Positions 1 through 64,000 of a stretch of 64,000 bases of DNA are shown in pieces. Each line of letters opens with the position of its first letter. Within the stretch, counting starts at the first letter, position 1. The stretch is taken from the NCBI RefSeq assembly GCF_014651675.1, contig NZ_BMXI01000005.1:1-64000 (forward strand). Reading direction: 5' to 3'. Both the position numbers and the translations under genes were made by a program. The stretch comes from Roseibacillus persicicus (lineage in GTDB: Bacteria > Verrucomicrobiota > Verrucomicrobiia > Verrucomicrobiales > Akkermansiaceae). A model generated the notes under the pieces. It searched no databases. It was not told the origin of the DNA and saw only the letters and a list, made by a program, of their open reading frames with translations.

Positions 1-35
1 TGAAAGCGCGCTGAGTCGGTCGGATTGGGTGTGCT
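1..35 (+). other. Left part of an interrupted attC-like site
   Basis: The first 35 bases nearly match the 3' arm of the intact attC-like site ending at 2168: both carry GCGCGCTGA, then TCGGTCGGATTGGGTGTGCT. After base 35 the similarity stops abruptly where the IS element begins, and it resumes at 1624 with a spacer and a GTTCGGC heptamer. The 5' arm and the gene of this cassette lie to the left of the window. The repeat is plain in the sequence; calling it an attC site is an inference from its structure and context. Confidence 0.65.
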
Positions 36-465
36 GCTATGAGGCTTTTATTGTCGAGTGTGTTTTCTCGGTTTTTTAGTTGGTGAGGTTTGAAAGATTA
101 AAGAGATGTTCCTCCGACTTGGTGAACGTGCCTTTTCTGGCGGTCCAAACTGCTATCCGGGCGTTACGCGCAATGACGCAAGCTCAAGGTGTCTTATGCG
201 ATGACTGTCAGAGAGATGAAGGAAGGGCTCATTCTGGAAAGCGGCACTGGATAACCAAGCACACCTGCGAACGCCTTCCAACAACTCAAACTTGGTGGTT
301 AAGGATGATAACCTGAAGGTTTCTAAAAATTTGGCTTCGTTCTTTTGTTCGTGTCGTGGTTGAGATGAAAAAAGGGAGGTGGGCGCGGTCAAGCTGGCGT
401 CAGCTTGCCGGGGTCTGGGGCGGGTAGCCCTCAGGTTGAGCCTTGGCTGGAGTGGGCCGCGTTTC
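36..465 (-). other. Non-coding end of the IS, candidate bridge-RNA region
   Basis: About 430 bases between the transposase stop and the IS end hold no convincing gene; the short open frames here have no recognisable protein features. A perfect 7-bp hairpin lies at 390-407 (CAAGCTG, loop GCGT, CAGCTTG). In IS110-family elements a structured guide (bridge) RNA is encoded in a non-coding end, and in the IS1111 group this is downstream of the recombinase gene. The position and length fit that plan, but I could not fold or align the region, so the RNA is an inference. Confidence 0.35.
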
Positions 466-1542
466 TCACGCGGGATTGGCTGGTTGTAGTCCGAGGTTTT
501 CAAGGGTGGTTTGTTTGGTGGCGATTCGCCAGAGGTCGACGGCTAGGATGCGTGCCAGGGCGACGACGATTTGTTTGCGTCTGCCTCCACTGGCTTGTTG
601 GTATTCGGCTTGCCATTTTTTCCAAGCATACCAATCGGGTTGCCAGCGGATGAGTCGCCAGGTGGCTTCGACGAGGTAGTTGCGCAGGAGTCGGTTGCCG
701 TGTTTGTTGACCGAACCCAGGCGGCGGCTGCCTCCGCTACTGGATTCACTGGGGCAAAGGCCGGTGTAGCTGGCGACTTGTCCCCGGTTGTTGAAGCGGG
801 TGAAGTCGCAGACCTCACCTTGAACCATGCGCCAGGTGAGTGCGCCGAGGCCTTTGGGTCGCAAGTTTTCGGCGATGGATTCTTCTTCGAGCTGGCGGGT
901 AAGGGTTTTGAGTTGGGTCTCGATGGTGAGGATGATTTCGCGCAAGGGGATGAGGAGGGCGAGGAGTTCGGGTTCTTGCTTTTGAGTGCTTTCCCAGAGG
1001 TTGCCCTTCCACCATTGTCCCTTCAAGCGAACAGCCCAGAGGAGGGCTTGTCCGCGGCCGCGTTGGGCGTTGCTTTGGAGTTCTTTTTTGAAGGCTTCGC
1101 GTTGCCGTCCGAGGGCACGGCGACGCTCTTCTTCTTCGGTGGGAACACGCAGGACGTTGAGGACGGTGTGATTGCCGCGGTGGTAGCTTTCGACCCGTTG
1201 GCAGAGGATTCTGGCGTCGCGCTTGTCGGTTTTGACGCGGTCTTCGTTTTCAGACCAGCGCTTGGCGGCGACGACATGGCAGGTCACTCCCATGGCATGG
1301 AGTTGTCGATAGAGGACGAATCCGAGAGGGCCGGCTTCATAACAAGCGACGACGTCGTGAGCGGCCTTTTGTTGCTTGGCGACCCACTGGAGCAGGGAGT
1401 TTTCGCTGCGGAAGGTTTGCGCGGGCTGGGGGGAGAGTCCGTCGACTTGTCGAACGACGACGTATTTGTCGAGGTGAGCATCGATTCCGAGATAAATGAC
1501 TTTGGCTTTTGGGGCAGTTTCTGATTTTGTAGTCTTCGACAT
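466..1542 (-). CDS. IS110/IS1111-family transposase (DEDD recombinase)
   Basis: A 358-residue recombinase that moves the surrounding element. The N-terminal RuvC-like DEDD domain shows D21 (YLGIDAHLDKY), E69 (ACYEAGPLGF), and D106 and D109 (KTDKRDARIL). The C-terminal Transposase_20 domain shows GEVCDFTRFNNRGQVASYTG followed by a serine-rich CPSESSSG stretch at about 263-270, where the family's catalytic serine lies, then a conserved NKHGNRLLRNYL helix. The ATG at 1542 is preferred to one 13 codons upstream because the extra residues are low-complexity Thr/Gln and lie in the IS end. The frame is intact, so the element may still be active. Confidence 0.93.
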   Translation of the reverse strand: MSKTTKSETAPKAKVIYLGIDAHLDKYVVVRQVDGLSPQPAQTFRSENSLLQWVAKQQKAAHDVVACYEAGPLGFVLYRQLHAMGVTCHVVAAKRWSENEDRVKTDKRDARILCQRVESYHRGNHTVLNVLRVPTEEEERRRALGRQREAFKKELQSNAQRGRGQALLWAVRLKGQWWKGNLWESTQKQEPELLALLIPLREIILTIETQLKTLTRQLEEESIAENLRPKGLGALTWRMVQGEVCDFTRFNNRGQVASYTGLCPSESSSGGSRRLGSVNKHGNRLLRNYLVEATWRLIRWQPDWYAWKKWQAEYQQASGGRRKQIVVALARILAVDLWRIATKQTTLENLGLQPANPA

Positions 1543-1623
1543 GGTGGTTGTTTTTGTTGTTTGGTTTTGACGTCTCAACAATAGCAGCGCGTTCCGCGCG
1601 TTGCTAGCAGCCCCATGTCATCT

Positions 1624-1635
1624 GGAACGTTCGGC
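1624..1635 (+). other. Right remnant of the interrupted attC-like site (R'-like box)
   Basis: GGAAC followed by the heptamer GTTCGGC (1629-1635) completes the site begun at 1-35. GTTCGGC is the exact reverse complement of GCCGAAC at 2041-2047, the first heptamer of the next attC-like site. That is expected if 1630-2162 is one gene cassette whose two ends pair when it is a circle. Confidence 0.6.
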
Positions 1636-1644
1636 TGAAAACTT

Positions 1645-2022
1645 GTGCATATCTTTATCCTGCTACCATGTTTCGCGCTCTCCGGGTTGGTAATCGCAGG
1701 TTCTCTAGCACTTGTAATCAAGAGTGATTTCGGTAAGCCATTTCCTGATATTCTTTGCACGTTGGCTTGCTTGACCTCAATCCTTCTCCCTTTGAGTTTT
1801 GTTGAACAGGCAGGAGAGGTTACCAAATTACTCTATTTTCTGGGACTCTATGGCACTCCGTTGCTAATTTTTCTGTCGTTGGTAGCAAGGCTCTTTGGAG
1901 GAAGTGAGAATCGGCGAAGTAGTGTCCGCCTAGTAAAAATAAACTCAGTTTTACTGGTTGTGTGTGTACTCATTTCGCTTGCTTTCTCATGGCTTTCGGC
2001 CGTTTCAGCAGTCGGCGTCTGA
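1645..2022 (+). CDS. Small integral membrane protein of a gene cassette, unknown function
   Basis: 125 residues starting at GTG, only 9 bases after the R'-like box at 1629-1635, with no clear ribosome-binding site, as is common for first genes of cassettes. Hydrophobic stretches suggest about four membrane helices (roughly residues 4-25, 38-52, 63-84 and 98-122) separated by a short charged loop, GGSENRRSSVRLVK. I do not recognise the family. The stop at 2022 is followed within 20 bases by an attC-like inverted repeat, so gene and repeat form one cassette of about 533 bp (1630-2162). AT content is higher than in the chromosomal genes to the right. Confidence 0.65.
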   Translation: MHIFILLPCFALSGLVIAGSLALVIKSDFGKPFPDILCTLACLTSILLPLSFVEQAGEVTKLLYFLGLYGTPLLIFLSLVARLFGGSENRRSSVRLVKINSVLLVVCVLISLAFSWLSAVSAVGV

Positions 2023-2040
2023 CTAGCAGCACGAACTAGG

Positions 2041-2168
2041 GCCGAACAATGCGCAGTACCACAAATCCGACCGCGCTGGCGAGTCGGAGGTTGACGGGAG
2101 GAGGGAAGGTGGTAGAACTGTTGAAAGCGCGCTGATTCGGTCGGATTGGGTGTGCTGAGACGTTCGAG
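2041..2168 (+). repeat. attC-like cassette recombination site, intact
   Basis: A 128-bp imperfect inverted repeat. The left arm is GCCGAAC, a 3-4 base spacer, then a segment containing CCACAAATCCGACCGCGCT. The right arm is GCGCGCTGATTCGGTCGGAT, TGGGTGTGCTGAGAC, then GTTCGAG. Read as its complement, the right arm gives CGAAC, a spacer, CAGCAC, then CAATCCGACCG, pairing with the left arm apart from a few unpaired bases. This R''-L''-loop-L'-R' layout with extrahelical bases is that of integron attC sites. The heptamer GTTCGRC departs from the textbook GTTRRRY at its fourth base. Confidence 0.72.
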
Positions 2169-2172
2169 TAAA

Positions 2173-2541
2173 ATGAAGAAGTTGTTGAGGTTTATACCGC
2201 TAGTAGTCGCGTGCTTTTTTGGGGCGCTTATCGGTGTGAAGCTTCAAGATAGTCGGATTCCAGTCGAGGACGCTGTGGTAGGAAGAGATTTCCGTATTCT
2301 GTTGGTGGATGGAAAGCCTGTCGAGCGACGAAAGCATGGTGCTTTTCTAACTGTAGTTCCGGTGGCGATGATAGAGCCGGGTTTGCGAACTCTTACTGTT
2401 GAGCCGCGAAGTAGGGAGAATTCAACGCACAAGAGTGCCACTTCGTTCGAATTCAAGGCAGAACTGCTAAAGGGGATCGACCGTTATGTTGTTGTGGCTG
2501 ACGAGAATGGGAATCCGGTATTAGTTGTGCTGAAGATTTAG
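2173..2541 (+). CDS. Small secreted or membrane-anchored cassette protein, unknown function
   Basis: 122 residues from the ATG at 2173, just 4 bases after the R'-like box; a longer reading would start inside the attC-like site. The N-terminus (MKKLLRFIPLVVACFFGALIG) is a signal peptide or anchor. The remaining ~95 residues look like a single beta-rich domain (GRDFRILLVDGKPVERRKHG, then VPVAMIEPGLRTLTVEP, ending DRYVVVADENGNPVLVVLKI). The pattern, including a 'pleasing' PG-R-TLTVEP strand, resembles small periplasmic proteins that carry an ornament-like beta domain, but no family is recognised. It sits between two attC-like sites and is taken as a cassette gene. Confidence 0.65.
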   Translation: MKKLLRFIPLVVACFFGALIGVKLQDSRIPVEDAVVGRDFRILLVDGKPVERRKHGAFLTVVPVAMIEPGLRTLTVEPRSRENSTHKSATSFEFKAELLKGIDRYVVVADENGNPVLVVLKI

Positions 2542-2581
2542 CTTCTAGTAGTCTTCAGTGAGGTTGCATTGCTGTCAACTT

Positions 2582-2716
2582 GTCGAACAATTCGCAGCAC
2601 CCAAATCTGACCCAGCGCGTGGCCAACTCGGAAGTTTTGCTTCTTCGGTCGGGATTGTTGGCTGTCCGGATGCATTTTGGCTTCACGGGTCAGATTGTGT
2701 GTGCTAGACGTACGAC
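2582..2716 (+). repeat. attC-like cassette recombination site, intact
   Basis: A 135-bp inverted repeat. The left arm is GTCGAAC, spacer, GCAGCACCC, AAATCTGACCC (2582-2613). The right arm is GGGTCAGATTGTGTGTGCT, spacer, GTACGAC (2687-2716). Compared with the site at 2041, the stem reads AATCTGACC instead of AATCCGACC on the left, and the right arm has changed to match. This compensating change argues for selection on the folded structure. The right heptamer GTACGAC has one change from GTTCGAC. Confidence 0.72.
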
Positions 2717-2720
2717 TAAA

Positions 2721-3251
2721 ATGATTTCATGGGAAAGTAAGCTCAAGGTGACGGCGAGTATTATCGAAAATTAAGATGTCGACGCTGAAGATATAGGAGC
2801 AGACTTCTACTTGAACCCGAGTGGGGGAGCCTGCGAAAAGGATCTTGCTATGTTGACAGCCGAATTCGGCTTCATCCCAAAGGATTACCTGCGATTTCTA
2901 GAAGTTACGGACGGAGCCGATTTAGTCCAGTGCGTGTTCTACTGTGTTGGTGAATCTGAATTTTTACACTTCAATAATGGGGAAGTCTATAAAGAGGAGT
3001 ATCCGAAGTCTGAATGGTATGTCTTTGGTCACAACGCAGGGGGAGACCCCTTGCTGCTGTCCATCGATGGAACAGTGCATGTTGGATTCGGTAAGTCAGT
3101 TAAGGGAGAGTCACGCCAAATAGCAGATTCATTTTCAGAGTTTCTTAGCCTTGTTGTGTTTGGTCAGAACTTTGGCATGTTATATGGAGAATCGGCAGAC
3201 TTAGCAGAAGACGCATGGTTTGCATTCTTGAACAAACAAGGCTGGATATAG
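2721..3251 (+). pseudogene. SUKH/SMI1-KNR4-like cassette gene with an in-frame TAA
   Basis: One frame runs from ATG 2721, 4 bases after the R'-like box, to the stop at 3251 and would give 176 residues, the usual SMI1/KNR4 size. Its start, MISWESKLKVTASIIEN, has the typical N-terminal Trp-containing helix, and EKDLAMLTAEFGFIPKDYL, RFLEVTDGADL, WYVFGHNAGGDPLLLS and DSFSEFLSLVV match the SUKH fold. A TAA at 2772-2774 (codon 18) interrupts it. The rest could restart at TTG 2811 (146 residues) or ATG 2850. SUKH proteins often neutralise toxins and are common in cassettes. Either a nonsense mutation, restarted translation or a sequencing error explains the stop. Confidence 0.7.
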
Positions 3252-3253
3252 TG

Positions 3254-3368
3254 GTCGAACAAGCAGCAGCACCACAAATCCGACCGCGCTGGCGAGGTGG
3301 TGGATTGATGAGGTGTTGGGAGTTGGGCTGTAGAGCTCGTTGAAATGGTTGTAGCGTGTTGTGGTACT
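3254..3368 (+). repeat. attC-like site with degenerate right arm
   Basis: The left arm is well kept: GTCGAAC at 3254-3260, then AGCACCACAA and ATCCGACCGCGCTGGCGAG, sharing a 25-base stretch with the site at 2041. The right side is poor. TTGTGGTACT at 3359-3368 pairs with AGCACCACAA in 9 of 10 positions, but no GTT heptamer follows, only ATTGAAA at about 3372. It probably marks the decaying right end of the cassette array. Confidence 0.5.
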
Positions 3369-3377
3369 TGAATTGAA

Positions 3378-3677
3378 ATGGAGATATTTCTCAGTTGTTC
3401 GACGTTCCTTGGGTATGGGAGAGACGTGCTGGAAGATGCTGTGGAGGAGTATCTGGGTAGTAATGCCGAAGTGACCGGCGGTGGAGCTGGCAATCGTGGA
3501 TGGAACGTTGATATCGACGTCGTTCGGGAGCTTGATGAGTGCGAGCTGAGGGATTTTTGTAGATTCCTGATTGGCTTTGGTGTGGCCCCCCATGCTTTGT
3601 TGGAGCTTTATTCGGAGGGTGGGCCAAAACGGAGGCTTGTGATTGGGGAGTTTTCCGGTCTTGGCTCGTCTGAGTGA
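3378..3677 (+). CDS. Small acidic cassette-type protein, unknown function
   Basis: 99 residues with no signal peptide, from ATG 3378. Visible features are MEIFLSCSTFLGYGRDVLED, an acidic helix DAVEEYLGSNAEV, a GGGAGNRGWNVDIDV segment, and RELDECELRDFCRFLIGF. It looks like a compact alpha/beta cytoplasmic protein, of the size and charge of many toxin-immunity or cassette proteins, but I do not recognise it. It is the last short plus-strand gene before the chromosomal gene at 3872 and follows the degenerate attC-like site. No attC-like repeat follows its stop. Confidence 0.55.
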   Translation: MEIFLSCSTFLGYGRDVLEDAVEEYLGSNAEVTGGGAGNRGWNVDIDVVRELDECELRDFCRFLIGFGVAPHALLELYSEGGPKRRLVIGEFSGLGSSE

Positions 3678-3814
3678 CTATTCAGCATTGTGAGGGGCGG
3701 GGATGAACTTTTAACCGCCCAATTTTGAAATCGTGGGAAAGTGGAATTGTTCCCGATGAGGCCGGAGGGAGTTATCGCGGTTCGAGAGCGGGTGCCAAGC
3801 TCGCTCCTTTACAT

Positions 3815-3840
3815 AAGAAAAAGGGAGCCGCAGCTCCCCT
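3815..3840 (-). terminator. Rho-independent terminator of the Ig/LamG gene
   Basis: On the minus strand: a perfect 6-bp stem GGGAGC / GCTCCC with loop TGCG, followed by TTTTTCTT. It lies about 30 bases after the stop of the gene at 3872-7510. Confidence 0.85.
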
Positions 3841-3871
3841 TGATTTCTTGAAGTTTGAGATGTGATCCCGG

Positions 3872-6800
3872 CTACCGCACTACGCGGAAGAAGTTTGCGG
3901 GGCTGCTGGTAGGCACTTGATAGGGGGATACTGCGCCAGGGACAGGAGTCCAGCCGGTGGGATTGCTCAAGTCCTCGTTCTGATGAAGGGTGCCCGAGGG
4001 CCAAGTGATGGTGGGGACTCCGCCGATGGTCTCGATGTCGATGGTGACATCGGGGACGACGCTCAAGATTGCAGTCTGATAGCCTAGTCCCAAGTAGAAG
4101 GATCGGTTCAGGCCATTGAAGTCAATTAAGGCGCTGATCTCACCATTGGAATCTGCTTCTCGCACACCGAGGAGACCATGGAAGATGTCGAGTGTTCCGG
4201 TGGCCCCGGTGTTCAGGCCGGTGTCGGAGGCTAGGGTTTCCTCGAATGTGATGAGCGCATTTCCGTCGAGTCCGGCGCTAATGCGATCGCCTCCGTCTTG
4301 AAAGCCGAAGAGAAGCCAAACCGCATACTTTTCGCCGGGAGTCAGTCCGGAGATCGTGGTGCGGAGCTCGTTGTCGACATCGGAGACGTTCTCGTTTTCG
4401 CGATAGGACAGGTAGCTCGCAGTGGAGAGGCCGGGCACGATTGCGTCCGTGATTTCGGTCCACAGTCCGTCTGTCTCAGCAGTCGCCTGATCGTTCGAGA
4501 AGAAAGTGCTGCTGTTATTGCGGGTCAAGACGGTATTGGAACTGTCGGGGAAGACGAAGGTGCCGATGTAATCTAGAACCGTCACCAAGGATGCCCCGGT
4601 GCTGGTTGTTGAACCTTGGGAGTTGGTCGCCACCACGGTGTAGACTCCGGCATCTGTTTCATCGACTTCCGTCAGGGAGAAGGTCGAGGCGGTGGCTCCC
4701 GGAATATCGACTCCATCTTTCTGCCATTGATAAGTAATCGCTTCAACCGAGCTGGCGGAGGCGGAGAAGGTGACATCGTTTCCATAGAGGACGGATGCAT
4801 CACGGGGAGCAATGGTGAAGAGTGGTGCGGAGGCGGCGGGGACCGCCAGCTGATATCCTAGGCCATTGTAAACCGTGCGACCGCTGCCGGGGAGATAGTC
4901 GACATTGACTTTGATCTCACCATTGCTGTCGGAAGTTTTTACCCCCAGTAGGCCGTGGAGAATATTCCAAGTGTCGCCTCCGCTACCGGGAAGAGCCACC
5001 GAGCCCAGTCCGGTATCGAGCATCTCTGCGATGAGGATGGGTTCCATGTCTTCGCCGGCAAAGGCGGCCTGAAGGCCAGTCGAGAAGCCGGGCTTATAGC
5101 TTAAAAGAGTCCAGACTGCGTAATCAGTATTGGGTGTGAGGCCGGTGATGGTGGTTTGGAGCTCTGTTCCGCCAGTATCCGAGCCCAGAGTAGCCGCCGT
5201 GGTCTGGTAACCGTAGGGGCTGATGGAAGGCAGAATACCGAAGACTCCCCGTTGGAACCAGAGGCCATTGGAATGCGAGCTTGCTTCCGTGGTGGCGAAC
5301 CATGTGATGGTATCATCTTCCACTAGAACAGTGTTGTTCTCATCGGGGATGACGACCGTTCCCAAGTAATCCTGGAGAGGGACGAGGGTGGTCGCATTGC
5401 TGGTGACCGAGCCATTGGTATTGCTAACGATAACGTCGTAGTCGCCGGCATCGGACACAGCGACTGAGCTGAAGGTGAGGGTCGCGCTATTGGCCCCAGG
5501 AATGTCGACTCCGTTTTTGCGCCACTGGTAGGAGAGGGCCGCACCGGATTCAGCAGAGACCGTGAGGGTTGTGCTTTCACCGATTAAGGTCGTCTGAGTA
5601 GTTGGGCGCTCTGCCACTCTTGGCAAGGCGGTGGGATCAAAGGCTGCAACATAATGCGCGAGCACTTGACTGCCAGACAGGACTGAACCGTAGAAGGCGA
5701 CCTCATCGATATCTCCGGTAAAGAGGTCTCCCGGAGTGGCCTCCTCGTTGGCTCCCGCACCAATGCGGCTTTCCCAAGATGTTTGCGGGACAAAATTGGT
5801 GATGGGGAGGGTTCCGGCTAACAAACCATTGACATAAAGTTCCATTTGGGTGCCGTCGCAAGTGGCTACGACGTGACTCCAAAGGTTCGTCGCGGCTGTC
5901 GGTCCAGTGAGCGTATTCCAAGCATTGGAACCAGTTCCGGTCAGATCACCCTGTCCGGTTTGGAAGGCCCAACGACCAGCTGAATCGAGGCCGACTTCGT
6001 AGCCTGTGATATTTTCCGTAGTTTCGAAAACGCGAGAACCAAAGACGGTGCGAACTCCGGTGCCGCCGGTCGGCTTGGCCCAAAATTCTACTGAAAATAC
6101 TGCAGGGTTGAGGTCGGCATCAAATGAAGTGGGCCAAAGTGCAGAGTCTCCCGCGGCATCGAATGTCATGGCGGTGTTAGAAGAACCGAGAATGGCTCCT
6201 TGGGTCTCCAGCACGGTATCTTGACCAATGGGGAAATTGTTCTGCGGGGTGGTTTCGTCGAGAGCTTCCGTGGCTCCACTGCCTTCTCCCAGACGGAGGT
6301 ATGCGACGGGAAAGTCGGCGAGGATGGTGTCGGGGTAATCGCTGCTTGGTAGCGCAGGGACAACGAGTTGGCCACCGGCAGAGGAGGCCACGGCATTCCC
6401 CGCGAGGCTGACCAAGACATCGTAGTTGCCAGCGTCTCCGGTCGCAATGTTCTCAATCACGAGGGTGTCCGCGGTGGCTCCTGCGATAGGGGTTCCGTCC
6501 TTCCGCCACTGATAGGTGTAGGTCTGGGTGGCAGGCATCGCGATGGAGAAGCTGGCGGAGGTCCCTTGCAATCCAACTTGCTGGGAGGGAGTAACGGCGG
6601 GAACTGTCACCGAAAGAGATGCGGCGCTAGTGGAGATTGTTCCACCCGAATGAGAGATGACGGCCGAGTAGTTGGCGATGTCGTCGTCATCTGCTGCGGA
6701 GATGGTAAGAGTCGAGTTGGTTTGCCCTGGTAGGTCGGTACCGTTCTTTTGCCATTGGTAGGAAAGTGACGCAGACGTGACGATGGTGGCATCGAAGGTC

Positions 6801-7510
6801 ACGCTTTCGCCAAGAGTAACGGTAGCGGAAGAGGGGGTTACCGGGACGGAAGTGACTTGGCGGTATCCGACGCCATCATACCAAGTCCGACCGCCTCCGT
6901 CGTAGGTGTTGATGTAGACCGGAACGTTTCCCGAGCCATCGGCAAAGGTCAATCCAAGCACGCACATGTAGAGGTCACGATTGTCCTCAGAGGTCTCGAG
7001 GGGAGCCGAAAAGGAATAAGTAACCCCATTGATGGTCACCTCGCTACTAGTTGATGGATTGGGTGAGGCATCGGCAGTCAGGTCGCCGAGGGGAAAGAAA
7101 CGCCCGGCGGGACCATTGCGGAATTGGGTCAGGTTTCCTGACTCCAAGCCTGCGCTCATGTCCCATATTGTCCCGGCGGTCCAACCAAAGGAATAGACTT
7201 CGTAGAGGCCGGAAGGGACCAGGCCGGTCAGGGTCGTTGTGAGCTCGGGGAGTCCAGTTTCAGTCGTGCCACCCGCCCAAACAGCGCCGTCAGAGGGAGT
7301 AGGGTTGGCAAAGTTGGAGTCATTGTCGTAACCCCATTGATTGTCGCCTGAGGGGCGAGCCGGGGAGGTGATGTTCCCTCCCGGGACGGGCACGTCTCCG
7401 CCGACGAGGGTATTGGTCAGATCGGCATCGACGTAGGTGATTTGGGCATGGAGCAGGGGCGCCGATACGAGCCCTCCAGCAATCAGCCACTTTAAGCTTT
7501 TTAGGTTCAT
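3872..7510 (-). CDS. Large secreted protein with Ig-like, LamG and three repeated beta modules
   Basis: 1,212 residues, exported by a signal peptide (cleavage near LLHA-QITY, about residue 22). Layout: repeat module 1 (about 23-222), two Ig-like domains (about 223-385; YQWQKNG, YQWRKDG), a LamG/concanavalin-like domain (about 393-632; VEFWAKPTGG, DIDEVAFYGS), an Ig-like domain (633-712), repeat module 2 (713-895), an Ig-like domain (896-980), repeat module 3 (981-1145) and a C-terminal tail ending in ANFFRVVR. The modules share ELxTTIxGLxP, a Y-x-V-W/F stretch, HGLLGV...DSNGEI and an end like YNGLGYQ. Such proteins are usually surface or extracellular binders of carbohydrate or matrix. There is no catalytic motif; function is unknown. 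Confidence 0.85.
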   Translation of the reverse strand: MNLKSLKWLIAGGLVSAPLLHAQITYVDADLTNTLVGGDVPVPGGNITSPARPSGDNQWGYDNDSNFANPTPSDGAVWAGGTTETGLPELTTTLTGLVPSGLYEVYSFGWTAGTIWDMSAGLESGNLTQFRNGPAGRFFPLGDLTADASPNPSTSSEVTINGVTYSFSAPLETSEDNRDLYMCVLGLTFADGSGNVPVYINTYDGGGRTWYDGVGYRQVTSVPVTPSSATVTLGESVTFDATIVTSASLSYQWQKNGTDLPGQTNSTLTISAADDDDIANYSAVISHSGGTISTSAASLSVTVPAVTPSQQVGLQGTSASFSIAMPATQTYTYQWRKDGTPIAGATADTLVIENIATGDAGNYDVLVSLAGNAVASSAGGQLVVPALPSSDYPDTILADFPVAYLRLGEGSGATEALDETTPQNNFPIGQDTVLETQGAILGSSNTAMTFDAAGDSALWPTSFDADLNPAVFSVEFWAKPTGGTGVRTVFGSRVFETTENITGYEVGLDSAGRWAFQTGQGDLTGTGSNAWNTLTGPTAATNLWSHVVATCDGTQMELYVNGLLAGTLPITNFVPQTSWESRIGAGANEEATPGDLFTGDIDEVAFYGSVLSGSQVLAHYVAAFDPTALPRVAERPTTQTTLIGESTTLTVSAESGAALSYQWRKNGVDIPGANSATLTFSSVAVSDAGDYDVIVSNTNGSVTSNATTLVPLQDYLGTVVIPDENNTVLVEDDTITWFATTEASSHSNGLWFQRGVFGILPSISPYGYQTTAATLGSDTGGTELQTTITGLTPNTDYAVWTLLSYKPGFSTGLQAAFAGEDMEPILIAEMLDTGLGSVALPGSGGDTWNILHGLLGVKTSDSNGEIKVNVDYLPGSGRTVYNGLGYQLAVPAASAPLFTIAPRDASVLYGNDVTFSASASSVEAITYQWQKDGVDIPGATASTFSLTEVDETDAGVYTVVATNSQGSTTSTGASLVTVLDYIGTFVFPDSSNTVLTRNNSSTFFSNDQATAETDGLWTEITDAIVPGLSTASYLSYRENENVSDVDNELRTTISGLTPGEKYAVWLLFGFQDGGDRISAGLDGNALITFEETLASDTGLNTGATGTLDIFHGLLGVREADSNGEISALIDFNGLNRSFYLGLGYQTAILSVVPDVTIDIETIGGVPTITWPSGTLHQNEDLSNPTGWTPVPGAVSPYQVPTSSPANFFRVVR

Positions 7511-7758
7511 GGATTCAATGGTTTGTTAGCCGAAAACTACTCGGCCATCAGGAACACTCCACCAACGGGTAAAATTGCCCATGAAATGATCGAGTGGATG
7601 AGCCACAGAATAAACGACTAGCTCTCAGCGAATCTTAAAAGTCATCATCCCTCAAGGAAGAAGCACTCTGAAGTGACTGAAGATCGCCAATGGGGTGGGG
7701 AGCCTTTGGCTGGCTACCTGCTTTTTTTCTAGAAAGAAGAAGGCTGGCGAATAAACTT

Positions 7759-8352
7759 TTATGAGCCGTGATAGTCCCGATTTTCGAGGTAGGAGGCGTG
7801 GACCTCTACGGTGGCTTCGAGAAGTTGCTGCAGCTCTGAGGGAAGGGTGATTGAATGCTTCATCTCGATGGTTGAGACTGCAATCAAGCGAGCGAGGACT
7901 GTGCGGCTCAGTTCACGGTCCTTGCTAGAGATGCCTTGCGAGTCCACGGACATTGCTTCGAGGAGTTTGCTCTCCATGCTTTCTAGCATTTGTTTGCGGA
8001 GGTCGGGGGCGAAGGTGTAGGCGAATTCCAGGATTTCTTCTGCTTGCGGACTGGCGCTGACTAATGTGAAAGGCTCCAGAATCCAGGTTTCCAGCACGGC
8101 GGTGAGGCGCTCCCGAAGCCCGCAGCATTGGAGAAATTTTCTATCCGTTTCCTGACAAAATTCTTCCTCTTTCCGGGTGATGACGGCGCGGAAGATGTCC
8201 TCCTTGTTGGCGAAAACCAGATAGAGGGAGGGGCGTGACATCCCGGCCTTATCGGCGATGTCGCCCATGGTGGCTTTCTTGAATCCATAACGGAGGAAGA
8301 CCTCAAGGGCAGCATCCAGAACCTGATTCTGTTTCTCGGTTTCGGGGGTCAC
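7759..8352 (-). CDS. TetR/AcrR-family repressor of the adjacent efflux operon
   Basis: 197 residues. The N-terminal TetR helix-turn-helix is clear: ALEVFLRYGFKKATMGDIAD, KAGMSRPSLYLVFANKEDIF (about residues 14-55). The C-terminal helical part would bind the inducer and form the dimer; the ligand cannot be told from sequence. It is divergent from the RND efflux genes at 8495, with two operator-like palindromes between them. This is the standard arrangement of a local repressor that controls itself and its pump. A stretch of about 250 bases between its stop and the start of the gene at 7510 holds no gene. Confidence 0.92.
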   Translation of the reverse strand: MTPETEKQNQVLDAALEVFLRYGFKKATMGDIADKAGMSRPSLYLVFANKEDIFRAVITRKEEEFCQETDRKFLQCCGLRERLTAVLETWILEPFTLVSASPQAEEILEFAYTFAPDLRKQMLESMESKLLEAMSVDSQGISSKDRELSRTVLARLIAVSTIEMKHSITLPSELQQLLEATVEVHASYLENRDYHGS

Positions 8353-8362
8353 TGAAAACAGT

Positions 8363-8387
8363 TTGACAAAATTGGTAAATTTGTCAA
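8363..8387. promoter_or_regulatory. Operator-like palindrome 1 in the TetR/efflux intergenic region
   Basis: TTGACAAA, 9 bases, TTTGTCAA: perfect 8-bp arms. Each arm contains a TTGACA that could be a -35 box on its strand, so repressor binding here would block promoters in both directions. The role is inferred from position and symmetry. Confidence 0.65.
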
Positions 8388-8397
8388 TTGTTCGTCG

Positions 8398-8422
8398 CTG
8401 ACAAATTTACAAAAAACGTCAG
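8398..8422. promoter_or_regulatory. Operator-like palindrome 2, second copy
   Basis: CTGACAAATTTAC ... GTCAG repeats the half-site TGACAAATTTAC found (on the other strand) in the first palindrome at 8363-8387, with 5-bp outer arms. It lies 73 bases before the efflux adaptor start and is probably a second, weaker TetR site. Confidence 0.5.
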
Positions 8423-8494
8423 GAGGCGGACGTCGCTCGAGGAAGATTCCGCAGGGCACCTACCTTTTCCTCAAAACCCACATCCTACTCGATT

Positions 8495-9613
8495 ATGAAA
8501 GTGAGCTCTCTTTTCCCAAATTCGATTCCGGCCTCCCGCACCCTGGGCCTGCTGGTGATGCCGCTATCGTTGCTTCTTCTTTCTTGTCAGGAGGAGCAAG
8601 AGACGGCGGTGGAGAAGACGCCACGACCGGTGAAGGTCGCGGTCGTTCATGAGGGAGGTCTACCGAAGGTGGTTGAATTTCCCGGTCGCATTGAACCCGT
8701 CCAAAAAGCTTGGAAAGCCTTCGAGGTCACGGGACGCATTGTCGAGTTGCCGGTGAAGGAGGGGCAGGAGGTCCAGAAGGGGGAGGTGCTCGCCAAGCTG
8801 GATGCGAGAGACTTTCAATCTGCCCGCGACTCTGCGCGGGCGAGCTACGAGGCGGCCCAAAGTGTGACCGAACGCTTTCGAGCTCTGATTGAGAAAAAGG
8901 CGATCTCGCAGCAGGAGGTGGATTTGGCGGAGCGCGATCTACTGACCGCGCGGGCGAACTTTGAGCGGGCGAAAAAGGCGCTTCAAGACACGGTCATGGT
9001 AGCGGACTTCGACGGGCAAGTGGCGGAGATTCGGGTGGAGGATTTCGCGAATGTGACCGCAAAGCAGGAGATTTTACTGATTCAAGATACCTCGGAGCTG
9101 GAGGTTGCGATTCAGGTTCCGGAGCAGATGCTCACCGTGCCGGTGCCAGGGGAAACAGATGCGGAAAAGGTCGCCAGCACCAATCCCGTGGTGGTGGTGA
9201 GCTCTTTGCCGGGGCAGGAGTTCCCCGCGCGTTTCAGTGAATTTTCCGAGAGGGCAGACCCCGTGACGAGAACCTACGAAGCCACTCTAGTCTTCAGTCC
9301 CGGGGAGGACTCCCTTCTCCAGCCGGGAATGACTGCGAAAGTGCGGGCGGCGATTCCGGCTAACACGGTTTCGGGTTCGGTCGGTTTTCCCGTTCCTCTC
9401 GGTGCGGTGTTTTCGCGGGAAGATGGGCAGTCGCGGGTTTGGAGGTTGGACCCGGAGACCTCGCTGGTGGCCGGAGTGGAGGTGACGCCCGGGGCAATCG
9501 TCGAGGGCCAGATGGTGGTCAGTGGTCCGTTGAAGGACGGTGATATCGTGGTGACCTCCGGGGTGCATCGCTTGAGTGAGGGCGATGAAGTGCGGGTCTG
9601 GAAGGAACAGTAG
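8495..9613 (+). CDS. RND efflux periplasmic adaptor lipoprotein
   Basis: 372 residues, the membrane fusion subunit that links the inner-membrane RND pump to an outer-membrane channel. The signal peptide ends in a lipobox (LLLLS-C31). Then come the first half of the lipoyl/barrel-sandwich domain (EFPGRIEPVQKAWKAFEVTG, VKEGQEVQKGEVLAKLDARD), a coiled-coil hairpin (about residues 105-160; ARASYEAAQSVTERFRALIE onward), the returning half (VMVADFDGQVAEIRVEDFAN) and the beta-barrel and membrane-proximal domains. It lies 39 bases before the pump gene. No outer-membrane factor gene is next to it, so a shared TolC-like channel is likely. Substrate unknown. Confidence 0.92.
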   Translation: MKVSSLFPNSIPASRTLGLLVMPLSLLLLSCQEEQETAVEKTPRPVKVAVVHEGGLPKVVEFPGRIEPVQKAWKAFEVTGRIVELPVKEGQEVQKGEVLAKLDARDFQSARDSARASYEAAQSVTERFRALIEKKAISQQEVDLAERDLLTARANFERAKKALQDTVMVADFDGQVAEIRVEDFANVTAKQEILLIQDTSELEVAIQVPEQMLTVPVPGETDAEKVASTNPVVVVSSLPGQEFPARFSEFSERADPVTRTYEATLVFSPGEDSLLQPGMTAKVRAAIPANTVSGSVGFPVPLGAVFSREDGQSRVWRLDPETSLVAGVEVTPGAIVEGQMVVSGPLKDGDIVVTSGVHRLSEGDEVRVWKEQ

Positions 9614-9652
9614 TCCTGCGCTTGGCACTCAAAACAAACATGCTTTTTCGCT

Positions 9653-12600
9653 ATGAATATTGCTGAATTTTTTCTCCGTCGCAAGACCACCACGCTGGTG
9701 TTGGCGGCAGTGCTGCTCCTCGGCGGCCTGATCAATTATCAGGACATGAGCCGCTTGGAGGATCCGGAGTTTACGATCAAGGACGCCCTGGTGGTGACTC
9801 CTTATCCCGGGGCTTCGCCCAAGGAGGTGGAGGAGGAAGTGACTGATGAGGTCGAGACCGCGATCCAGCAGATGGGGCAGCTTGATGAGATTTTGTCGCG
9901 CTCGGAGCGGGGTCTTTCAACCGTCACGGTGAGTATTCGCGAGCAGTATGACCGCGAGACCTTGCCACAGGTTTGGGACGAGCTTCGCCGAAAGGTGAAT
10001 GATGTGCAGGCCAGCCTCCCGCCGGGAGCGGGGCCCTCGGTGGTCTTCGATGACTATGGGGACGTTTATGGCATCTATCTCGCTCTCTACGGGGAGGAGT
10101 ATACCTATGCTGAGTTGAAGGAAGTTGCGGACTTTCTCAAACGCGAGCTGCTCCTAGTCGACGATGTGGCGAAGGTTGAAATCCATGGTCACCGCACCGA
10201 GGCGATTGTTGTGGAGCCGCGAAGCGAGCGTCTGGCCGGCATGGGCTTGAGCCGGGCTGCACTCTTGCAGGAATTGCGGGAGAAAAACCTGGTGCGCGAT
10301 ACGGGCCGGGTTCGCATCGGTGATGAGTTCATCGCCCTCGACCCCACGGGCGAGATCACCTCGGTGGAGGACTTTGAGGACATTACGTTCTCTCTGGATG
10401 GCAACCAATTCTTTCTGCGTGACCTCGCGAAAGTGCATCGGGCCTATATCGATCCTCCGGGAGAGATGTTGCGTTTCGATTCCCAGAAGGCTTTGGGGAT
10501 TGGCATCTCCACCGTGTCGGGCGGTAACGTGGTGACGATGGGAAAGGCCATTGACCGGCGCCTTGCCGAGTTGCAGGGAGACATTCCGCTGGGGGTTGAG
10601 GTTGGAGTCATCTCCCATCAGGCCGATTCCGTGACCGAAGCGATCGATGGCTTTATCTCCAGCTTGATGCAAGCGCTGGCGATTGTGTTCATCGTCTTGT
10701 TCGTCTTCATGGGGCTGCGCAGTGGCTTGCTCATCGGGGCAGTTCTGGTGCTGACCATCATTGGAAGTTTTATCATTCTAAATCCCATGGGCGTGGCGCT
10801 GGAGCGGATTTCGCTGGGAGCTCTCATCATCGCGCTCGGCATGCTGGTGGACAATGCCATCGTTATCGTCGATGGCATGCTCGTCGAGATGAAGCGGGGG
10901 CAAAAGGCCAATGATGCTGCCATCAAGGTGGTGAAGCAATCGGCTCTTCCTCTGTTGGGGGCGACGGCCATCGCGGTCTTTGCCTTTGCGGCCATCGGGA
11001 CTACCGACAATGCCACCGGGGAGTTCTGCCGTTCGCTCTTTCTAGTGATTTGTGTCTCGCTGTTTCTCAGTTGGGTCACCGCTGTCACGGTGACGCCACT
11101 GTTGGGGGTGATGTTTCTCAAGGTGAAGTGTCCGAAAGAAGGGGAAGAGCGGAGTGAGCCTTTCAACAATCGTTTCTATCGAGCCTACAAGGGGATTTTG
11201 CGCGGCTGTATCCGCTTTCGCTGGCTCACCGCGTTGGTCGTCTTTGCACTTTTCGTGACCTCGATGTGGGGCTTTGGTTTCGTGAAGCAGGCCTTCTTTC
11301 CACCCTCTAACAGAGACCAGTATCTCGTCGATTTCTGGTTGCCGCAGGGGACTCACATCGAGGAAAATAGTGAACAATCGAGACGATTGGAGGAGTGGCT
11401 TGCGGAGCAGCCTGAGGTCGAGCACGTGACTTCGTTGATCGGGCGGGGCGGGCTTCGCTTCTTGCTAACCTATCAGCCCGAATTGCCGAATCCGGCCTAT
11501 ACCCAGTTCATTGTCGATGTCGACGACTCCCATTCGGTTCCGGGGTTGATCGCACGCACCGATGCCTTTTTGGAAAAGGAATTTCCTGATGCCCTCGGCT
11601 ATGGGGTGAAGTTCGAATTGGGACCGGGAGGAAAGGGCAAAATCCAAGCTCGATTCTCCGGACCAGATCCCGCGGTTCTGCGCAATCTGTCGTCGCAAGC
11701 GGAGGAGATCTTTGCCGCCCATCCCAATAGCAAATCGGTTCGTAACGACTGGCGTCAGCGCGTCAAGGTGCTGCGCCCGCAGTTGGCCGAGGACCGGGCC
11801 AATTTGCTCGGAATTGGCAAGAGCGAACTCTCGGATGCGATTCGCCAGGCCTTCGAGGGGGTGATGGTAGGTGTCTATCGGGAAGGCGACCAACTCCTCC
11901 CCGTGGTCCTTCGCGCGCCGGAGGACCAGCAGAGCGACTTCGACCAATTGGACAATATTCAGATCTGGAGCCCCGTGGCTGGTCAGCGCGTTCCGCTGGG
12001 GCAGGTGGTCTCCGGGGTGGAAACAGTCTTCGAGGACGAGATTCGCATGCGCCTCGACCGCAAGCCCATCATCACCGCCTACACCGACCCTATCAAGGGG
12101 CCCGCCAGCGAGTTGTTCCAAGAGCTGCGTCCGCAAATTGAAGCCATTCCCTTGCCGGAAGGTTATGAGTTGCTCTGGTATGGCGAATACAAGGACTCGA
12201 ACGATGCCAACGAGGCCCTCGCCGCCGGCCTGCCGTTATTCACCCTCCTGATGGTGTTGACGACCATCTTCTTGTTCAACTCCATTCGCCAGCCGCTGGT
12301 GGTTTGGCTTTGCGTGCCGTTGGCGCTGATTGGAGTTTCGGTGGGGCTGCTCACCACGGGGCAACCTTTTACCTTTATGGCCTTGTTAGGATTTCTCAGC
12401 CTGTCCGGGATGTTGATTAAGAATGCCGTCGTCATGATCGACGAGCTCAATGTCCAATTGGCGGAAGGGAAAGAGCCCTTCGATGCTGTAGTGGACTCGG
12501 CTGCCAGCCGTCTCATGCCTGTGGCGATGGCGGCATCGACCACGGCGCTGGGGATGATTCCGCTCTTCTTCGATGCCTTCTTCGCAGCCATGGCGGTGAC

Positions 12601-12691
12601 CATTGTCTTCGGCCTGATGTTTGCGACGGTTCTGACGACTATCTTTGTACCAGTCCTCTACACCATCTTTTACCGCGTGCGGGTGAAGTGA
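9653..12691 (+). CDS. RND-family efflux pump, inner-membrane permease
   Basis: 1,012 residues, full length for an AcrB/MexB-like proton-driven pump. The N-terminal helix (FFLRRKTTTLVLAAVLLLGG), the porter domain with SRSERGLSTVTVSI, the central helices with GALIIALGMLVDNAIVIVDG (the conserved TM4 segment with its aspartate) and the second half with LSLSGMLIKNAVVMIDELNV are all present. It works with the adaptor at 8495 as one operon under the divergent TetR regulator. The HAE1 group exports drugs, detergents or fatty acids; no heavy-metal signature is evident. The frame is intact. Confidence 0.94.
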   Translation: MNIAEFFLRRKTTTLVLAAVLLLGGLINYQDMSRLEDPEFTIKDALVVTPYPGASPKEVEEEVTDEVETAIQQMGQLDEILSRSERGLSTVTVSIREQYDRETLPQVWDELRRKVNDVQASLPPGAGPSVVFDDYGDVYGIYLALYGEEYTYAELKEVADFLKRELLLVDDVAKVEIHGHRTEAIVVEPRSERLAGMGLSRAALLQELREKNLVRDTGRVRIGDEFIALDPTGEITSVEDFEDITFSLDGNQFFLRDLAKVHRAYIDPPGEMLRFDSQKALGIGISTVSGGNVVTMGKAIDRRLAELQGDIPLGVEVGVISHQADSVTEAIDGFISSLMQALAIVFIVLFVFMGLRSGLLIGAVLVLTIIGSFIILNPMGVALERISLGALIIALGMLVDNAIVIVDGMLVEMKRGQKANDAAIKVVKQSALPLLGATAIAVFAFAAIGTTDNATGEFCRSLFLVICVSLFLSWVTAVTVTPLLGVMFLKVKCPKEGEERSEPFNNRFYRAYKGILRGCIRFRWLTALVVFALFVTSMWGFGFVKQAFFPPSNRDQYLVDFWLPQGTHIEENSEQSRRLEEWLAEQPEVEHVTSLIGRGGLRFLLTYQPELPNPAYTQFIVDVDDSHSVPGLIARTDAFLEKEFPDALGYGVKFELGPGGKGKIQARFSGPDPAVLRNLSSQAEEIFAAHPNSKSVRNDWRQRVKVLRPQLAEDRANLLGIGKSELSDAIRQAFEGVMVGVYREGDQLLPVVLRAPEDQQSDFDQLDNIQIWSPVAGQRVPLGQVVSGVETVFEDEIRMRLDRKPIITAYTDPIKGPASELFQELRPQIEAIPLPEGYELLWYGEYKDSNDANEALAAGLPLFTLLMVLTTIFLFNSIRQPLVVWLCVPLALIGVSVGLLTTGQPFTFMALLGFLSLSGMLIKNAVVMIDELNVQLAEGKEPFDAVVDSAASRLMPVAMAASTTALGMIPLFFDAFFAAMAVTIVFGLMFATVLTTIFVPVLYTIFYRVRVK

Positions 12692-12942
12692 CCTTTCTGA
12701 AAGCCGCTTGAGGCGGGCGGCTAAGGAAACGTTGTGAAATTTAAGCCGCAAAAATGCGCAAAAAGAACGCAAAAAAGAAAAGTAATTTGAGTATTACAAA
12801 GCTTTCCGAACCCGAATTAAAATTGATTTGTGTTGTGTTAGGGTAACTTGGGGACAGTTCCTCTTCGCTTGGGGTAGTAGCTTAAACTTTTTTCAGATCG
12901 TCTTATTAATCTTGATGAGATAAAGGTCCAATCGAACCCAAT

Positions 12943-13365
12943 ATGCATTCTCTTCTCGAAGCGCCACTCGGACGATTTGTTGTTACATTTTTATTGGGTC
13001 TTCCTGTTGTCCTTGCTGTTCGACTACTGAAGGACCGAACTCCTGAGGGCAGAGTGAGTGGAAACCTGGCATGGTTGCTTGGCGATTCGCCGGAGTATCC
13101 TGAGGGGCTGCCGTATGAAAAGTTTTGTTTGATCGCCGGCTCGGTGAGGATGACCTTACTCGCCTCTTTGCCACTCTTGGCGGGGATTAGTTTGCTTTTG
13201 GTAACGGTTCATGAAGGCTCTGGATCAGTGTGGAGCTGGATTGCGGGGGGATTCGGTCTTTTTGGAATATCGATGCTTTTTGGAGGGATGACGAAGCTGT
13301 TCTTCAAGCGCTACCTTGGGGCTGAGATTCGGCGATTCAACGAGCAAACTACCGAGATCGACTGA
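12943..13365 (+). CDS. Small membrane protein, unknown function
   Basis: 140 residues with three probable membrane helices: about 9-27 (FVVTFLLGLPVVLAVRLL), 72-93 (MTLLASLPLLAGISLLLVTV) and 98-117. A soluble segment with GDSPEYPEGLPYEKFC lies between the first two. I do not recognise the family. It is followed by the DUF1800 gene 147 bases later and preceded by about 250 bases of A-rich DNA with no gene. It may be transcribed alone. Confidence 0.6.
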   Translation: MHSLLEAPLGRFVVTFLLGLPVVLAVRLLKDRTPEGRVSGNLAWLLGDSPEYPEGLPYEKFCLIAGSVRMTLLASLPLLAGISLLLVTVHEGSGSVWSWIAGGFGLFGISMLFGGMTKLFFKRYLGAEIRRFNEQTTEID

Positions 13366-13512
13366 GAGGGGCTCTGGGTCGTATCGGACGCTGTTTTCTC
13401 GAAGGAGCAGGAGGATGCACTGGCACTTGAGGATTGGAGCGCTGGGTGCGTTCTGAGGGCGGGGGGCAATTTTTGTCAGAGTGGCGCAACTTTATGGGTA
13501 TTATCTGGTTGA

Positions 13513-15024
13513 ATGGGAATGATGGCTGAGCTTTCCAACGACTGGACAATCTACGAGGCGGCGCATTTGCTGAATCGGGCGGGCTTCGGGGGCACTCCGT
13601 CCGTGATTGAGGATTTTCACCAAATGGGGCGGCACGGAGCGGTCGATTGGCTCTTGGAGGCCAAGGAAAAGACCCCGGTTTCGCCCCCGGCGTGGACGAA
13701 GGAGGAGCGGGGCGACCGGCTTGCGGAGCTCCGACAGGACCGCGCCCAGTTCGCTGGTCTAAGCGTGAAAGAACGGGAAGAGATGCGGCGAAAGCTTCAG
13801 CGCGAACGTCAGCAGGAGTATCGCAAGCAGAACCGTTCGCTCACCGGATGGTGGGTCAATCGCATGATTCAAACCGATGCCCCCTTGGTGGAAAAGATGG
13901 CGCTATTCTGGCACGACCACTTTCCCAGCAGCAGCCAGAAGGTTCGCGTTCCCCAGTTTCTTTACCAACAGAATGCTCTCTTTCGCAAAGAGGCGTTGGG
14001 CAACTTTGGTCGTCTGACCCATGCCATCGCCGAGGACCCGGCGATGATGATTTATCTCGATTCCTCGCAATCGAGTAAGAAGAAACCCAACGAGAACTTT
14101 GCCCGCGAGTTGATGGAGCTCTTCACCCTGGGGGAGGGGCACTATACCGAGGAGGATATCAAGGGAGCCGCGCGAGCCTTTACGGGCTACCGGGTCGATC
14201 GCTTGACTGGGAAGGTGTCCTTTCAGCAGCGGCTGTGGGATGAGGGAGATAAGACGATTCTGGGGCAGACCGGCCCCTTCAAGGGGCAAGATGTGGTGAA
14301 GATCCTGTTGGAGAATCCGCGGTGTGGCCACTATCTGGCGGAGAAGATTTGGGAGTTCTTTGCTTACGAAAATCCCGAGCCGGAATTGCTCTCCCGTCTC
14401 GGCAACGGCTTCTTCAAGGTGGGATACGAATTGAAACCGCTCCTGCGAAAGATCTTCCTAAGCGAAGAGTTCTATTCGCCCCGTGCCATGCATTCGCAGA
14501 TTAAGAGTCCGCTCTCCTTCCTCGCGATGATGTATCGCCAGTTGGAGCTGGGCAGTGTGCCTGAGGCCGTGGTCTTCCAAGTGCTCCAACAATTGGGACA
14601 GTTGCCTTTCCTGCCGCCCAATGTGGCGGGATGGGATTGGGGCCGGGCGTGGGTCAATACCAACACCCTGCTCACCCGCTATCACTTCGCCGGATTGGTC
14701 ACCGGGGCAGGCGGTGACCCTAAAATGGTGATGAGTGGTCAGATGGCGAACAATGCCAAGGCCTCAGCCTTTCTCGGTCGCGCTCTCCAGCGGGGCATGA
14801 CCCGTCCGGACTTTGAAAAGCTGGCACCGCGCGAAGAGCGGGAAGACATTCCCAAGCTCGTTCGCAATCTGGGCTTTCGACTCTTCGGAGCGCCCCTTTC
14901 CGAGAAAGATCGCGTCGCCTTTGAAAGCTATGCCAAGGCCAAAAAGGGCGTGGTCTTTACCAACACCGAAGTGGCGGAGCTCATGCACCTCATGATGTCC
15001 ACCCCAACCTATCAACTGACCTGA
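13513..15024 (+). CDS. DUF1800 family protein
   Basis: 503 residues. The family's opening AAHLLNRAGFGGTPSVIEDF and the core segments MALFWHDHFPSSSQKV, NENFARELMELFTLGEGHYT and AARAFTGYRV are present, as is LPFLPPNVAGWDWGRAWVN. DUF1800 proteins are almost always encoded next to a DUF1501 protein, as here (20 bases apart), and are thought to act together outside the cytoplasm; the biochemical role is unknown. No clear signal peptide is seen at this start (MGMMAELSNDW). Confidence 0.93.
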   Translation: MGMMAELSNDWTIYEAAHLLNRAGFGGTPSVIEDFHQMGRHGAVDWLLEAKEKTPVSPPAWTKEERGDRLAELRQDRAQFAGLSVKEREEMRRKLQRERQQEYRKQNRSLTGWWVNRMIQTDAPLVEKMALFWHDHFPSSSQKVRVPQFLYQQNALFRKEALGNFGRLTHAIAEDPAMMIYLDSSQSSKKKPNENFARELMELFTLGEGHYTEEDIKGAARAFTGYRVDRLTGKVSFQQRLWDEGDKTILGQTGPFKGQDVVKILLENPRCGHYLAEKIWEFFAYENPEPELLSRLGNGFFKVGYELKPLLRKIFLSEEFYSPRAMHSQIKSPLSFLAMMYRQLELGSVPEAVVFQVLQQLGQLPFLPPNVAGWDWGRAWVNTNTLLTRYHFAGLVTGAGGDPKMVMSGQMANNAKASAFLGRALQRGMTRPDFEKLAPREEREDIPKLVRNLGFRLFGAPLSEKDRVAFESYAKAKKGVVFTNTEVAELMHLMMSTPTYQLT

Positions 15025-15044
15025 AATCGAGTAGTTCAAAGCTA

Positions 15045-16358
15045 ATGAATGATTATTTTAAAACCCGCCGGGAGTTTCTTCGCACTGGAATCTGGGGCGC
15101 TTCCGCCTCGTGGACTCTTCCGCTTTTCCTGCAAAGAACCTTTGGGGAAATTGATGCCAGTGCGCGCGATTTGGCTATTCAAGCCGCGAGCGGCAAGGAC
15201 GACGAGATCCTGGTGGTGCTGCAAATGGCTGGGGGAAATGACGGGCTCAATACCCTCGTTCCCTTTGGCGATGAGGACTACCACAAGGCCCGTCCCACAC
15301 TGGGGAAAAAGGCGAAAGACCTCATCAAGGTTGGCGATGGTCTGGGATTGAATAACAATCTGAAGAGCCTCGCGGGGCTTTATGACGAGGGCGATCTCGC
15401 CATTGTGCAGGGGGTGGGTTATCCCAATCCCAACCGCTCGCACTTTGTCTCGACCTCGGTCTGGGAGACCGCCGATCCGCTCGCGCGATCCAATACCGGA
15501 TGGCTGGGACGCTACTTTGACAATCAGTGCGAGGGCAGCGATCCCATGGTCGGGGTCAGCCTGCGCAAGACCCAACCGGAGTCCTTCGGGGCCGAGCGCA
15601 ATTCGGGCATCAGTCTCTCCGCGCCGGAGCTCTACCGTTGGATTCACGGCGGAGATCAGCTGGAAGCGGCGGAAGAGGTCTTTGCGGATTTGAACGCACC
15701 CGGGATGTCCGAGATGGCTGCCGCAGCGGGAGATTCCATCGCGGAAGTCGGAGCTACGGGAGGTCTAGTAGGTGAGGACAATGCGTCCTATCTGGAGCGC
15801 GTGGCGCTGAATGCCCAAGTGAGCTCGGACGAAGTGGTCAAGCTGGCCCGCAAGCACAAGTCCTCCACCAATTACCCCGGCACTCCCTTGGGGCAGAGCC
15901 TCGGCTTGGTGGGGCGAATGATTGCGGGAGGCATGCCTACCCGGGTCTATTACGTCAATCACGGTGGCTTCGATACCCATCGCCAGCAGGCTGGTCGCCA
16001 CGATCAGTTGCTTGGGCAGATGGATGCCGCGCTGAAATCGTTTTTCGCAGACTTGAAAGCGCAGGGAAATTATCAACGGGTCACGGTGATGACCTTCTCC
16101 GAGTTCGGCCGTCGCGTGGGCGAAAATGCCAGTGGCGGAACCGACCACGGTCAGGGCTCCTGTCTCTTTGTTGCGGGCGGGGGTGTGAAGGGTGGACTCT
16201 ACGGGCAATATCCCAGCCTGACTGATCTGAGCAAAGGCGATCTGAAGTTCACCACCGACTTCCGCAAAGTCTACGCCACGCTGTTAGATGGCTGGCTCAA
16301 GACCGACTCTCAAGCGATTCTCGGCAAGAAATTCGACCCACTGGGTTTCCTGGGTTAG
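15045..16358 (+). CDS. DUF1501 family protein with Tat-type signal
   Basis: 437 residues. The twin-arginine start KTRREFLRTGIWGASASWTL suggests folded export. The sulfatase/phosphatase-like core is recognisable: LVVLQMAGGNDGLNTLVPFG, NPNRSHFVSTSVWET, YYVNHGGFDTHRQQAGRHDQ, VTVMTFSEFGRRVGENASGG and TDHGQGSCLFVAGGGVKGG, with His and Asp residues where alkaline-phosphatase-fold enzymes hold metal. It forms a two-gene operon with the DUF1800 gene just upstream. The pair is a hallmark of Planctomycetota and Verrucomicrobiota but also occurs elsewhere. The substrate is unknown. Confidence 0.93.
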   Translation: MNDYFKTRREFLRTGIWGASASWTLPLFLQRTFGEIDASARDLAIQAASGKDDEILVVLQMAGGNDGLNTLVPFGDEDYHKARPTLGKKAKDLIKVGDGLGLNNNLKSLAGLYDEGDLAIVQGVGYPNPNRSHFVSTSVWETADPLARSNTGWLGRYFDNQCEGSDPMVGVSLRKTQPESFGAERNSGISLSAPELYRWIHGGDQLEAAEEVFADLNAPGMSEMAAAAGDSIAEVGATGGLVGEDNASYLERVALNAQVSSDEVVKLARKHKSSTNYPGTPLGQSLGLVGRMIAGGMPTRVYYVNHGGFDTHRQQAGRHDQLLGQMDAALKSFFADLKAQGNYQRVTVMTFSEFGRRVGENASGGTDHGQGSCLFVAGGGVKGGLYGQYPSLTDLSKGDLKFTTDFRKVYATLLDGWLKTDSQAILGKKFDPLGFLG

Positions 16359-16493
16359 CGCGGATCGCGAGTGCCCCCACTCGCCCCACCATACCGGCAA
16401 ACAGCGAAATCGTTCCCGCGACGGAGCGCGTCGAGGGGAATTTTCTACTCCCAGACTTGGCCTTTTCCTCCCGATAGCCTAACAAATGGGCTC

Positions 16494-17498
16494 ATGAAAG
16501 TCTTGGAACTCTCTCAGCCATCGGTGCTTAACGTTCGGGAGCGCGATGAACCCGTCCCCGGGGCGGGTGAGGTTTGCATCGCGGTGCGAGCCTGTGGAAT
16601 CTGTGGAAGCGACCTGCACGGGCTGGACGGCAGCACGGGTCGTCGCATTCCGCCTGTGGTGATGGGGCATGAGGCGAGCGGGGTGATCGAAAGCATCGGA
16701 GAGGATGTTTCCTGCTGGATGGTGGGCGACCGAGTGACCTTTGACTCCACCGTCTGGTGCGGTGAGTGCCACTTCTGCCGGGCAGGTCGGGTCAACCTTT
16801 GCGACCACCGGCAGGTTGTGGGGGTCTCTTGTGCGGAGTTTCAGCGCGATGGTGCCTTTGCTGAAAAAGTAGTGGTTCCCCAGCGCATCGTTCATCGTTT
16901 GCCAGTCGGGCTCTCGTTCGAGGAAGCGGCCTTTGCCGAGCCCGTTGGAGTCGCACTGCATGCGGTTGCCCGGGCGGGGGAGGTGCGGGACAAGACCGCA
17001 TTGGTGATCGGGTCTGGCTTGATTGGCTTGTTGGTCATTCAGGCTCTTAAAAGTGCGGGAGCAGCGGTCACGGCGGTGGATCAGGATGAGAGTCGTCTCG
17101 CTTTGGCCAAGACCCTCGGTGCCGAACACGTCGCTTTACCTAATGAACTTTCCAAGAGTGATTTCGACTTGGCTTTCGAAGTTGTGGGAATCGCGCCCAC
17201 CATTCAATTGGCAGTGAATTCCGTGGTGAAAGGCGGCCGTCTGGTCTTGGTCGGCAATCTGTCGCCTGAGGTTCCGCTGCCTTTGCAAGCAGTGGTCACT
17301 CGCGAGCTGGATGTCCTGGGTTCGTGCGCCATCGCGGGCGAGTATCCCGCCGCCTTGGAGGCAATTGCGACCGGGGCGATTCAGGTCAAGCCGTTGATCT
17401 CGGGTCTCTATCCATTGGACGACGGCGCCGAGGCCTTTGCGGCAGCGGGACGAAAAGGAGCCCTCAAAGTGCTCGTAACCCCCAGTGAAATTCTATGA
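16494..17498 (+). CDS. Zinc-dependent alcohol/polyol dehydrogenase, idonate or threonine dehydrogenase-like
   Basis: 334 residues from ATG 16494; an upstream ATG would add 41 residues of unrelated sequence. It oxidises a secondary alcohol with NAD(P)+. The catalytic zinc site is CGICGSDLHG and GHEASG, the structural zinc site is C-GEC-HFC-RAGRVNLC, and the Rossmann loop reads VIGSGLIGLLVIQALKSAGA. It overlaps the next gene, an SDR, by 4 bases (ATGA), and a GntP permease follows. This order resembles the L-idonate pathway (5-dehydrogenase, gluconate 5-dehydrogenase, transporter), so a sugar acid or polyol is the likely substrate. No kinase gene is present. Confidence 0.88.
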   Translation: MKVLELSQPSVLNVRERDEPVPGAGEVCIAVRACGICGSDLHGLDGSTGRRIPPVVMGHEASGVIESIGEDVSCWMVGDRVTFDSTVWCGECHFCRAGRVNLCDHRQVVGVSCAEFQRDGAFAEKVVVPQRIVHRLPVGLSFEEAAFAEPVGVALHAVARAGEVRDKTALVIGSGLIGLLVIQALKSAGAAVTAVDQDESRLALAKTLGAEHVALPNELSKSDFDLAFEVVGIAPTIQLAVNSVVKGGRLVLVGNLSPEVPLPLQAVVTRELDVLGSCAIAGEYPAALEAIATGAIQVKPLISGLYPLDDGAEAFAAAGRKGALKVLVTPSEIL

Positions 17499-18277
17499 AC
17501 CCCTTTGATTTGACCGGAAAGGTCGCACTTGTAACTGGCGCCAGCCGTGGTTTGGGAAAAGGCTTTGCCATCGCTTTGGCGAAAGCGGGAGCTGATGTGG
17601 TAGTGACCAGTCGGACCCGCGAGTCGCTCGATGAGACCATTGCGGAAGTGGAGTCCTTGGGGCGAAAGGCCTGGCCTGTGGTCCTGGATGTTCGGGAGCA
17701 GTCGAGCATCGAGACTTGCGTGGCGGAGGCTTGGGAAGTGAGCGGGGGAGTCGATATCCTGGTCAACAACGCGGGATGCAATGTGCGCAAGCCTGCGCTG
17801 GAAGTCACTTGGGAGGACTGGAATTTGATTCTCGAAACGAATCTGCGCGGAGTCTTCTTCGTCGCTCAAGCCTGTGCCCGCCGGATGGTCGAGCGCGGTT
17901 ATGGGCGCGTGATCAATATTGGTTCGGTGACTTGCGTGAATGGTTATGCGGGTCTCGCTCCCTACGGGGCGAGTCGGGGAGGCACCAAACAGCTGACCAT
18001 GAGCCTGGCCGACGACTGGGGGCCCCACGGAATCACGGTCAATTGTCTGGCGCCGGGCTGGTTCAAGACTGCGCAGAACAAGGTGATGTATGAAGACGAG
18101 GGTTGGGTCGACTACCTCACCGACCGCATCCCGCTCAAGCGCCCCGGTGCGCCCGGCGACTTGGATGGCGCGCTGGTCTTTCTCGCGAGCGATGCCAGCG
18201 CCTACATGACGGGGCAGACCTTGCTCATTGACGGGGGTATATCGGTGGGAGCTGTTAGAGCGGTTCCGACGAAGTGA
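17495..18277 (+). CDS. SDR oxidoreductase, gluconate 5-dehydrogenase-like, with YxxxR
   Basis: 260 residues of the classical short-chain dehydrogenase family. Visible motifs are TGASRGLGKG (cofactor loop), NNAG, S144 in INIGSVTCVNG, and Y157 in PYGASRGG. Normally a lysine follows four residues after the tyrosine (YxxxK); here it is arginine (R161). The rest of the helix (GGTKQLTMSLA) and the C-terminal TGQTLLIDGG are standard, so the protein is not obviously broken. It is translationally coupled to the zinc dehydrogenase upstream and probably reduces or oxidises a keto-sugar acid made by it. Confidence 0.88.
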   Translation: MNPFDLTGKVALVTGASRGLGKGFAIALAKAGADVVVTSRTRESLDETIAEVESLGRKAWPVVLDVREQSSIETCVAEAWEVSGGVDILVNNAGCNVRKPALEVTWEDWNLILETNLRGVFFVAQACARRMVERGYGRVINIGSVTCVNGYAGLAPYGASRGGTKQLTMSLADDWGPHGITVNCLAPGWFKTAQNKVMYEDEGWVDYLTDRIPLKRPGAPGDLDGALVFLASDASAYMTGQTLLIDGGISVGAVRAVPTK

Positions 18278-18336
18278 GCGGAAACTCGGATTTCTGTTCG
18301 CCTAACCCACTGACTTTGTGAAAAGCTGGCGGGAAC

Positions 18337-19683
18337 ATGCTTTCCAATCATCCCTTCATCGCGGTTCTTGTTGCGGTCGTCTTTCTGCTAGGGCTCATCT
18401 TGTGGCTGCGCTTGCAAGCCTTCGTGGCGTTGTTGGTGGGAGCTCTTTTCTTTGCCGTCATCGTTGGGATGCCGATGGGCGAGATCACGGACACCGTGGT
18501 GTCGGGGATGGGGTCCAGTCTGGGGCTGGTGTCCATCTTGATTGGGCTCGGAGCCATCTTCGGGATTTTGTTAGAGCACTCGGGAGGGGCGCAGATTTTG
18601 GCCAAGCGAATGATCGCCACCTTCGGGGAAAAGAACGCCTCGTGGGCCCTGGTGGTGGCCGGCTTTTTGATTTCCATCCCCGTCTTTCTTGATGTCGCGC
18701 TGGTGATTCTGGCGCCCCTTCTCCTCGCGCTGGCGCGGACCCAGAAGAAACCGATGCTCGCCTTTGGACTTCCGCTTTTGGCCGGGATGGCGGTGACCCA
18801 CGCTTTTGTCCCGCCCACTCCGGGGCCGATTATCGTGGCGCAGAATATCGGGGCCGAGCTCGGTTGGGTGATTCTTTTCGGCGCGATTGTGGGTCTGCCC
18901 GCGGCTGCTTTGGCGGGACCGATTTGGGCCAAGTGGATCGTTCCGCGCATGAACCTCGCCATTCCCGAGCCCCGCACCGAGGAGGAAAAGGATGAGGAGG
19001 GTGATCCGGTTTCTTTCGGCCTGGTGCTGGCACTTATCGGAATTCCCATTGCCCTCATTGTTTCCTCCGCCGTCACCGATACCGTTTTGGGCAAAGTGGA
19101 TCGCGCGGCTTGGCACGAGACTCTGGCCTTCGTGGGTCATCCCATTGTTGCGCTCCTGATTGTCACTTTGCTGTCGATGTATTTGTTAGGAACGCGGCGG
19201 GGAGTGGATCGGGAAGAGTTGATGCATCTGGCGACCAAAGCCCTCGGGCCAGCGGGAATCATCATTCTCGTTACCGGAGCTGGGGGAGTCTTTAAGCAGG
19301 TGCTGGTTGATAGTGGGGCGGGGGAGGCGCTGGCGCGCGAGATGGCTGGCACCGCCATCGGGCCCATCACCTTGGCCTGGCTGCTGGCAACTGTGGTGCG
19401 CGTGACCCAGGGCTCGGCGACGGTCTCCATGATCGCCGCATCCGCCCTGATGGCCCCTTTGTTGGAGCCCATGAAAATGGGGCAGGCCGACCTCGCCTTG
19501 GTGGTGGTGGCCATTGCGGCAGGAGCGACCACCCTCAGTCATGTCAACGATAGCGGATTTTGGCTGATCAGCCGCTATTTGCGCATTACCGAAAAAGAGA
19601 CTTTGCGCTCCTGGAGCGTCGCTACCGTCATCATCTCGCTGGTGGGGTGGCTGGGGGCTCTGGTCCTGAGCCTGGTGGTCTGA
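18337..19683 (+). CDS. GntP-family gluconate/sugar-acid permease
   Basis: 448 residues, about 12-13 hydrophobic helices, the normal size for gluconate:H+ symporters. Family segments include GLGAIFGILLEHSGGAQILA, SIPVFLDVALVILAPLLLAL, GMAVTHAFVPPTPGPIIVAQ, RVTQGSATVSMIAASALMAP and LSHVNDSGFWLISRYL. It lies 59 bases after the SDR gene and likely imports the substrate for the two dehydrogenases. The family takes gluconate, idonate, fructuronate or D-serine, and the exact one cannot be told here. Confidence 0.92.
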   Translation: MLSNHPFIAVLVAVVFLLGLILWLRLQAFVALLVGALFFAVIVGMPMGEITDTVVSGMGSSLGLVSILIGLGAIFGILLEHSGGAQILAKRMIATFGEKNASWALVVAGFLISIPVFLDVALVILAPLLLALARTQKKPMLAFGLPLLAGMAVTHAFVPPTPGPIIVAQNIGAELGWVILFGAIVGLPAAALAGPIWAKWIVPRMNLAIPEPRTEEEKDEEGDPVSFGLVLALIGIPIALIVSSAVTDTVLGKVDRAAWHETLAFVGHPIVALLIVTLLSMYLLGTRRGVDREELMHLATKALGPAGIIILVTGAGGVFKQVLVDSGAGEALAREMAGTAIGPITLAWLLATVVRVTQGSATVSMIAASALMAPLLEPMKMGQADLALVVVAIAAGATTLSHVNDSGFWLISRYLRITEKETLRSWSVATVIISLVGWLGALVLSLVV

Positions 19684-19743
19684 GCCGCGGCAGATCGGTC
19701 GTGACCTTCGGGCCGAATCAGGGTATGGAGCCCATTCCCTTTT

Positions 19744-21090
19744 ATGAAATTGTTTGGCACTGACGGCATCCGAGGCACCGCGAATGAGTTCCCCATTACC
19801 CCCGAACTGGCACTGCGAGTCGGCCGCGCGATTGCGAGAGCCCTCAAGGCCCAGCTCCCCGGTCGGCACAAGGTTGTGATCGGAAAAGATACCCGCATCT
19901 CGGGCTATATGCTGGAGACCGCCTTGACTTCCGGGTTGGTGAGCGAAGGAGCCCGCGTTCTTCTCACGGGACCGCTGCCTACTCCTGCGGTGGCGCATTT
20001 GACCAAGTCCATGGCTTGCGATGCCGGCATCATGCTGACGGCTTCCCACAATCCTTTTCAAGACAACGGAATTAAGATTTTCGGGCCTGATGGTTTCAAG
20101 CTCAGTGATGAACTCGAAGCGACCATCGAGTCCCTCGTCGCGGGCGAGTCCCTGCAGCAGCCCATCCCGGGAACGGAATTGGGCAAGGCCTTTCGAATCG
20201 ACGACGCCGCGGGACGCTATATCGAGTTTGCAAAGAACGCCATTGGTTCGACTTCCTTGAATGGGCTCAAAATCGTCGTCGATTGTGCTCATGGCGCGGG
20301 ATATTTCGTGGGGCCTCTCATCTTTGACGAGTTGGGAGCGGAGGTCATCTCTCTCGGGGTGCAACCCGATGGACGCAATATTAACGAGAACTGTGGAGCG
20401 CTTCACCCCGAGCATGCTGCCCAGCGGGTGCGCGAGACCGGAGCGGATCTCGGGGTTTGTCTCGATGGTGATGCCGACCGACTGGTGCTCATTGATGCGA
20501 CGGGAAAGGTGGTCGATGGCGATCGTCTCCTTTGTCTGGCTGCCCTCGCGCTCAAGCGTCGCAATCAGCTCGATGGGGACACCCTGGTGGCAACCGTGAT
20601 GTCCAACTTGGGGCTCAAGGAAGCTTTAGCGAAGCAAGGGATCGGTCTTGAGACCACCGCCGTGGGGGACCGCAATGTCCTCGAGCGTATGCGAGAGAAA
20701 GGCTATTGTCTGGGTGGAGAGAATTCGGGCCACGTCATCTTTTCGCGGCATGCCACCACCGGTGATGGCATCATGGGGGCCTTGCAAATTCTCGCTGAAA
20801 TGAACGCCACTGGCCAGTCCTTGGCCGAGTTGGCGGACTGCATGGAGATTTTTCCGCAAAAGCTGGTCAACCTCGCGGTCACTGACAAGCCGGCCCTGGA
20901 AGACATCTCCGGGCTTAATGAACTCATTGCCAAAGCGGAAGCCGCGATGGGCGATAGCGGGCGGGTGCTCGTCCGTTACTCCGGCACAGAGAAGAAAATG
21001 CGCGTGATGGTGGAGGCCCGCGACCAAGCGGTGATGGAGGATTGGTGCGGACAGTTGGTCCAACTGGTTCAGAATAAAATCGGCGCCTAA
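19744..21090 (+). CDS. glmM: Phosphoglucosamine mutase
   Basis: 448 residues, full length. It converts glucosamine-6-phosphate to glucosamine-1-phosphate for peptidoglycan and lipopolysaccharide synthesis in the cytoplasm. All hallmarks are present: FGTDGIRGTAN at the N-terminus, the phosphoserine S101 in TASHNPFQDNGIKIFG, the metal loop DGDADR, the sugar loop GGENSGHVIF, and the phosphate-binding RYSGTEKKMRVMVEA near the end. Its neighbour 32 bases downstream is a GlmU-like beta-helix protein, which fits a UDP-GlcNAc pathway pair. Confidence 0.97.
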   Translation: MKLFGTDGIRGTANEFPITPELALRVGRAIARALKAQLPGRHKVVIGKDTRISGYMLETALTSGLVSEGARVLLTGPLPTPAVAHLTKSMACDAGIMLTASHNPFQDNGIKIFGPDGFKLSDELEATIESLVAGESLQQPIPGTELGKAFRIDDAAGRYIEFAKNAIGSTSLNGLKIVVDCAHGAGYFVGPLIFDELGAEVISLGVQPDGRNINENCGALHPEHAAQRVRETGADLGVCLDGDADRLVLIDATGKVVDGDRLLCLAALALKRRNQLDGDTLVATVMSNLGLKEALAKQGIGLETTAVGDRNVLERMREKGYCLGGENSGHVIFSRHATTGDGIMGALQILAEMNATGQSLAELADCMEIFPQKLVNLAVTDKPALEDISGLNELIAKAEAAMGDSGRVLVRYSGTEKKMRVMVEARDQAVMEDWCGQLVQLVQNKIGA

Positions 21091-21122
21091 CGATCCGGAG
21101 TAACTAACCTTTATTTCACGAT

Positions 21123-21797
21123 ATGAAACTCTGGCCCCTGACCGACGCCTTCGACACGCTGCCCATCGCTGGAAAGACTCTTTCCGACTGGATTGCGGTG
21201 GGAGTGCTTTCCCAAGGAGACCTCAATGCCATCGAGTATCCCTGGCAGTTCTTGGAAAAGCATGAGGAGCTCTTGGAAAAAGTCTGGGCCGAGCGCGGTG
21301 AGCAAGCCGAAAGCACCGCCGCCCAACTCGCGGAAGGAGCCCGGCTCTTGGTTGGCGAGGGGACCCAGGTTCTCCCTGGGGTCTATGTCGAAGGTCTCGT
21401 GGTCATTGGCAAAAACTGCAAGATCGGTCCTAATCTCTATTTGCGTGGTCCCATCTCGATTGGAGACAATTGCCACATCGGTCAAGCAGTGGAGCTCAAA
21501 AACACCATCGTGGGCAATGGCTCCAACGTGGGCCACCTGAGCTACATCGGTGACAGCGTGCTGGCCAACAAGGTCAACCTGGGAGCGGGCACCATCACCT
21601 CCAACCTTCGCCACGATGGCAAAAATCATCGCTCGGCCGTGGAGGGCGAAATCATTGATACCGGCCGTCGGAAATTTGGCACCATCATTGGTGACGGAGT
21701 GCACACCGGGATCCACACCAGTCTCTATCCCGGCCGCAAGCTGGGCCCCGGCACCACTACCTTACCAGGCGAAGTCGTTTCGCGGGACAAGGAGTAG
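21123..21797 (+). CDS. Left-handed beta-helix protein similar to the acetyltransferase half of GlmU
   Basis: 224 residues. After about 80 residues of helical N-terminus the protein becomes a hexapeptide-repeat beta-helix. The segment ELKNTIVGNGSNVGHLSYIG and NKVNLGAGTITSNLRHDG match the active-site face of GlmU's C-terminal domain, including the histidine of GHLSY used for acetylation and the NLGAGTITSN coil. The GlmU pyrophosphorylase domain is missing. Located right after glmM, it may supply the acetylation step, or belong to the related nucleotidyl-sugar acyltransferases. Confidence 0.75.
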   Translation: MKLWPLTDAFDTLPIAGKTLSDWIAVGVLSQGDLNAIEYPWQFLEKHEELLEKVWAERGEQAESTAAQLAEGARLLVGEGTQVLPGVYVEGLVVIGKNCKIGPNLYLRGPISIGDNCHIGQAVELKNTIVGNGSNVGHLSYIGDSVLANKVNLGAGTITSNLRHDGKNHRSAVEGEIIDTGRRKFGTIIGDGVHTGIHTSLYPGRKLGPGTTTLPGEVVSRDKE

Positions 21798-21902
21798 GGA
21801 TGAAAGAGGACTGAGATTCTCTGCTCTAACCGCAACAGTCACTCGCTCCTCTTTCGAATCGCCAGTGGTGGGGTTCTGAGTAGATTGATTGTGAAGTCGC
21901 TT

Positions 21903-22559
21903 ATGAAGTTCGTTCCCTTTTCTCGCAATCCGCTCACTGAAAAAGAAGCTCTCGCGGCGAGTGAGGAGTTCTACGAACTCATGCGTTCGCGTCGAACGGT
22001 TCGCGACTTTTCGCCCGATCCGATTCCGGAGGGAGTGGTGGAAAACGCCATTTTGACAGCCGGCACAGCTCCCAATGGGGCTAACCTCCAGCCCTGGCAC
22101 TTTGCGATCGTGAAGAGTGCGGAGGTGAAAAGGCAAATCCGGGAAGCGGCGGAGGAAGAGGAACGGGAGTTCTATCAATCCAGGGCACCTCAAGCATGGC
22201 TCGATGATTTGGCTCCGCTGGGGACGGATGCGGAGAAGCCTTTTCTGGAAGTAGCTCCGGTGCTGATTGTCATTTTTCAAAAGAACAAATCGCTGCGGGC
22301 CGATGGTCGGGAGGATAAGACCTACTATCCCAAGGAGAGCGTGGGAATTGCGACGGGGATGTTGATCTCCGCTTTGCATCAGGCCGGATTGGCGACCTTG
22401 ACCCATACTCCGAGCCCGATGGCTTTTCTCAATCAAATCCTAGAGCGCCCATCGACCGAGAAACCCTTCGTGTTGCTCGTCGTCGGCTATCCCGCGGAGG
22501 GGTGTCAGGTTCCGCAGATTGAGAAGCTTCCTTTTGCTGAGATCACCTCGCTTTACTGA
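21903..22559 (+). CDS. Nitroreductase-family flavoprotein
   Basis: 218 residues from ATG 21903, preferred to a TTG 6 codons upstream. The FMN-binding start [20 protein letters not shown], the [11 protein letters not shown] strand and the later [20 protein letters not shown] are typical of NAD(P)H-dependent nitroreductases. They reduce quinones, nitro compounds or dehalogenate substrates; the physiological one is not evident. The protein is cytoplasmic. It is probably a separate transcription unit from the beta-helix gene (105 bases upstream). Confidence 0.9.
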
Positions 22560-22587
22560 GCCTGGCTTTCTCAACCGGAGGGAACTG

Positions 22588-23595
22588 TTAGACCCGCTCG
22601 AACTTCAGGGGATAGGTATTCCCGCTGGCGTATTGGGCGACGTAAAGGCTGTCGTCGTTGCCGACAATCAAGTCGTGGGGATGCTGAAAGACCTCGCCTT
22701 GCTGAGACATTTTTTGGAGAGCGTCCTTGTTATCATATTTCGGGACCGTTCCTCCGATGTTAGATACGACCCGGAAGTCGGCATCGAGCACGGAAATGAA
22801 GCCTCGCGAGTTTCGGTCGGCCGGCCAGTTGTCGGCGAGATGTCCGATGAAGTAGTGGTTCTCTTTGCTGAAAATTTGGCGCGGATTGCCACCGGGGAGG
22901 GGGACTTTCTTTCCGAGGGTGCCATCGGTTGAAACCTCGAGGAGGTGTTGTTGATCACTCATGGCGATGAGCAATTTCTGGTCATTGAAAATTCCGCCAT
23001 GGGGTCCCCAGTGAGTGATTCCGCCTGCCTGACCGCCGAAGACCTTCTTCTCTTTTCCTGCCGAATCGTAGTGGATGATGTGGTCGGTGCCGTAGCCATC
23101 CAACACGTAAAAGTCCCCGCTTGCCGGGTCGTGTAGGGTCCAGGAGGGTTTGTAATCTTCCTCTTTGATAGCGGGCGGGCCGGTCGGAGGGCCCCATTCC
23201 TGAAGAATCTCACCGTCGAGAGTCGTCTTGAAAACCCGGTGGCGAACAGTGTCGGTGAGATAGAGGACCTCACGCCCGTCTTCCTGCACGAGGGTGAGAC
23301 CATGGGCTCCGGGGAAGTGGTGGCCCCATTTCGAGACCAGTTTGCCATCGGGGCTGTAGACAATCACATTGTTCTGAACCTCGTCTGTTAGGAGAATGAT
23401 GTGGCCTTGCGAGTCCTCGACCAAGCCGTGGCAATTTTTAACCGGAGTCTGTTTATCCAAAACACCCCAACCCGGAATCTGACGATATCGGAAGTCTCCC
23501 TGTCCGAGAATCTGCGTCGGTTCTGTGGTTTTGGCCCGACAGAGCAGGGTGGGGGCGGCCCAAGCGGAAGTGTGGAGAAAGTGGCGGCGGTTCAT
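22588..23595 (-). CDS. NHL-repeat beta-propeller with Tat-like signal
   Basis: 335 residues from the ATG giving MNRRHFLHTSAWAAPTLLCR; the first in-frame ATG adds 11 residues that weaken the signal. The twin-arginine leader suggests export of a folded protein. The rest is six-bladed propeller sequence: NCHGLVEDSQGHIILLTDE, GAHGLTLVQEDGREVLYLTD, LHDPASGDFYVLDG and FQHPHDLIVGNDDSLYVAQY. Similar proteins may act as peptidylglycine-lyase-like or scaffolding proteins. There are no obvious catalytic residues. It converges with the nitroreductase gene, with a gap of 28 bases. Confidence 0.82.
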   Translation of the reverse strand: MNRRHFLHTSAWAAPTLLCRAKTTEPTQILGQGDFRYRQIPGWGVLDKQTPVKNCHGLVEDSQGHIILLTDEVQNNVIVYSPDGKLVSKWGHHFPGAHGLTLVQEDGREVLYLTDTVRHRVFKTTLDGEILQEWGPPTGPPAIKEEDYKPSWTLHDPASGDFYVLDGYGTDHIIHYDSAGKEKKVFGGQAGGITHWGPHGGIFNDQKLLIAMSDQQHLLEVSTDGTLGKKVPLPGGNPRQIFSKENHYFIGHLADNWPADRNSRGFISVLDADFRVVSNIGGTVPKYDNKDALQKMSQQGEVFQHPHDLIVGNDDSLYVAQYASGNTYPLKFERV

Positions 23596-23668
23596 TGATG
23601 GAAAAAAGGGGTTCTTCACCCAAGACACGGCCGGTAGAGCCTAGATCTGGCCGAAAATCTAATCCCCT

Positions 23669-23845
23669 ATGCAGATGAAGTGGCCATCTCGCCTTGGCAA
23701 AGTTGTTTTCACCATGGTGGCTGTGGGGCTAGTGGCTTTTTTATGGAAAAGAAGAGGGTTCTGGGTTCTTCCGAAGCACTTCCACTGCCGCACTGCGTCG
23801 GGGGCGGTCTCCAAGAGTCTCTCCGGCGCGAATAGAAGGCGTTAG
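23669..23845 (+). CDS. Possible 58-residue membrane protein
   Basis: A short frame from ATG 23669 to TAG 23845 in the gap before the tRNA gene. It has one hydrophobic helix (GKVVFTMVAVGLVAFLW) followed by a basic tail (KRRGFWVLPKHF). No ribosome-binding site or homology is evident. It could be a real small inner-membrane protein or chance. Confidence 0.25.
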   Translation: MQMKWPSRLGKVVFTMVAVGLVAFLWKRRGFWVLPKHFHCRTASGAVSKSLSGANRRR

Positions 23846-23857
23846 AGAGAGAAAGCA

Positions 23858-23934
23858 TGGTCGGGATGACAGGATTCGAACCTGCGGCCTCTTCACCCCC
23901 AGCGAAGCGCGCTACCAAACTGCGCCACATCCCG
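23858..23934 (-). tRNA. tRNA-Pro(GGG), CCA encoded
   Basis: 77 nt on the minus strand. The acceptor stem is CGGGATG / CATCCCG, the D arm GCGC-AGTTTGGTA-GCGC, and the anticodon stem CTTCG / TGAAG with loop CTGGGGG, giving anticodon GGG. The T arm is GCAGG-TTCGAAT-CCTGT, with discriminator A, and 3' CCA is present in the genome. All stems close, with one G-T pair each in the anticodon and T stems. It reads CCC/CCU proline codons. Confidence 0.96.
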
Positions 23935-24095
23935 ACTTGCGGCGGCGGGTTTAACCTTTGCGGGACCGCTTTGGCAAGCAGGGAATTTGAATCTTTTTCA
24001 ATCGGAGGAAAGAGAGGGTTTTCCGTGAAAATCCCGGAAACTGATGCATGACAAAGCGGTGTTCCTCTGGCAGCCTTGCGCCCCCTTCACCCCTT

Positions 24096-25133
24096 ATGGA
24101 AACAATCAAAACAGCTGTTCTTGGTGCTTCTGGATACACTGGTATCGAGCTTCTGCGGCTCCTCTTCGCCCATCCGGCGGTCGAGGTGTCGGCCATCACT
24201 TCGCGGGCCAATGCCGGGCAGGCTCTTTCTTCCGGATTGCCTCGTTTCAAGGGAGTGGAGGGGGCGGACATCGAATTCATCATGCCGGATATGGAGGCGG
24301 TGGTCGCGACGGGAGCCCAGACTGCGTTCCTGGCGCTGCCTCATGGCATGGCGGCGGATTATGCGCTCCCTCTTTTGGAAAAAGGTCTGCGGGTCATCGA
24401 CCTATCAGCGGACTTTCGGTTGAATGATGCTGCGGTCTATGAGGAGTTCTATGGTCAGGCCCACCCCGCGCCCGAGTGGTTGCCAAAGGCGGTCTACGGC
24501 ATGCCCGAGTTGTATCGCGACGAGATTGCGGCTTCCCAGTTGATTGCCTCGCCCGGCTGTTACCCGACCTCTATTATTTTGCCACTGGTGCCTTTGCTGC
24601 GGGCTGGTCTGCTTGATACTAAATCTCTAGTAGTTTCCTCCCTGAGCGGAGTTTCTGGCGCGGGGCGCACCGCGTCTTTGCCAATCATTTTCTCGGAGGT
24701 CAACGAGTCCTTGCGGGCTTACGGCCTCCCCAAGCATCGCCATCTTTCCGAGATTGAGCAAGAGCTCTCGCTGGCGGCAGGGGAGCAGGTGATGATCACC
24801 TTCACGCCCCATCTCGTGCCGGTCACGCGGGGCATTCATTCGACGATCACGGCCAGCTTGAAAGGGAGCTTCGAAGAGGTGACCGCAGCATTGGAGGCCG
24901 CTTACCAGGACGAGCCTTTCGTACGGCTGTTGGGTGCGGGTGTGGCGGCGGATACGGCGAATGTGACGCGGACGAATTTTGTCGATGTCGGTTGGCATCA
25001 TGACCAGCGAACCAATCGCTTGGTGCTGACCTCGGCGGAAGACAATTTGACCAAAGGGGCATCCGGCCAGGCGGTGCAGTCTTTCAATCTTCTCCACGAC
25101 TTGCCCGCGACGACCGGGCTGATGAATCTCTAA
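24096..25133 (+). CDS. argC: N-acetyl-gamma-glutamyl-phosphate reductase
   Basis: 345 residues from ATG 24096 (METIKTAVLGASGYTGIELL); an ATG 16 codons upstream adds a sequence without the family's start. It reduces N-acetylglutamyl phosphate to the semialdehyde in arginine synthesis. The NADP loop is LGASGYTG, the catalytic cysteine C155 in ASPGCYPTSI, and the characteristic HRHLSEIEQEL segment with its active-site histidine is present, as is FTPHLVPVTRGI. argJ follows after 28 bases, forming an arginine operon. Confidence 0.96.
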   Translation: METIKTAVLGASGYTGIELLRLLFAHPAVEVSAITSRANAGQALSSGLPRFKGVEGADIEFIMPDMEAVVATGAQTAFLALPHGMAADYALPLLEKGLRVIDLSADFRLNDAAVYEEFYGQAHPAPEWLPKAVYGMPELYRDEIAASQLIASPGCYPTSIILPLVPLLRAGLLDTKSLVVSSLSGVSGAGRTASLPIIFSEVNESLRAYGLPKHRHLSEIEQELSLAAGEQVMITFTPHLVPVTRGIHSTITASLKGSFEEVTAALEAAYQDEPFVRLLGAGVAADTANVTRTNFVDVGWHHDQRTNRLVLTSAEDNLTKGASGQAVQSFNLLHDLPATTGLMNL

Positions 25134-25161
25134 CAAAATCCCCAGTTCTACCCCACACCCC

Positions 25162-26412
25162 ATGCCTTACCAAACCGTCAAAGGAGGAGTCTGCGCCCCC
25201 GCTGGTTTTCTTGCCAGTGCGGTCTCCGCGGGAATCAAAAATCCGGATGCCGAACGTCTCGATTTGGCGCTGATTTACTCGGAACATCCCTGCGTCTCGT
25301 CGGGAACCTTTACTACCAATCGGGTCAAGGCGGCACCGGTGCGGGTTTCGCACGCCCATCTGCGAAACAACGAGATCCGCGCCATCATCGCGAACTCCGG
25401 CAATGCCAATGCGTGCACGGGAATCAAGGGTCTGGAAGATGCCCGGACGATGGCGAACTGTGTGGCCAAGCCGCTGAAGATTCGACGCCGCGAAGTGGGA
25501 GTGTGTTCCACCGGGGTGATCGGACTGCGGATGCCGATGGAACGGATCACTCCGCATGGACAAGACTTGGTCGACAAGCTGAAGCCCAACAACGGCACCA
25601 AGGTAGCCAAGGCGATCATGACCTCCGATACGCGGCATAAGGAGCTGGCGATCACCACGCAGATCAACGGGAAAGAGGTGACCATTGGAGCCTGTGTAAA
25701 AGGGGCTGGTATGATTTGTCCGTCGATGGCGACGATGCTTTGTTTCGTGACCACCGATGCGAAGGTGTCGCGGAATTGCCTGGAGCTTTGTTTGCTGGAA
25801 GCGGTGGAAGCGTCGTTCAACCGCATCACTATCGACGGGGATATGTCGACCAACGATACCGTCTTGGCCCTGGCCAATGGCGCTGCGGGAGGCTCACGCA
25901 TTCAGCGAAATACCAAAGGCTGTCGCCAGTTCCGCGATGCGCTGGAATGGGTTCTCACCAATCTGGCCAAAGACATCGTCCGTGATGGCGAGCGGGTGAC
26001 CAAGTTCGTCACCGTCGAGGTCAAGAATGCGCGGACCTACCTGGATGCCAAGAAGGTTGCGGAAGCGGTTGCAAAGTCCCAGTTGGTGAAAGCCTCTTGG
26101 AATGGCAACGACCCCAACTGGGGGCGAATCATCCATGCGGTGGGTTACTCGCGGGCCCCGATTCGGGAGGAGTTGATCGATATTTATTACGAGGACCTTC
26201 CGGCCTGTATCGGCGGGTTGGTGGCGGATACGCCCTTGGATAAACTGCGGGAGATTGCCCGGGAGGCTCGCTTCAAGATCGTGGTCGACCTCAATCTTGG
26301 CAAATCCGATTACACCATCTACACCTCGGACCTTTCGCCCGAGTATATCGACTTCAACCGCTCCGAATACGCCTACTGGAATCAGGCGCGTAAGGAGGGG
26401 ATGGTCGAGTAA
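25162..26412 (+). CDS. argJ: Bifunctional glutamate N-acetyltransferase / amino-acid acetyltransferase
   Basis: 416 residues, usual length. It recycles or supplies the acetyl group in arginine synthesis by moving acetyl from N-acetylornithine (or acetyl-CoA) to glutamate. The precursor cleaves itself in the KGAGMICPSMATML segment, before T191, which becomes the nucleophile. Also seen are IIANSGNANACTG (oxyanion and substrate loop), STGVIGLRMPMERI, and DGDMSTNDTVLALANG. It forms an operon with argC. It converges with the aminomutase gene, with only 3 bases between stop codons. Confidence 0.96.
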   Translation: MPYQTVKGGVCAPAGFLASAVSAGIKNPDAERLDLALIYSEHPCVSSGTFTTNRVKAAPVRVSHAHLRNNEIRAIIANSGNANACTGIKGLEDARTMANCVAKPLKIRRREVGVCSTGVIGLRMPMERITPHGQDLVDKLKPNNGTKVAKAIMTSDTRHKELAITTQINGKEVTIGACVKGAGMICPSMATMLCFVTTDAKVSRNCLELCLLEAVEASFNRITIDGDMSTNDTVLALANGAAGGSRIQRNTKGCRQFRDALEWVLTNLAKDIVRDGERVTKFVTVEVKNARTYLDAKKVAEAVAKSQLVKASWNGNDPNWGRIIHAVGYSRAPIREELIDIYYEDLPACIGGLVADTPLDKLREIAREARFKIVVDLNLGKSDYTIYTSDLSPEYIDFNRSEYAYWNQARKEGMVE

Positions 26413-26415
26413 CGG

Positions 26416-27579
26416 TTATTTCGCAACGAGGCTTTCGTTGACCTCGGGATAGACAAACTTCTTGCCCTCGTAGTTGCGGAGCACCACCTCCTCGGGGGTG
26501 CGGGAGACCACATAATTCGGGTTGATCGGGATTTTGCCACCCCCTCCAGGTGCATCGAGAACGTATTGGGGAAGCGCGTAGCCCGTGGTGTGGCCCCGCA
26601 GCTTTTCAATCAAGTCGATGCCGGTTTGGACCGAGGTCCGCAGGTGCGAGGAGCCCTGAATGAGGTCGCACTGATAGAGGTAGTAGGGCTTGACCCGGCA
26701 CATCAGGAGCTTGTGCAGCAGGGCGGCATGGACGGGTAGGCTGTCGTTGACTCCACGCAGAAGAACCGACTGGTTGCCGAGCTGGATTCCAGCCTTGGAA
26801 AGACGGGCCAAGCCATCGCGAACCTCGGTGGTCAGTTCGCGGGGATGGTTGGTGTGGATGGAGATGAAGAGCGGGTGGTGCTTCTCTAACATCTCGCAGA
26901 GTTCCGGGGTGATGCGCTGGGGGAGAAAGACGGGGATGCGCGAGCCGATGCGCACAAATTGAATGTGGGGAATCTTCCGCAGTCGGGTCAGGATCTTATC
27001 GAGGCGGTTGTCAGAAAGCAGGAGTGGATCGCCCCCCGAGAGCAGGACATCCCGCACGGTGGGAGTTCGCTCCAGATACTCGAAAGCCGCTTCCCATTGG
27101 GTCTCCAGCTTTTGGTCCGAGACTCCGGAAACGACCCGCGAGCGGGTGCAGTAGCGGCAGTAGGAGGCGCAACGGTCGGTGACGAGGAAGAGAACGCGGT
27201 CCGGATAGCGGTGCACGAGACCCGGGACGGGCATGTGGGAATCTTCGCCGCAGGGGTCGGACATCTCGGTGGGGTCGGTGAGGGACTCCTCGATGCGCGG
27301 GATGATCTGGCGACGGATGGGGTCGGCAGGGTCGGTGGCGTGGACCAGATTGAAAAAGTGGGGAGTGACCGCGGTTGCCAGTTTGGTGCCTGTGAGCAGG
27401 AGTCCCGCGCGCTCCTCTTCGGAGAGAGTGAGATGCTTTTCCAACTGGGGCAGGGTCTTCAGTGAGTTTTTGAGCTGCCAAGTGTGGGAATTCCAGTCTT
27501 CTGGAGAAACCTCGGGAAATCTTCCGGGATAGGAACTCTGAAATTGGATTTTCCGTTGATAGATTGGATCGTGAGTCAT
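26416..27579 (-). CDS. kamA: Lysine 2,3-aminomutase (radical SAM, PLP)
   Basis: 387 residues. Catalyses L-lysine to beta-lysine with an iron-sulfur cluster, SAM and PLP. The cluster cysteines are C137, C141 and C144 (TDRCASYCRYCTRSRVV), SAM binding is suggested by LLSGGDPLLLS, and the PLP lysine lies in DAPGGGGKIPINPNYV. The aspartates of QCDL and VLDAPGGG match those that hold the lysine amino group in known lysine aminomutases, which favours KamA over the EF-P-modifying EpmB. No beta-lysine acetyltransferase (ablB) is next to it. The product may be an osmolyte precursor or a building block. Confidence 0.87.
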   Translation of the reverse strand: MTHDPIYQRKIQFQSSYPGRFPEVSPEDWNSHTWQLKNSLKTLPQLEKHLTLSEEERAGLLLTGTKLATAVTPHFFNLVHATDPADPIRRQIIPRIEESLTDPTEMSDPCGEDSHMPVPGLVHRYPDRVLFLVTDRCASYCRYCTRSRVVSGVSDQKLETQWEAAFEYLERTPTVRDVLLSGGDPLLLSDNRLDKILTRLRKIPHIQFVRIGSRIPVFLPQRITPELCEMLEKHHPLFISIHTNHPRELTTEVRDGLARLSKAGIQLGNQSVLLRGVNDSLPVHAALLHKLLMCRVKPYYLYQCDLIQGSSHLRTSVQTGIDLIEKLRGHTTGYALPQYVLDAPGGGGKIPINPNYVVSRTPEEVVLRNYEGKKFVYPEVNESLVAK

Positions 27580-27686
27580 GCTGCGATTTTGGCTACTCTA
27601 GACCCTTGCGCCATTATGTCAAAGATGGGGATTTGTAATGACCAACTCGTCTTCTAGGCAAGTAGCTGTCAAACAATAGGTTCAGA

Positions 27687-28343
27687 ATGTTTTCACAAGC
27701 TTTACGTGATATTGCGAGGCCTTCGCAGGTTGAAATTTTAGAGGCTCTCAAGAAGTCTGAGGGAATGCCTGTCTCCGACTTGGCCCGGGCCATTGGGATG
27801 AGCTACATGGGGGTCAAGCAGCACTGCGTGGCGCTGGAAAAAAAGGGCTACCTGGAGTGTTGGCGGATCCCGCGCTCGGAAGTGGGGGTGGGGCGGCCCG
27901 AGAAGCTCTATCGTCTCACGGAGCAGGTGGAGCCCCTCTTTCCCCAGGCGGGGGTGGAGCTGACCTTGGAGTTTATGCAGGCGGTCAGCGAGCAGTTCGG
28001 GGAGACCGCCCCGGAGAAGCTCCTGTTCCGGTTCTTTCAGAAGCGCCGCGATGAGTGGCAGAAGCGGGTTCAGCTGGGACGCTCGTTAGTCGAGCGGTGC
28101 ACGCGTTATGTGGATATCTGGGAAAAGCACGGAGCCTCGGCCCGGGTGCATCATCAGGCGGGAGAAGGGCTTCGCTTGGAGGAGTTTCACAATCCGCTGG
28201 CGGCTGTCTTCGAGGTCTATCCCAATGCCCGCCGCTTCGAGGTGCAGACTATGGAGCAACTTCTTTCGTCCAAGGTTACCATCGAGGAGCGCAAGGTCTC
28301 CAAGAGCGGAGAACGTCTCCTCTATCTCTTGGAAAGTCTTTAA
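27687..28343 (+). CDS. SufR-like winged-helix regulator without cluster cysteines
   Basis: 218 residues. The N-terminal winged helix is clear: ARPSQVEILEALKKSEGMPV, SDLARAIGMSYMGVKQHCVA, LEKKGYLE, then the wing RSEVGVGRPEKLYRLTEQ. The arrangement, with FHNPLAAVFEVYP and a later GERLLYLL, matches the SufR/DeoR-like regulators, where the corresponding positions hold cysteines (HNCP...C...C.Y) that bind an iron-sulfur cluster. Here none of those cysteines remain. The start ATG lies 107 bases after the divergent aminomutase start. It probably senses something other than Fe-S status; its targets are unknown. Confidence 0.75.
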   Translation: MFSQALRDIARPSQVEILEALKKSEGMPVSDLARAIGMSYMGVKQHCVALEKKGYLECWRIPRSEVGVGRPEKLYRLTEQVEPLFPQAGVELTLEFMQAVSEQFGETAPEKLLFRFFQKRRDEWQKRVQLGRSLVERCTRYVDIWEKHGASARVHHQAGEGLRLEEFHNPLAAVFEVYPNARRFEVQTMEQLLSSKVTIEERKVSKSGERLLYLLESL

Positions 28344-28409
28344 CAGAAATCAGAGCGTTCTCGGCTAACGAGTCGAAAGGCTGAATTCGGGAGCGGCTTT
28401 GCTTGCGCT

Positions 28410-30176
28410 CTACAGTCCGACGATGGGGCCGGTAATGATTGCGGTGGATTCCTTCCAGCTGAGAGAGCCCAAGGTGTCGGTGAAGGGGCCATCTTTCGCG
28501 AGAGCGATGAAGTGACCCTGACGATCGGCGAGCAATTCGAAGCGCCTCTTGCTGTCCACATTCAGGGTCTTGGTGATTTGGGATCTCCAGTCATTGAACT
28601 CAGCGGTTGTGCAAGGGACGAGTTCGCTCTTGCGCCCGCTTTTCACCTCGCCAGAACTTTGCCAAAGGTCGCCGCTACTAGAAACGTAGTAGATTTTTTC
28701 AATCGGGAAATCAAAGGTCGAGGTGAGGGATGGGCGGCCATTGGGTGAGAGCAATTCCAGGCGCCCACGGGTCGATTGGATGGAGGTCACGATGTGGCCA
28801 TACTCCGAGCGGGACTTGTACCAATCGCCGGAGAGGTCCAGGGTGTTCTTTTCGCCGTTGGAAATCCGGTAGCGCGATTCGCCGCCACCATTGCGAGGAG
28901 TGATGCGGGCCCAGCGGGAGGCATCCAGGGCCACGGGAGTGACGATGGCGTTGTTCTTGGTGGTGAAGGAGGTGTTGAGGAGGACTCCGGTGCGGGCGAT
29001 CTGCTGCTGGTGGATGTAGGCCGTATTCTCTTCCGGCTGAACCTCCACCAAGGCCAGGCGATGACCTTTTCCACCGAAACCATCTTGGAAGACAATGATG
29101 AGCAGAAGCAGGGCCGAGGCCGTTAGTGAGATGATGGGGGTGGTGATGAAGAGGCGGTGGCGTTGGCCTGATTTGGCAAAGACAAAGAGGTTGACCGGAC
29201 CTACAATGATGCCGAAGGCGATGAGGATGAGGATGAAGAAGACCGGATTGAAGGAGCGCTCGCCAAAGGAATATTGCAGGGGCCAACTCGAGACGAGTTC
29301 TTTACCAAAGATACTGGCCCGCGGGTCGAGTTCTCCGGTTTTCATCATCGCCATGGTGCGGGAGGCATTGAGCAGACCGGAGGCGGGAAGCTCTAACAAC
29401 TCGATGGAACCCCAACTGCGGTAGGCCTCGTCTCCTTCCGCGTCTTCGATGCCCAGGGAAAGGAGTGTGACCGAGGGATCGACGGCATAGATGACGATGC
29501 GTCCACCCAGTCGGTTCCACTTCATGAGAGCGGTCTTGGCCCCGGGCTCAATGGCTTTCCAGTCCGCACTGGTCAGCATGATGGCATCGAAGCCGGCATA
29601 GCCCCGCCAATCGTTGGTCAGGTCCCGTGGGGTGAAGCTGCCCGCAAAGGCCGGGCTGCCATAGTGCGAGCCGCTGGCGGCGGCGGAATTGAGGGGGCCG
29701 GAGTTGGGGGTGTAGAGGGCCTCGCTCATCAGGATGCAGGGCCAGTTGTGGCTCTGGTCGCTGGTCATTTTTTCAAACGTGCTCGTCAGGGGTGGCCGAC
29801 CAGAGATGGAAACCTCCAGCGAGAGGGGGGAGTCATCCTGAATGGCGGTCACCAGAGGCACGAGAAACTCCACGTTCTTTTGCTGATCGGGGGGGCAGCT
29901 GAGAGAGAAGCTGGAGCTGAGCTGGTTGCTTTCCGCGTAGTCGTGGTCGCTGGAGGTGAACCCGAAGCTCCAAGAGACCGGAATCTTTTCGCCATTTCGC
30001 GCCGTCACCCGCACTGCCATGTAACCGGAAGAGGGCAGGGTGCTGCTCATCGCGGTCATCTTCAGACTGGTTCCAGTCTTGGGATTATACTCGTGATCGT
30101 AGAAGACGTGCTGCGCCGAAAGAAACGGGAGCGTGCTGCAGCAGACGAGAAGGAAGAGGGCGAGAGCGCGGTTCAT
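28410..30176 (-). CDS. Exported membrane protein paired with a MoxR ATPase
   Basis: 588 residues: signal peptide (LALFLLVCCSTLPFLSA), a periplasmic beta-rich region, a GATase-like or vWA-adjacent segment with GGRIVIYAVDP, two membrane helices at about 315-333 (NPVFFILILIAFGIIVGPVN) and 346-362, and a C-terminal periplasmic domain. Nine bases separate it from the upstream MoxR gene, so the two are translated together. Membrane proteins of this shape accompany MoxR-DUF58 loci. I do not recognise a named family. Confidence 0.7.
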   Translation of the reverse strand: MNRALALFLLVCCSTLPFLSAQHVFYDHEYNPKTGTSLKMTAMSSTLPSSGYMAVRVTARNGEKIPVSWSFGFTSSDHDYAESNQLSSSFSLSCPPDQQKNVEFLVPLVTAIQDDSPLSLEVSISGRPPLTSTFEKMTSDQSHNWPCILMSEALYTPNSGPLNSAAASGSHYGSPAFAGSFTPRDLTNDWRGYAGFDAIMLTSADWKAIEPGAKTALMKWNRLGGRIVIYAVDPSVTLLSLGIEDAEGDEAYRSWGSIELLELPASGLLNASRTMAMMKTGELDPRASIFGKELVSSWPLQYSFGERSFNPVFFILILIAFGIIVGPVNLFVFAKSGQRHRLFITTPIISLTASALLLLIIVFQDGFGGKGHRLALVEVQPEENTAYIHQQQIARTGVLLNTSFTTKNNAIVTPVALDASRWARITPRNGGGESRYRISNGEKNTLDLSGDWYKSRSEYGHIVTSIQSTRGRLELLSPNGRPSLTSTFDFPIEKIYYVSSSGDLWQSSGEVKSGRKSELVPCTTAEFNDWRSQITKTLNVDSKRRFELLADRQGHFIALAKDGPFTDTLGSLSWKESTAIITGPIVGL

Positions 30177-30185
30177 CTGGCGGGC

Positions 30186-31205
30186 TTAGTTGCTTTGCAA
30201 TGTCTTGGGCAAGGCGTCCGACTGGGTCGGGACTTCGGCGAGAATCTTTTGCACCAAGTCGTTGTTCGTGAGTCCCTCCACACGGGCGTTGTATTCTAAC
30301 AAGATCCGGTGGCGCAGAACGGAGGGGGCCACAAAGCGGACGTCCTCGAAGGAAGCGTGGGTGCGCTCATTCAAGAGTGCTCGCGCGCGTGCGGCGGAAG
30401 CCAAGGAAAGCGCGGCCCGGGGGGAAGCCCCGTATTTGATTGAGCTGGAAGCCGAAGATTGTCCCGGGTGGGTGGCGTCTACCAGGCGGGCAATGTAATT
30501 GGCCACCACGTCGGGCAGATAGATGCGCCTCACCAGCGCGAGCACTTCCTCCAGCGCGGCAGCATCGAGGATGGGATTGACCTCGGGTTCCTGCCCCAAG
30601 TCGCGGGCCGTGATGATGCGCTGTAGGGTGGCCACGTCGTTGCGGGTCACTTCCAGCTTGAACAAAAATCGGTCCAGCTGAGCCTCGGGCAGGGGGTAGG
30701 TGCCCTCCAGCTCGATGGGGTTTTGGGTCGCGAGGACGAAGAAAGGGGCGGGGAGGCTGTGGGTCTTGCCGAGAACGGTCACGCGGCGTTCCTGCATCGC
30801 TTCCAACAGGGCGGACTGGGTCTTGGGCGAGGCCCGGTTGATCTCATCCGCCAGACAGAGGTTGGTGAAGATGGGACCTTCTTGGAAGACGAACTCGCGG
30901 CGGCCATCCACCTCTTGGAGGACGGGGTTACCGGTGATATCGCCGGGCAGGAGGTCCGGGGTGAACTGAATTCGTTTGGTCCCCAGGGCGAGGAGTTTGG
31001 AGAGAGTCTTGACCAGTTCGGTCTTACCCAGACCCGGCAGGCCCTCCAGCAGAATGTGACCGCGAGCCAACAGGCCCGTCACCACAAGTTCCACCAACTC
31101 CTCTTGGCCAAAGATCACCGCGTTGAGCCCTGCAGTGAGGGATCGGACGTGGCGGCTGGCGCTGGCAATTTCGGATTCGGAAGCGTGCTCCATCTCTGGC
31201 AGCAT
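30186..31205 (-). CDS. MoxR-family AAA+ ATPase
   Basis: 339 residues. Walker A is EGLPGLGKTELVKTLS, Walker B is LADEINRASPKTQSALLEAM, sensor 1 is LATQNPIELEGTYPLPEAQL and the family's DRFLFKLEV follows. MoxR ATPases act as chaperones that load metals or cofactors, or control stress and cell-surface complexes, usually beside DUF58 and vWA proteins. Here only the membrane protein at 28410 is adjacent and no DUF58 gene is visible. An ATG at codon 5 is an alternative start. Confidence 0.93.
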   Translation of the reverse strand: MLPEMEHASESEIASASRHVRSLTAGLNAVIFGQEELVELVVTGLLARGHILLEGLPGLGKTELVKTLSKLLALGTKRIQFTPDLLPGDITGNPVLQEVDGRREFVFQEGPIFTNLCLADEINRASPKTQSALLEAMQERRVTVLGKTHSLPAPFFVLATQNPIELEGTYPLPEAQLDRFLFKLEVTRNDVATLQRIITARDLGQEPEVNPILDAAALEEVLALVRRIYLPDVVANYIARLVDATHPGQSSASSSIKYGASPRAALSLASAARARALLNERTHASFEDVRFVAPSVLRHRILLEYNARVEGLTNNDLVQKILAEVPTQSDALPKTLQSN

Positions 31206-31348
31206 GCGAACTCAAACCCTATCGGTCAATGCCAAGCCCGAAAAGATAGCGGGTTCGCGGGAGTTGTGTTGCTTTTTCTATCAAGGGTTCCCCGCGAGGC
31301 GTCGGACGGGTGGTCTGCAAGACGCTTTGGAGGGGAAGGGATTGAGAG

Positions 31349-34300
31349 TTAGTCCGCGAGGGACATCTGAATGCGGAAGAAGTTCTTGTCCAAGTTGGAA
31401 TCAATACTGGTGACCCGGAGGGCGTAGCGGTCTTCACCGATGGGGCTGACGCCCCCGTCCTGAACAGGACCTGCGAAGGTGGTTATGGTTTCCGACGAGA
31501 GAAGGTCAAAGTCGACAGCGGAGATGAATTCATCAGGGAAGGTGAACTCAATATCATAGGCGTTGAAGACGGGGAGCCAGACGATGGTGATGTCGCTGGG
31601 GGCGAGATTGACGACATCGCTGTCGAGGTCCCCATCGCGTGGGTCGGCTCCTTCGAGGTGATACTGGAAGTAGCTGTGGCCAGTGATGGGATGGGGATCG
31701 AAGGGGTTGACCACACCGAGGTCGCCGAAGAAAAACTTTTCCCAATCATCATCGAGTAAGTTTCCGTTCGAATCCGTATCGGTGGCGACGGGGGTAAAGA
31801 CGAGTTCGAGAGAAATGGCTTCCATGGTATCGAAGGTGCCGACGGGATCGACATCGACGTATCCAGTGATTTGGAAAACAGCGCCAATATTAAGTCCAAG
31901 GCCTTGTTCGATTAGAACCCGGTCGCCGAAGCTGTCCACGAAGTAGGCGAGGTCGCCCGTGCCGGGGTCGGTGCGCCGGTAGTCGTAGTTGTGGAGTGGG
32001 GTGGTGGGACTTTCGATGGTGATGGTCCAGGTTTCCACGTCGCGCTTGAGCGAAGGCACGTTTGCCAACAGGGAAAGCATGGCGCTGCGGGCGTTGGAAA
32101 TGAGGCTTGCGGATATGGTGGAGTAGGGGTTGGTCCGGGTGGTCGAGGTGTCGACTTCGCCATCTCCATTGTAAGTCAAAGCAACTACGCTGCCAGGGTC
32201 GGTGATTGCTCCGTCGTGCAGCACCGATCGCAGCGCGTCGAGGGGAAGAGCCATATTGGGAGTGCTGTCGGAGATGGCGACGTGGCGCGAGTAGATGGCG
32301 TCGCTCAAATCGGAGATGTCTCCATTGAGGCGGGCCTGCGAGTCGAGGTATTGGATGATGGCGGGGAAGTCGCAACCATTGGTCACGAGGGCGCGCTTCA
32401 TTTCTTCGCTGAAGGGAGTTTTTCCGCTGTCGTAGTCGCGGCCACCGAAGAGGGTGAAGTCGTCGATGTCTGAGGGCACGCCGAGGGCAATGAGATCGGC
32501 CGGAGGGAAGCTTTCGTAAAGGGCCTGCTCGGCCAGGACCGCGATGGCGTTGTCGATGGGATCGAGTCGCGTAATCGTGGTCACGGGGTCGAAGCTATCG
32601 TGAGCAGTGCGAGCCGCGGCGACCCACGCGAGGGCATCCGCGCTTCGGTCGGTGCCGGTGGCAGTGGCGGCGATGGTGGGGGGAGCAAAGACAGGACGGC
32701 TGGCAACTCGGAGGGTTTCGCGCCCCCCGCGAACGGTGCCGCTGGGAGCGAGGTCGAATTGAATGGGGGAGGAAAGGATCAGCCATTCGGATTCGGGCAA
32801 GGGATTGCTCACGTCGATGCGGGCGGCGTTTTGTCCCACTAAAGTTCCGTCAGCTACAGTAGACACCTCGCCAACGGCCATCAGTTCGGAAAGCATGTTG
32901 TAGCTTCTGATTTTCTCACCCGGGGTGTCATCCTCGCGCTGGGTCGCGGCCAGATTGGCATCGTCGGGATCCGTGACGGGCGTTCCTCCATCATCGAAGG
33001 GGTTGGCTCCAGTGCCTGCGGGATTGTAAGCTTGCGCAAAGAGGTAGAATCCTTCGCCGAGATAGGGTGGGTCGCGGTCTTCTTCCGCGAGATAGTCGGC
33101 AGAGTCATTGGGGCCGGTGCCGACTCCATCGTGGCCGAGAATTTCTTCCAGATCGGATTGGAAGTCCCCGTCGCTATCGGCTCCGCCGGCAGGGTCTAGA
33201 CCGAAGTGGCGCTCCACGTAGTCGGGTACTCCGTCCTGATCGCTATCCAGATCATTGAGCGGGCTGCTGAATTGATAGCTGCGGCTGATGATGGGGCCGT
33301 TGACCCGGTTGGCGCGGTCGTAGGCATAGAAAAGCCAGTCGGAAGGATAGCCGATGGTGAGCGGGGCTTCATAAGTCTGCCACACGGAGCCCGGGGTGTC
33401 TTCGCGGTAGCGAATGTCGAGGGTGGAGCTGTCGGCAAGGACTTTGACCAACACACTTTCCGCATAAGTCCCGCTATCGGGCGAAACATTGAGGGGGAGG
33501 CTGGTGAGGGTCACGCTGTCGTCGAGAGCGGAAACTGAAGCGTTGTCCTGATATTGGTTGGACATCACGAAGGTCGCTCCCGCGGGGGCAACGGGCGAAG
33601 CGGGAGAAGGATTGTTGAGACCCTGGTCGCCATCACCATCATTGGGGTTGAGATCGCGCAACTCCGTGGTGATGGCCTGTGGAAGAGAGCCGGTGCCAGT
33701 GGTCCAGTCGGGCACGGTTTCCACGCGCAAAAGCTGGGCCATGGGCTGGATGAGAGCTTGGTCATCGAACCAGAACAGAGTGGCGAAACGATTGGTGGTA
33801 TCGATCCAGGGAGTGAGATTGCCGGAAGCGACTTTCTGAAAGCCAGCGCCGGAATCGCGGTAAAGATCCCAGTTGGAGCTTGTGCGGTCGCCCGGGGTGC
33901 CGAGCAAGGTCATGAAGCCCCGCCCCGGTACCGGGACCAGGCCGGAGAAGGCCGTGCCGGCACTGGCGAAGAAGGTCTCCTGAATACTCAAGGTCGTGCC
34001 CGCGATGATGCGGGCCCATACTGCGACAGTGCCATCTTGTGAGGTGATGAGGATGCCGTCAGGTGCGTTGGGAATAGTGGTGCCCACCGAAACAATGGTG
34101 CCGATGGGAAAGCCGATGGAAGGAGTTGTCGTAAAGCCTTGCGGAAATCCGGAAAATCCGTGGGTGAAGATTCCGCATTTGCTGTCGCCGGGTACCCAGG
34201 CGACCGTGCAGAGGCGGCCGTCATTGCCCTGAACCTCGGTCGCGAGGAGAGAGGCGGAAGGCACCGGAAACTTGGTGGAGCGCACGATATTGCCGTCGCC

Positions 34301-34909
34301 GGAATTTCTGATTTCCTGCAATCGGGAGGTGTCCTGACGAATCAACATTCCCCGGCGCTCGCCGGTGCCGGGGACGCGGAAGGGTTGGAGGGCTGTGGCG
34401 CCACTGTCGTAGATGTATTCGTCGGTGGAAGAGGGGACTCCGCCGGCAATCAGGGTCTTGTTGAGTTCGGCTCCTTCCCCACCATCCACATAGAGGCAAT
34501 GGGAAAGGGTCATGGGCGTGAGACCAGCCTCGAAGAGAGGGATGGTGGATTGCGGTCCGGCGAAAGCAGTTGAGCGGGACGACGGGCTGGCACTGCCATC
34601 AACTGGCAGAAAGCGCATCTGATTATGAGTCGCCGAGGAAAGAATGAGGTGCTCCGGCCCCCCTTCAAAGTATCCGGAAGCCAAGCCCGTCACGTTGGCC
34701 AGATAGGTCTCGGTCGGTCCGGTCTGCTGCAAGACATTGGCGTTGGAGAAGGTCATGACGCGGACCTGACCTGTGGCGGTGTCCGTGAGGGCAAAGCCGG
34801 TTTGACTCTCCAGCGGAGCGAACCATTCCTTGGGCAGTTGCACCGAGGGAGCGGCAAGCAAGGGAAGGCCGGAGAGGGCGAGCAGGAAGAGTGGGAGCTT
34901 GGTTTTCAT
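31349..34909 (-). CDS. Giant secreted protein C of a three-gene operon
   Basis: 1,186 residues with signal peptide (LPLFLLALSGLPLLA). The first ~450 residues look like a beta-propeller or FG-GAP-type repeat region (GYFEGGPEHLILSSATHNQM, GDGNIVRSTKFP). A chitobiase/FN3-like sandwich follows (NVSPDSGTYAESVLVKVLAD, about 490-550), then a thrombospondin-3-like acidic calcium stretch DLDSDQDGVPDYVERHFGLD at about 555, a helical and beta region, and a tail with FFFGDLGVVNPFDPHPITGH. No enzyme motif is seen. It is the last gene of the operon (42 bases after the previous stop). Function unknown; probably extracellular. Confidence 0.72.
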   Translation of the reverse strand: MKTKLPLFLLALSGLPLLAAPSVQLPKEWFAPLESQTGFALTDTATGQVRVMTFSNANVLQQTGPTETYLANVTGLASGYFEGGPEHLILSSATHNQMRFLPVDGSASPSSRSTAFAGPQSTIPLFEAGLTPMTLSHCLYVDGGEGAELNKTLIAGGVPSSTDEYIYDSGATALQPFRVPGTGERRGMLIRQDTSRLQEIRNSGDGNIVRSTKFPVPSASLLATEVQGNDGRLCTVAWVPGDSKCGIFTHGFSGFPQGFTTTPSIGFPIGTIVSVGTTIPNAPDGILITSQDGTVAVWARIIAGTTLSIQETFFASAGTAFSGLVPVPGRGFMTLLGTPGDRTSSNWDLYRDSGAGFQKVASGNLTPWIDTTNRFATLFWFDDQALIQPMAQLLRVETVPDWTTGTGSLPQAITTELRDLNPNDGDGDQGLNNPSPASPVAPAGATFVMSNQYQDNASVSALDDSVTLTSLPLNVSPDSGTYAESVLVKVLADSSTLDIRYREDTPGSVWQTYEAPLTIGYPSDWLFYAYDRANRVNGPIISRSYQFSSPLNDLDSDQDGVPDYVERHFGLDPAGGADSDGDFQSDLEEILGHDGVGTGPNDSADYLAEEDRDPPYLGEGFYLFAQAYNPAGTGANPFDDGGTPVTDPDDANLAATQREDDTPGEKIRSYNMLSELMAVGEVSTVADGTLVGQNAARIDVSNPLPESEWLILSSPIQFDLAPSGTVRGGRETLRVASRPVFAPPTIAATATGTDRSADALAWVAAARTAHDSFDPVTTITRLDPIDNAIAVLAEQALYESFPPADLIALGVPSDIDDFTLFGGRDYDSGKTPFSEEMKRALVTNGCDFPAIIQYLDSQARLNGDISDLSDAIYSRHVAISDSTPNMALPLDALRSVLHDGAITDPGSVVALTYNGDGEVDTSTTRTNPYSTISASLISNARSAMLSLLANVPSLKRDVETWTITIESPTTPLHNYDYRRTDPGTGDLAYFVDSFGDRVLIEQGLGLNIGAVFQITGYVDVDPVGTFDTMEAISLELVFTPVATDTDSNGNLLDDDWEKFFFGDLGVVNPFDPHPITGHSYFQYHLEGADPRDGDLDSDVVNLAPSDITIVWLPVFNAYDIEFTFPDEFISAVDFDLLSSETITTFAGPVQDGGVSPIGEDRYALRVTSIDSNLDKNFFRIQMSLAD

Positions 34910-34950
34910 GAGTGAAAAATGGCTGGAATTCTGAACGGCTGGGAAAGGGA

Positions 34951-37900
34951 TTAAGGAGCGTGCTCCACAACGTTGGTTGGAATCACGCGGTCGATCTCGC
35001 CCCGGTCATCGAAGGCGACGATCAGGTATTGATAGGTCGCACCCTTTGCTGCGGGTTGCGCATCGCGGACCCAGATAGTGGAGTCCTGTTCCGCGACATC
35101 GGGATACTCGCTGGAGCTGAGATCAAGGTAGGCAGGCGAGGGACTATTGGCCATGGGGATGCCGATTCCGAAGGTGCTATTGTTGCGTGAGAACTTCCCG
35201 GTGAGGGGGACATCCAAGTAGTTGGACGATTGTTCGTAGGGTTGGAAAACGAAGAAGGGATCCGTGACGCGGAAGGCGTCTATGGAGGCACCCTGCCAAT
35301 CGAGCCTGACGTTCTGATAGGCCATGCGATCGATGAGGGGAGTCACCTGCACCAGGTTGGGCTTGGCCTCAGGGTAGACTTCGGAGGGAAGTTGATAGCG
35401 GTAGACCGTAAAGGAACTCAGCGGCGTCACGCTATTTTCTCCCGAGGACACCTCGGTGTTCTGACGTCGGTATCCGAAGATCCACTCGAAGGGATCGCGG
35501 TTGTTGGGGAAGTAGGATTCGTAGCTATTTTCCTTTCCCCCGTTGATGGCGGGAACGGCTCCGACTAGAATCAGGCTGGACGCGCGGAACTGCAGGGTTT
35601 GCTCGATGTGGAGAGGATGGGCGTAGTAGGGACCTTCTCCATTTTCGTAATCACTCACCTTGACCGCCACATTGGCGAGACCGGGCAAGGGACGGGCGGG
35701 CCAGGGGATGACATCCTGCAGGGCGGCGGGAGGTGCGGTCCACATGTTGGAGACCACATTGGAAAAGTCACCCGCCGTGGTGAGGAGTTCGGTGCTGCCG
35801 GGTTGTGGGATGGGCAGGCCGATGGGGCGGATGCAGTAGGACAACTTTTTGTCGGCGGGCACAGTCAGCACTACCGAGAATTCGCCATTGTCGCCGAATC
35901 CCGAGGATAGTGAGTCAGTGCGGTAGGGGGTGAAGACGAGCTCTTCTTCCACTCCGTCTTCATCGGTGACGGTGAGGACGAGGTTGTCATCGCTCTCGAT
36001 GGCTTCAGTGAGATTGAGGGACTCGACCTCGGGATCTTCGCCACCTTCGGCCGCGGCCCAGACCTCGAAGCGGTCGATGCCCACGGGGTCGCAGAACCAG
36101 GAAAGCTGCACCACCGCTTTGCCTCCCGAGGGAGCCAGATTCACGGGGTCGGTCACCATCGCGACTCCCAGGTCTTCGTTTTGGGTGGTTACGCATCCAA
36201 TCCGAACGAGCGGAGAAGCATTGCCGTTTTCGTCAAAGGTTTGGGCGTAGTAGCAGCCCACTTCTCCGTTGTTGAGAACGGGTGCGCTTTCCTTCCAATT
36301 GTAAACCGCAGGCAACGCGCTTTTACCCGACTGGCGGGAGATCAGGACAAAGGGACCTCCGTTGCCGACCCGGCGGTAGACCCGCACTTCGCGACAGTCG
36401 CCTTTGAGGTAAACCTGTCCACAAACACCCACGATAGTATCGTCATTGCGCACGGGGACGAAGATGGGAGGGACGCCTCCGGGAGTGACCTCGATCCAGG
36501 ATGGACAGCGGGGGTCGTTGGAAGTGGGAGGAAGAAGCTCTTGGATCTCCCGGCGAATCTTGCCGCTTTCGTCACGGAGAACGGTGCTCGAGATCAGCAC
36601 GGGGCAACAGAGCTCGGCCCAGGCCAAGAAGTGATAGCGATTGATCTCGCCGGGCTTGAAGGCGGCGCTGATGGGGATTTCCCGCCAGTCGCTCACCGAG
36701 CCGTCACCCAGGCGGCTGCGGGCGCGCAGGATGGTGCCATTGGGGGTGGTGGTCGGGATGATGACATCGCGGAAGGACTCCAATCCTTTGAAAAGAGTGG
36801 TGCGGGCAAAGGTGCGCTCGAAGGTTGTGCCTTCTTCGTTCTGCTGATAGGTGCCGACTTCCAGGTCGAAGGACTTGACCTTCTTGTATATTTTAGAACG
36901 ATCGGGTTGTTCGTAGCGTTCGACCCGGGCGATGACACCCCGGAAGTCCGCGTCCAGTCCATAGAGTTCGCGGCGAACCGCAACTCCTTCGTTGGTGAGG
37001 TTCATGCGGGGAATGCAGAAGCAGGTCTCGAGGGAACCTTCCGGACTAGGTGGTCCCACCCGGTCGCGGGGCACTCCGAACTTGGGACCGGAGTGGCCGG
37101 ACAAGTTTGCGGGGGTGCAGGCGGAGGTGTCGACCGCGCGCACGGTATACCAAAAGGTTTTACCCATCGCAAAGTCGGTCTCGGAGGTGACTACCGGCGA
37201 GCCGGTATCGGGGCCGTTGTTGCCCGGGCCCACGTAGTCGGTATCGACGTCGCTGGCATCATCGTCCTCGAAGGTGACGTATTCCTGTCCGTTGACGTGG
37301 GCCACGGTGCCGATGTGGTTGAAGTCGGGATCGCCGCCAAAGGTCTGCCAATCGGTGGCGGAGTGCCAGCGGTAGATGCGGTACTCTTTCGCCGAGTTGT
37401 CGGGTTCGGTATTGGGAAGCTGGCGGATAGTGAGGGTGAGGTGCTGCTGTCCTTCCTCGGTGTCCGGATTGTAGCCCGCGAGGTCGAAGGTGTTGTCCAC
37501 GGTCACGATGGAGGGCGCGGAGCAGGGCAGGCGGTCACAGATTGTGATTTCAGTCGGTGGGGAAAGTGGTCCGGGATGTCCTGCGATGTCGCGAGCGGCC
37601 ACGTAGTAGTAAAAAGTGTCGCCATCAAAGAACTCGATATCCGGAGCCTCGAAGGGAAGCTCGGGAGCGTTGAGTTGAATGAAGACATCACCGTCGTCAC
37701 CGTAGAAGAAGGTCTCGTCGAGGTAGTTGATATTCGCCGCTTGTGTTGCGGTCATGAGTGCTCCGGCGGGGATGGGCAGGGTATTGACGCGAACGCCGGC
37801 TGCCGATGCCACATCGGCCTCGCTGGTGATGAGAAAGGGATCGGGGGTGTTGGCCTTTTCAACCCGGTAGAGATTGAAACCGTAGGTGTGGGGAAGAAGG

Positions 37901-38715
37901 GTGCGCAAACCGTTGGGGGTGGACCAACGCAGGCGGGCGTTGAGGTTGTCCTTGGGGGAAGCCACGACTTGCTGCAGTTCAGCTTCGAATTTGTGGGGCA
38001 GGAGTTCTGGCTTTCCTGGTGGCAGGAGAGACTGGGGGGCGCTGGTGTCGAGAGTCACCCGACCAATCACGCGAAGGTCGTTGTCGGCGCCGTCAACCTC
38101 GCGCACCTCGTAGGTGGTGACCGAGGGGTCGAGGGCCTTGATGGAAAAGCCCAGGCCAATCGCCATCTGCACGCCGGGATGTGCACGTCCTAGGGAGATG
38201 AGGGATTGCAGCACCTCGGGGTCGTCCTGAGCCACGGTCATAATTTGCGCGAGACGCTGGGCCACGCCGAGGTCGATGCCGCCCGGGAATTCGGGGCTGC
38301 CGAGGGTGGGCATGGAGGCCGGGTCACCCTGCGCTTCCGCATTGAGAGCGGTGATGCGCATGGGGAGGAAGCGGGCGTCCTTGTCGAACTTTTCCCCCAA
38401 CTTCAGCAGGGCCTGAATGGCCGAGGGCGAAGTCTGCAGGGTCTGGACCCCGAGCAGGGTATAGGGATTGGGGGAGGTGGCGTCACCCGCCTTGGAGTAG
38501 ATGCCAAAGCGTTTGCCAAAGGTAGTCTTGGCGTCGCCCGGCTGCCAGAGGATGTAGTCGTGCAGAGTGGTGCCTCCGTTGGTCTCGAAGGTCTTGCCCA
38601 CGGTGTAGACCAGCGGATCGGCGTTTTGCGCGGGAGCCAGCCCGGCCACGAGCCAGGCCAAGAGCAGAGTCGTCTTGGCGACGAATTGTTGGAGCGGAGA
38701 GGTCATCGATTTCAT
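34951..38715 (-). CDS. Giant secreted protein B, fibronectin-III-like repeats
   Basis: 1,254 residues from the start MKSMTSPLQQFVAKTTLLLA, giving a signal peptide that ends near GLAPAQNAD; an ATG 16 codons upstream is less likely. Repeated FN3-like units carry the pattern RLRWSTPNG...YGFNLYR, LTLTIRQLPN...KEYRIYRW, VYRRVGNGGPFVLISRQSGK and VQLSWFCDPVGIDRFEVWAA, often with GxxFxYYV. Cysteines occur in pairs (ETCFCIPRM, CFYCV-like), suggesting disulfides. It looks like a multi-domain adhesion or scaffold protein. It lies between the other two giant genes, 60 bases after the previous stop. No catalytic motif is seen. Confidence 0.75.
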   Translation of the reverse strand: MKSMTSPLQQFVAKTTLLLAWLVAGLAPAQNADPLVYTVGKTFETNGGTTLHDYILWQPGDAKTTFGKRFGIYSKAGDATSPNPYTLLGVQTLQTSPSAIQALLKLGEKFDKDARFLPMRITALNAEAQGDPASMPTLGSPEFPGGIDLGVAQRLAQIMTVAQDDPEVLQSLISLGRAHPGVQMAIGLGFSIKALDPSVTTYEVREVDGADNDLRVIGRVTLDTSAPQSLLPPGKPELLPHKFEAELQQVVASPKDNLNARLRWSTPNGLRTLLPHTYGFNLYRVEKANTPDPFLITSEADVASAAGVRVNTLPIPAGALMTATQAANINYLDETFFYGDDGDVFIQLNAPELPFEAPDIEFFDGDTFYYYVAARDIAGHPGPLSPPTEITICDRLPCSAPSIVTVDNTFDLAGYNPDTEEGQQHLTLTIRQLPNTEPDNSAKEYRIYRWHSATDWQTFGGDPDFNHIGTVAHVNGQEYVTFEDDDASDVDTDYVGPGNNGPDTGSPVVTSETDFAMGKTFWYTVRAVDTSACTPANLSGHSGPKFGVPRDRVGPPSPEGSLETCFCIPRMNLTNEGVAVRRELYGLDADFRGVIARVERYEQPDRSKIYKKVKSFDLEVGTYQQNEEGTTFERTFARTTLFKGLESFRDVIIPTTTPNGTILRARSRLGDGSVSDWREIPISAAFKPGEINRYHFLAWAELCCPVLISSTVLRDESGKIRREIQELLPPTSNDPRCPSWIEVTPGGVPPIFVPVRNDDTIVGVCGQVYLKGDCREVRVYRRVGNGGPFVLISRQSGKSALPAVYNWKESAPVLNNGEVGCYYAQTFDENGNASPLVRIGCVTTQNEDLGVAMVTDPVNLAPSGGKAVVQLSWFCDPVGIDRFEVWAAAEGGEDPEVESLNLTEAIESDDNLVLTVTDEDGVEEELVFTPYRTDSLSSGFGDNGEFSVVLTVPADKKLSYCIRPIGLPIPQPGSTELLTTAGDFSNVVSNMWTAPPAALQDVIPWPARPLPGLANVAVKVSDYENGEGPYYAHPLHIEQTLQFRASSLILVGAVPAINGGKENSYESYFPNNRDPFEWIFGYRRQNTEVSSGENSVTPLSSFTVYRYQLPSEVYPEAKPNLVQVTPLIDRMAYQNVRLDWQGASIDAFRVTDPFFVFQPYEQSSNYLDVPLTGKFSRNNSTFGIGIPMANSPSPAYLDLSSSEYPDVAEQDSTIWVRDAQPAAKGATYQYLIVAFDDRGEIDRVIPTNVVEHAP

Positions 38716-38775
38716 AACCGGAAGGGATGGGGTGGGATTTTCGTTTTTGAGTAAAAGGTTCATCGTCGCGTCATC

Positions 38776-44547
<5,772 letters not shown>

Positions 44548-44760
44548 AACTCAAAGGCGTTAACCGAGGCGGTGGATCGATTTTTCCAAATACTGCGGAA
44601 ATTCTTCACGAAGCCAGTTTTGGACGATGACCTTCTACTACGAGAAATCGTCCCAATTGAGTCTACGCAATTACTGTTCCCGCAATAATCAGAGGAATGA
44701 TGAAGACTGTCGACCCGATCAGGCAAGAAGAGATGAACTTTTCATCTAATCTAACAGATG

Positions 44761-45702
44761 TTAATTCGTCCCTTGCGGTTTTTCATTTACCCAATCCAAT
44801 AGTTCGTAAACCACGGCATCCCGCTCTTTATCATAAAAGAGAAGGTGATGGGATTGGGGAAAGTTGAGTAAAGTTGCAGGGGGCGAAAAATCATTTGCAA
44901 AGTTTGAAATTTGCCGGGGGTTGCTTAAGAAATCTTTACCACCGTGCAAAATCAGCGTGGGAGCCGTGACTTTATCTGCATGGCGAGAGCTTTCTTCTGA
45001 AAGTTGGGCGAGTTCGTTGAGAAAGCGCAAGGTGTAGCTCTCGACGTGATAGGGATTGGTCTCGCTTTGCGAAAAGTGGTCCGAAGAGGTCGTGGCCTGG
45101 AATGAACCACCCGCCAAAGTCTCGAGCGAAACCCGGGCCCAGGGAGTCAGGCGGGCGGCCAGCCTCAGTAGTCCCAGCTGCCAGCCGGGGATGGAGTCCA
45201 GGCTGACCACGGGCGAAACGAGGACTAGTCCGTCAGGTTGCACTTCGCTCTGGGCGGCGGCTTTGAGGGCGATGAGCGCTCCCATGGACTCGCCGACCCA
45301 AATAATGCGGGCCTCGGGATGGCGAGCCCGGAGGCCGGTGTCCAGCTCGACCAGATCGCGCATCCAGAGCCGGGCTTTGCCAATATCGCCCTGGCGCGGG
45401 AGGTCTTCATCGTAACCTGCCCCGCGTAGATTGAGGGCGTAGAGGGTGGTGCGGGGCGATTGCAGGGGAAGGGCTTTGCCCAAGTTTCCATAATCGCGGG
45501 CCGCCCCCTCGATGCCATGCAGCCCAATGAGCACGGTCTGCGGTCGGCTTTGGAGATTCCAGTGGCGAAGCGAGAGTTGTTTGCCATCGGAGGTGGTGAG
45601 GTAGGAGGCGCGGGCGGTCGGTGCAGGGCCTCCGCCGATTTGCTGGCTGCAAGAGGTGAGCCAACAGAGAAAGAGAGGCAGGAGGGGGAGGAGCAGGCGC
45701 AC
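44761..45702 (-). CDS. Alpha/beta hydrolase lipoprotein
   Basis: 313 residues. A lipobox (CWLTSC at about residue 18) anchors the protein to a membrane. The fold is alpha/beta hydrolase of the lysophospholipase/monoacylglycerol-lipase type: oxyanion region LIGLHGIEGAARDYG, nucleophile in VGESMGALIALKAAA, acid in LHGGKDFL and the catalytic histidine in FPQSHHLLFYD. It is followed downstream (plus coordinates lower) by no close partner, and a metal permease gene starts 39 bases from its start on the same strand. A likely lipase or esterase of envelope lipids. Confidence 0.87.
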   Translation of the reverse strand: MRLLLPLLPLFLCWLTSCSQQIGGGPAPTARASYLTTSDGKQLSLRHWNLQSRPQTVLIGLHGIEGAARDYGNLGKALPLQSPRTTLYALNLRGAGYDEDLPRQGDIGKARLWMRDLVELDTGLRARHPEARIIWVGESMGALIALKAAAQSEVQPDGLVLVSPVVSLDSIPGWQLGLLRLAARLTPWARVSLETLAGGSFQATTSSDHFSQSETNPYHVESYTLRFLNELAQLSEESSRHADKVTAPTLILHGGKDFLSNPRQISNFANDFSPPATLLNFPQSHHLLFYDKERDAVVYELLDWVNEKPQGTN

Positions 45703-45741
45703 AACTTTTTCTATCGGAAGGAAAGTCCTCCTGCGACTGGA

Positions 45742-46797
45742 TTATTGCCCCATCACCGCCGTCCAACCCACCGCTGTCAGCCCGACAAAGACGAAGAGTC
45801 CCAGGGCCAGCAGGGCGATGAACTTGGGCTTCATGATCGTCGAGTAGAGGAAGAGCAGTTTGACATCCATCATGGGGCCAAAGACGAGGAAGGCGAGGCG
45901 GGCCGCCGTGCGCGCTGCGGCTGGAGGAGCCAGAGTGGCGGCAATGAAGGCGTCCGAGGTGCTGCAAAGGCTCAGCAGGAAGGCGAGGACCATGAAGGCC
46001 GCGGTTTGACCGAAGGCAGAGCCCTCCATGGACTCCAGCCACTCGGCGCCGGGGGCGATCCCGACATTGAAAAGAGCGGTGATGATGACCCCGATGGTGA
46101 AGTAGACCCCCACGTCGGTGAAGTCTTTCAAGGCCGCCCGCATGGAAAGCACCACGCGATTCTGGCCCTTGTCGCCGTGGTCGTGATGATGGTGGTCGTG
46201 CCCGTGATCATGATCGTGATGGTCGTGGCCATGGCAGCAGCCCTCGTCGTGGCAATGGTCGTGTTCGTGATCGTGGCTGTGGTCGGACTCTTCGCTGGTG
46301 GTGTTTTCGTCGGGCAGGACTTTAGGCTTGAGCACTTTGTCCAAAGGAATGCGCAGGACGATGAGACCCACCAAAATGGCGGAGAGGTAGCCCAGCAGAA
46401 CGCGGGAAAAGGTGAAGAACTCGGCTCGCTCGGGCCAAGTCTCGAAGTCGGGGAAGGCGTTCCAGGTCGAGAAAATCGTAATCGGGTTCACGATGGGAGC
46501 CGCCAGCATATAGGCAAAGGCGCAACTCACGGGGAGCCCTTTGCCCACCAGACGGCGAATGACCGGCACCACCGCGCACTCGCAGACCGGAAGGATGAGC
46601 CCGAGGAGGCCGGAGACCAGAATGGCGGCCGTTTTGTTCTTGGGCAGCATCTTTTCCATCGCCCCGGCGGGCAGATAGACTCCCAAGAATCCTGAGAGCA
46701 GCGTGCCTAACAGGATGAAGGGCGCGCCCTCAAAGAGGATCGACTTGAAGGCGATGGCGAAGTTGGCGAAATCGTCTGGGGACACGCGGGGGAGCAA
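45742..46797 (-). CDS. Permease (UPF0718/ArsP-like) with His-rich metal loop
   Basis: 351 residues with eight or so membrane helices. Helix segments GLLGLILPVCECAVVPVIRR and VSCAFAYMLAAPIVNPITIF are the conserved pair of the DUF318-type permeases (metalloid/heavy-metal efflux). The central cytoplasmic loop, about residues 190-225, is packed with His, Asp and Cys (HSHDHEHDHCHDEGCCHGHD and on), a typical Zn/Cu/Ni-binding stretch. It is probably a metal exporter (compare the SO_0444 group). The repeated CATGATCATCATG-type codons in the loop are low-complexity, not a separate feature. The alpha/beta hydrolase gene starts 40 bases downstream. Confidence 0.85.
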   Translation of the reverse strand: MLPRVSPDDFANFAIAFKSILFEGAPFILLGTLLSGFLGVYLPAGAMEKMLPKNKTAAILVSGLLGLILPVCECAVVPVIRRLVGKGLPVSCAFAYMLAAPIVNPITIFSTWNAFPDFETWPERAEFFTFSRVLLGYLSAILVGLIVLRIPLDKVLKPKVLPDENTTSEESDHSHDHEHDHCHDEGCCHGHDHHDHDHGHDHHHHDHGDKGQNRVVLSMRAALKDFTDVGVYFTIGVIITALFNVGIAPGAEWLESMEGSAFGQTAAFMVLAFLLSLCSTSDAFIAATLAPPAAARTAARLAFLVFGPMMDVKLLFLYSTIMKPKFIALLALGLFVFVGLTAVGWTAVMGQ

Positions 46798-46870
46798 ACC
46801 AGAAAGCCCCCCCGCAGGGCCAGTTTATAAAGTGATTTCCGGAGTCCCGAATCTTCGCCAGATCCACGGC

Positions 46871-48541
46871 CTAAAATGCTCCGGGAGGGCCGCCGGGACC
46901 CCCGGGACCGCCGGGGCCTCCAGCGGCTTCGGTGCTGAATTCCGTAGTGTCGTAGCTCGAGAGACCGGTTCGGGTCAGACGATAGAACTGGGCAGCATTG
47001 GCTTTGGCTCCGGTGGTGGCGAAGACATCGAGCTCGGCGGTGAAGGTCGTGCCACTGGTATCAAAGGTCGCGAGGTCGGTGCTGGGGTCCACGCGGTAGA
47101 TTCCGCCCTCGGTGCCTTGCCAGGTAATCGTCACGGTGGAATCGTCGACTGCGATCTCCTTGGCTGAGGGCTCGATTGCGGTCGCGCCCTCGAAGTAGAC
47201 CGTGACCCCCAGAGCCTCGACCTCGGACGAGGCAATGCCGGTGGCGCTGGTGGCGTCGCCGAAGTATTGAAAGGCGAGGTTGTAGGGATAGGCGGGGGTG
47301 CCGTCTTCTTCCACGCTGGTGAAGTAGGCCCAGGTGCCTGCCGGGAATTCGGGGGTCACGCAATAGCGCACGTTATACTCATTCAGATCATAGTGTTTGC
47401 CCGCATCGAAGGTCCCGAGGCTGGCGCTGGAATAGAGTTGGAAAGCCTCCCCCGAGGCGTCGGAGATGAGGTCGGCCTTGGCAGCGTAGTCTTCCATGTA
47501 GTGGCCCAGCACAAAGTCCGTGGAAACCGCGGGCCCATATTGCGAGGAGTTCAGGCTGGCCGAGGTGGTTCCGCTATCTTGATCCACTTTCCACTGCGGC
47601 AGCGTGGTGCGTCCGGTGACAGTCAGGTCGGTGGAGCCGTTCGAACCATCGCGCTTTTGATAGCCGGTAATCATGCGGCGGACGCCACTGTCGGGGTCAG
47701 TGGGATCGCTGTAGCCGTAGGGGCCATACATGGGGAGGCCGTCATTGACCCAGCCGATGATGGGGCTGTGCTGGCCGTTGAAGTTTTCCGTGTAGGGGGA
47801 GGCCCCTCCGATTCCTTCGTAAACAACCGAGGAGTCGTAGTCGACCGAATCCCCCAAGGTCGAGCGCAGGGCAGCCGGGCTGGCATGGTAATGGAAGGCC
47901 TCCATCGCCTGGTGGGCATTGCCGGCATCGAAGGATTCGCCCTCATTGGTGAACGCGTCTCTGTTCCAGATGCCATCTCCGGTGTTGTTGTTGGTCGGTT
48001 CCTGATCGGCGCCCGCGGAGGTGTCGTAGGAAAAGGTGTCGGAGGTGTTGAAGAGCGGCACCCCATCGACAAAGAGCCCGCAGGTTCCGATGTTGGTCTC
48101 CGAACGCGAAGCGGGTGAGTAGTTCACCGAGTAGTTCGGATAGCGAGGGAAGCGGTAAAGGATGGCCGCGTTGCCGGGGAAAGAGGGGAAGCGGGTCGTC
48201 CGGCTGGAATTCAGAAACCAGGGGCCCATCGTATTGTTAGCGAGTCCGGTGGACTTGATGTAAACGTAGTCGTCGGAGTAGGAGATGCCCTGAACTCCCG
48301 CGTAGACCGGCAGGGGCTGGTCCCCCACGGTGACTCCTTCGTAGTCGGCCGCGTCCCAGGTCGTCAGCGAGCTGGTTCCGCCGCCACCGCGTTCGATCGT
48401 CTCCTGTTCCACGGTGGCCCAAATGCGGGCATAACGACCGGAGCCCTCGGTATACCAGGAGGAAAGAATGGGTTCGGCGCAGAGGGCACCGGGCAGAAGG
48501 GCCAAGAGGCTGAGAAGCGAAGTAGGATGGATTGAGTTCAT
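46871..48541 (-). CDS. YHYH-domain secreted protein with Gly-Pro tail
   Basis: 556 residues with a signal peptide (LLSLLALLPGALCA). The YHYH-type core is recognisable: MEAFHYHASPAALRSTLGDS, PIIGWVNDGLPMYGPYGYSD, and DLNEYNVRYCVTPEFPAGTW, with several histidines and acidic residues suited to binding metal. A beta domain (ITWQGTEGGIYRVDPSTDL) and a GGPGGPGGPGG tail follow. YHYH proteins often lie beside copper or haem-peroxidase genes, as here (MbnP-MbnH-type fusion next upstream). The role is unknown. A permease gene is 73 bases away. Confidence 0.82.
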   Translation of the reverse strand: MNSIHPTSLLSLLALLPGALCAEPILSSWYTEGSGRYARIWATVEQETIERGGGGTSSLTTWDAADYEGVTVGDQPLPVYAGVQGISYSDDYVYIKSTGLANNTMGPWFLNSSRTTRFPSFPGNAAILYRFPRYPNYSVNYSPASRSETNIGTCGLFVDGVPLFNTSDTFSYDTSAGADQEPTNNNTGDGIWNRDAFTNEGESFDAGNAHQAMEAFHYHASPAALRSTLGDSVDYDSSVVYEGIGGASPYTENFNGQHSPIIGWVNDGLPMYGPYGYSDPTDPDSGVRRMITGYQKRDGSNGSTDLTVTGRTTLPQWKVDQDSGTTSASLNSSQYGPAVSTDFVLGHYMEDYAAKADLISDASGEAFQLYSSASLGTFDAGKHYDLNEYNVRYCVTPEFPAGTWAYFTSVEEDGTPAYPYNLAFQYFGDATSATGIASSEVEALGVTVYFEGATAIEPSAKEIAVDDSTVTITWQGTEGGIYRVDPSTDLATFDTSGTTFTAELDVFATTGAKANAAQFYRLTRTGLSSYDTTEFSTEAAGGPGGPGGPGGPPGAF

Positions 48542-48628
48542 GGCAGCGGATTTGATTTTGTCAGCTATTGGTGAACTCCGATTGTTAAGAAATGATGTCG
48601 GGCAGGTAAAATTTCAGGAAAATCGCTT

Positions 48629-50350
48629 TCAATCAACCAGCGCCGGGTCGGTCAGGGTCTTAAGGAAAGCCACCAGAGCCGCCTGATCGTCTTCGGAAAG
48701 TCCCAGCCCATTGGGGTGCTTGGCCAAGTTGGGATCGAGGGTGCGGCTGCGGGGGATGGGGTTGTTGTAGTGGGCGATGACTTCTTCCAAGGTGCGGAAG
48801 CGTCCGTCGTGCATGTAGGGCGCGGTCAGGGCGATGTTGCGCAGGCTGGGGGTGCTGAACTTGTAGCGGTCGCTTTCCTTGCCCGTCGTTTTTTCCAATC
48901 CAATATCATCCGTTGGCGGGAGACCGTTGTTGTGAAAAAAGTGATCGCTGAAGAGGGCTCCTCCGTGACAATGGAAGCAGTCCGCACCCTTCTTGCCGAG
49001 GCGCGGTTCGGACTCGGTGAAGAAGAGTTCGAAGCCCCGCTGTTCTTCTTTGGTGAGCTCCGCCTGCCCTTTGCGAGCCTGGTCGAGCTTGGAGTCCAGA
49101 CTGAGCTGGGTGAGAAGAAAGGCCTCGATGGCTAGACCGAGATTTTCGGCGCTAATGGCGCCCGAGCCAAAGGCCTTGGCAAAGAGGGGTGGATACTTGC
49201 TCTCGGCCTTGAGCTTGGAAATCACGTTCGTGAGATCTTCGTCCATTTCGAGATGGTCTTCAATGGGCACGAGGGCCTGCTCGCGCAGGGAAGAAGCCCG
49301 ACCATCCCAGAAGAAGCTCGTTTTCCAGGCCAGGTTGAAGAGGGGCATGGAGTGCCGGGTGCCCAGCTGTCCCTCCGTCCCCAAACTGAATGAGCGGGGA
49401 TCACTCAAGGTCTTTCCCTGATGACAGGAGGCGCAGGAGAGGGTGTTGGTGCGGGAGAGGAGGGGCTCGTTGAACAACTCTTTTCCCAAGGCAACCCGTG
49501 AACTTAAAATCGGGTTGTCGGAAGGAAGGGCGGGCAGCGGGATGTGCTTGGGGAGGGTGATGGGATAGCCCATCGGGTTGGTGGGCAGGTCGATGGGCTT
49601 GGGCTTCCCGGCGGTCTCGGGAAGTCCCCCTTCCTGAATGCTGACCACACGAAAGGCGGTCTGCAGATTACGCTTCAACCGTTCGGCCACCGGGTCGTCG
49701 GGTTGCGAGTGAGTGGTTGCGCCATCTTTGGCGAAGGAGAGTCCCGCGAGTAGTTTCTGCGGATCCAGCGCGATGGCGATGCGGGACTCATTGTTGAGGG
49801 TGAGGTCGATGGGCAGGGTGATCCGGGTGCGGTTCCAGTCATTGGCAAAGTGATAGGCAAAGCCGCCCGGAAGCTCTTCTCCTTTCGCCCGCCAGTGTCC
49901 CTCGATGGCTAGAAAGATATACCCGCCCTGCCAGTCCCAGTGCAGGTTGTTCAGGTTTGGGTTGAGCGGGTGGTTCGCTGAGTATTGTGCCGGATCGGAG
50001 TGATTGATTTCCTTGTTCGGCCCGACGTGGAAGGAGAGGGAGGTGAAGCGCTTGTTCGGGAGGTCCGGGAGTGCGTAGCTCGATCCACGAGTGGAGGCCA
50101 AGGCCGTTTGCTTGGGCAGATTCCACTTCTCTCCCTCTTCCGTGACCAAGGTGAAGTCCGTCGCCAGCCAGTCCAGTCGAGTGACGGAGAAGGTTTCCGC
50201 TTCGCCACTCTGATACCGCAGCGAGTCGATGAGGAGCGGCTTGTCCTCGACGAGATTGAGGAAGTCGAGGTGGAGTGGGGTGGCTCCCAAATGCCCGCTG
50301 AAGCCAATGATGGCTGCAGTGAGTCGGAGGAGGGGGTAACGAAGTTTCAT
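48629..50350 (-). CDS. MbnP-MbnH-type fusion: copper-binding protein joined to di-haem peroxidase
   Basis: 573 residues, secreted (LLRLTAAIIGFSGHLGA). Residues about 24-245 match the MbnP copper-binding family (HLDFLNLVEDKPLLIDSLRY, NNLHWDWQGGYIFLAIEGHW with two conserved tryptophans). Residues about 255-570 are a MauG/cytochrome-c-peroxidase-like domain with two haem motifs, CASCH (306-310) and CFHCH (458-462), plus FWDGRASSLREQAL and APYMHDGRFRTLEEVIAHYN. In methanotrophs MbnH and MbnP are separate proteins, and MbnH oxidises a tryptophan of MbnP so that it can bind copper. Here enzyme and substrate domains share one chain. Probably periplasmic copper handling. Confidence 0.85.
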   Translation of the reverse strand: MKLRYPLLRLTAAIIGFSGHLGATPLHLDFLNLVEDKPLLIDSLRYQSGEAETFSVTRLDWLATDFTLVTEEGEKWNLPKQTALASTRGSSYALPDLPNKRFTSLSFHVGPNKEINHSDPAQYSANHPLNPNLNNLHWDWQGGYIFLAIEGHWRAKGEELPGGFAYHFANDWNRTRITLPIDLTLNNESRIAIALDPQKLLAGLSFAKDGATTHSQPDDPVAERLKRNLQTAFRVVSIQEGGLPETAGKPKPIDLPTNPMGYPITLPKHIPLPALPSDNPILSSRVALGKELFNEPLLSRTNTLSCASCHQGKTLSDPRSFSLGTEGQLGTRHSMPLFNLAWKTSFFWDGRASSLREQALVPIEDHLEMDEDLTNVISKLKAESKYPPLFAKAFGSGAISAENLGLAIEAFLLTQLSLDSKLDQARKGQAELTKEEQRGFELFFTESEPRLGKKGADCFHCHGGALFSDHFFHNNGLPPTDDIGLEKTTGKESDRYKFSTPSLRNIALTAPYMHDGRFRTLEEVIAHYNNPIPRSRTLDPNLAKHPNGLGLSEDDQAALVAFLKTLTDPALVD

Positions 50351-50445
50351 CGAAGGGCGGCCGAGCTCGAGTGGAGTCGAGCTTGGAGTCCCCCCGCCTT
50401 TGACGAAAGCTTGGAATTGTTAAGTCTTTGCTAAGAGCGGCAACC

Positions 50446-53400
50446 CTATTCCACCACGAGCTCGCCCTTCATGATGATCCAATGCCCCGGGAAGGTGCAC
50501 AGGTAGGGGTAGGTTCCGAGAGTCTTGGGAGCCACGAAGCGCAGGGTCTCGCTCTCTCCCGGCGCCAGAAGTTTGGACGCCTGGAGGATGCGCTTGTCTT
50601 CGGGAATGAAGTGTTTCGCGGCCCCGTCACGGTCCTTTGCCATCTCGTTGGCGGCTTCTCCGATTTCTTCAATCGGCGTGTCCTTGGCCAGCAAGACGAA
50701 GTTGTGGGCCGTAGCGTCAGGGTTGTTGAAGATGAGTTTGACGGGCTGTCCGGCCTTTGCGGTGAGCTGGTCCTTGGTGAAAAGCAGGCGCTCGGGGATG
50801 CAGCCGATTTCGAGGGTTTGGAGGCCCTTCTGTTGATCAAAGGTCTGGTGAGCTTTGCTTTTGGTTGGCCCAGCTTTTTTCTCGGGAGCGGTCAGGGTCT
50901 TCAGTTTCTTTTCAATCTCACCCGCATCGGAGCGCCCCTCCCAATGTCGGAGCAAGTTGGCGGAGCCAAATGACGATTGGATGGCATAGGTGAGGTGAAG
51001 ACCTGCCTCTTGATCGAGAACCGGAAGAACAGCTTCCAGTGCTCCCGGCGTGCCCACGTAGCTGGCGGCGATGACTGCCTCGCGACGCACATGTTGCGAA
51101 GGGTGGCTCGCGGCCGAGGAAAGAATGCTCACCGTCTCCTGATTGCCCATTTCTTCGTGCCAGAACCTCACCGGTCCCAGCGCGGCGGCCGCAGCGTGAG
51201 GATTGGAGCTGGAAGAGAGTTTTTTCAGGAGAGACAGATTCGGGGAATCAATGCCTTGCGAAAGCCAGAGCGCTTCTAACAGGTGGTGTTCGTGGCGGGC
51301 GGACTTTTCATCCAATCCGTCGAGCCAGACCGAGAGCTGGGCGTTCACGATGGCGGGCTCGCGGCTGCGAAGCTCGCGCTTGCTCCAGTAGCGGGTGCGG
51401 TATTGCGCGGACTTGAGGTTATCTAACAGCTCGGCGATAGAAGCGTCTTCCAGTTGAGGGGGGTCGGAGAGTTGGGCTCCCTTGGGAACGATGCGCCAGA
51501 TTCGGCCGGCCTTGCGATCCCGCCGGGGATCGCGCAGGGAATATTGGGCGTGACCTTTGACGGGATTATACCAGTCGCAGACATAGGCCGCTCCACGAGG
51601 CCCGAAGCGCAGGTCCACCGGAATAAAGGAGAGGTTGGTGGAGAAGATGAGGTCGCTGACAAATTCCTCCGTAAAGTGGTCTTCCTTCTCGACCCACTTG
51701 TGGATTTCGATCTTATTCGTCGGCTTGTAGCGGGCCTTCAGAAAGCCGCCCTGCATCTCTTGGGGCCAAAACGGAAAGTCCACGAAGTCCTGCCCGCACG
51801 TGCCCGAGTAGGCTTGGACGATTTTGGAATCAACCCGTGGATGCTGCTTGGGATAGGGAGGGTTGGTGGCGTGAAAGGTGGAGGCGAACACGGGGTGGGA
51901 GGCTACATGGTTCCCCCAGTCATCGAAGGTCACTCCCCAAGGGTTGGTGTTGGGATAGGCCCCGAAGGCGGTGAGACGCTTGCTGCTGGGATGGTAGAGA
52001 AACCACGAGGAGTTCTTGGCGCGAATGGGACCGTAGGAGGTTTCCACCTGACTGTTGTGAAAGATGGATTCGCGGAACAGCAAGTCGCCGCCGGGGGTCC
52101 AGGTGAAGTCGTGCAGGGCATGGTGGGAGTCCTCGCAGCCGAACCCGGTGAAGAGAATTTCCCGCGTGTCCGCGCGGTCGTCGCCATCGAGGTCCTGCAA
52201 GTAGGTCAGGTGGGGTTCCTCGGAAAGATAGACCCCGCCCTTGCCATCCAAGGCAAAGGAAAGAGGGATGTGCAAGTCGTCAGCGAAGGTGGTGCACTTG
52301 TCCGCTTTGCCATCGCCATCGGTGTCCTCGAGGATGATGAGCTTGTCCATCGCCCTTTGCCCCGGATAGACATGCGGATAGGTCGTGGAGCAGGAGACCC
52401 ACATGCGGCCGCGCTCGTCCCAACGCATCTGGATGGGGCAAGCCAGTTCAGGAAAGTCTTCTTCCGAAGCGAAGAGATTGACCTCGAAGCGTGGGTCGAC
52501 CTCGAAGGCCTTCAACTCGTCCTCCGGCGAGAGCCATTCGTTCGCGCCCCGGGCCAACAAGACCTCGTCCATCTTGGGCAGGTTGGAGTCATCGGGTTGG
52601 GTGGGTGTTCCGGCGGCAGTTTTCCAAATCGCCTGGTCGCGATTGGCCACCATCAGATCGAAGTTGCGCATCGCAGGCAGGAAGTCGAGGTAGCCGTAGC
52701 TCTTGTTGCGTGCCCCCGTGTAGTAGTAGGTGTTGAGGGGGCGGTAGCGGTAGAAGAATTGGGTGGCCTTATCGACCACCAGCGCGCGGAGTCCCTCGTC
52801 GATGGGAGGCGCTTGTTTTCCGAACAGTCCCTCGAAAGCCGCTTGCGCGAAAAGCTGGTGCCCGGTCGCGTTCAAGGCGCTGCCATCGGTGGTGGGAGGT
52901 TCTTCCGAGGCGGCGAAAAGCTTCTGGCTTTGCTCAAAGTGATCGACGAAGGCGACTCCGTGTCGGGCCGCGACTTCCTTCATCGCCTTGCTGTAGAGCG
53001 CGAGGTTGGCGTTGTTCATCCGGGCCGCCGGAACGTCCTCGAGATCGACATGCGGGGTGGGGGAGAGTAGCACGATTTGCGCGCCAGTTTTCCCGTTGTA
53101 GGCGTGAGTCTTGAGGTGAGTCAGGGCCTTCTCCAACCGGATGCGAAACGAGGAAAGACCCTCGGGGCCGGCAAAGGACTCGTTGGTGCCAAAGGCTGCC
53201 ACGATGAGGTCGGCCTTGAAATAATGCAGGTGCTGGTCGAGGTCGGCGAAGTTGTCGGGGCGAGGCTGCAGGTCCACCTCATCAGCGGGCCAAGCCAGAT
53301 TGCGCACCGAGAGTTCCTTTTTGGGAAAAGCCTGATGCAGCAGGGTTTCCAAGTGGCCGTAGCGTCGTTCGTTATCTAACAGTAGGTTGCCGATGAGGGC

Positions 53401-54651
53401 GATGCGGGTGCGGGGGGCGACCTTGAGAGGGAGCTGAGTTGCAACCGCCTCTGTTGTTTGGGGTCGAGGAGAGGTTGCTAGATTGAGATAGAAACTGGCC
53501 AACGAGGGGTCTTCTTCTGGTGCTTCGGTCTCGAGGAGATTGTTGCGGCCGTCTTTCTGTTTGATTCTCGCTTCTCTCGCAGGCGCCGCTTGGGGCTTCT
53601 TTTTTTGCTTCGCTTCGGATGCCTTCTTTTTTCTCGTGTCGATGGGGTCGTGATTCTTGCCAGTGGGCATGATGGGCGATTCCCAACCCGCGAGATCCGA
53701 GGGTTTCACATTGCGCACGTTGCCGGGAGGGCCGTAGACGTGGGGCTGGAAGGGACCCACGAAGTTGACCGCGAGGTCGGGCTTGATTTTCGACTCCAGT
53801 CCGCAGGCCCAGAGAGTGCCGTTGACGATGAGGCGGCGGTAGTTTTCGTCTAACAGGTCTTGGGAAGCGCCTTGGGTGGAATGGAAGACGCGGTGCTTTT
53901 TCCCGTCCTTGCTGGTGTAATGGCGGGTCCAGGCTGAGGCGTTGGCGGGCTTGCTCTTATCGACTTCCGCCTTCGGGTCCATGGAGACCAATGGCTGTGA
54001 ATTCACCAAAACAGTGAAGTCGGGGGCGGGGATGCCCACATAGGCTCCGGCATGGCAAAAGGCCTCGCCGACTCCTTGGAGGATGGGGTGTTTCTCTTGG
54101 CCCTCTGCAATCGTGAGGCGGGTTCCTTGCACATGATTTTTTCCATAATGGCCCACCCAAGTGTTGCCGAGGATCTGATGTCCAAAGCCCCCCTCGTAGC
54201 CCTTCACCTTCGAGTTGAAACTGTATTTCGCATAGGGCGAGTCGGCCGGAATCTTGAAGGCATGGGACGCGGTGCGCAGTCCCACCACGGGGCCTCCTTT
54301 GTCGAGATAGGCGATGAGGTGGTCCATCTCTTCTGCTGGGAGATCAAGGAAGCGGGTGAAGATGAAGAACAAGTCGGCATCAGCCAAAGCCGCCAAGCCG
54401 GAAACCTGGGAGGAGCCTGCCTTCAGGTGTCCTTCGTCGTCCACTCCAAACACTACCGTGCACTTAAATCCATGATGCTTGGCGAGGATACGAGCGAGCG
54501 CGGGACAGGTCTCTTCCGCCCGGTATTCGTGGTCACTGGCAAGAAAGACAATGTGCTTTCCCTCGCCGATGCCAGGCCCGCCCGGATAAACGACAGCGGT
54601 GCTGGCCCAGAGAGGGCAAATGAGAAGGGCGAGAAAGAGTAGGATTTTCAT
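50446..54651 (-). CDS. Fusion of ThuA-like, SGNH-like, PVC propeller, HEAT and cupredoxin domains
   Basis: 1,401 residues with a signal peptide. In order: a ThuA/GATase-like domain (about 30-290; HIVFLASDHEYRAEETCP, YLDKGGPVVGLRTASHAFK), an SGNH-hydrolase-like domain (about 410-620; ALIGNLLLDNERRYGHLETL, where the usual catalytic Ser is replaced), a PVC-type membrane-bound dehydrogenase propeller (about 715-1075; WDERGRMWVSCSTTYPHVYP, LILEDTDGDGKADKCTTFAD), HEAT-like helices (1085-1235) and a cupredoxin (1270-1401) with copper ligands in TAHNFVL and YLCTFPGHWIIM. It is typical of the PVC group and may be an extracellular electron-transfer sugar oxidation complex. No haem motif is seen. Confidence 0.85.
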   Translation of the reverse strand: MKILLFLALLICPLWASTAVVYPGGPGIGEGKHIVFLASDHEYRAEETCPALARILAKHHGFKCTVVFGVDDEGHLKAGSSQVSGLAALADADLFFIFTRFLDLPAEEMDHLIAYLDKGGPVVGLRTASHAFKIPADSPYAKYSFNSKVKGYEGGFGHQILGNTWVGHYGKNHVQGTRLTIAEGQEKHPILQGVGEAFCHAGAYVGIPAPDFTVLVNSQPLVSMDPKAEVDKSKPANASAWTRHYTSKDGKKHRVFHSTQGASQDLLDENYRRLIVNGTLWACGLESKIKPDLAVNFVGPFQPHVYGPPGNVRNVKPSDLAGWESPIMPTGKNHDPIDTRKKKASEAKQKKKPQAAPAREARIKQKDGRNNLLETEAPEEDPSLASFYLNLATSPRPQTTEAVATQLPLKVAPRTRIALIGNLLLDNERRYGHLETLLHQAFPKKELSVRNLAWPADEVDLQPRPDNFADLDQHLHYFKADLIVAAFGTNESFAGPEGLSSFRIRLEKALTHLKTHAYNGKTGAQIVLLSPTPHVDLEDVPAARMNNANLALYSKAMKEVAARHGVAFVDHFEQSQKLFAASEEPPTTDGSALNATGHQLFAQAAFEGLFGKQAPPIDEGLRALVVDKATQFFYRYRPLNTYYYTGARNKSYGYLDFLPAMRNFDLMVANRDQAIWKTAAGTPTQPDDSNLPKMDEVLLARGANEWLSPEDELKAFEVDPRFEVNLFASEEDFPELACPIQMRWDERGRMWVSCSTTYPHVYPGQRAMDKLIILEDTDGDGKADKCTTFADDLHIPLSFALDGKGGVYLSEEPHLTYLQDLDGDDRADTREILFTGFGCEDSHHALHDFTWTPGGDLLFRESIFHNSQVETSYGPIRAKNSSWFLYHPSSKRLTAFGAYPNTNPWGVTFDDWGNHVASHPVFASTFHATNPPYPKQHPRVDSKIVQAYSGTCGQDFVDFPFWPQEMQGGFLKARYKPTNKIEIHKWVEKEDHFTEEFVSDLIFSTNLSFIPVDLRFGPRGAAYVCDWYNPVKGHAQYSLRDPRRDRKAGRIWRIVPKGAQLSDPPQLEDASIAELLDNLKSAQYRTRYWSKRELRSREPAIVNAQLSVWLDGLDEKSARHEHHLLEALWLSQGIDSPNLSLLKKLSSSSNPHAAAAALGPVRFWHEEMGNQETVSILSSAASHPSQHVRREAVIAASYVGTPGALEAVLPVLDQEAGLHLTYAIQSSFGSANLLRHWEGRSDAGEIEKKLKTLTAPEKKAGPTKSKAHQTFDQQKGLQTLEIGCIPERLLFTKDQLTAKAGQPVKLIFNNPDATAHNFVLLAKDTPIEEIGEAANEMAKDRDGAAKHFIPEDKRILQASKLLAPGESETLRFVAPKTLGTYPYLCTFPGHWIIMKGELVVE

Positions 54652-54703
54652 GAGATTAAATGACTGACTTGAGATAAATGTTCGCTGCGGCCGGGATGTG
54701 AAT

Positions 54704-55516
54704 TTAATAGCGGACGGAGATGGTCCCTAGAGTCGAATTGGAAGAGAGAATTCCAGACAATGAGGTCTTCCCCTCTGGACTGAACTCCGAACGCTGGAGG
54801 GTCATTAACAGGGAGCCGTTCGGGCCGGGGGCAACCGCCTGCTCTTGATCGGATGAGACTTGACCGTCAGTGGAGAAAAAATACAGAGAGTCCGGGGAGC
54901 CGCCCCAACCATCCGGGGGCGTCAGTTGGAGTTGGATCGGGGTGGCGTCGGGAGCTGTTAGAAGCTTCGCTTGCCACTCGGCGAGCGCCTTGGGTAGCTC
55001 GGCATCGGCACGGGCGAAGAACGGTCGGGTCCTGGGATCGGGCTTCGAAGTGCTTGCAACTGGCAAAGTGAGGGAAACCTTTTGCTGCCCCGGATGGCAG
55101 GTTCGCGCGCAGGCCATCCAGATCGCTTCGGCCTCCAGTGTGATCTCACCGGAGGGAAGAGTCGCTGGTGGAGTCATGGTCACGGTCAGGAGAACCTCGC
55201 GGTGATATCCGTGCGCGGGGTGCCCGGCCATATCGACTTTTTCAGGGAAAGGCCATTGAATGGGAGCTGCGGAAAACCCCTCCGGGAGAGACCAGTTCAG
55301 CTGGGTTGCGATGCCAACTATGCCGGGGTTCTGCCAGTAGGTGTGAAAGCCTTCGTCGTGTTGAATGCGCAATCCCACGCGAAATTCTTCGCCGGGAACA
55401 ATAGCAGAGACTTCAGAAATCAGCGCCAACTGGACTCCGGTGGGAGCTTGCTCGTCCGCGTGGGACGAGCCCAGGGGCAGGAGGAGAAGTGAGAGGAGGG
55501 AAAAGATCGTTTTGAT
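54704..55516 (-). CDS. DsbD N-terminal-domain protein, ATC start
   Basis: 270 residues as read here. The core has the DsbD N-domain (DsbC-interacting) pattern: EEFRVGLRIQHDEGFHTYWQ, FPEKVDMAGHPAHGYHREVL and WMACARTCHPGQQKVSLTLP, with two cysteines placed to take electrons from a membrane DsbD. No ATG lies in frame upstream of TTG 55429, but the frame stays open to TAG 55522 and encodes an excellent signal peptide (KTIFSLLSLLLLPLGSSHAD) whose first codon would be ATC at 55516. So either ATC starts, or an ATG was mutated. The DsbD membrane and thioredoxin domains are absent. Same strand as the phosphatase upstream. Confidence 0.7.
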   Translation of the reverse strand: MKTIFSLLSLLLLPLGSSHADEQAPTGVQLALISEVSAIVPGEEFRVGLRIQHDEGFHTYWQNPGIVGIATQLNWSLPEGFSAAPIQWPFPEKVDMAGHPAHGYHREVLLTVTMTPPATLPSGEITLEAEAIWMACARTCHPGQQKVSLTLPVASTSKPDPRTRPFFARADAELPKALAEWQAKLLTAPDATPIQLQLTPPDGWGGSPDSLYFFSTDGQVSSDQEQAVAPGPNGSLLMTLQRSEFSPEGKTSLSGILSSNSTLGTISVRY

Positions 55517-55575
55517 TCCCTAGATACCGCCCGAGAGCTCGTGGGTTGTCAGATAATTCTCGGCAGCAAAGCTCT

Positions 55576-57558
55576 TCAGTTTGCCGTGAGATCTTCGATC
55601 AAATAGGGGTCGAGTGAGAAGTCAGAGCTGGTGAGCGAGACATTAAAGCCCTCGATCGCAATGACATTCTGGCCGATCACAAAGTGCTGCGCGAATTCTT
55701 TCAGGCTATAATACTCGAAGCCACTGGCCTCGTGGCTGGCGATGGTAAACTTGCCATTTGGGCTTCGACGCACGGAGCGTGAAATCGCCTGATGGCCATT
55801 GATGTGGAGAATGAAGCCGTCGTCGAAATTGATAGCCACGCCGAGTTTCGCCAAGTTGGTGCCCTCGGGAATTTCAAATTCCTTGCGGATGTAGACCTCG
55901 GTATATTTTTTCGCCATGTCTTTGAATACGGTGCGATCATCGCTATCGCCGTAGCCAAAGCCGGCAGGACCTTTGGCCCAGCCCTCTTCCGCGGCATCGA
56001 AGCCCACGCGGGTCCACATCTCTGTTTCCGGCTTCTGATCGTGTGCGAGATAGCTCCACTCATCATTGCGCGGAATGAGGGGGGTGAACTTTTTGGGGAG
56101 TGGCTGGGGGATGCTCTTCTCTCCCGCCAGCTTGGCCAGTCGGGCCGCTTCCCGGGTGGCGGGAGCTCCCAATACTCCCGCTCCCGTTCGCTCCTCGGTT
56201 TCGCGCGTTGCGATGCGGGGGTTGGCAATCACTTCGTGACTGACCTGTCCCTCCTTCTTGATTTGAAAACGGTCGCGCTCCTTACCATTGAGGTCGATCA
56301 TCACCGCGTCGAGGGTATCGCCCGAGATGTCGAGAATGGTGGAGCCGTGGTCCAAGACGATGGAGCGCATGATTGGCATCACGCCTCTGGAATTTCTACC
56401 CAAGGCTCCTCCGTGTCCGGTCACGATGGCGACGGTGCCCTTGTGGGGAGTGACTTCCCCGGGCTTTTGATAAGCGCCATCGCCGGTCGGGTGGCCGTCG
56501 CCATCGTCGAGGACAACGCCGTCGGCCGTGGTCGGGGTGTGGTAGGCTTTGTCGATCAGCATGGAGCGTTCGTAGATGTGCGAATGCCCACTAAGCACGA
56601 GGTCCACGCCCCCGGCCTCCAGAATGGGCATGATGGATTCGCGCATCTCAATGAGCTCGATCTCAATGTCGCTATCGTGGGTGCCTTTGGTGTAGGGCGG
56701 GTGATGCCAGAAGCCGATGATCCACTTGGCCCCGGTTGCTGCCAGATCGCGCTTCAACCATTGTGCCATTTTTCCCTTTTCGCTCCGGTCGACATCGTAG
56801 GAATTGAGGCAGATGAAATGAGCGGTTCCGTAATCGAAGGAGTAGTAGGACTCGTTGCCCGAGGGGATTCCTCCGGACTCGCCTTGGGTCGGGTTGACGT
56901 AGGCATCGAAGAAGGGACCCACCCCCTTGCGGCCGTTCGACGACTTGCCCTCATGATTTCCCAAGGCGGCCCAGCAACCGATGGATTGAAGGGTGACCTG
57001 ATAGGGCTCGAAGAAGCGGCTTTGGAATTGCGGGTCGGTTCCTTGGCCGTAGGCCATGTCTCCCACGTGCAGGTAGAGATCAAGCGGGCTCTCCGCAGTG
57101 TAGGCCAGCATCGCGGAGTGAACTTTACGCTGGTGGATCTGTCCCGTGCCAGAGTCTCCTACGACCCACACCCGGGTATCTCTTTCCTCGCCGATCAGGG
57201 GGTGGGTTTGGAGTTGGTAGGAGGCATCGTCCGGGGTCAGACGTTGGTCGCCGTCGAAGATTGCATATTGGTAGGTGTGGTCGGGTTGCAAGCCGGTGAG
57301 CGTCGCTTCGAATTGGAGTTGGCCCTCGGGAATCGCGCTCAAGCTTTTTTGACCACGTGTGAGGATGGAGCGACCTGAACAGGATTTTGCCGCATGGCCC
57401 TCTTGCCAATAACGCACCACGGGAGCTTCCATCTCGCCCTGCGTTCGCCAGACGATGGTCATTCCTTCCGAGTGCCCCAACTGAAGATAAGGACCGCGGG
57501 TGATCTCAGCAGCCGTGAGGGAGAAACAGGATAGAAAGAGAGGAAAGGCGAGGCGCAT
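55576..57558 (-). CDS. Purple acid phosphatase-like metallophosphoesterase, secreted
   Basis: 660 residues from ATG 57558 (MRLAFPLFLSCFSLTAAEIT, signal peptide); an ATG 35 codons upstream adds a non-signal sequence. The N-terminal FN3-like domain (about 18-115) is followed by the dimetal phosphatase core: VVGDSGTG, LHVGDMAYG, LGNHEGK, FWHHPPY and SGHSHIYER. The tyrosine in GDMAY is the charge-transfer ligand that makes these enzymes purple. A C-terminal beta-jelly-roll (YLAHDQKPETEMWTRVGFDA, INFDDGFILHINGHQ) is extra. It hydrolyses phosphate esters, useful for phosphate scavenging. The DsbD-domain gene follows on the same strand. Confidence 0.9.
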   Translation of the reverse strand: MRLAFPLFLSCFSLTAAEITRGPYLQLGHSEGMTIVWRTQGEMEAPVVRYWQEGHAAKSCSGRSILTRGQKSLSAIPEGQLQFEATLTGLQPDHTYQYAIFDGDQRLTPDDASYQLQTHPLIGEERDTRVWVVGDSGTGQIHQRKVHSAMLAYTAESPLDLYLHVGDMAYGQGTDPQFQSRFFEPYQVTLQSIGCWAALGNHEGKSSNGRKGVGPFFDAYVNPTQGESGGIPSGNESYYSFDYGTAHFICLNSYDVDRSEKGKMAQWLKRDLAATGAKWIIGFWHHPPYTKGTHDSDIEIELIEMRESIMPILEAGGVDLVLSGHSHIYERSMLIDKAYHTPTTADGVVLDDGDGHPTGDGAYQKPGEVTPHKGTVAIVTGHGGALGRNSRGVMPIMRSIVLDHGSTILDISGDTLDAVMIDLNGKERDRFQIKKEGQVSHEVIANPRIATRETEERTGAGVLGAPATREAARLAKLAGEKSIPQPLPKKFTPLIPRNDEWSYLAHDQKPETEMWTRVGFDAAEEGWAKGPAGFGYGDSDDRTVFKDMAKKYTEVYIRKEFEIPEGTNLAKLGVAINFDDGFILHINGHQAISRSVRRSPNGKFTIASHEASGFEYYSLKEFAQHFVIGQNVIAIEGFNVSLTSSDFSLDPYLIEDLTAN

Positions 57559-57724
57559 GCACAAGAGAGTAGCGGAATCGGGAATTGAAACAAGATGTCC
57601 CCATCCCGCAGAAAAGACTAAGCCGAAGAGGGCGGAGCTGGGCTCTACAGTGCTGGGAGCCAAAAAGTTGCGCTTGCGAGAGGATGTGGTAGCTTAAGGT
57701 GTCCTTATCAAAGGGCATTTAATC

Positions 57725-58303
57725 ATGAAATTGAAATTCGTATTCACGATGATGGCTGCTAGCGGTCTTCTCGTTGCGCCAGCTCTCGCCGATAATCACG
57801 GCGAAGGCAAGAAGGCTGCAGCGGAAGCGGTGGCAGACGGCTCGGTGACCGCCTATGTGGTCGCCGCAACTGGTGGGGGCTGAGGCGCAGCAGGAAAGGT
57901 CAGTTCGGCCTTGAAAAGTCAGCCCGGAGTCAAAAGCGTAATCCTCTCGGGCCTGCGTGCAACGGTGGTCATGGACGGCGATGCCGCTCTGGACGAAGCA
58001 AAAGTCAAAGCCGCCCTCAAGGGGAAAGGCATGGGCTTCGCCTCCATGGAGAAACAAGAAATCACCCGACCCAAGGTGGCCTACGAGCTCATTGTGAGCG
58101 GTGCCACTTGAGCGATCAAAAATGACAAAGCCCGTGTGGCTTTGGAAAAATTGGACGGGGTTTCGGGAGCGTTTGTGAACAACAAGATCGCCATCCACTT
58201 CTCGGAAGAGAAGGAACTCGATGAGAAGCTGATAGCTTCCACCATCAATGAGTTCGGGATGAAGGTGAAGAGCTCGAAGAAGCTCTCTACGCTTCCATTC
58301 TAA
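57725..58303 (+). CDS. Secreted double-selenocysteine protein with two tandem HMA-like domains
   Basis: 192 codons from ATG 57725 to TAA 58301-58303, with TGA at codon 53 (57881-57883) and codon 129 (58109-58111). A signal peptide (MAASGLLVAPALA) is followed by two similar beta-alpha-beta-beta-alpha-beta units: VTAYVVAATGGG-U-GAAGKVSSALKSQPGVKSV and VAYELIVSGAT-U-AIKNDKARVALEKLDGVSG. In HMA domains (GMTCxxC...LxGV) the metal cysteine sits in the same loop, and U129 aligns with the first Cys of CxxC. U53 falls one residue away. Each TGA is followed by a hairpin at bacterial SECIS distance. A strong terminator follows the TAA. The alternative is a pseudogene with two nonsense codons. selA, selB, selC and selD are not in the window. 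Confidence 0.75.
57896..57912 (+). promoter_or_regulatory. bSECIS-like hairpin after the first TGA
   Basis: A 6-bp stem AAGGTC / GGCCTT (one G-T pair) with loop AGTTC. The loop starts 18 nt after the TGA at 57881-57883 and contains GU, as in bacterial SECIS elements, which lie just downstream of the UGA inside the coding sequence. Confidence 0.55.
58126..58144 (+). promoter_or_regulatory. bSECIS-like hairpin after the second TGA
   Basis: A perfect 7-bp stem CAAAGCC / GGCTTTG with loop CGTGT. The loop starts 21 nt after the TGA at 58109-58111 and contains GU. It is the more convincing of the two hairpins. Confidence 0.65.
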
Positions 58304-58323
58304 AACATTCTAACAGAAATCGG

Positions 58324-58360
58324 GAGGTCCGTCGCAGAGATGCGTCGGGCCTCTTTTTTT
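58324..58360 (+). terminator. Strong intrinsic terminator of the selenoprotein gene
   Basis: A stem of GAGGTCCGTCGCA / TGCGTCGGGCCTC, 12 of 13 positions paired (one G-T), with loop GAGA, followed by seven T. It lies 20 bases after the TAA at 58303, which supports that TAA, and not either TGA, as the end of the gene. Confidence 0.92.
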
Positions 58361-58427
58361 GTAGCCTCCGAACGAAGGTCTCCTCTTCAGGTGGTGTTGG
58401 TCAGTTTTTCTAACAAAATCTAACAAC

Positions 58428-60098
58428 TCAATTGGGTCGAGGAGTGACGGTGTTCAACTGTCCTCGAGCTGTGACGGTGCTTTTCCCGTCCGGGGAATAA
58501 CTGAACACCGCTTGGGCCTGAGTTCGGGAATCGTTGAATTCGAAGAAAAAGGTCTCGTTGGCCCAGTTGGTGTAACCGGTTTCGAGAACAGTCTGCTGGT
58601 CGCCGGAGAATCGATTGCCGTTCCATTCTCCAGTTAAAAGAACCCGGCTCTTGATGTTTTGATTGTTGCTATCGTTCTCGATGCAGAAGAGCGAAATTTG
58701 ATTCGGGGTGGCGGGATCCAGCACAATCGATCGCTGCGATTGAGTCACGGCCTGACCCTGTCCATTCTGGAGCTTGAAGGTGAACGATCCTGCCAGGGTT
58801 TTCTCACTTTGAGTAGACTGGTTCGGAGTAGGGGCGATTTCTCCGCCTCCCTCCAATGCCGAGAGGTAGGTTTTGCCCGAGGAACTCACCGCCGTGGCCC
58901 AGCCCGTCCACTCCACTTTCTGCCAGTCATAGTTGCCATAGGTGGTGAACTCGTTCAGAAGCTTTCCGGTGGCTCCGGGGGAGAGCTTGCTGGTTTCCTT
59001 GAGGGAAAGGTTGGCGTCAGGACGAATCTTGATGGCTTCGCTGAGGACAGTGAAGCGACCGCTCTCGCGCGTGAGAAATTCTTTTCCTGTTTTGATGTTC
59101 CGGCTCAGAGCCCAGCCGACCACCTTGACGGGGTAGGAGGTGACTGAATTCTCGGTGAATTCCTCGCTCTTGTTCGTGAACCCGACCCGGGCGGAGTCGT
59201 TGTGTTGAACGAGTATTCCCTCTGATTTGCCACCCGGTTCTTGGCGCAGATTGACTCCTTCGCCGACTTGGCTTGTGAGATAGAGACGGTCGGGATAGGT
59301 CAGGGGTCGGGTTGCGCTGACATTGAGCTTCTGCACCGGACTCGGGCTGATGTAGGTCGTAGGAGGGAACTTGAAGGACGCGATGCGACTGGTTGGTTCC
59401 AGATAAAAGGCGGGGGTCTTGTCCGTTTCGCGGCGCATTCGCTGGGAGACGAGTTCGAAGGATTCGCGCACCGTCTTTCTATCTTTCATCGCTTGCGCAA
59501 AGGTCTCGGTGAAGACACTTGCGCTCACCTTATCCTTCGCGTTGTCGGCCCGTTGCAGGGGCTGGGTGGAGCAGATCACTCCGACATCATTCCCGTAGTT
59601 GATCACTCCTTGTCCGGCAGCGCTACCAATGCGACAGGCGTCAAAGATGACCAGCATGCCCACCCCGTTGGTGGGCTTGAGATTGGGCACAATAGAAGCA
59701 AAGAGTTTTCCTTCGGAAAGAAGCATGCTGTCGCTTGCGTTGGGAGGAACGACCGCATCCACTCCGAGAAAGATGAGGTCATTCTTCACCTGTGCACCGT
59801 GTCCGGCGTAATAGAGGATGACGAGGTTGGCATCCTGAAAGCGGGTCCGGTTGCGTCTGATTCCGCTTCGCAGGGATTCGGCGGTGAGGTTCTCGGAAAC
59901 CAGAGTCTCGGGAGCAAAGGGAAACTGGAAGCCCGCTCCAGCGAGAATCTCCGCTACCAGACGGGCGTCGCTGGCCGCACTCGGCAGATCGCCAGTTTTG
60001 GTATTGTAGTCACTGTTTCCAATTACCACCGCCAGGTTCTCGGCGGAGAGAGTGGTGAGAATTGAAAAGAAGAGCGCGAGAGCGGCCTGGAGCTTCAT
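58428..60098 (-). CDS. Secreted caspase-like (C14) peptidase with SH3-like C-terminus
   Basis: 556 residues with a signal peptide (ALALFFSILTTLSA). The caspase fold shows NLAVVIGNSDY, the catalytic histidine H100 in LYYAGHGAQ and cysteine C155 in VIFDACRIG, followed by DVGVICSTQPLQ. A middle region includes an SH3-like unit (GEGVNLRQEPGGKSEGILVQ), and the C-terminus is a beta domain (RVLLTGEWNGNRFSGDQQTV). Bacterial caspase homologues process partner proteins or act in defence and cell death, but exported ones are less understood. The lipoprotein gene just upstream (12 bases) probably belongs to the same transcript. Confidence 0.87.
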   Translation of the reverse strand: MKLQAALALFFSILTTLSAENLAVVIGNSDYNTKTGDLPSAASDARLVAEILAGAGFQFPFAPETLVSENLTAESLRSGIRRNRTRFQDANLVILYYAGHGAQVKNDLIFLGVDAVVPPNASDSMLLSEGKLFASIVPNLKPTNGVGMLVIFDACRIGSAAGQGVINYGNDVGVICSTQPLQRADNAKDKVSASVFTETFAQAMKDRKTVRESFELVSQRMRRETDKTPAFYLEPTSRIASFKFPPTTYISPSPVQKLNVSATRPLTYPDRLYLTSQVGEGVNLRQEPGGKSEGILVQHNDSARVGFTNKSEEFTENSVTSYPVKVVGWALSRNIKTGKEFLTRESGRFTVLSEAIKIRPDANLSLKETSKLSPGATGKLLNEFTTYGNYDWQKVEWTGWATAVSSSGKTYLSALEGGGEIAPTPNQSTQSEKTLAGSFTFKLQNGQGQAVTQSQRSIVLDPATPNQISLFCIENDSNNQNIKSRVLLTGEWNGNRFSGDQQTVLETGYTNWANETFFFEFNDSRTQAQAVFSYSPDGKSTVTARGQLNTVTPRPN

Positions 60099-60110
60099 GG
60101 GAATGAGGGC

Positions 60111-60674
60111 TTAGAGTTGAGACCAAGACTTCACCGCGAGCTGCTGCTCGATAGCCGACTCCACATACTGAACTTTGGCTCCCTCGTAAGTTTGCCATGA
60201 GCTGAGCATCTTATCGATCAAACCCAAGCCCACCAAAATCGCGGAGCCAAAGCGCCCTTCGTTGGAGATCTCCGAGTAGTAGGCGCGGAGGGCGTTGCCG
60301 TCATTCTCGAATGTTTCAAAGCGTTGAGTCGTTAAGGGACTGGCACCCTTTGCTCCGGTCTTCACATCTTCAATGAGGCTCTGGCGGGCCTGTTCGAGAG
60401 AAGTCTTGGCGGTATCGTATTTGCGCTGAGCCTCGGTGAGAATCTGGGGTTGGTTTGCGTAATTTGTTTTGAACTTGAGAGCAACGGCCTCCATATCATC
60501 GGCCAATGCCGCGGGCTCGCGCAGTTGGGGCTCGAGCTGGCGGTAGATGACTGCTCCATGGGCATTTCCAATTGGGCCGGAAATGACGGGGCCGTTGTTG
60601 TTGCCAGGAGTGCAGGAAACAGAGAAAGAGATGAGGCCCAAGAGTGAGTATAGGGGATAGGATAAGCGTTTCAT
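60111..60674 (-). CDS. Lipoprotein paired with the caspase-like peptidase
   Basis: 187 residues. The signal peptide ends in a lipobox (LISFSVS-C at about 21). The rest is mostly helical and could form a coiled bundle (ADDMEAVALKFKTNYANQPQ, TAKTSLEQARQSLIED), with a hydrophobic segment FGSAILVGLGLIDKML. I do not recognise the family. It lies directly upstream of the caspase-like gene with a 12-base gap, so the two are probably co-expressed and may interact at the membrane as substrate, inhibitor or anchor. Confidence 0.7.
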   Translation of the reverse strand: MKRLSYPLYSLLGLISFSVSCTPGNNNGPVISGPIGNAHGAVIYRQLEPQLREPAALADDMEAVALKFKTNYANQPQILTEAQRKYDTAKTSLEQARQSLIEDVKTGAKGASPLTTQRFETFENDGNALRAYYSEISNEGRFGSAILVGLGLIDKMLSSWQTYEGAKVQYVESAIEQQLAVKSWSQL

Positions 60675-60765
60675 GATATTCGTTGTTCACGGTCAAAACT
60701 AATTTGACCGCAAAGATTTAGAACGCTTTCGCTATCTGTTGACAAGGTTCAATCCTCGTGGGTGA

Positions 60766-60789
60766 CCGTCCCGATATTTTGCGGGACGG
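60766..60789. terminator. Hairpin downstream of the sulfatase gene, possible terminator
   Basis: A perfect 8-bp stem CCGTCCCG / CGGGACGG with an 8-base loop, 15 bases after the sulfatase stop. It lacks a T-tract on either strand, so termination is only a suggestion. Confidence 0.45.
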
Positions 60790-60804
60790 CTCTCAGGCCT
60801 CTAG

Positions 60805-62172
60805 CTATTGAATGGGCTCGGAAGCCTTCTTCAGGTAGCCCTTCGCCTTTTTGACGATCTCGGCATACTGGGGGTCCTTGGCGAGATTCTTCTTCTCGTA
60901 AGGATCGGAAGAGAGGTCGAAGAGTTCGAGGCTGCCTCCTTTGGCCTTTTTGTAAACCTTCCACTTGTCGAAGCGAAGGGCTTGGGAGTGGAGGATTTGA
61001 TCCGAGCCTTGGGTGAACTCGATGTAGAGATAGTCGTGCTGCGCTTGCTCTCCGTCGTTGGTGAGGGTGGGCAGGAACGAGATACCGGTATTCTGCCCGG
61101 GGATTGGCTGGTCGATGACCTCCGCCATGGTGGGCAGAATATCGTGAAAGCCGCTGAGGAGGTGGGTCGTGCTGCCGGCGAGGATGTGTCCAGGCCAGCG
61201 GGCCAACATGGGGGTCTTGATGCCGCCCTCGTGCATGTCGCGCTTGTGACCTCGCAAGCCTCCGGTGGAGTCAAAGAATCGCGGGTCGTGACCACCTTCC
61301 AGATGGGCACCATTGTCGCTGGCAAACATCACAATGGTGTCGTCCTCGATGCCCAGTTCGGTCAGTAGATTCAGGATCGAGCCGACCTCGTTGTCCAAGT
61401 GCTCCATCATGGCGGCAAAGCCGGCGATGGGGTTGACCACATCAGGGGTATTCTCGTTGGGGCCAGCTCCGTACTGACCGATCTTCTCGTCAAACTGGGG
61501 AAAAACCTTCCGCCACTTTTCATGCAATTCCTTGGGAGCATGCATTGCGGCATGGGGGATGGCGGTGGGGATGTAGCAGAAGAAGGGGGAGTCGGCTTTG
61601 GCGCTGGTGGAGATGAACTCGCGGGCGGCATCCATCACGATGGGGTGCAGGTAGGTCTTTCCGTCGAGAGGGATTTCCTTGCCGTTGCGAACGTAACTAC
61701 TGGGGTAGTAGGTGTGGGCGATCATCTGGCTCTTCCAACCACAGAACTCGTCGAAGCCATGGGTGTGCGGGCTCTCCTTGCCGGTCTTGTGGGTCTCGCC
61801 CAAACCCCATTTTCCAAAGGCTCCCGTGCGATAGCCTGCAGTCTTGAAGACTTCGGGAAGAACGGTGAGCTCTTCCGGCATGGCCGCCTGGGCTTCGCCG
61901 GGGACGTTGCCACGCAGATAGTTCTTTCCTGATTCGATACCAGTCATCAGGACCGCGCGCGAGGGGGAGCAGACGGTGTTGCCCGAATAGTGATTGGTGA
62001 ACTTCATCCCGTCCGCCGCCAGGCTGTCGATGTGGGGAGTCTTGAACTTGGTTTGCCCGTAGCAAGAGAGGTCCCCGTAGCCGAGGTCGTCGGCCAGGAT
62101 GTAGATGACGTTGGGCTTTTCGGCCGCGCAAAGAAGGGGAGCCAGTAAAAGGCTGAAAAGGAAAAATTTCAT
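60805..62172 (-). CDS. Sulfatase (formylglycine type)
   Basis: 455 residues, with a signal peptide (FSLLLAPLLCA). The sulfatase signature CSPSRAVLMTG has its cysteine at 68, which an anaerobic or aerobic modifying enzyme converts to formylglycine. The metal aspartates are in ILADDLGYGDLSCYG, and FASDNGAHLEGGHDPRFFD and HEGGIKTPMLARWPG are standard. It would remove sulfate from a sugar or aryl ester outside the cytoplasm, such as algal sulfated polysaccharide. Verrucomicrobiota carry many of these. No glycosidase or transport gene is next to it. Confidence 0.95.
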   Translation of the reverse strand: MKFFLFSLLLAPLLCAAEKPNVIYILADDLGYGDLSCYGQTKFKTPHIDSLAADGMKFTNHYSGNTVCSPSRAVLMTGIESGKNYLRGNVPGEAQAAMPEELTVLPEVFKTAGYRTGAFGKWGLGETHKTGKESPHTHGFDEFCGWKSQMIAHTYYPSSYVRNGKEIPLDGKTYLHPIVMDAAREFISTSAKADSPFFCYIPTAIPHAAMHAPKELHEKWRKVFPQFDEKIGQYGAGPNENTPDVVNPIAGFAAMMEHLDNEVGSILNLLTELGIEDDTIVMFASDNGAHLEGGHDPRFFDSTGGLRGHKRDMHEGGIKTPMLARWPGHILAGSTTHLLSGFHDILPTMAEVIDQPIPGQNTGISFLPTLTNDGEQAQHDYLYIEFTQGSDQILHSQALRFDKWKVYKKAKGGSLELFDLSSDPYEKKNLAKDPQYAEIVKKAKGYLKKASEPIQ

Positions 62173-62259
62173 TGAGTGTAGAACGTTTCCCTAGCCCTGT
62201 TCCTATCGAAATAAACTGGTTTCGGCGATGCGGGGAACTCTCTTCATTTTTGCGGCCAG

Positions 62260-62619
62260 CTAGCGAGGTTCGTTTCTTTCCAGCTGAGGGGCGGAGCGGG
62301 AAAAGAGGGTTCTTTTGAGTAAAAAGCCAAAGAGGTAGGGAGCAACGATGAAGGTCAGGCTCGAGAGAACAACAGCACCCAGGGCTGGCAAAAAGTTCCA
62401 GATTTCTTCAGGACCTTCACTGATGACTCTAATGAAGCCCATGGTCGTAATCAGGACAAAAAAGAAGGCGGGAACAGCGAGGAGAATGGTCAAATGAAAC
62501 CGGAGCCGCGAAAAGGCCTCGGTATCCGGGCTCTTGGCTTTCGAGCTTGTTTTGAAGAAGCCCACCAAAAAGAGAATCGAGGTGATAACGAGCAGTTCTG
62601 CGGTGCCAATGATTGCCAT
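62260..62619 (-). CDS. Small membrane protein, unknown function
   Basis: 119 residues from ATG 62619 (MAIIGTAELLVITSILFLVG). Three probable membrane helices: about 5-22, 43-62 (LTILLAVPAFFFVLITTMGF) and 78-103. A short charged linker with TSSKAKSPDTEAFSRLRFH lies between the first two. No family is recognised. It starts 60 bases after the stop of the PhoD-like gene and is probably cotranscribed with it. A longer frame across the start was not used because its N-terminal part is antisense to, or in another frame of, the phosphatase gene. Confidence 0.6.
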   Translation of the reverse strand: MAIIGTAELLVITSILFLVGFFKTSSKAKSPDTEAFSRLRFHLTILLAVPAFFFVLITTMGFIRVISEGPEEIWNFLPALGAVVLSSLTFIVAPYLFGFLLKRTLFSRSAPQLERNEPR

Positions 62620-62678
62620 TTTGTCTTCTGACTTGAGAGAGTTCGGGAGGGGAGAGGAGGAGAGATCTGGTTTGACCT

Positions 62679-64000
62679 CTATTGCTCCTGTGGCGGCGAA
62701 GTCAGCTTGGTCTCGTTGGTGACCTTGCCGTCGACGTCGTGATGGGTGATGGTCAGGACGTTGCCGTCGACTTGCACGGAGAGGAAGCCGCCTTTGACAC
62801 GAAGAAACTGGTGCTCCGGCCGCTTGTCGTTCGGATTCCATCCTTGGGCGTGGGCATCGGAGGCGGGTCCCGCTCCGAATTCCTGCAATCCGGTCTCGGA
62901 GACAATGGAGTGGTATTGCCAGTGGCGATCGCCGTTGATGACGAAGGTGCCGGGGGTGTGGGAGAGGAGCCGGCGCAGGCGTTCCCCTTCGAAGGCAAAG
63001 GTCTTGTTGGCGTGGTTGTCTTTCTTGCTGTTTCGGTCCGGGCCTACCACCGGGGTGGGCGAAACGTAGAGCTTGAAGGTGGCGTCGGAGGCCTTCATCG
63101 ACTCTTCCAGCCAAGCCCATTGTTCTTTCCCTAGAATCGATTTGAAGGGACCGTCTTCCATCTTTTTAGGCGAACGATAGTAGCGGACTTCGGGCAGCCA
63201 GATTTGCAGATCCTTACCCCAACGGAAGGTGCGATAGGGCTTTTCCGACCAAGGGACTTGTTCTTCCCAAATCTTGATCCCGTCTTCCCAAGTGAGCTCG
63301 CCATAGGTGTCGCCTGGCTGGCAATCATCTTTCAGCAGGTCGTGGTCGTCGTGCATCCAATAGGAAGGAATGCGGTTGTGGAACTCGCGCTGGAAGGGGA
63401 GGGAATACATCCGGTGCCACCGGTAACGGGCCAAGTCCACGGTTTTGGAGAGGGGTTGCTTCCGATCGTAGTAGACGGTGTCGCCGGTTTGAATGAAGAA
63501 AGCCGGATCCAGTTTCAACATCGAGGAGTAGATCTTATGCCCCTTTTCTACGTCGTCGCGCAGTCCGAATTCCTGGCAAGTGGAGACCGTGAAGGTGATG
63601 GGCGCGGAGACCTTCGCAAGAGGTGGAGTGGTGAAGAGGACCTCAATTGTAGCGGTTTCGGACGTATCCGGAGACGCGGTAGATACTGCTGTTAGATTGA
63701 GCTGATAGGTCGTGGCAGGTTCGAGATCGTCGAGACGCTTCTGGAGACAATAGTCGTCCTCCGGTCCAGTTTGACCCAGCGCCATCGGTTCGATTTTTGA
63801 GGAAAGGTTGTCGGGACCTGTCTTGGTGAGCCGGACTTCGACCTTGGCTTCTTCTCCCGGGACGACCCAGTTGGGTTTATCCTTGGTCCATTGGTCGACC
63901 GCGTTGAGGGCGGCGTCGTTTTCGGTGGTGCGGACCCAGATGACTACGGAGTTGGGAGTGAGCTCGCCAATCTTCACCCCGTTGGCAAAGCCGAGGCCAT
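62679..64000 (-). CDS. PhoD-like alkaline phosphatase, N-terminus beyond the window
   Basis: At least 440 codons are visible; the start is off the right edge, since the frame stays open to the last base (…GLGFANGVKIGELTPNSVVI). The FN3-like N-terminal domain of PhoD is followed by the metallophosphatase core: FIQTGDTVYYD, YWMHDDHDLLKDDCQPG and FVINGDRHWQYHS. PhoD enzymes are calcium/iron phosphodiesterases or alkaline phosphatases used for phosphate scavenging, and are often exported by Tat. Any signal peptide would be outside the window. The small membrane protein follows it. Confidence 0.92.
   Translation of the reverse strand, partial: GLGFANGVKIGELTPNSVVIWVRTTENDAALNAVDQWTKDKPNWVVPGEEAKVEVRLTKTGPDNLSSKIEPMALGQTGPEDDYCLQKRLDDLEPATTYQLNLTAVSTASPDTSETATIEVLFTTPPLAKVSAPITFTVSTCQEFGLRDDVEKGHKIYSSMLKLDPAFFIQTGDTVYYDRKQPLSKTVDLARYRWHRMYSLPFQREFHNRIPSYWMHDDHDLLKDDCQPGDTYGELTWEDGIKIWEEQVPWSEKPYRTFRWGKDLQIWLPEVRYYRSPKKMEDGPFKSILGKEQWAWLEESMKASDATFKLYVSPTPVVGPDRNSKKDNHANKTFAFEGERLRRLLSHTPGTFVINGDRHWQYHSIVSETGLQEFGAGPASDAHAQGWNPNDKRPEHQFLRVKGGFLSVQVDGNVLTITHHDVDGKVTNETKLTSPPQEQ

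Follow-up and report, generated by a model that had tools for sequence, protein, structure and literature searches.

A predicted double-selenocysteine protein of two tandem HMA-like domains in Roseibacillus persicicus and its relatives in the Verrucomicrobiales

We identified a gene in Roseibacillus persicicus whose two in-frame UGA codons are, on comparative sequence evidence, almost certainly both decoded as selenocysteine (Sec) by SelB and tRNA-Sec, giving an exported protein of two HMA-like domains. The gene lies in the window, by which we mean the whole stretch of 64,000 nucleotides analysed (contig NZ_BMXI01000005.1, positions 1 to 64,000), from a host genome of 5.28 Mb. An earlier note, made from the letters alone, had proposed a single frame from ATG to TAA through two TGA codons, and translation confirms it, with TGA at codons 53 and 129 and the TAA at 58301 (Table 1). 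The genes either side of 57725-58303 are on the opposite strand, which suggests that it is transcribed by itself. The strong terminator that had been noted after the TAA is borne out by folding of the 62 nt 3' of it (-28.9 kcal/mol, z -6.0), though it is absent from the output of a simple consensus scan. The start of the adjoining ORF (58428-60098, minus strand) resembles a caspase-like protease that has a secretion leader.

Table 1. Features of the double-selenoprotein locus, in window coordinates.
Feature	Position	Strand	Basis
Double-selenoprotein gene	57725..58303	+	Translation: 192 aa with TGA = Sec, stop TAA; two TGA in 50/50 full-length homologues
Signal peptide, cleavage after ALA22	57725..57790	+	Predicted by eye; hydrophobic, MKLKFVFTMMAASGLLVAPALA followed by D
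HMA-like domain 1 (residues 41-113), beta-alpha-beta-beta-alpha-beta	57845..58063	+	Pfam PF00403; AlphaFold2 secondary structure
TGA codon, Sec53	57881..57883	+	beta1-alpha1 loop; invariant 26/26
SECIS-like hairpin 1, loop AGUUC (57902-57906)	57895..57913	+	Covariation; held-out test
HMA-like domain 2 (residues 118-186)	58076..58282	+	NF041115 below cut-off; CopA 1p6t profile match; AlphaFold2
TGA codon, Sec129	58109..58111	+	beta1-alpha1 loop of domain 2; invariant 26/26
SECIS-like hairpin 2, CAAAGCC-CGUGU-GGCUUUG	58126..58144	+	Covariation; held-out test
Intrinsic terminator hairpin and T-run	58322..58360	+	Fold z -6.0

Both TGA codons are conserved in every full-length homologue found. A full-length homologue is present in 26 of 98 relatives' genomes (the window's own counted), each with exactly two TGA, and in the alignment of these 26 all 52 TGA fall in two columns, with none elsewhere. 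The residues invariant in this alignment are G50, G52, U53, G68, G76, G126 and U129. In an order-wide sample, 50 of 387 genomes hold a full-length homologue (160 bits or more; the next best match scores 32.5 bits), again with exactly two TGA in every case, so that at least 49 sampled relatives of the Verrucomicrobiales host carry the gene. None of these homologues has ordinary stops in place of the TGA codons or ends at the first of them, outcomes that the note had named as refuting its reading; both are kept and the frame continues. No version with Cys occurs among the 50 full-length homologues from the 387 genomes of the order, a sample in which candidates per genome were limited and groups were sampled, such that rare Cys homologues could exist. 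Class and phylum samples gave no full-length match outside the order, and a search of plasmids returned none for the family. An alignment-based scan of genome contigs recovered nine loci, in Akkermansiaceae/Verrucomicrobiales, and the named carriers are Akkermansiaceae, Verrucomicrobiales and one Rubritalea MAG.

Behind each TGA lies a covarying SECIS-like hairpin, the signal for which the note had advised a search. Both have a 7-bp stem and a 5-nt loop. Stem and TGA are separated by a fixed offset, 11 nt at site 1 and 14 nt at site 2. Hairpin 1, as it stands in the window, leaves the outermost consensus pair of the 7 unformed. Across the 26 genes, 166/182 pairs form at site 1 and 171/182 at site 2, against 115.8 (sd 4.6) and 112.4 (sd 4.8) under a null in which the protein sequence is fixed and codons are drawn synonymously. 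Both sides have changed in 5/7 pairs of hairpin 1 and 6/7 of hairpin 2, the covariation score is equalled by 0/500 shuffles at either site, and none of the slid registers of either hairpin comes near the score of the true register. In 12 held-out genes, which were not used in defining the stem, 68/84 and 78/84 pairs form (nulls 48.7 and 47.8). The apical loop carries GU (the xGU type) in 25/26 genes at site 1 and 23/26 at site 2, and both UGA thus have the stem-loop directly downstream, with G in the apical loop, by which bacterial selenoproteins of the SelB/SECIS type are recognised. Whole-segment folding energy gives a weak signal (mean z -0.4 and -1.0) because it is unspecific to the hairpin, and we therefore relied on the fixed-position pair test. 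Rfam yielded only sub-threshold matches. Under our reading, each UGA would be decoded via its own hairpin at this fixed distance.

The machinery for such decoding is in place: a search for selA, selB, selC and selD, likewise advised in the note, found all of them, the host genome encoding selA, selB, a tRNA-Sec with UCA anticodon and a Sec-type selD. Among relatives, selA accompanies the family in 24/26 genomes versus 19/72 genomes without it (Fisher p 3e-9, a value for which kinship overstates the independence of the genomes), and the two carriers lacking a selA match have tRNA-Sec. The host selD (L047, G000:C13:136723-137652) is itself a selenoprotein gene: the U of its motif SSCAGUASKL is a TGA, with a SECIS-like hairpin of loop AGUUU behind it.

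These observations bear on whether UGA might instead stand for an amino acid other than Sec (Trp, Cys or Gly), by readthrough or by reassignment of the codon. The frame would be open under any such code, but the covarying hairpins stand specifically behind both UGA, as a hairpin does behind the TGA of selD; Sec machinery with a UCA tRNA-Sec is present and co-occurs with the family; and the site matches the ligand Cys of HMA domains. Many long ORFs in the window, where ORFs were called mechanically, also end at TGA, which argues that the codon is not globally reassigned and serves elsewhere as an ordinary stop. We consider reassignment very improbable.

Decoding as Sec is further supported by selection on the protein. 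In nearly every pair tested, pN/pS (Nei-Gojobori) is below 1 in each of the three segments that the two TGA delimit, the exception being a single near-identical pair whose first segment has zero synonymous changes. That amino-acid changes per site are rarer than silent ones in all three segments of the 26 aligned genes indicates that translation continues past both TGA, in agreement with the note's claim that the frame is coding on both sides. Nothing beyond the stop codons themselves speaks for a pseudogene, or for two nonsense codons introduced by sequencing error; both readings are refuted by this purifying selection after each TGA and by the conservation of both TGA, in the same two columns of 26 aligned genes and in 50/50 genomes from several genera and families, and we give them next to no credence.

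The signal peptide claimed in the note is directly visible as a hydrophobic leader, and a lipobox Cys in three relatives (L017, L018 and L021) supports export independently. The mature protein encoded in the window contains no Cys. Pfam HMA (PF00403) matches it over two stretches with 32.5 bits (gathering threshold 24.8) and matches 9/26 family members at E 0.01, and the two halves of the protein are homologous with Sec aligned on Sec (hhalign 98.2%, E 2.8e-14). AlphaFold2 predicts two beta-alpha-beta-beta-alpha-beta units (pLDDT >90 for most of residues 41-180), with about 40 residues disordered; since pTM reaches 0.72 despite these, the two domains appear to be placed confidently relative to each other, and the model suggests a fixed arrangement. 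The placement of both TGA in the same loop of two repeated HMA-like units, the beta1-alpha1 loop in which HMA domains bind metal, was thus correctly anticipated. There is one Sec per domain, at a spacing of 75-77 residues across the family. A search of a viral fold library gave nothing convincing.

The further proposal that Sec occupies the metal-binding Cys site holds in part. Profile alignment with the N-terminal tandem of CopA (1p6t) pairs Sec with the first Cys of CxxC, but the second ligand is absent, its position being mostly Ala/Gly in domain 1 (A/G/D/S/P) and Thr/Lys/Glu/Asp in domain 2 (T/K/E/D/I), so that the protein does not have the CxxC ligand pair of PF00403. CopZ, MerP and the CopA N-terminus share the ferredoxin-like fold, and the last is also a tandem, whereas all three use CxxC and the window protein has Sec for the first Cys and has lost the second. 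Taken singly, its domains match the structures of CopZ and MerP (TM 0.73-0.78 on target). Superposing the entire protein on 1p6t is unsuccessful (rmsd 14.5, TMq 0.29), which implies that the domain packing of the AlphaFold2 model differs from that of the CopA tandem. The sole other HMA protein found in the host genome (L126, G000:C3:330381) resembles, by eye, a CcoI/FixI-like copper P-type ATPase.

We compared the protein with named families. NF041115 (UxxU_metal_bind metal-binding (seleno)protein) likewise has an HMA fold and two Sec, but both Sec sit in one UxxU of a lone domain of 74 positions, whereas the window protein has UxxA and UxxK (T in most relatives); the window protein reaches 26.7 bits with this model, whose cut-off is 95 (best of the 26 members, E 4.7e-9). 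MerP TIGR02052 gives 14.8 bits (cut-off 92.55), and the CopZ models also remain below their cut-offs. NF045683, a MerT/CopZ fusion-like heavy metal transport selenoprotein, shares the HMA part and Sec but is a 235-position MerT fusion and is not among the protein's matches; other HMA selenoproteins at side loci match it weakly. MbdU, the metal-binding double selenoprotein (NF045648), shares the type of name and two Sec but spans 468 positions with a CU motif, and the host genome has no match to it even at E 10, leaving its 600-bit cut-off unreached. A marine selenoprotein listed as 'Mercuric transport protein MerP' in the GOS data (two sequences, zero Cys homologues; PMC2398784 Table 2) could be a relative; that 2008 entry gives a name, and neither its motif nor its sequence is given in the text (PMC2398784).

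The family is an HMA-type selenoprotein absent from the NCBIfam 2026 models, and no tandem HMA protein whose domains each hold a single Sec appears in a 2026 inventory of 119 prokaryotic selenoprotein families and subfamilies (PMC13188914). It reaches the cut-off of none of the named selenoprotein families encountered and is absent from the catalogues searched, in keeping with the note's suggestion of a new or little-described selenoprotein type. The literature examined contains no description of a natural bis-selenocysteine HMA site. The family appears to be Sec-only as far as searched, and methods that depend on homologous Cys/UGA pairs would tend to miss it, as no Cys homologue was found.

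Other HMA selenoprotein genes were seen in the same searches. One (L030, G057:C47:5529-5948), in a genome also carrying the main double-Sec family, is a tandem HMA gene distinct from that family; its two TGA lie in the motifs UASGC and UAGGC (UxxxC), and it scores 79.3 bits with NF041115 (cut-off 95). Two others (L070, G043:C59; L071, G035:C29) encode exported proteins of a single HMA domain, each with one TGA and a UxxxC motif (UAGSC and UGVGC), the two in which motifs were read; about 20 more weak matches like them, often in the same genomes, came from the 387-genome search. Five loci in family f8 of the class (L056-L060) encode exported HMA proteins that likewise have one domain and one TGA, here with UxxC (UGSC, UAGC), and a hairpin of loop CGUGA lies behind the TGA in the three that were folded (L056, L057 and L059).

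Taken jointly, the observations are probably best explained by a double-Sec tandem HMA protein that captures a soft metal in the envelope. Loss of the second CxxC ligand rules out ordinary HMA chelation within one domain, and the two invariant Sec, beside which there is no other thiol-like group, suggest a pair acting together, on a soft metal or as a diselenide. We would give about an even chance to the most likely function, in which the two selenolates capture a soft thiophilic metal, Cu(I), Hg(II) or Ag(I), in the cell envelope; the metal might occupy one digonal Se-M-Se site common to both domains, or each domain, with its one Sec, might hand it to a partner. An inter-domain bis-selenolate metal site, or a reversible diselenide/metal switch, in a Sec-only family is a more tentative proposal that falls a little short of even.

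A sizeable minority of our belief goes to a redox selenoprotein, a reductase, peroxidase or switch, which in the oxidising envelope would form an intramolecular Sec-Sec diselenide, or a mixed selenenylsulfide with a client, and for which the HMA fold would be a scaffold only. The invariant Sec pair in a protein without Cys, the lost second ligand, export, and the mostly redox character of known selenoproteins (PMC13188914) would all accord with this. Against it stand the HMA fold, in which Sec sits precisely where the first metal ligand would be, and the lack of a thioredoxin-type fold or resolving Cys. Comparison of gene neighbourhoods likewise found no redox partner gene kept nearby; it also found no conserved operon and no metal-resistance genes, and the recurrent neighbours look like housekeeping genes, e.g. 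a dihydroxy-acid dehydratase-like protein (by eye). We favour metal over redox because the fold and the Sec position are those of metal ligands, with redox close behind.

Whichever role applies, the family offers a clean natural test of the role of Sec at a metal-ligand position, and it shows that a lineage known here mainly through metagenome-assembled genomes has kept Sec in exported proteins.
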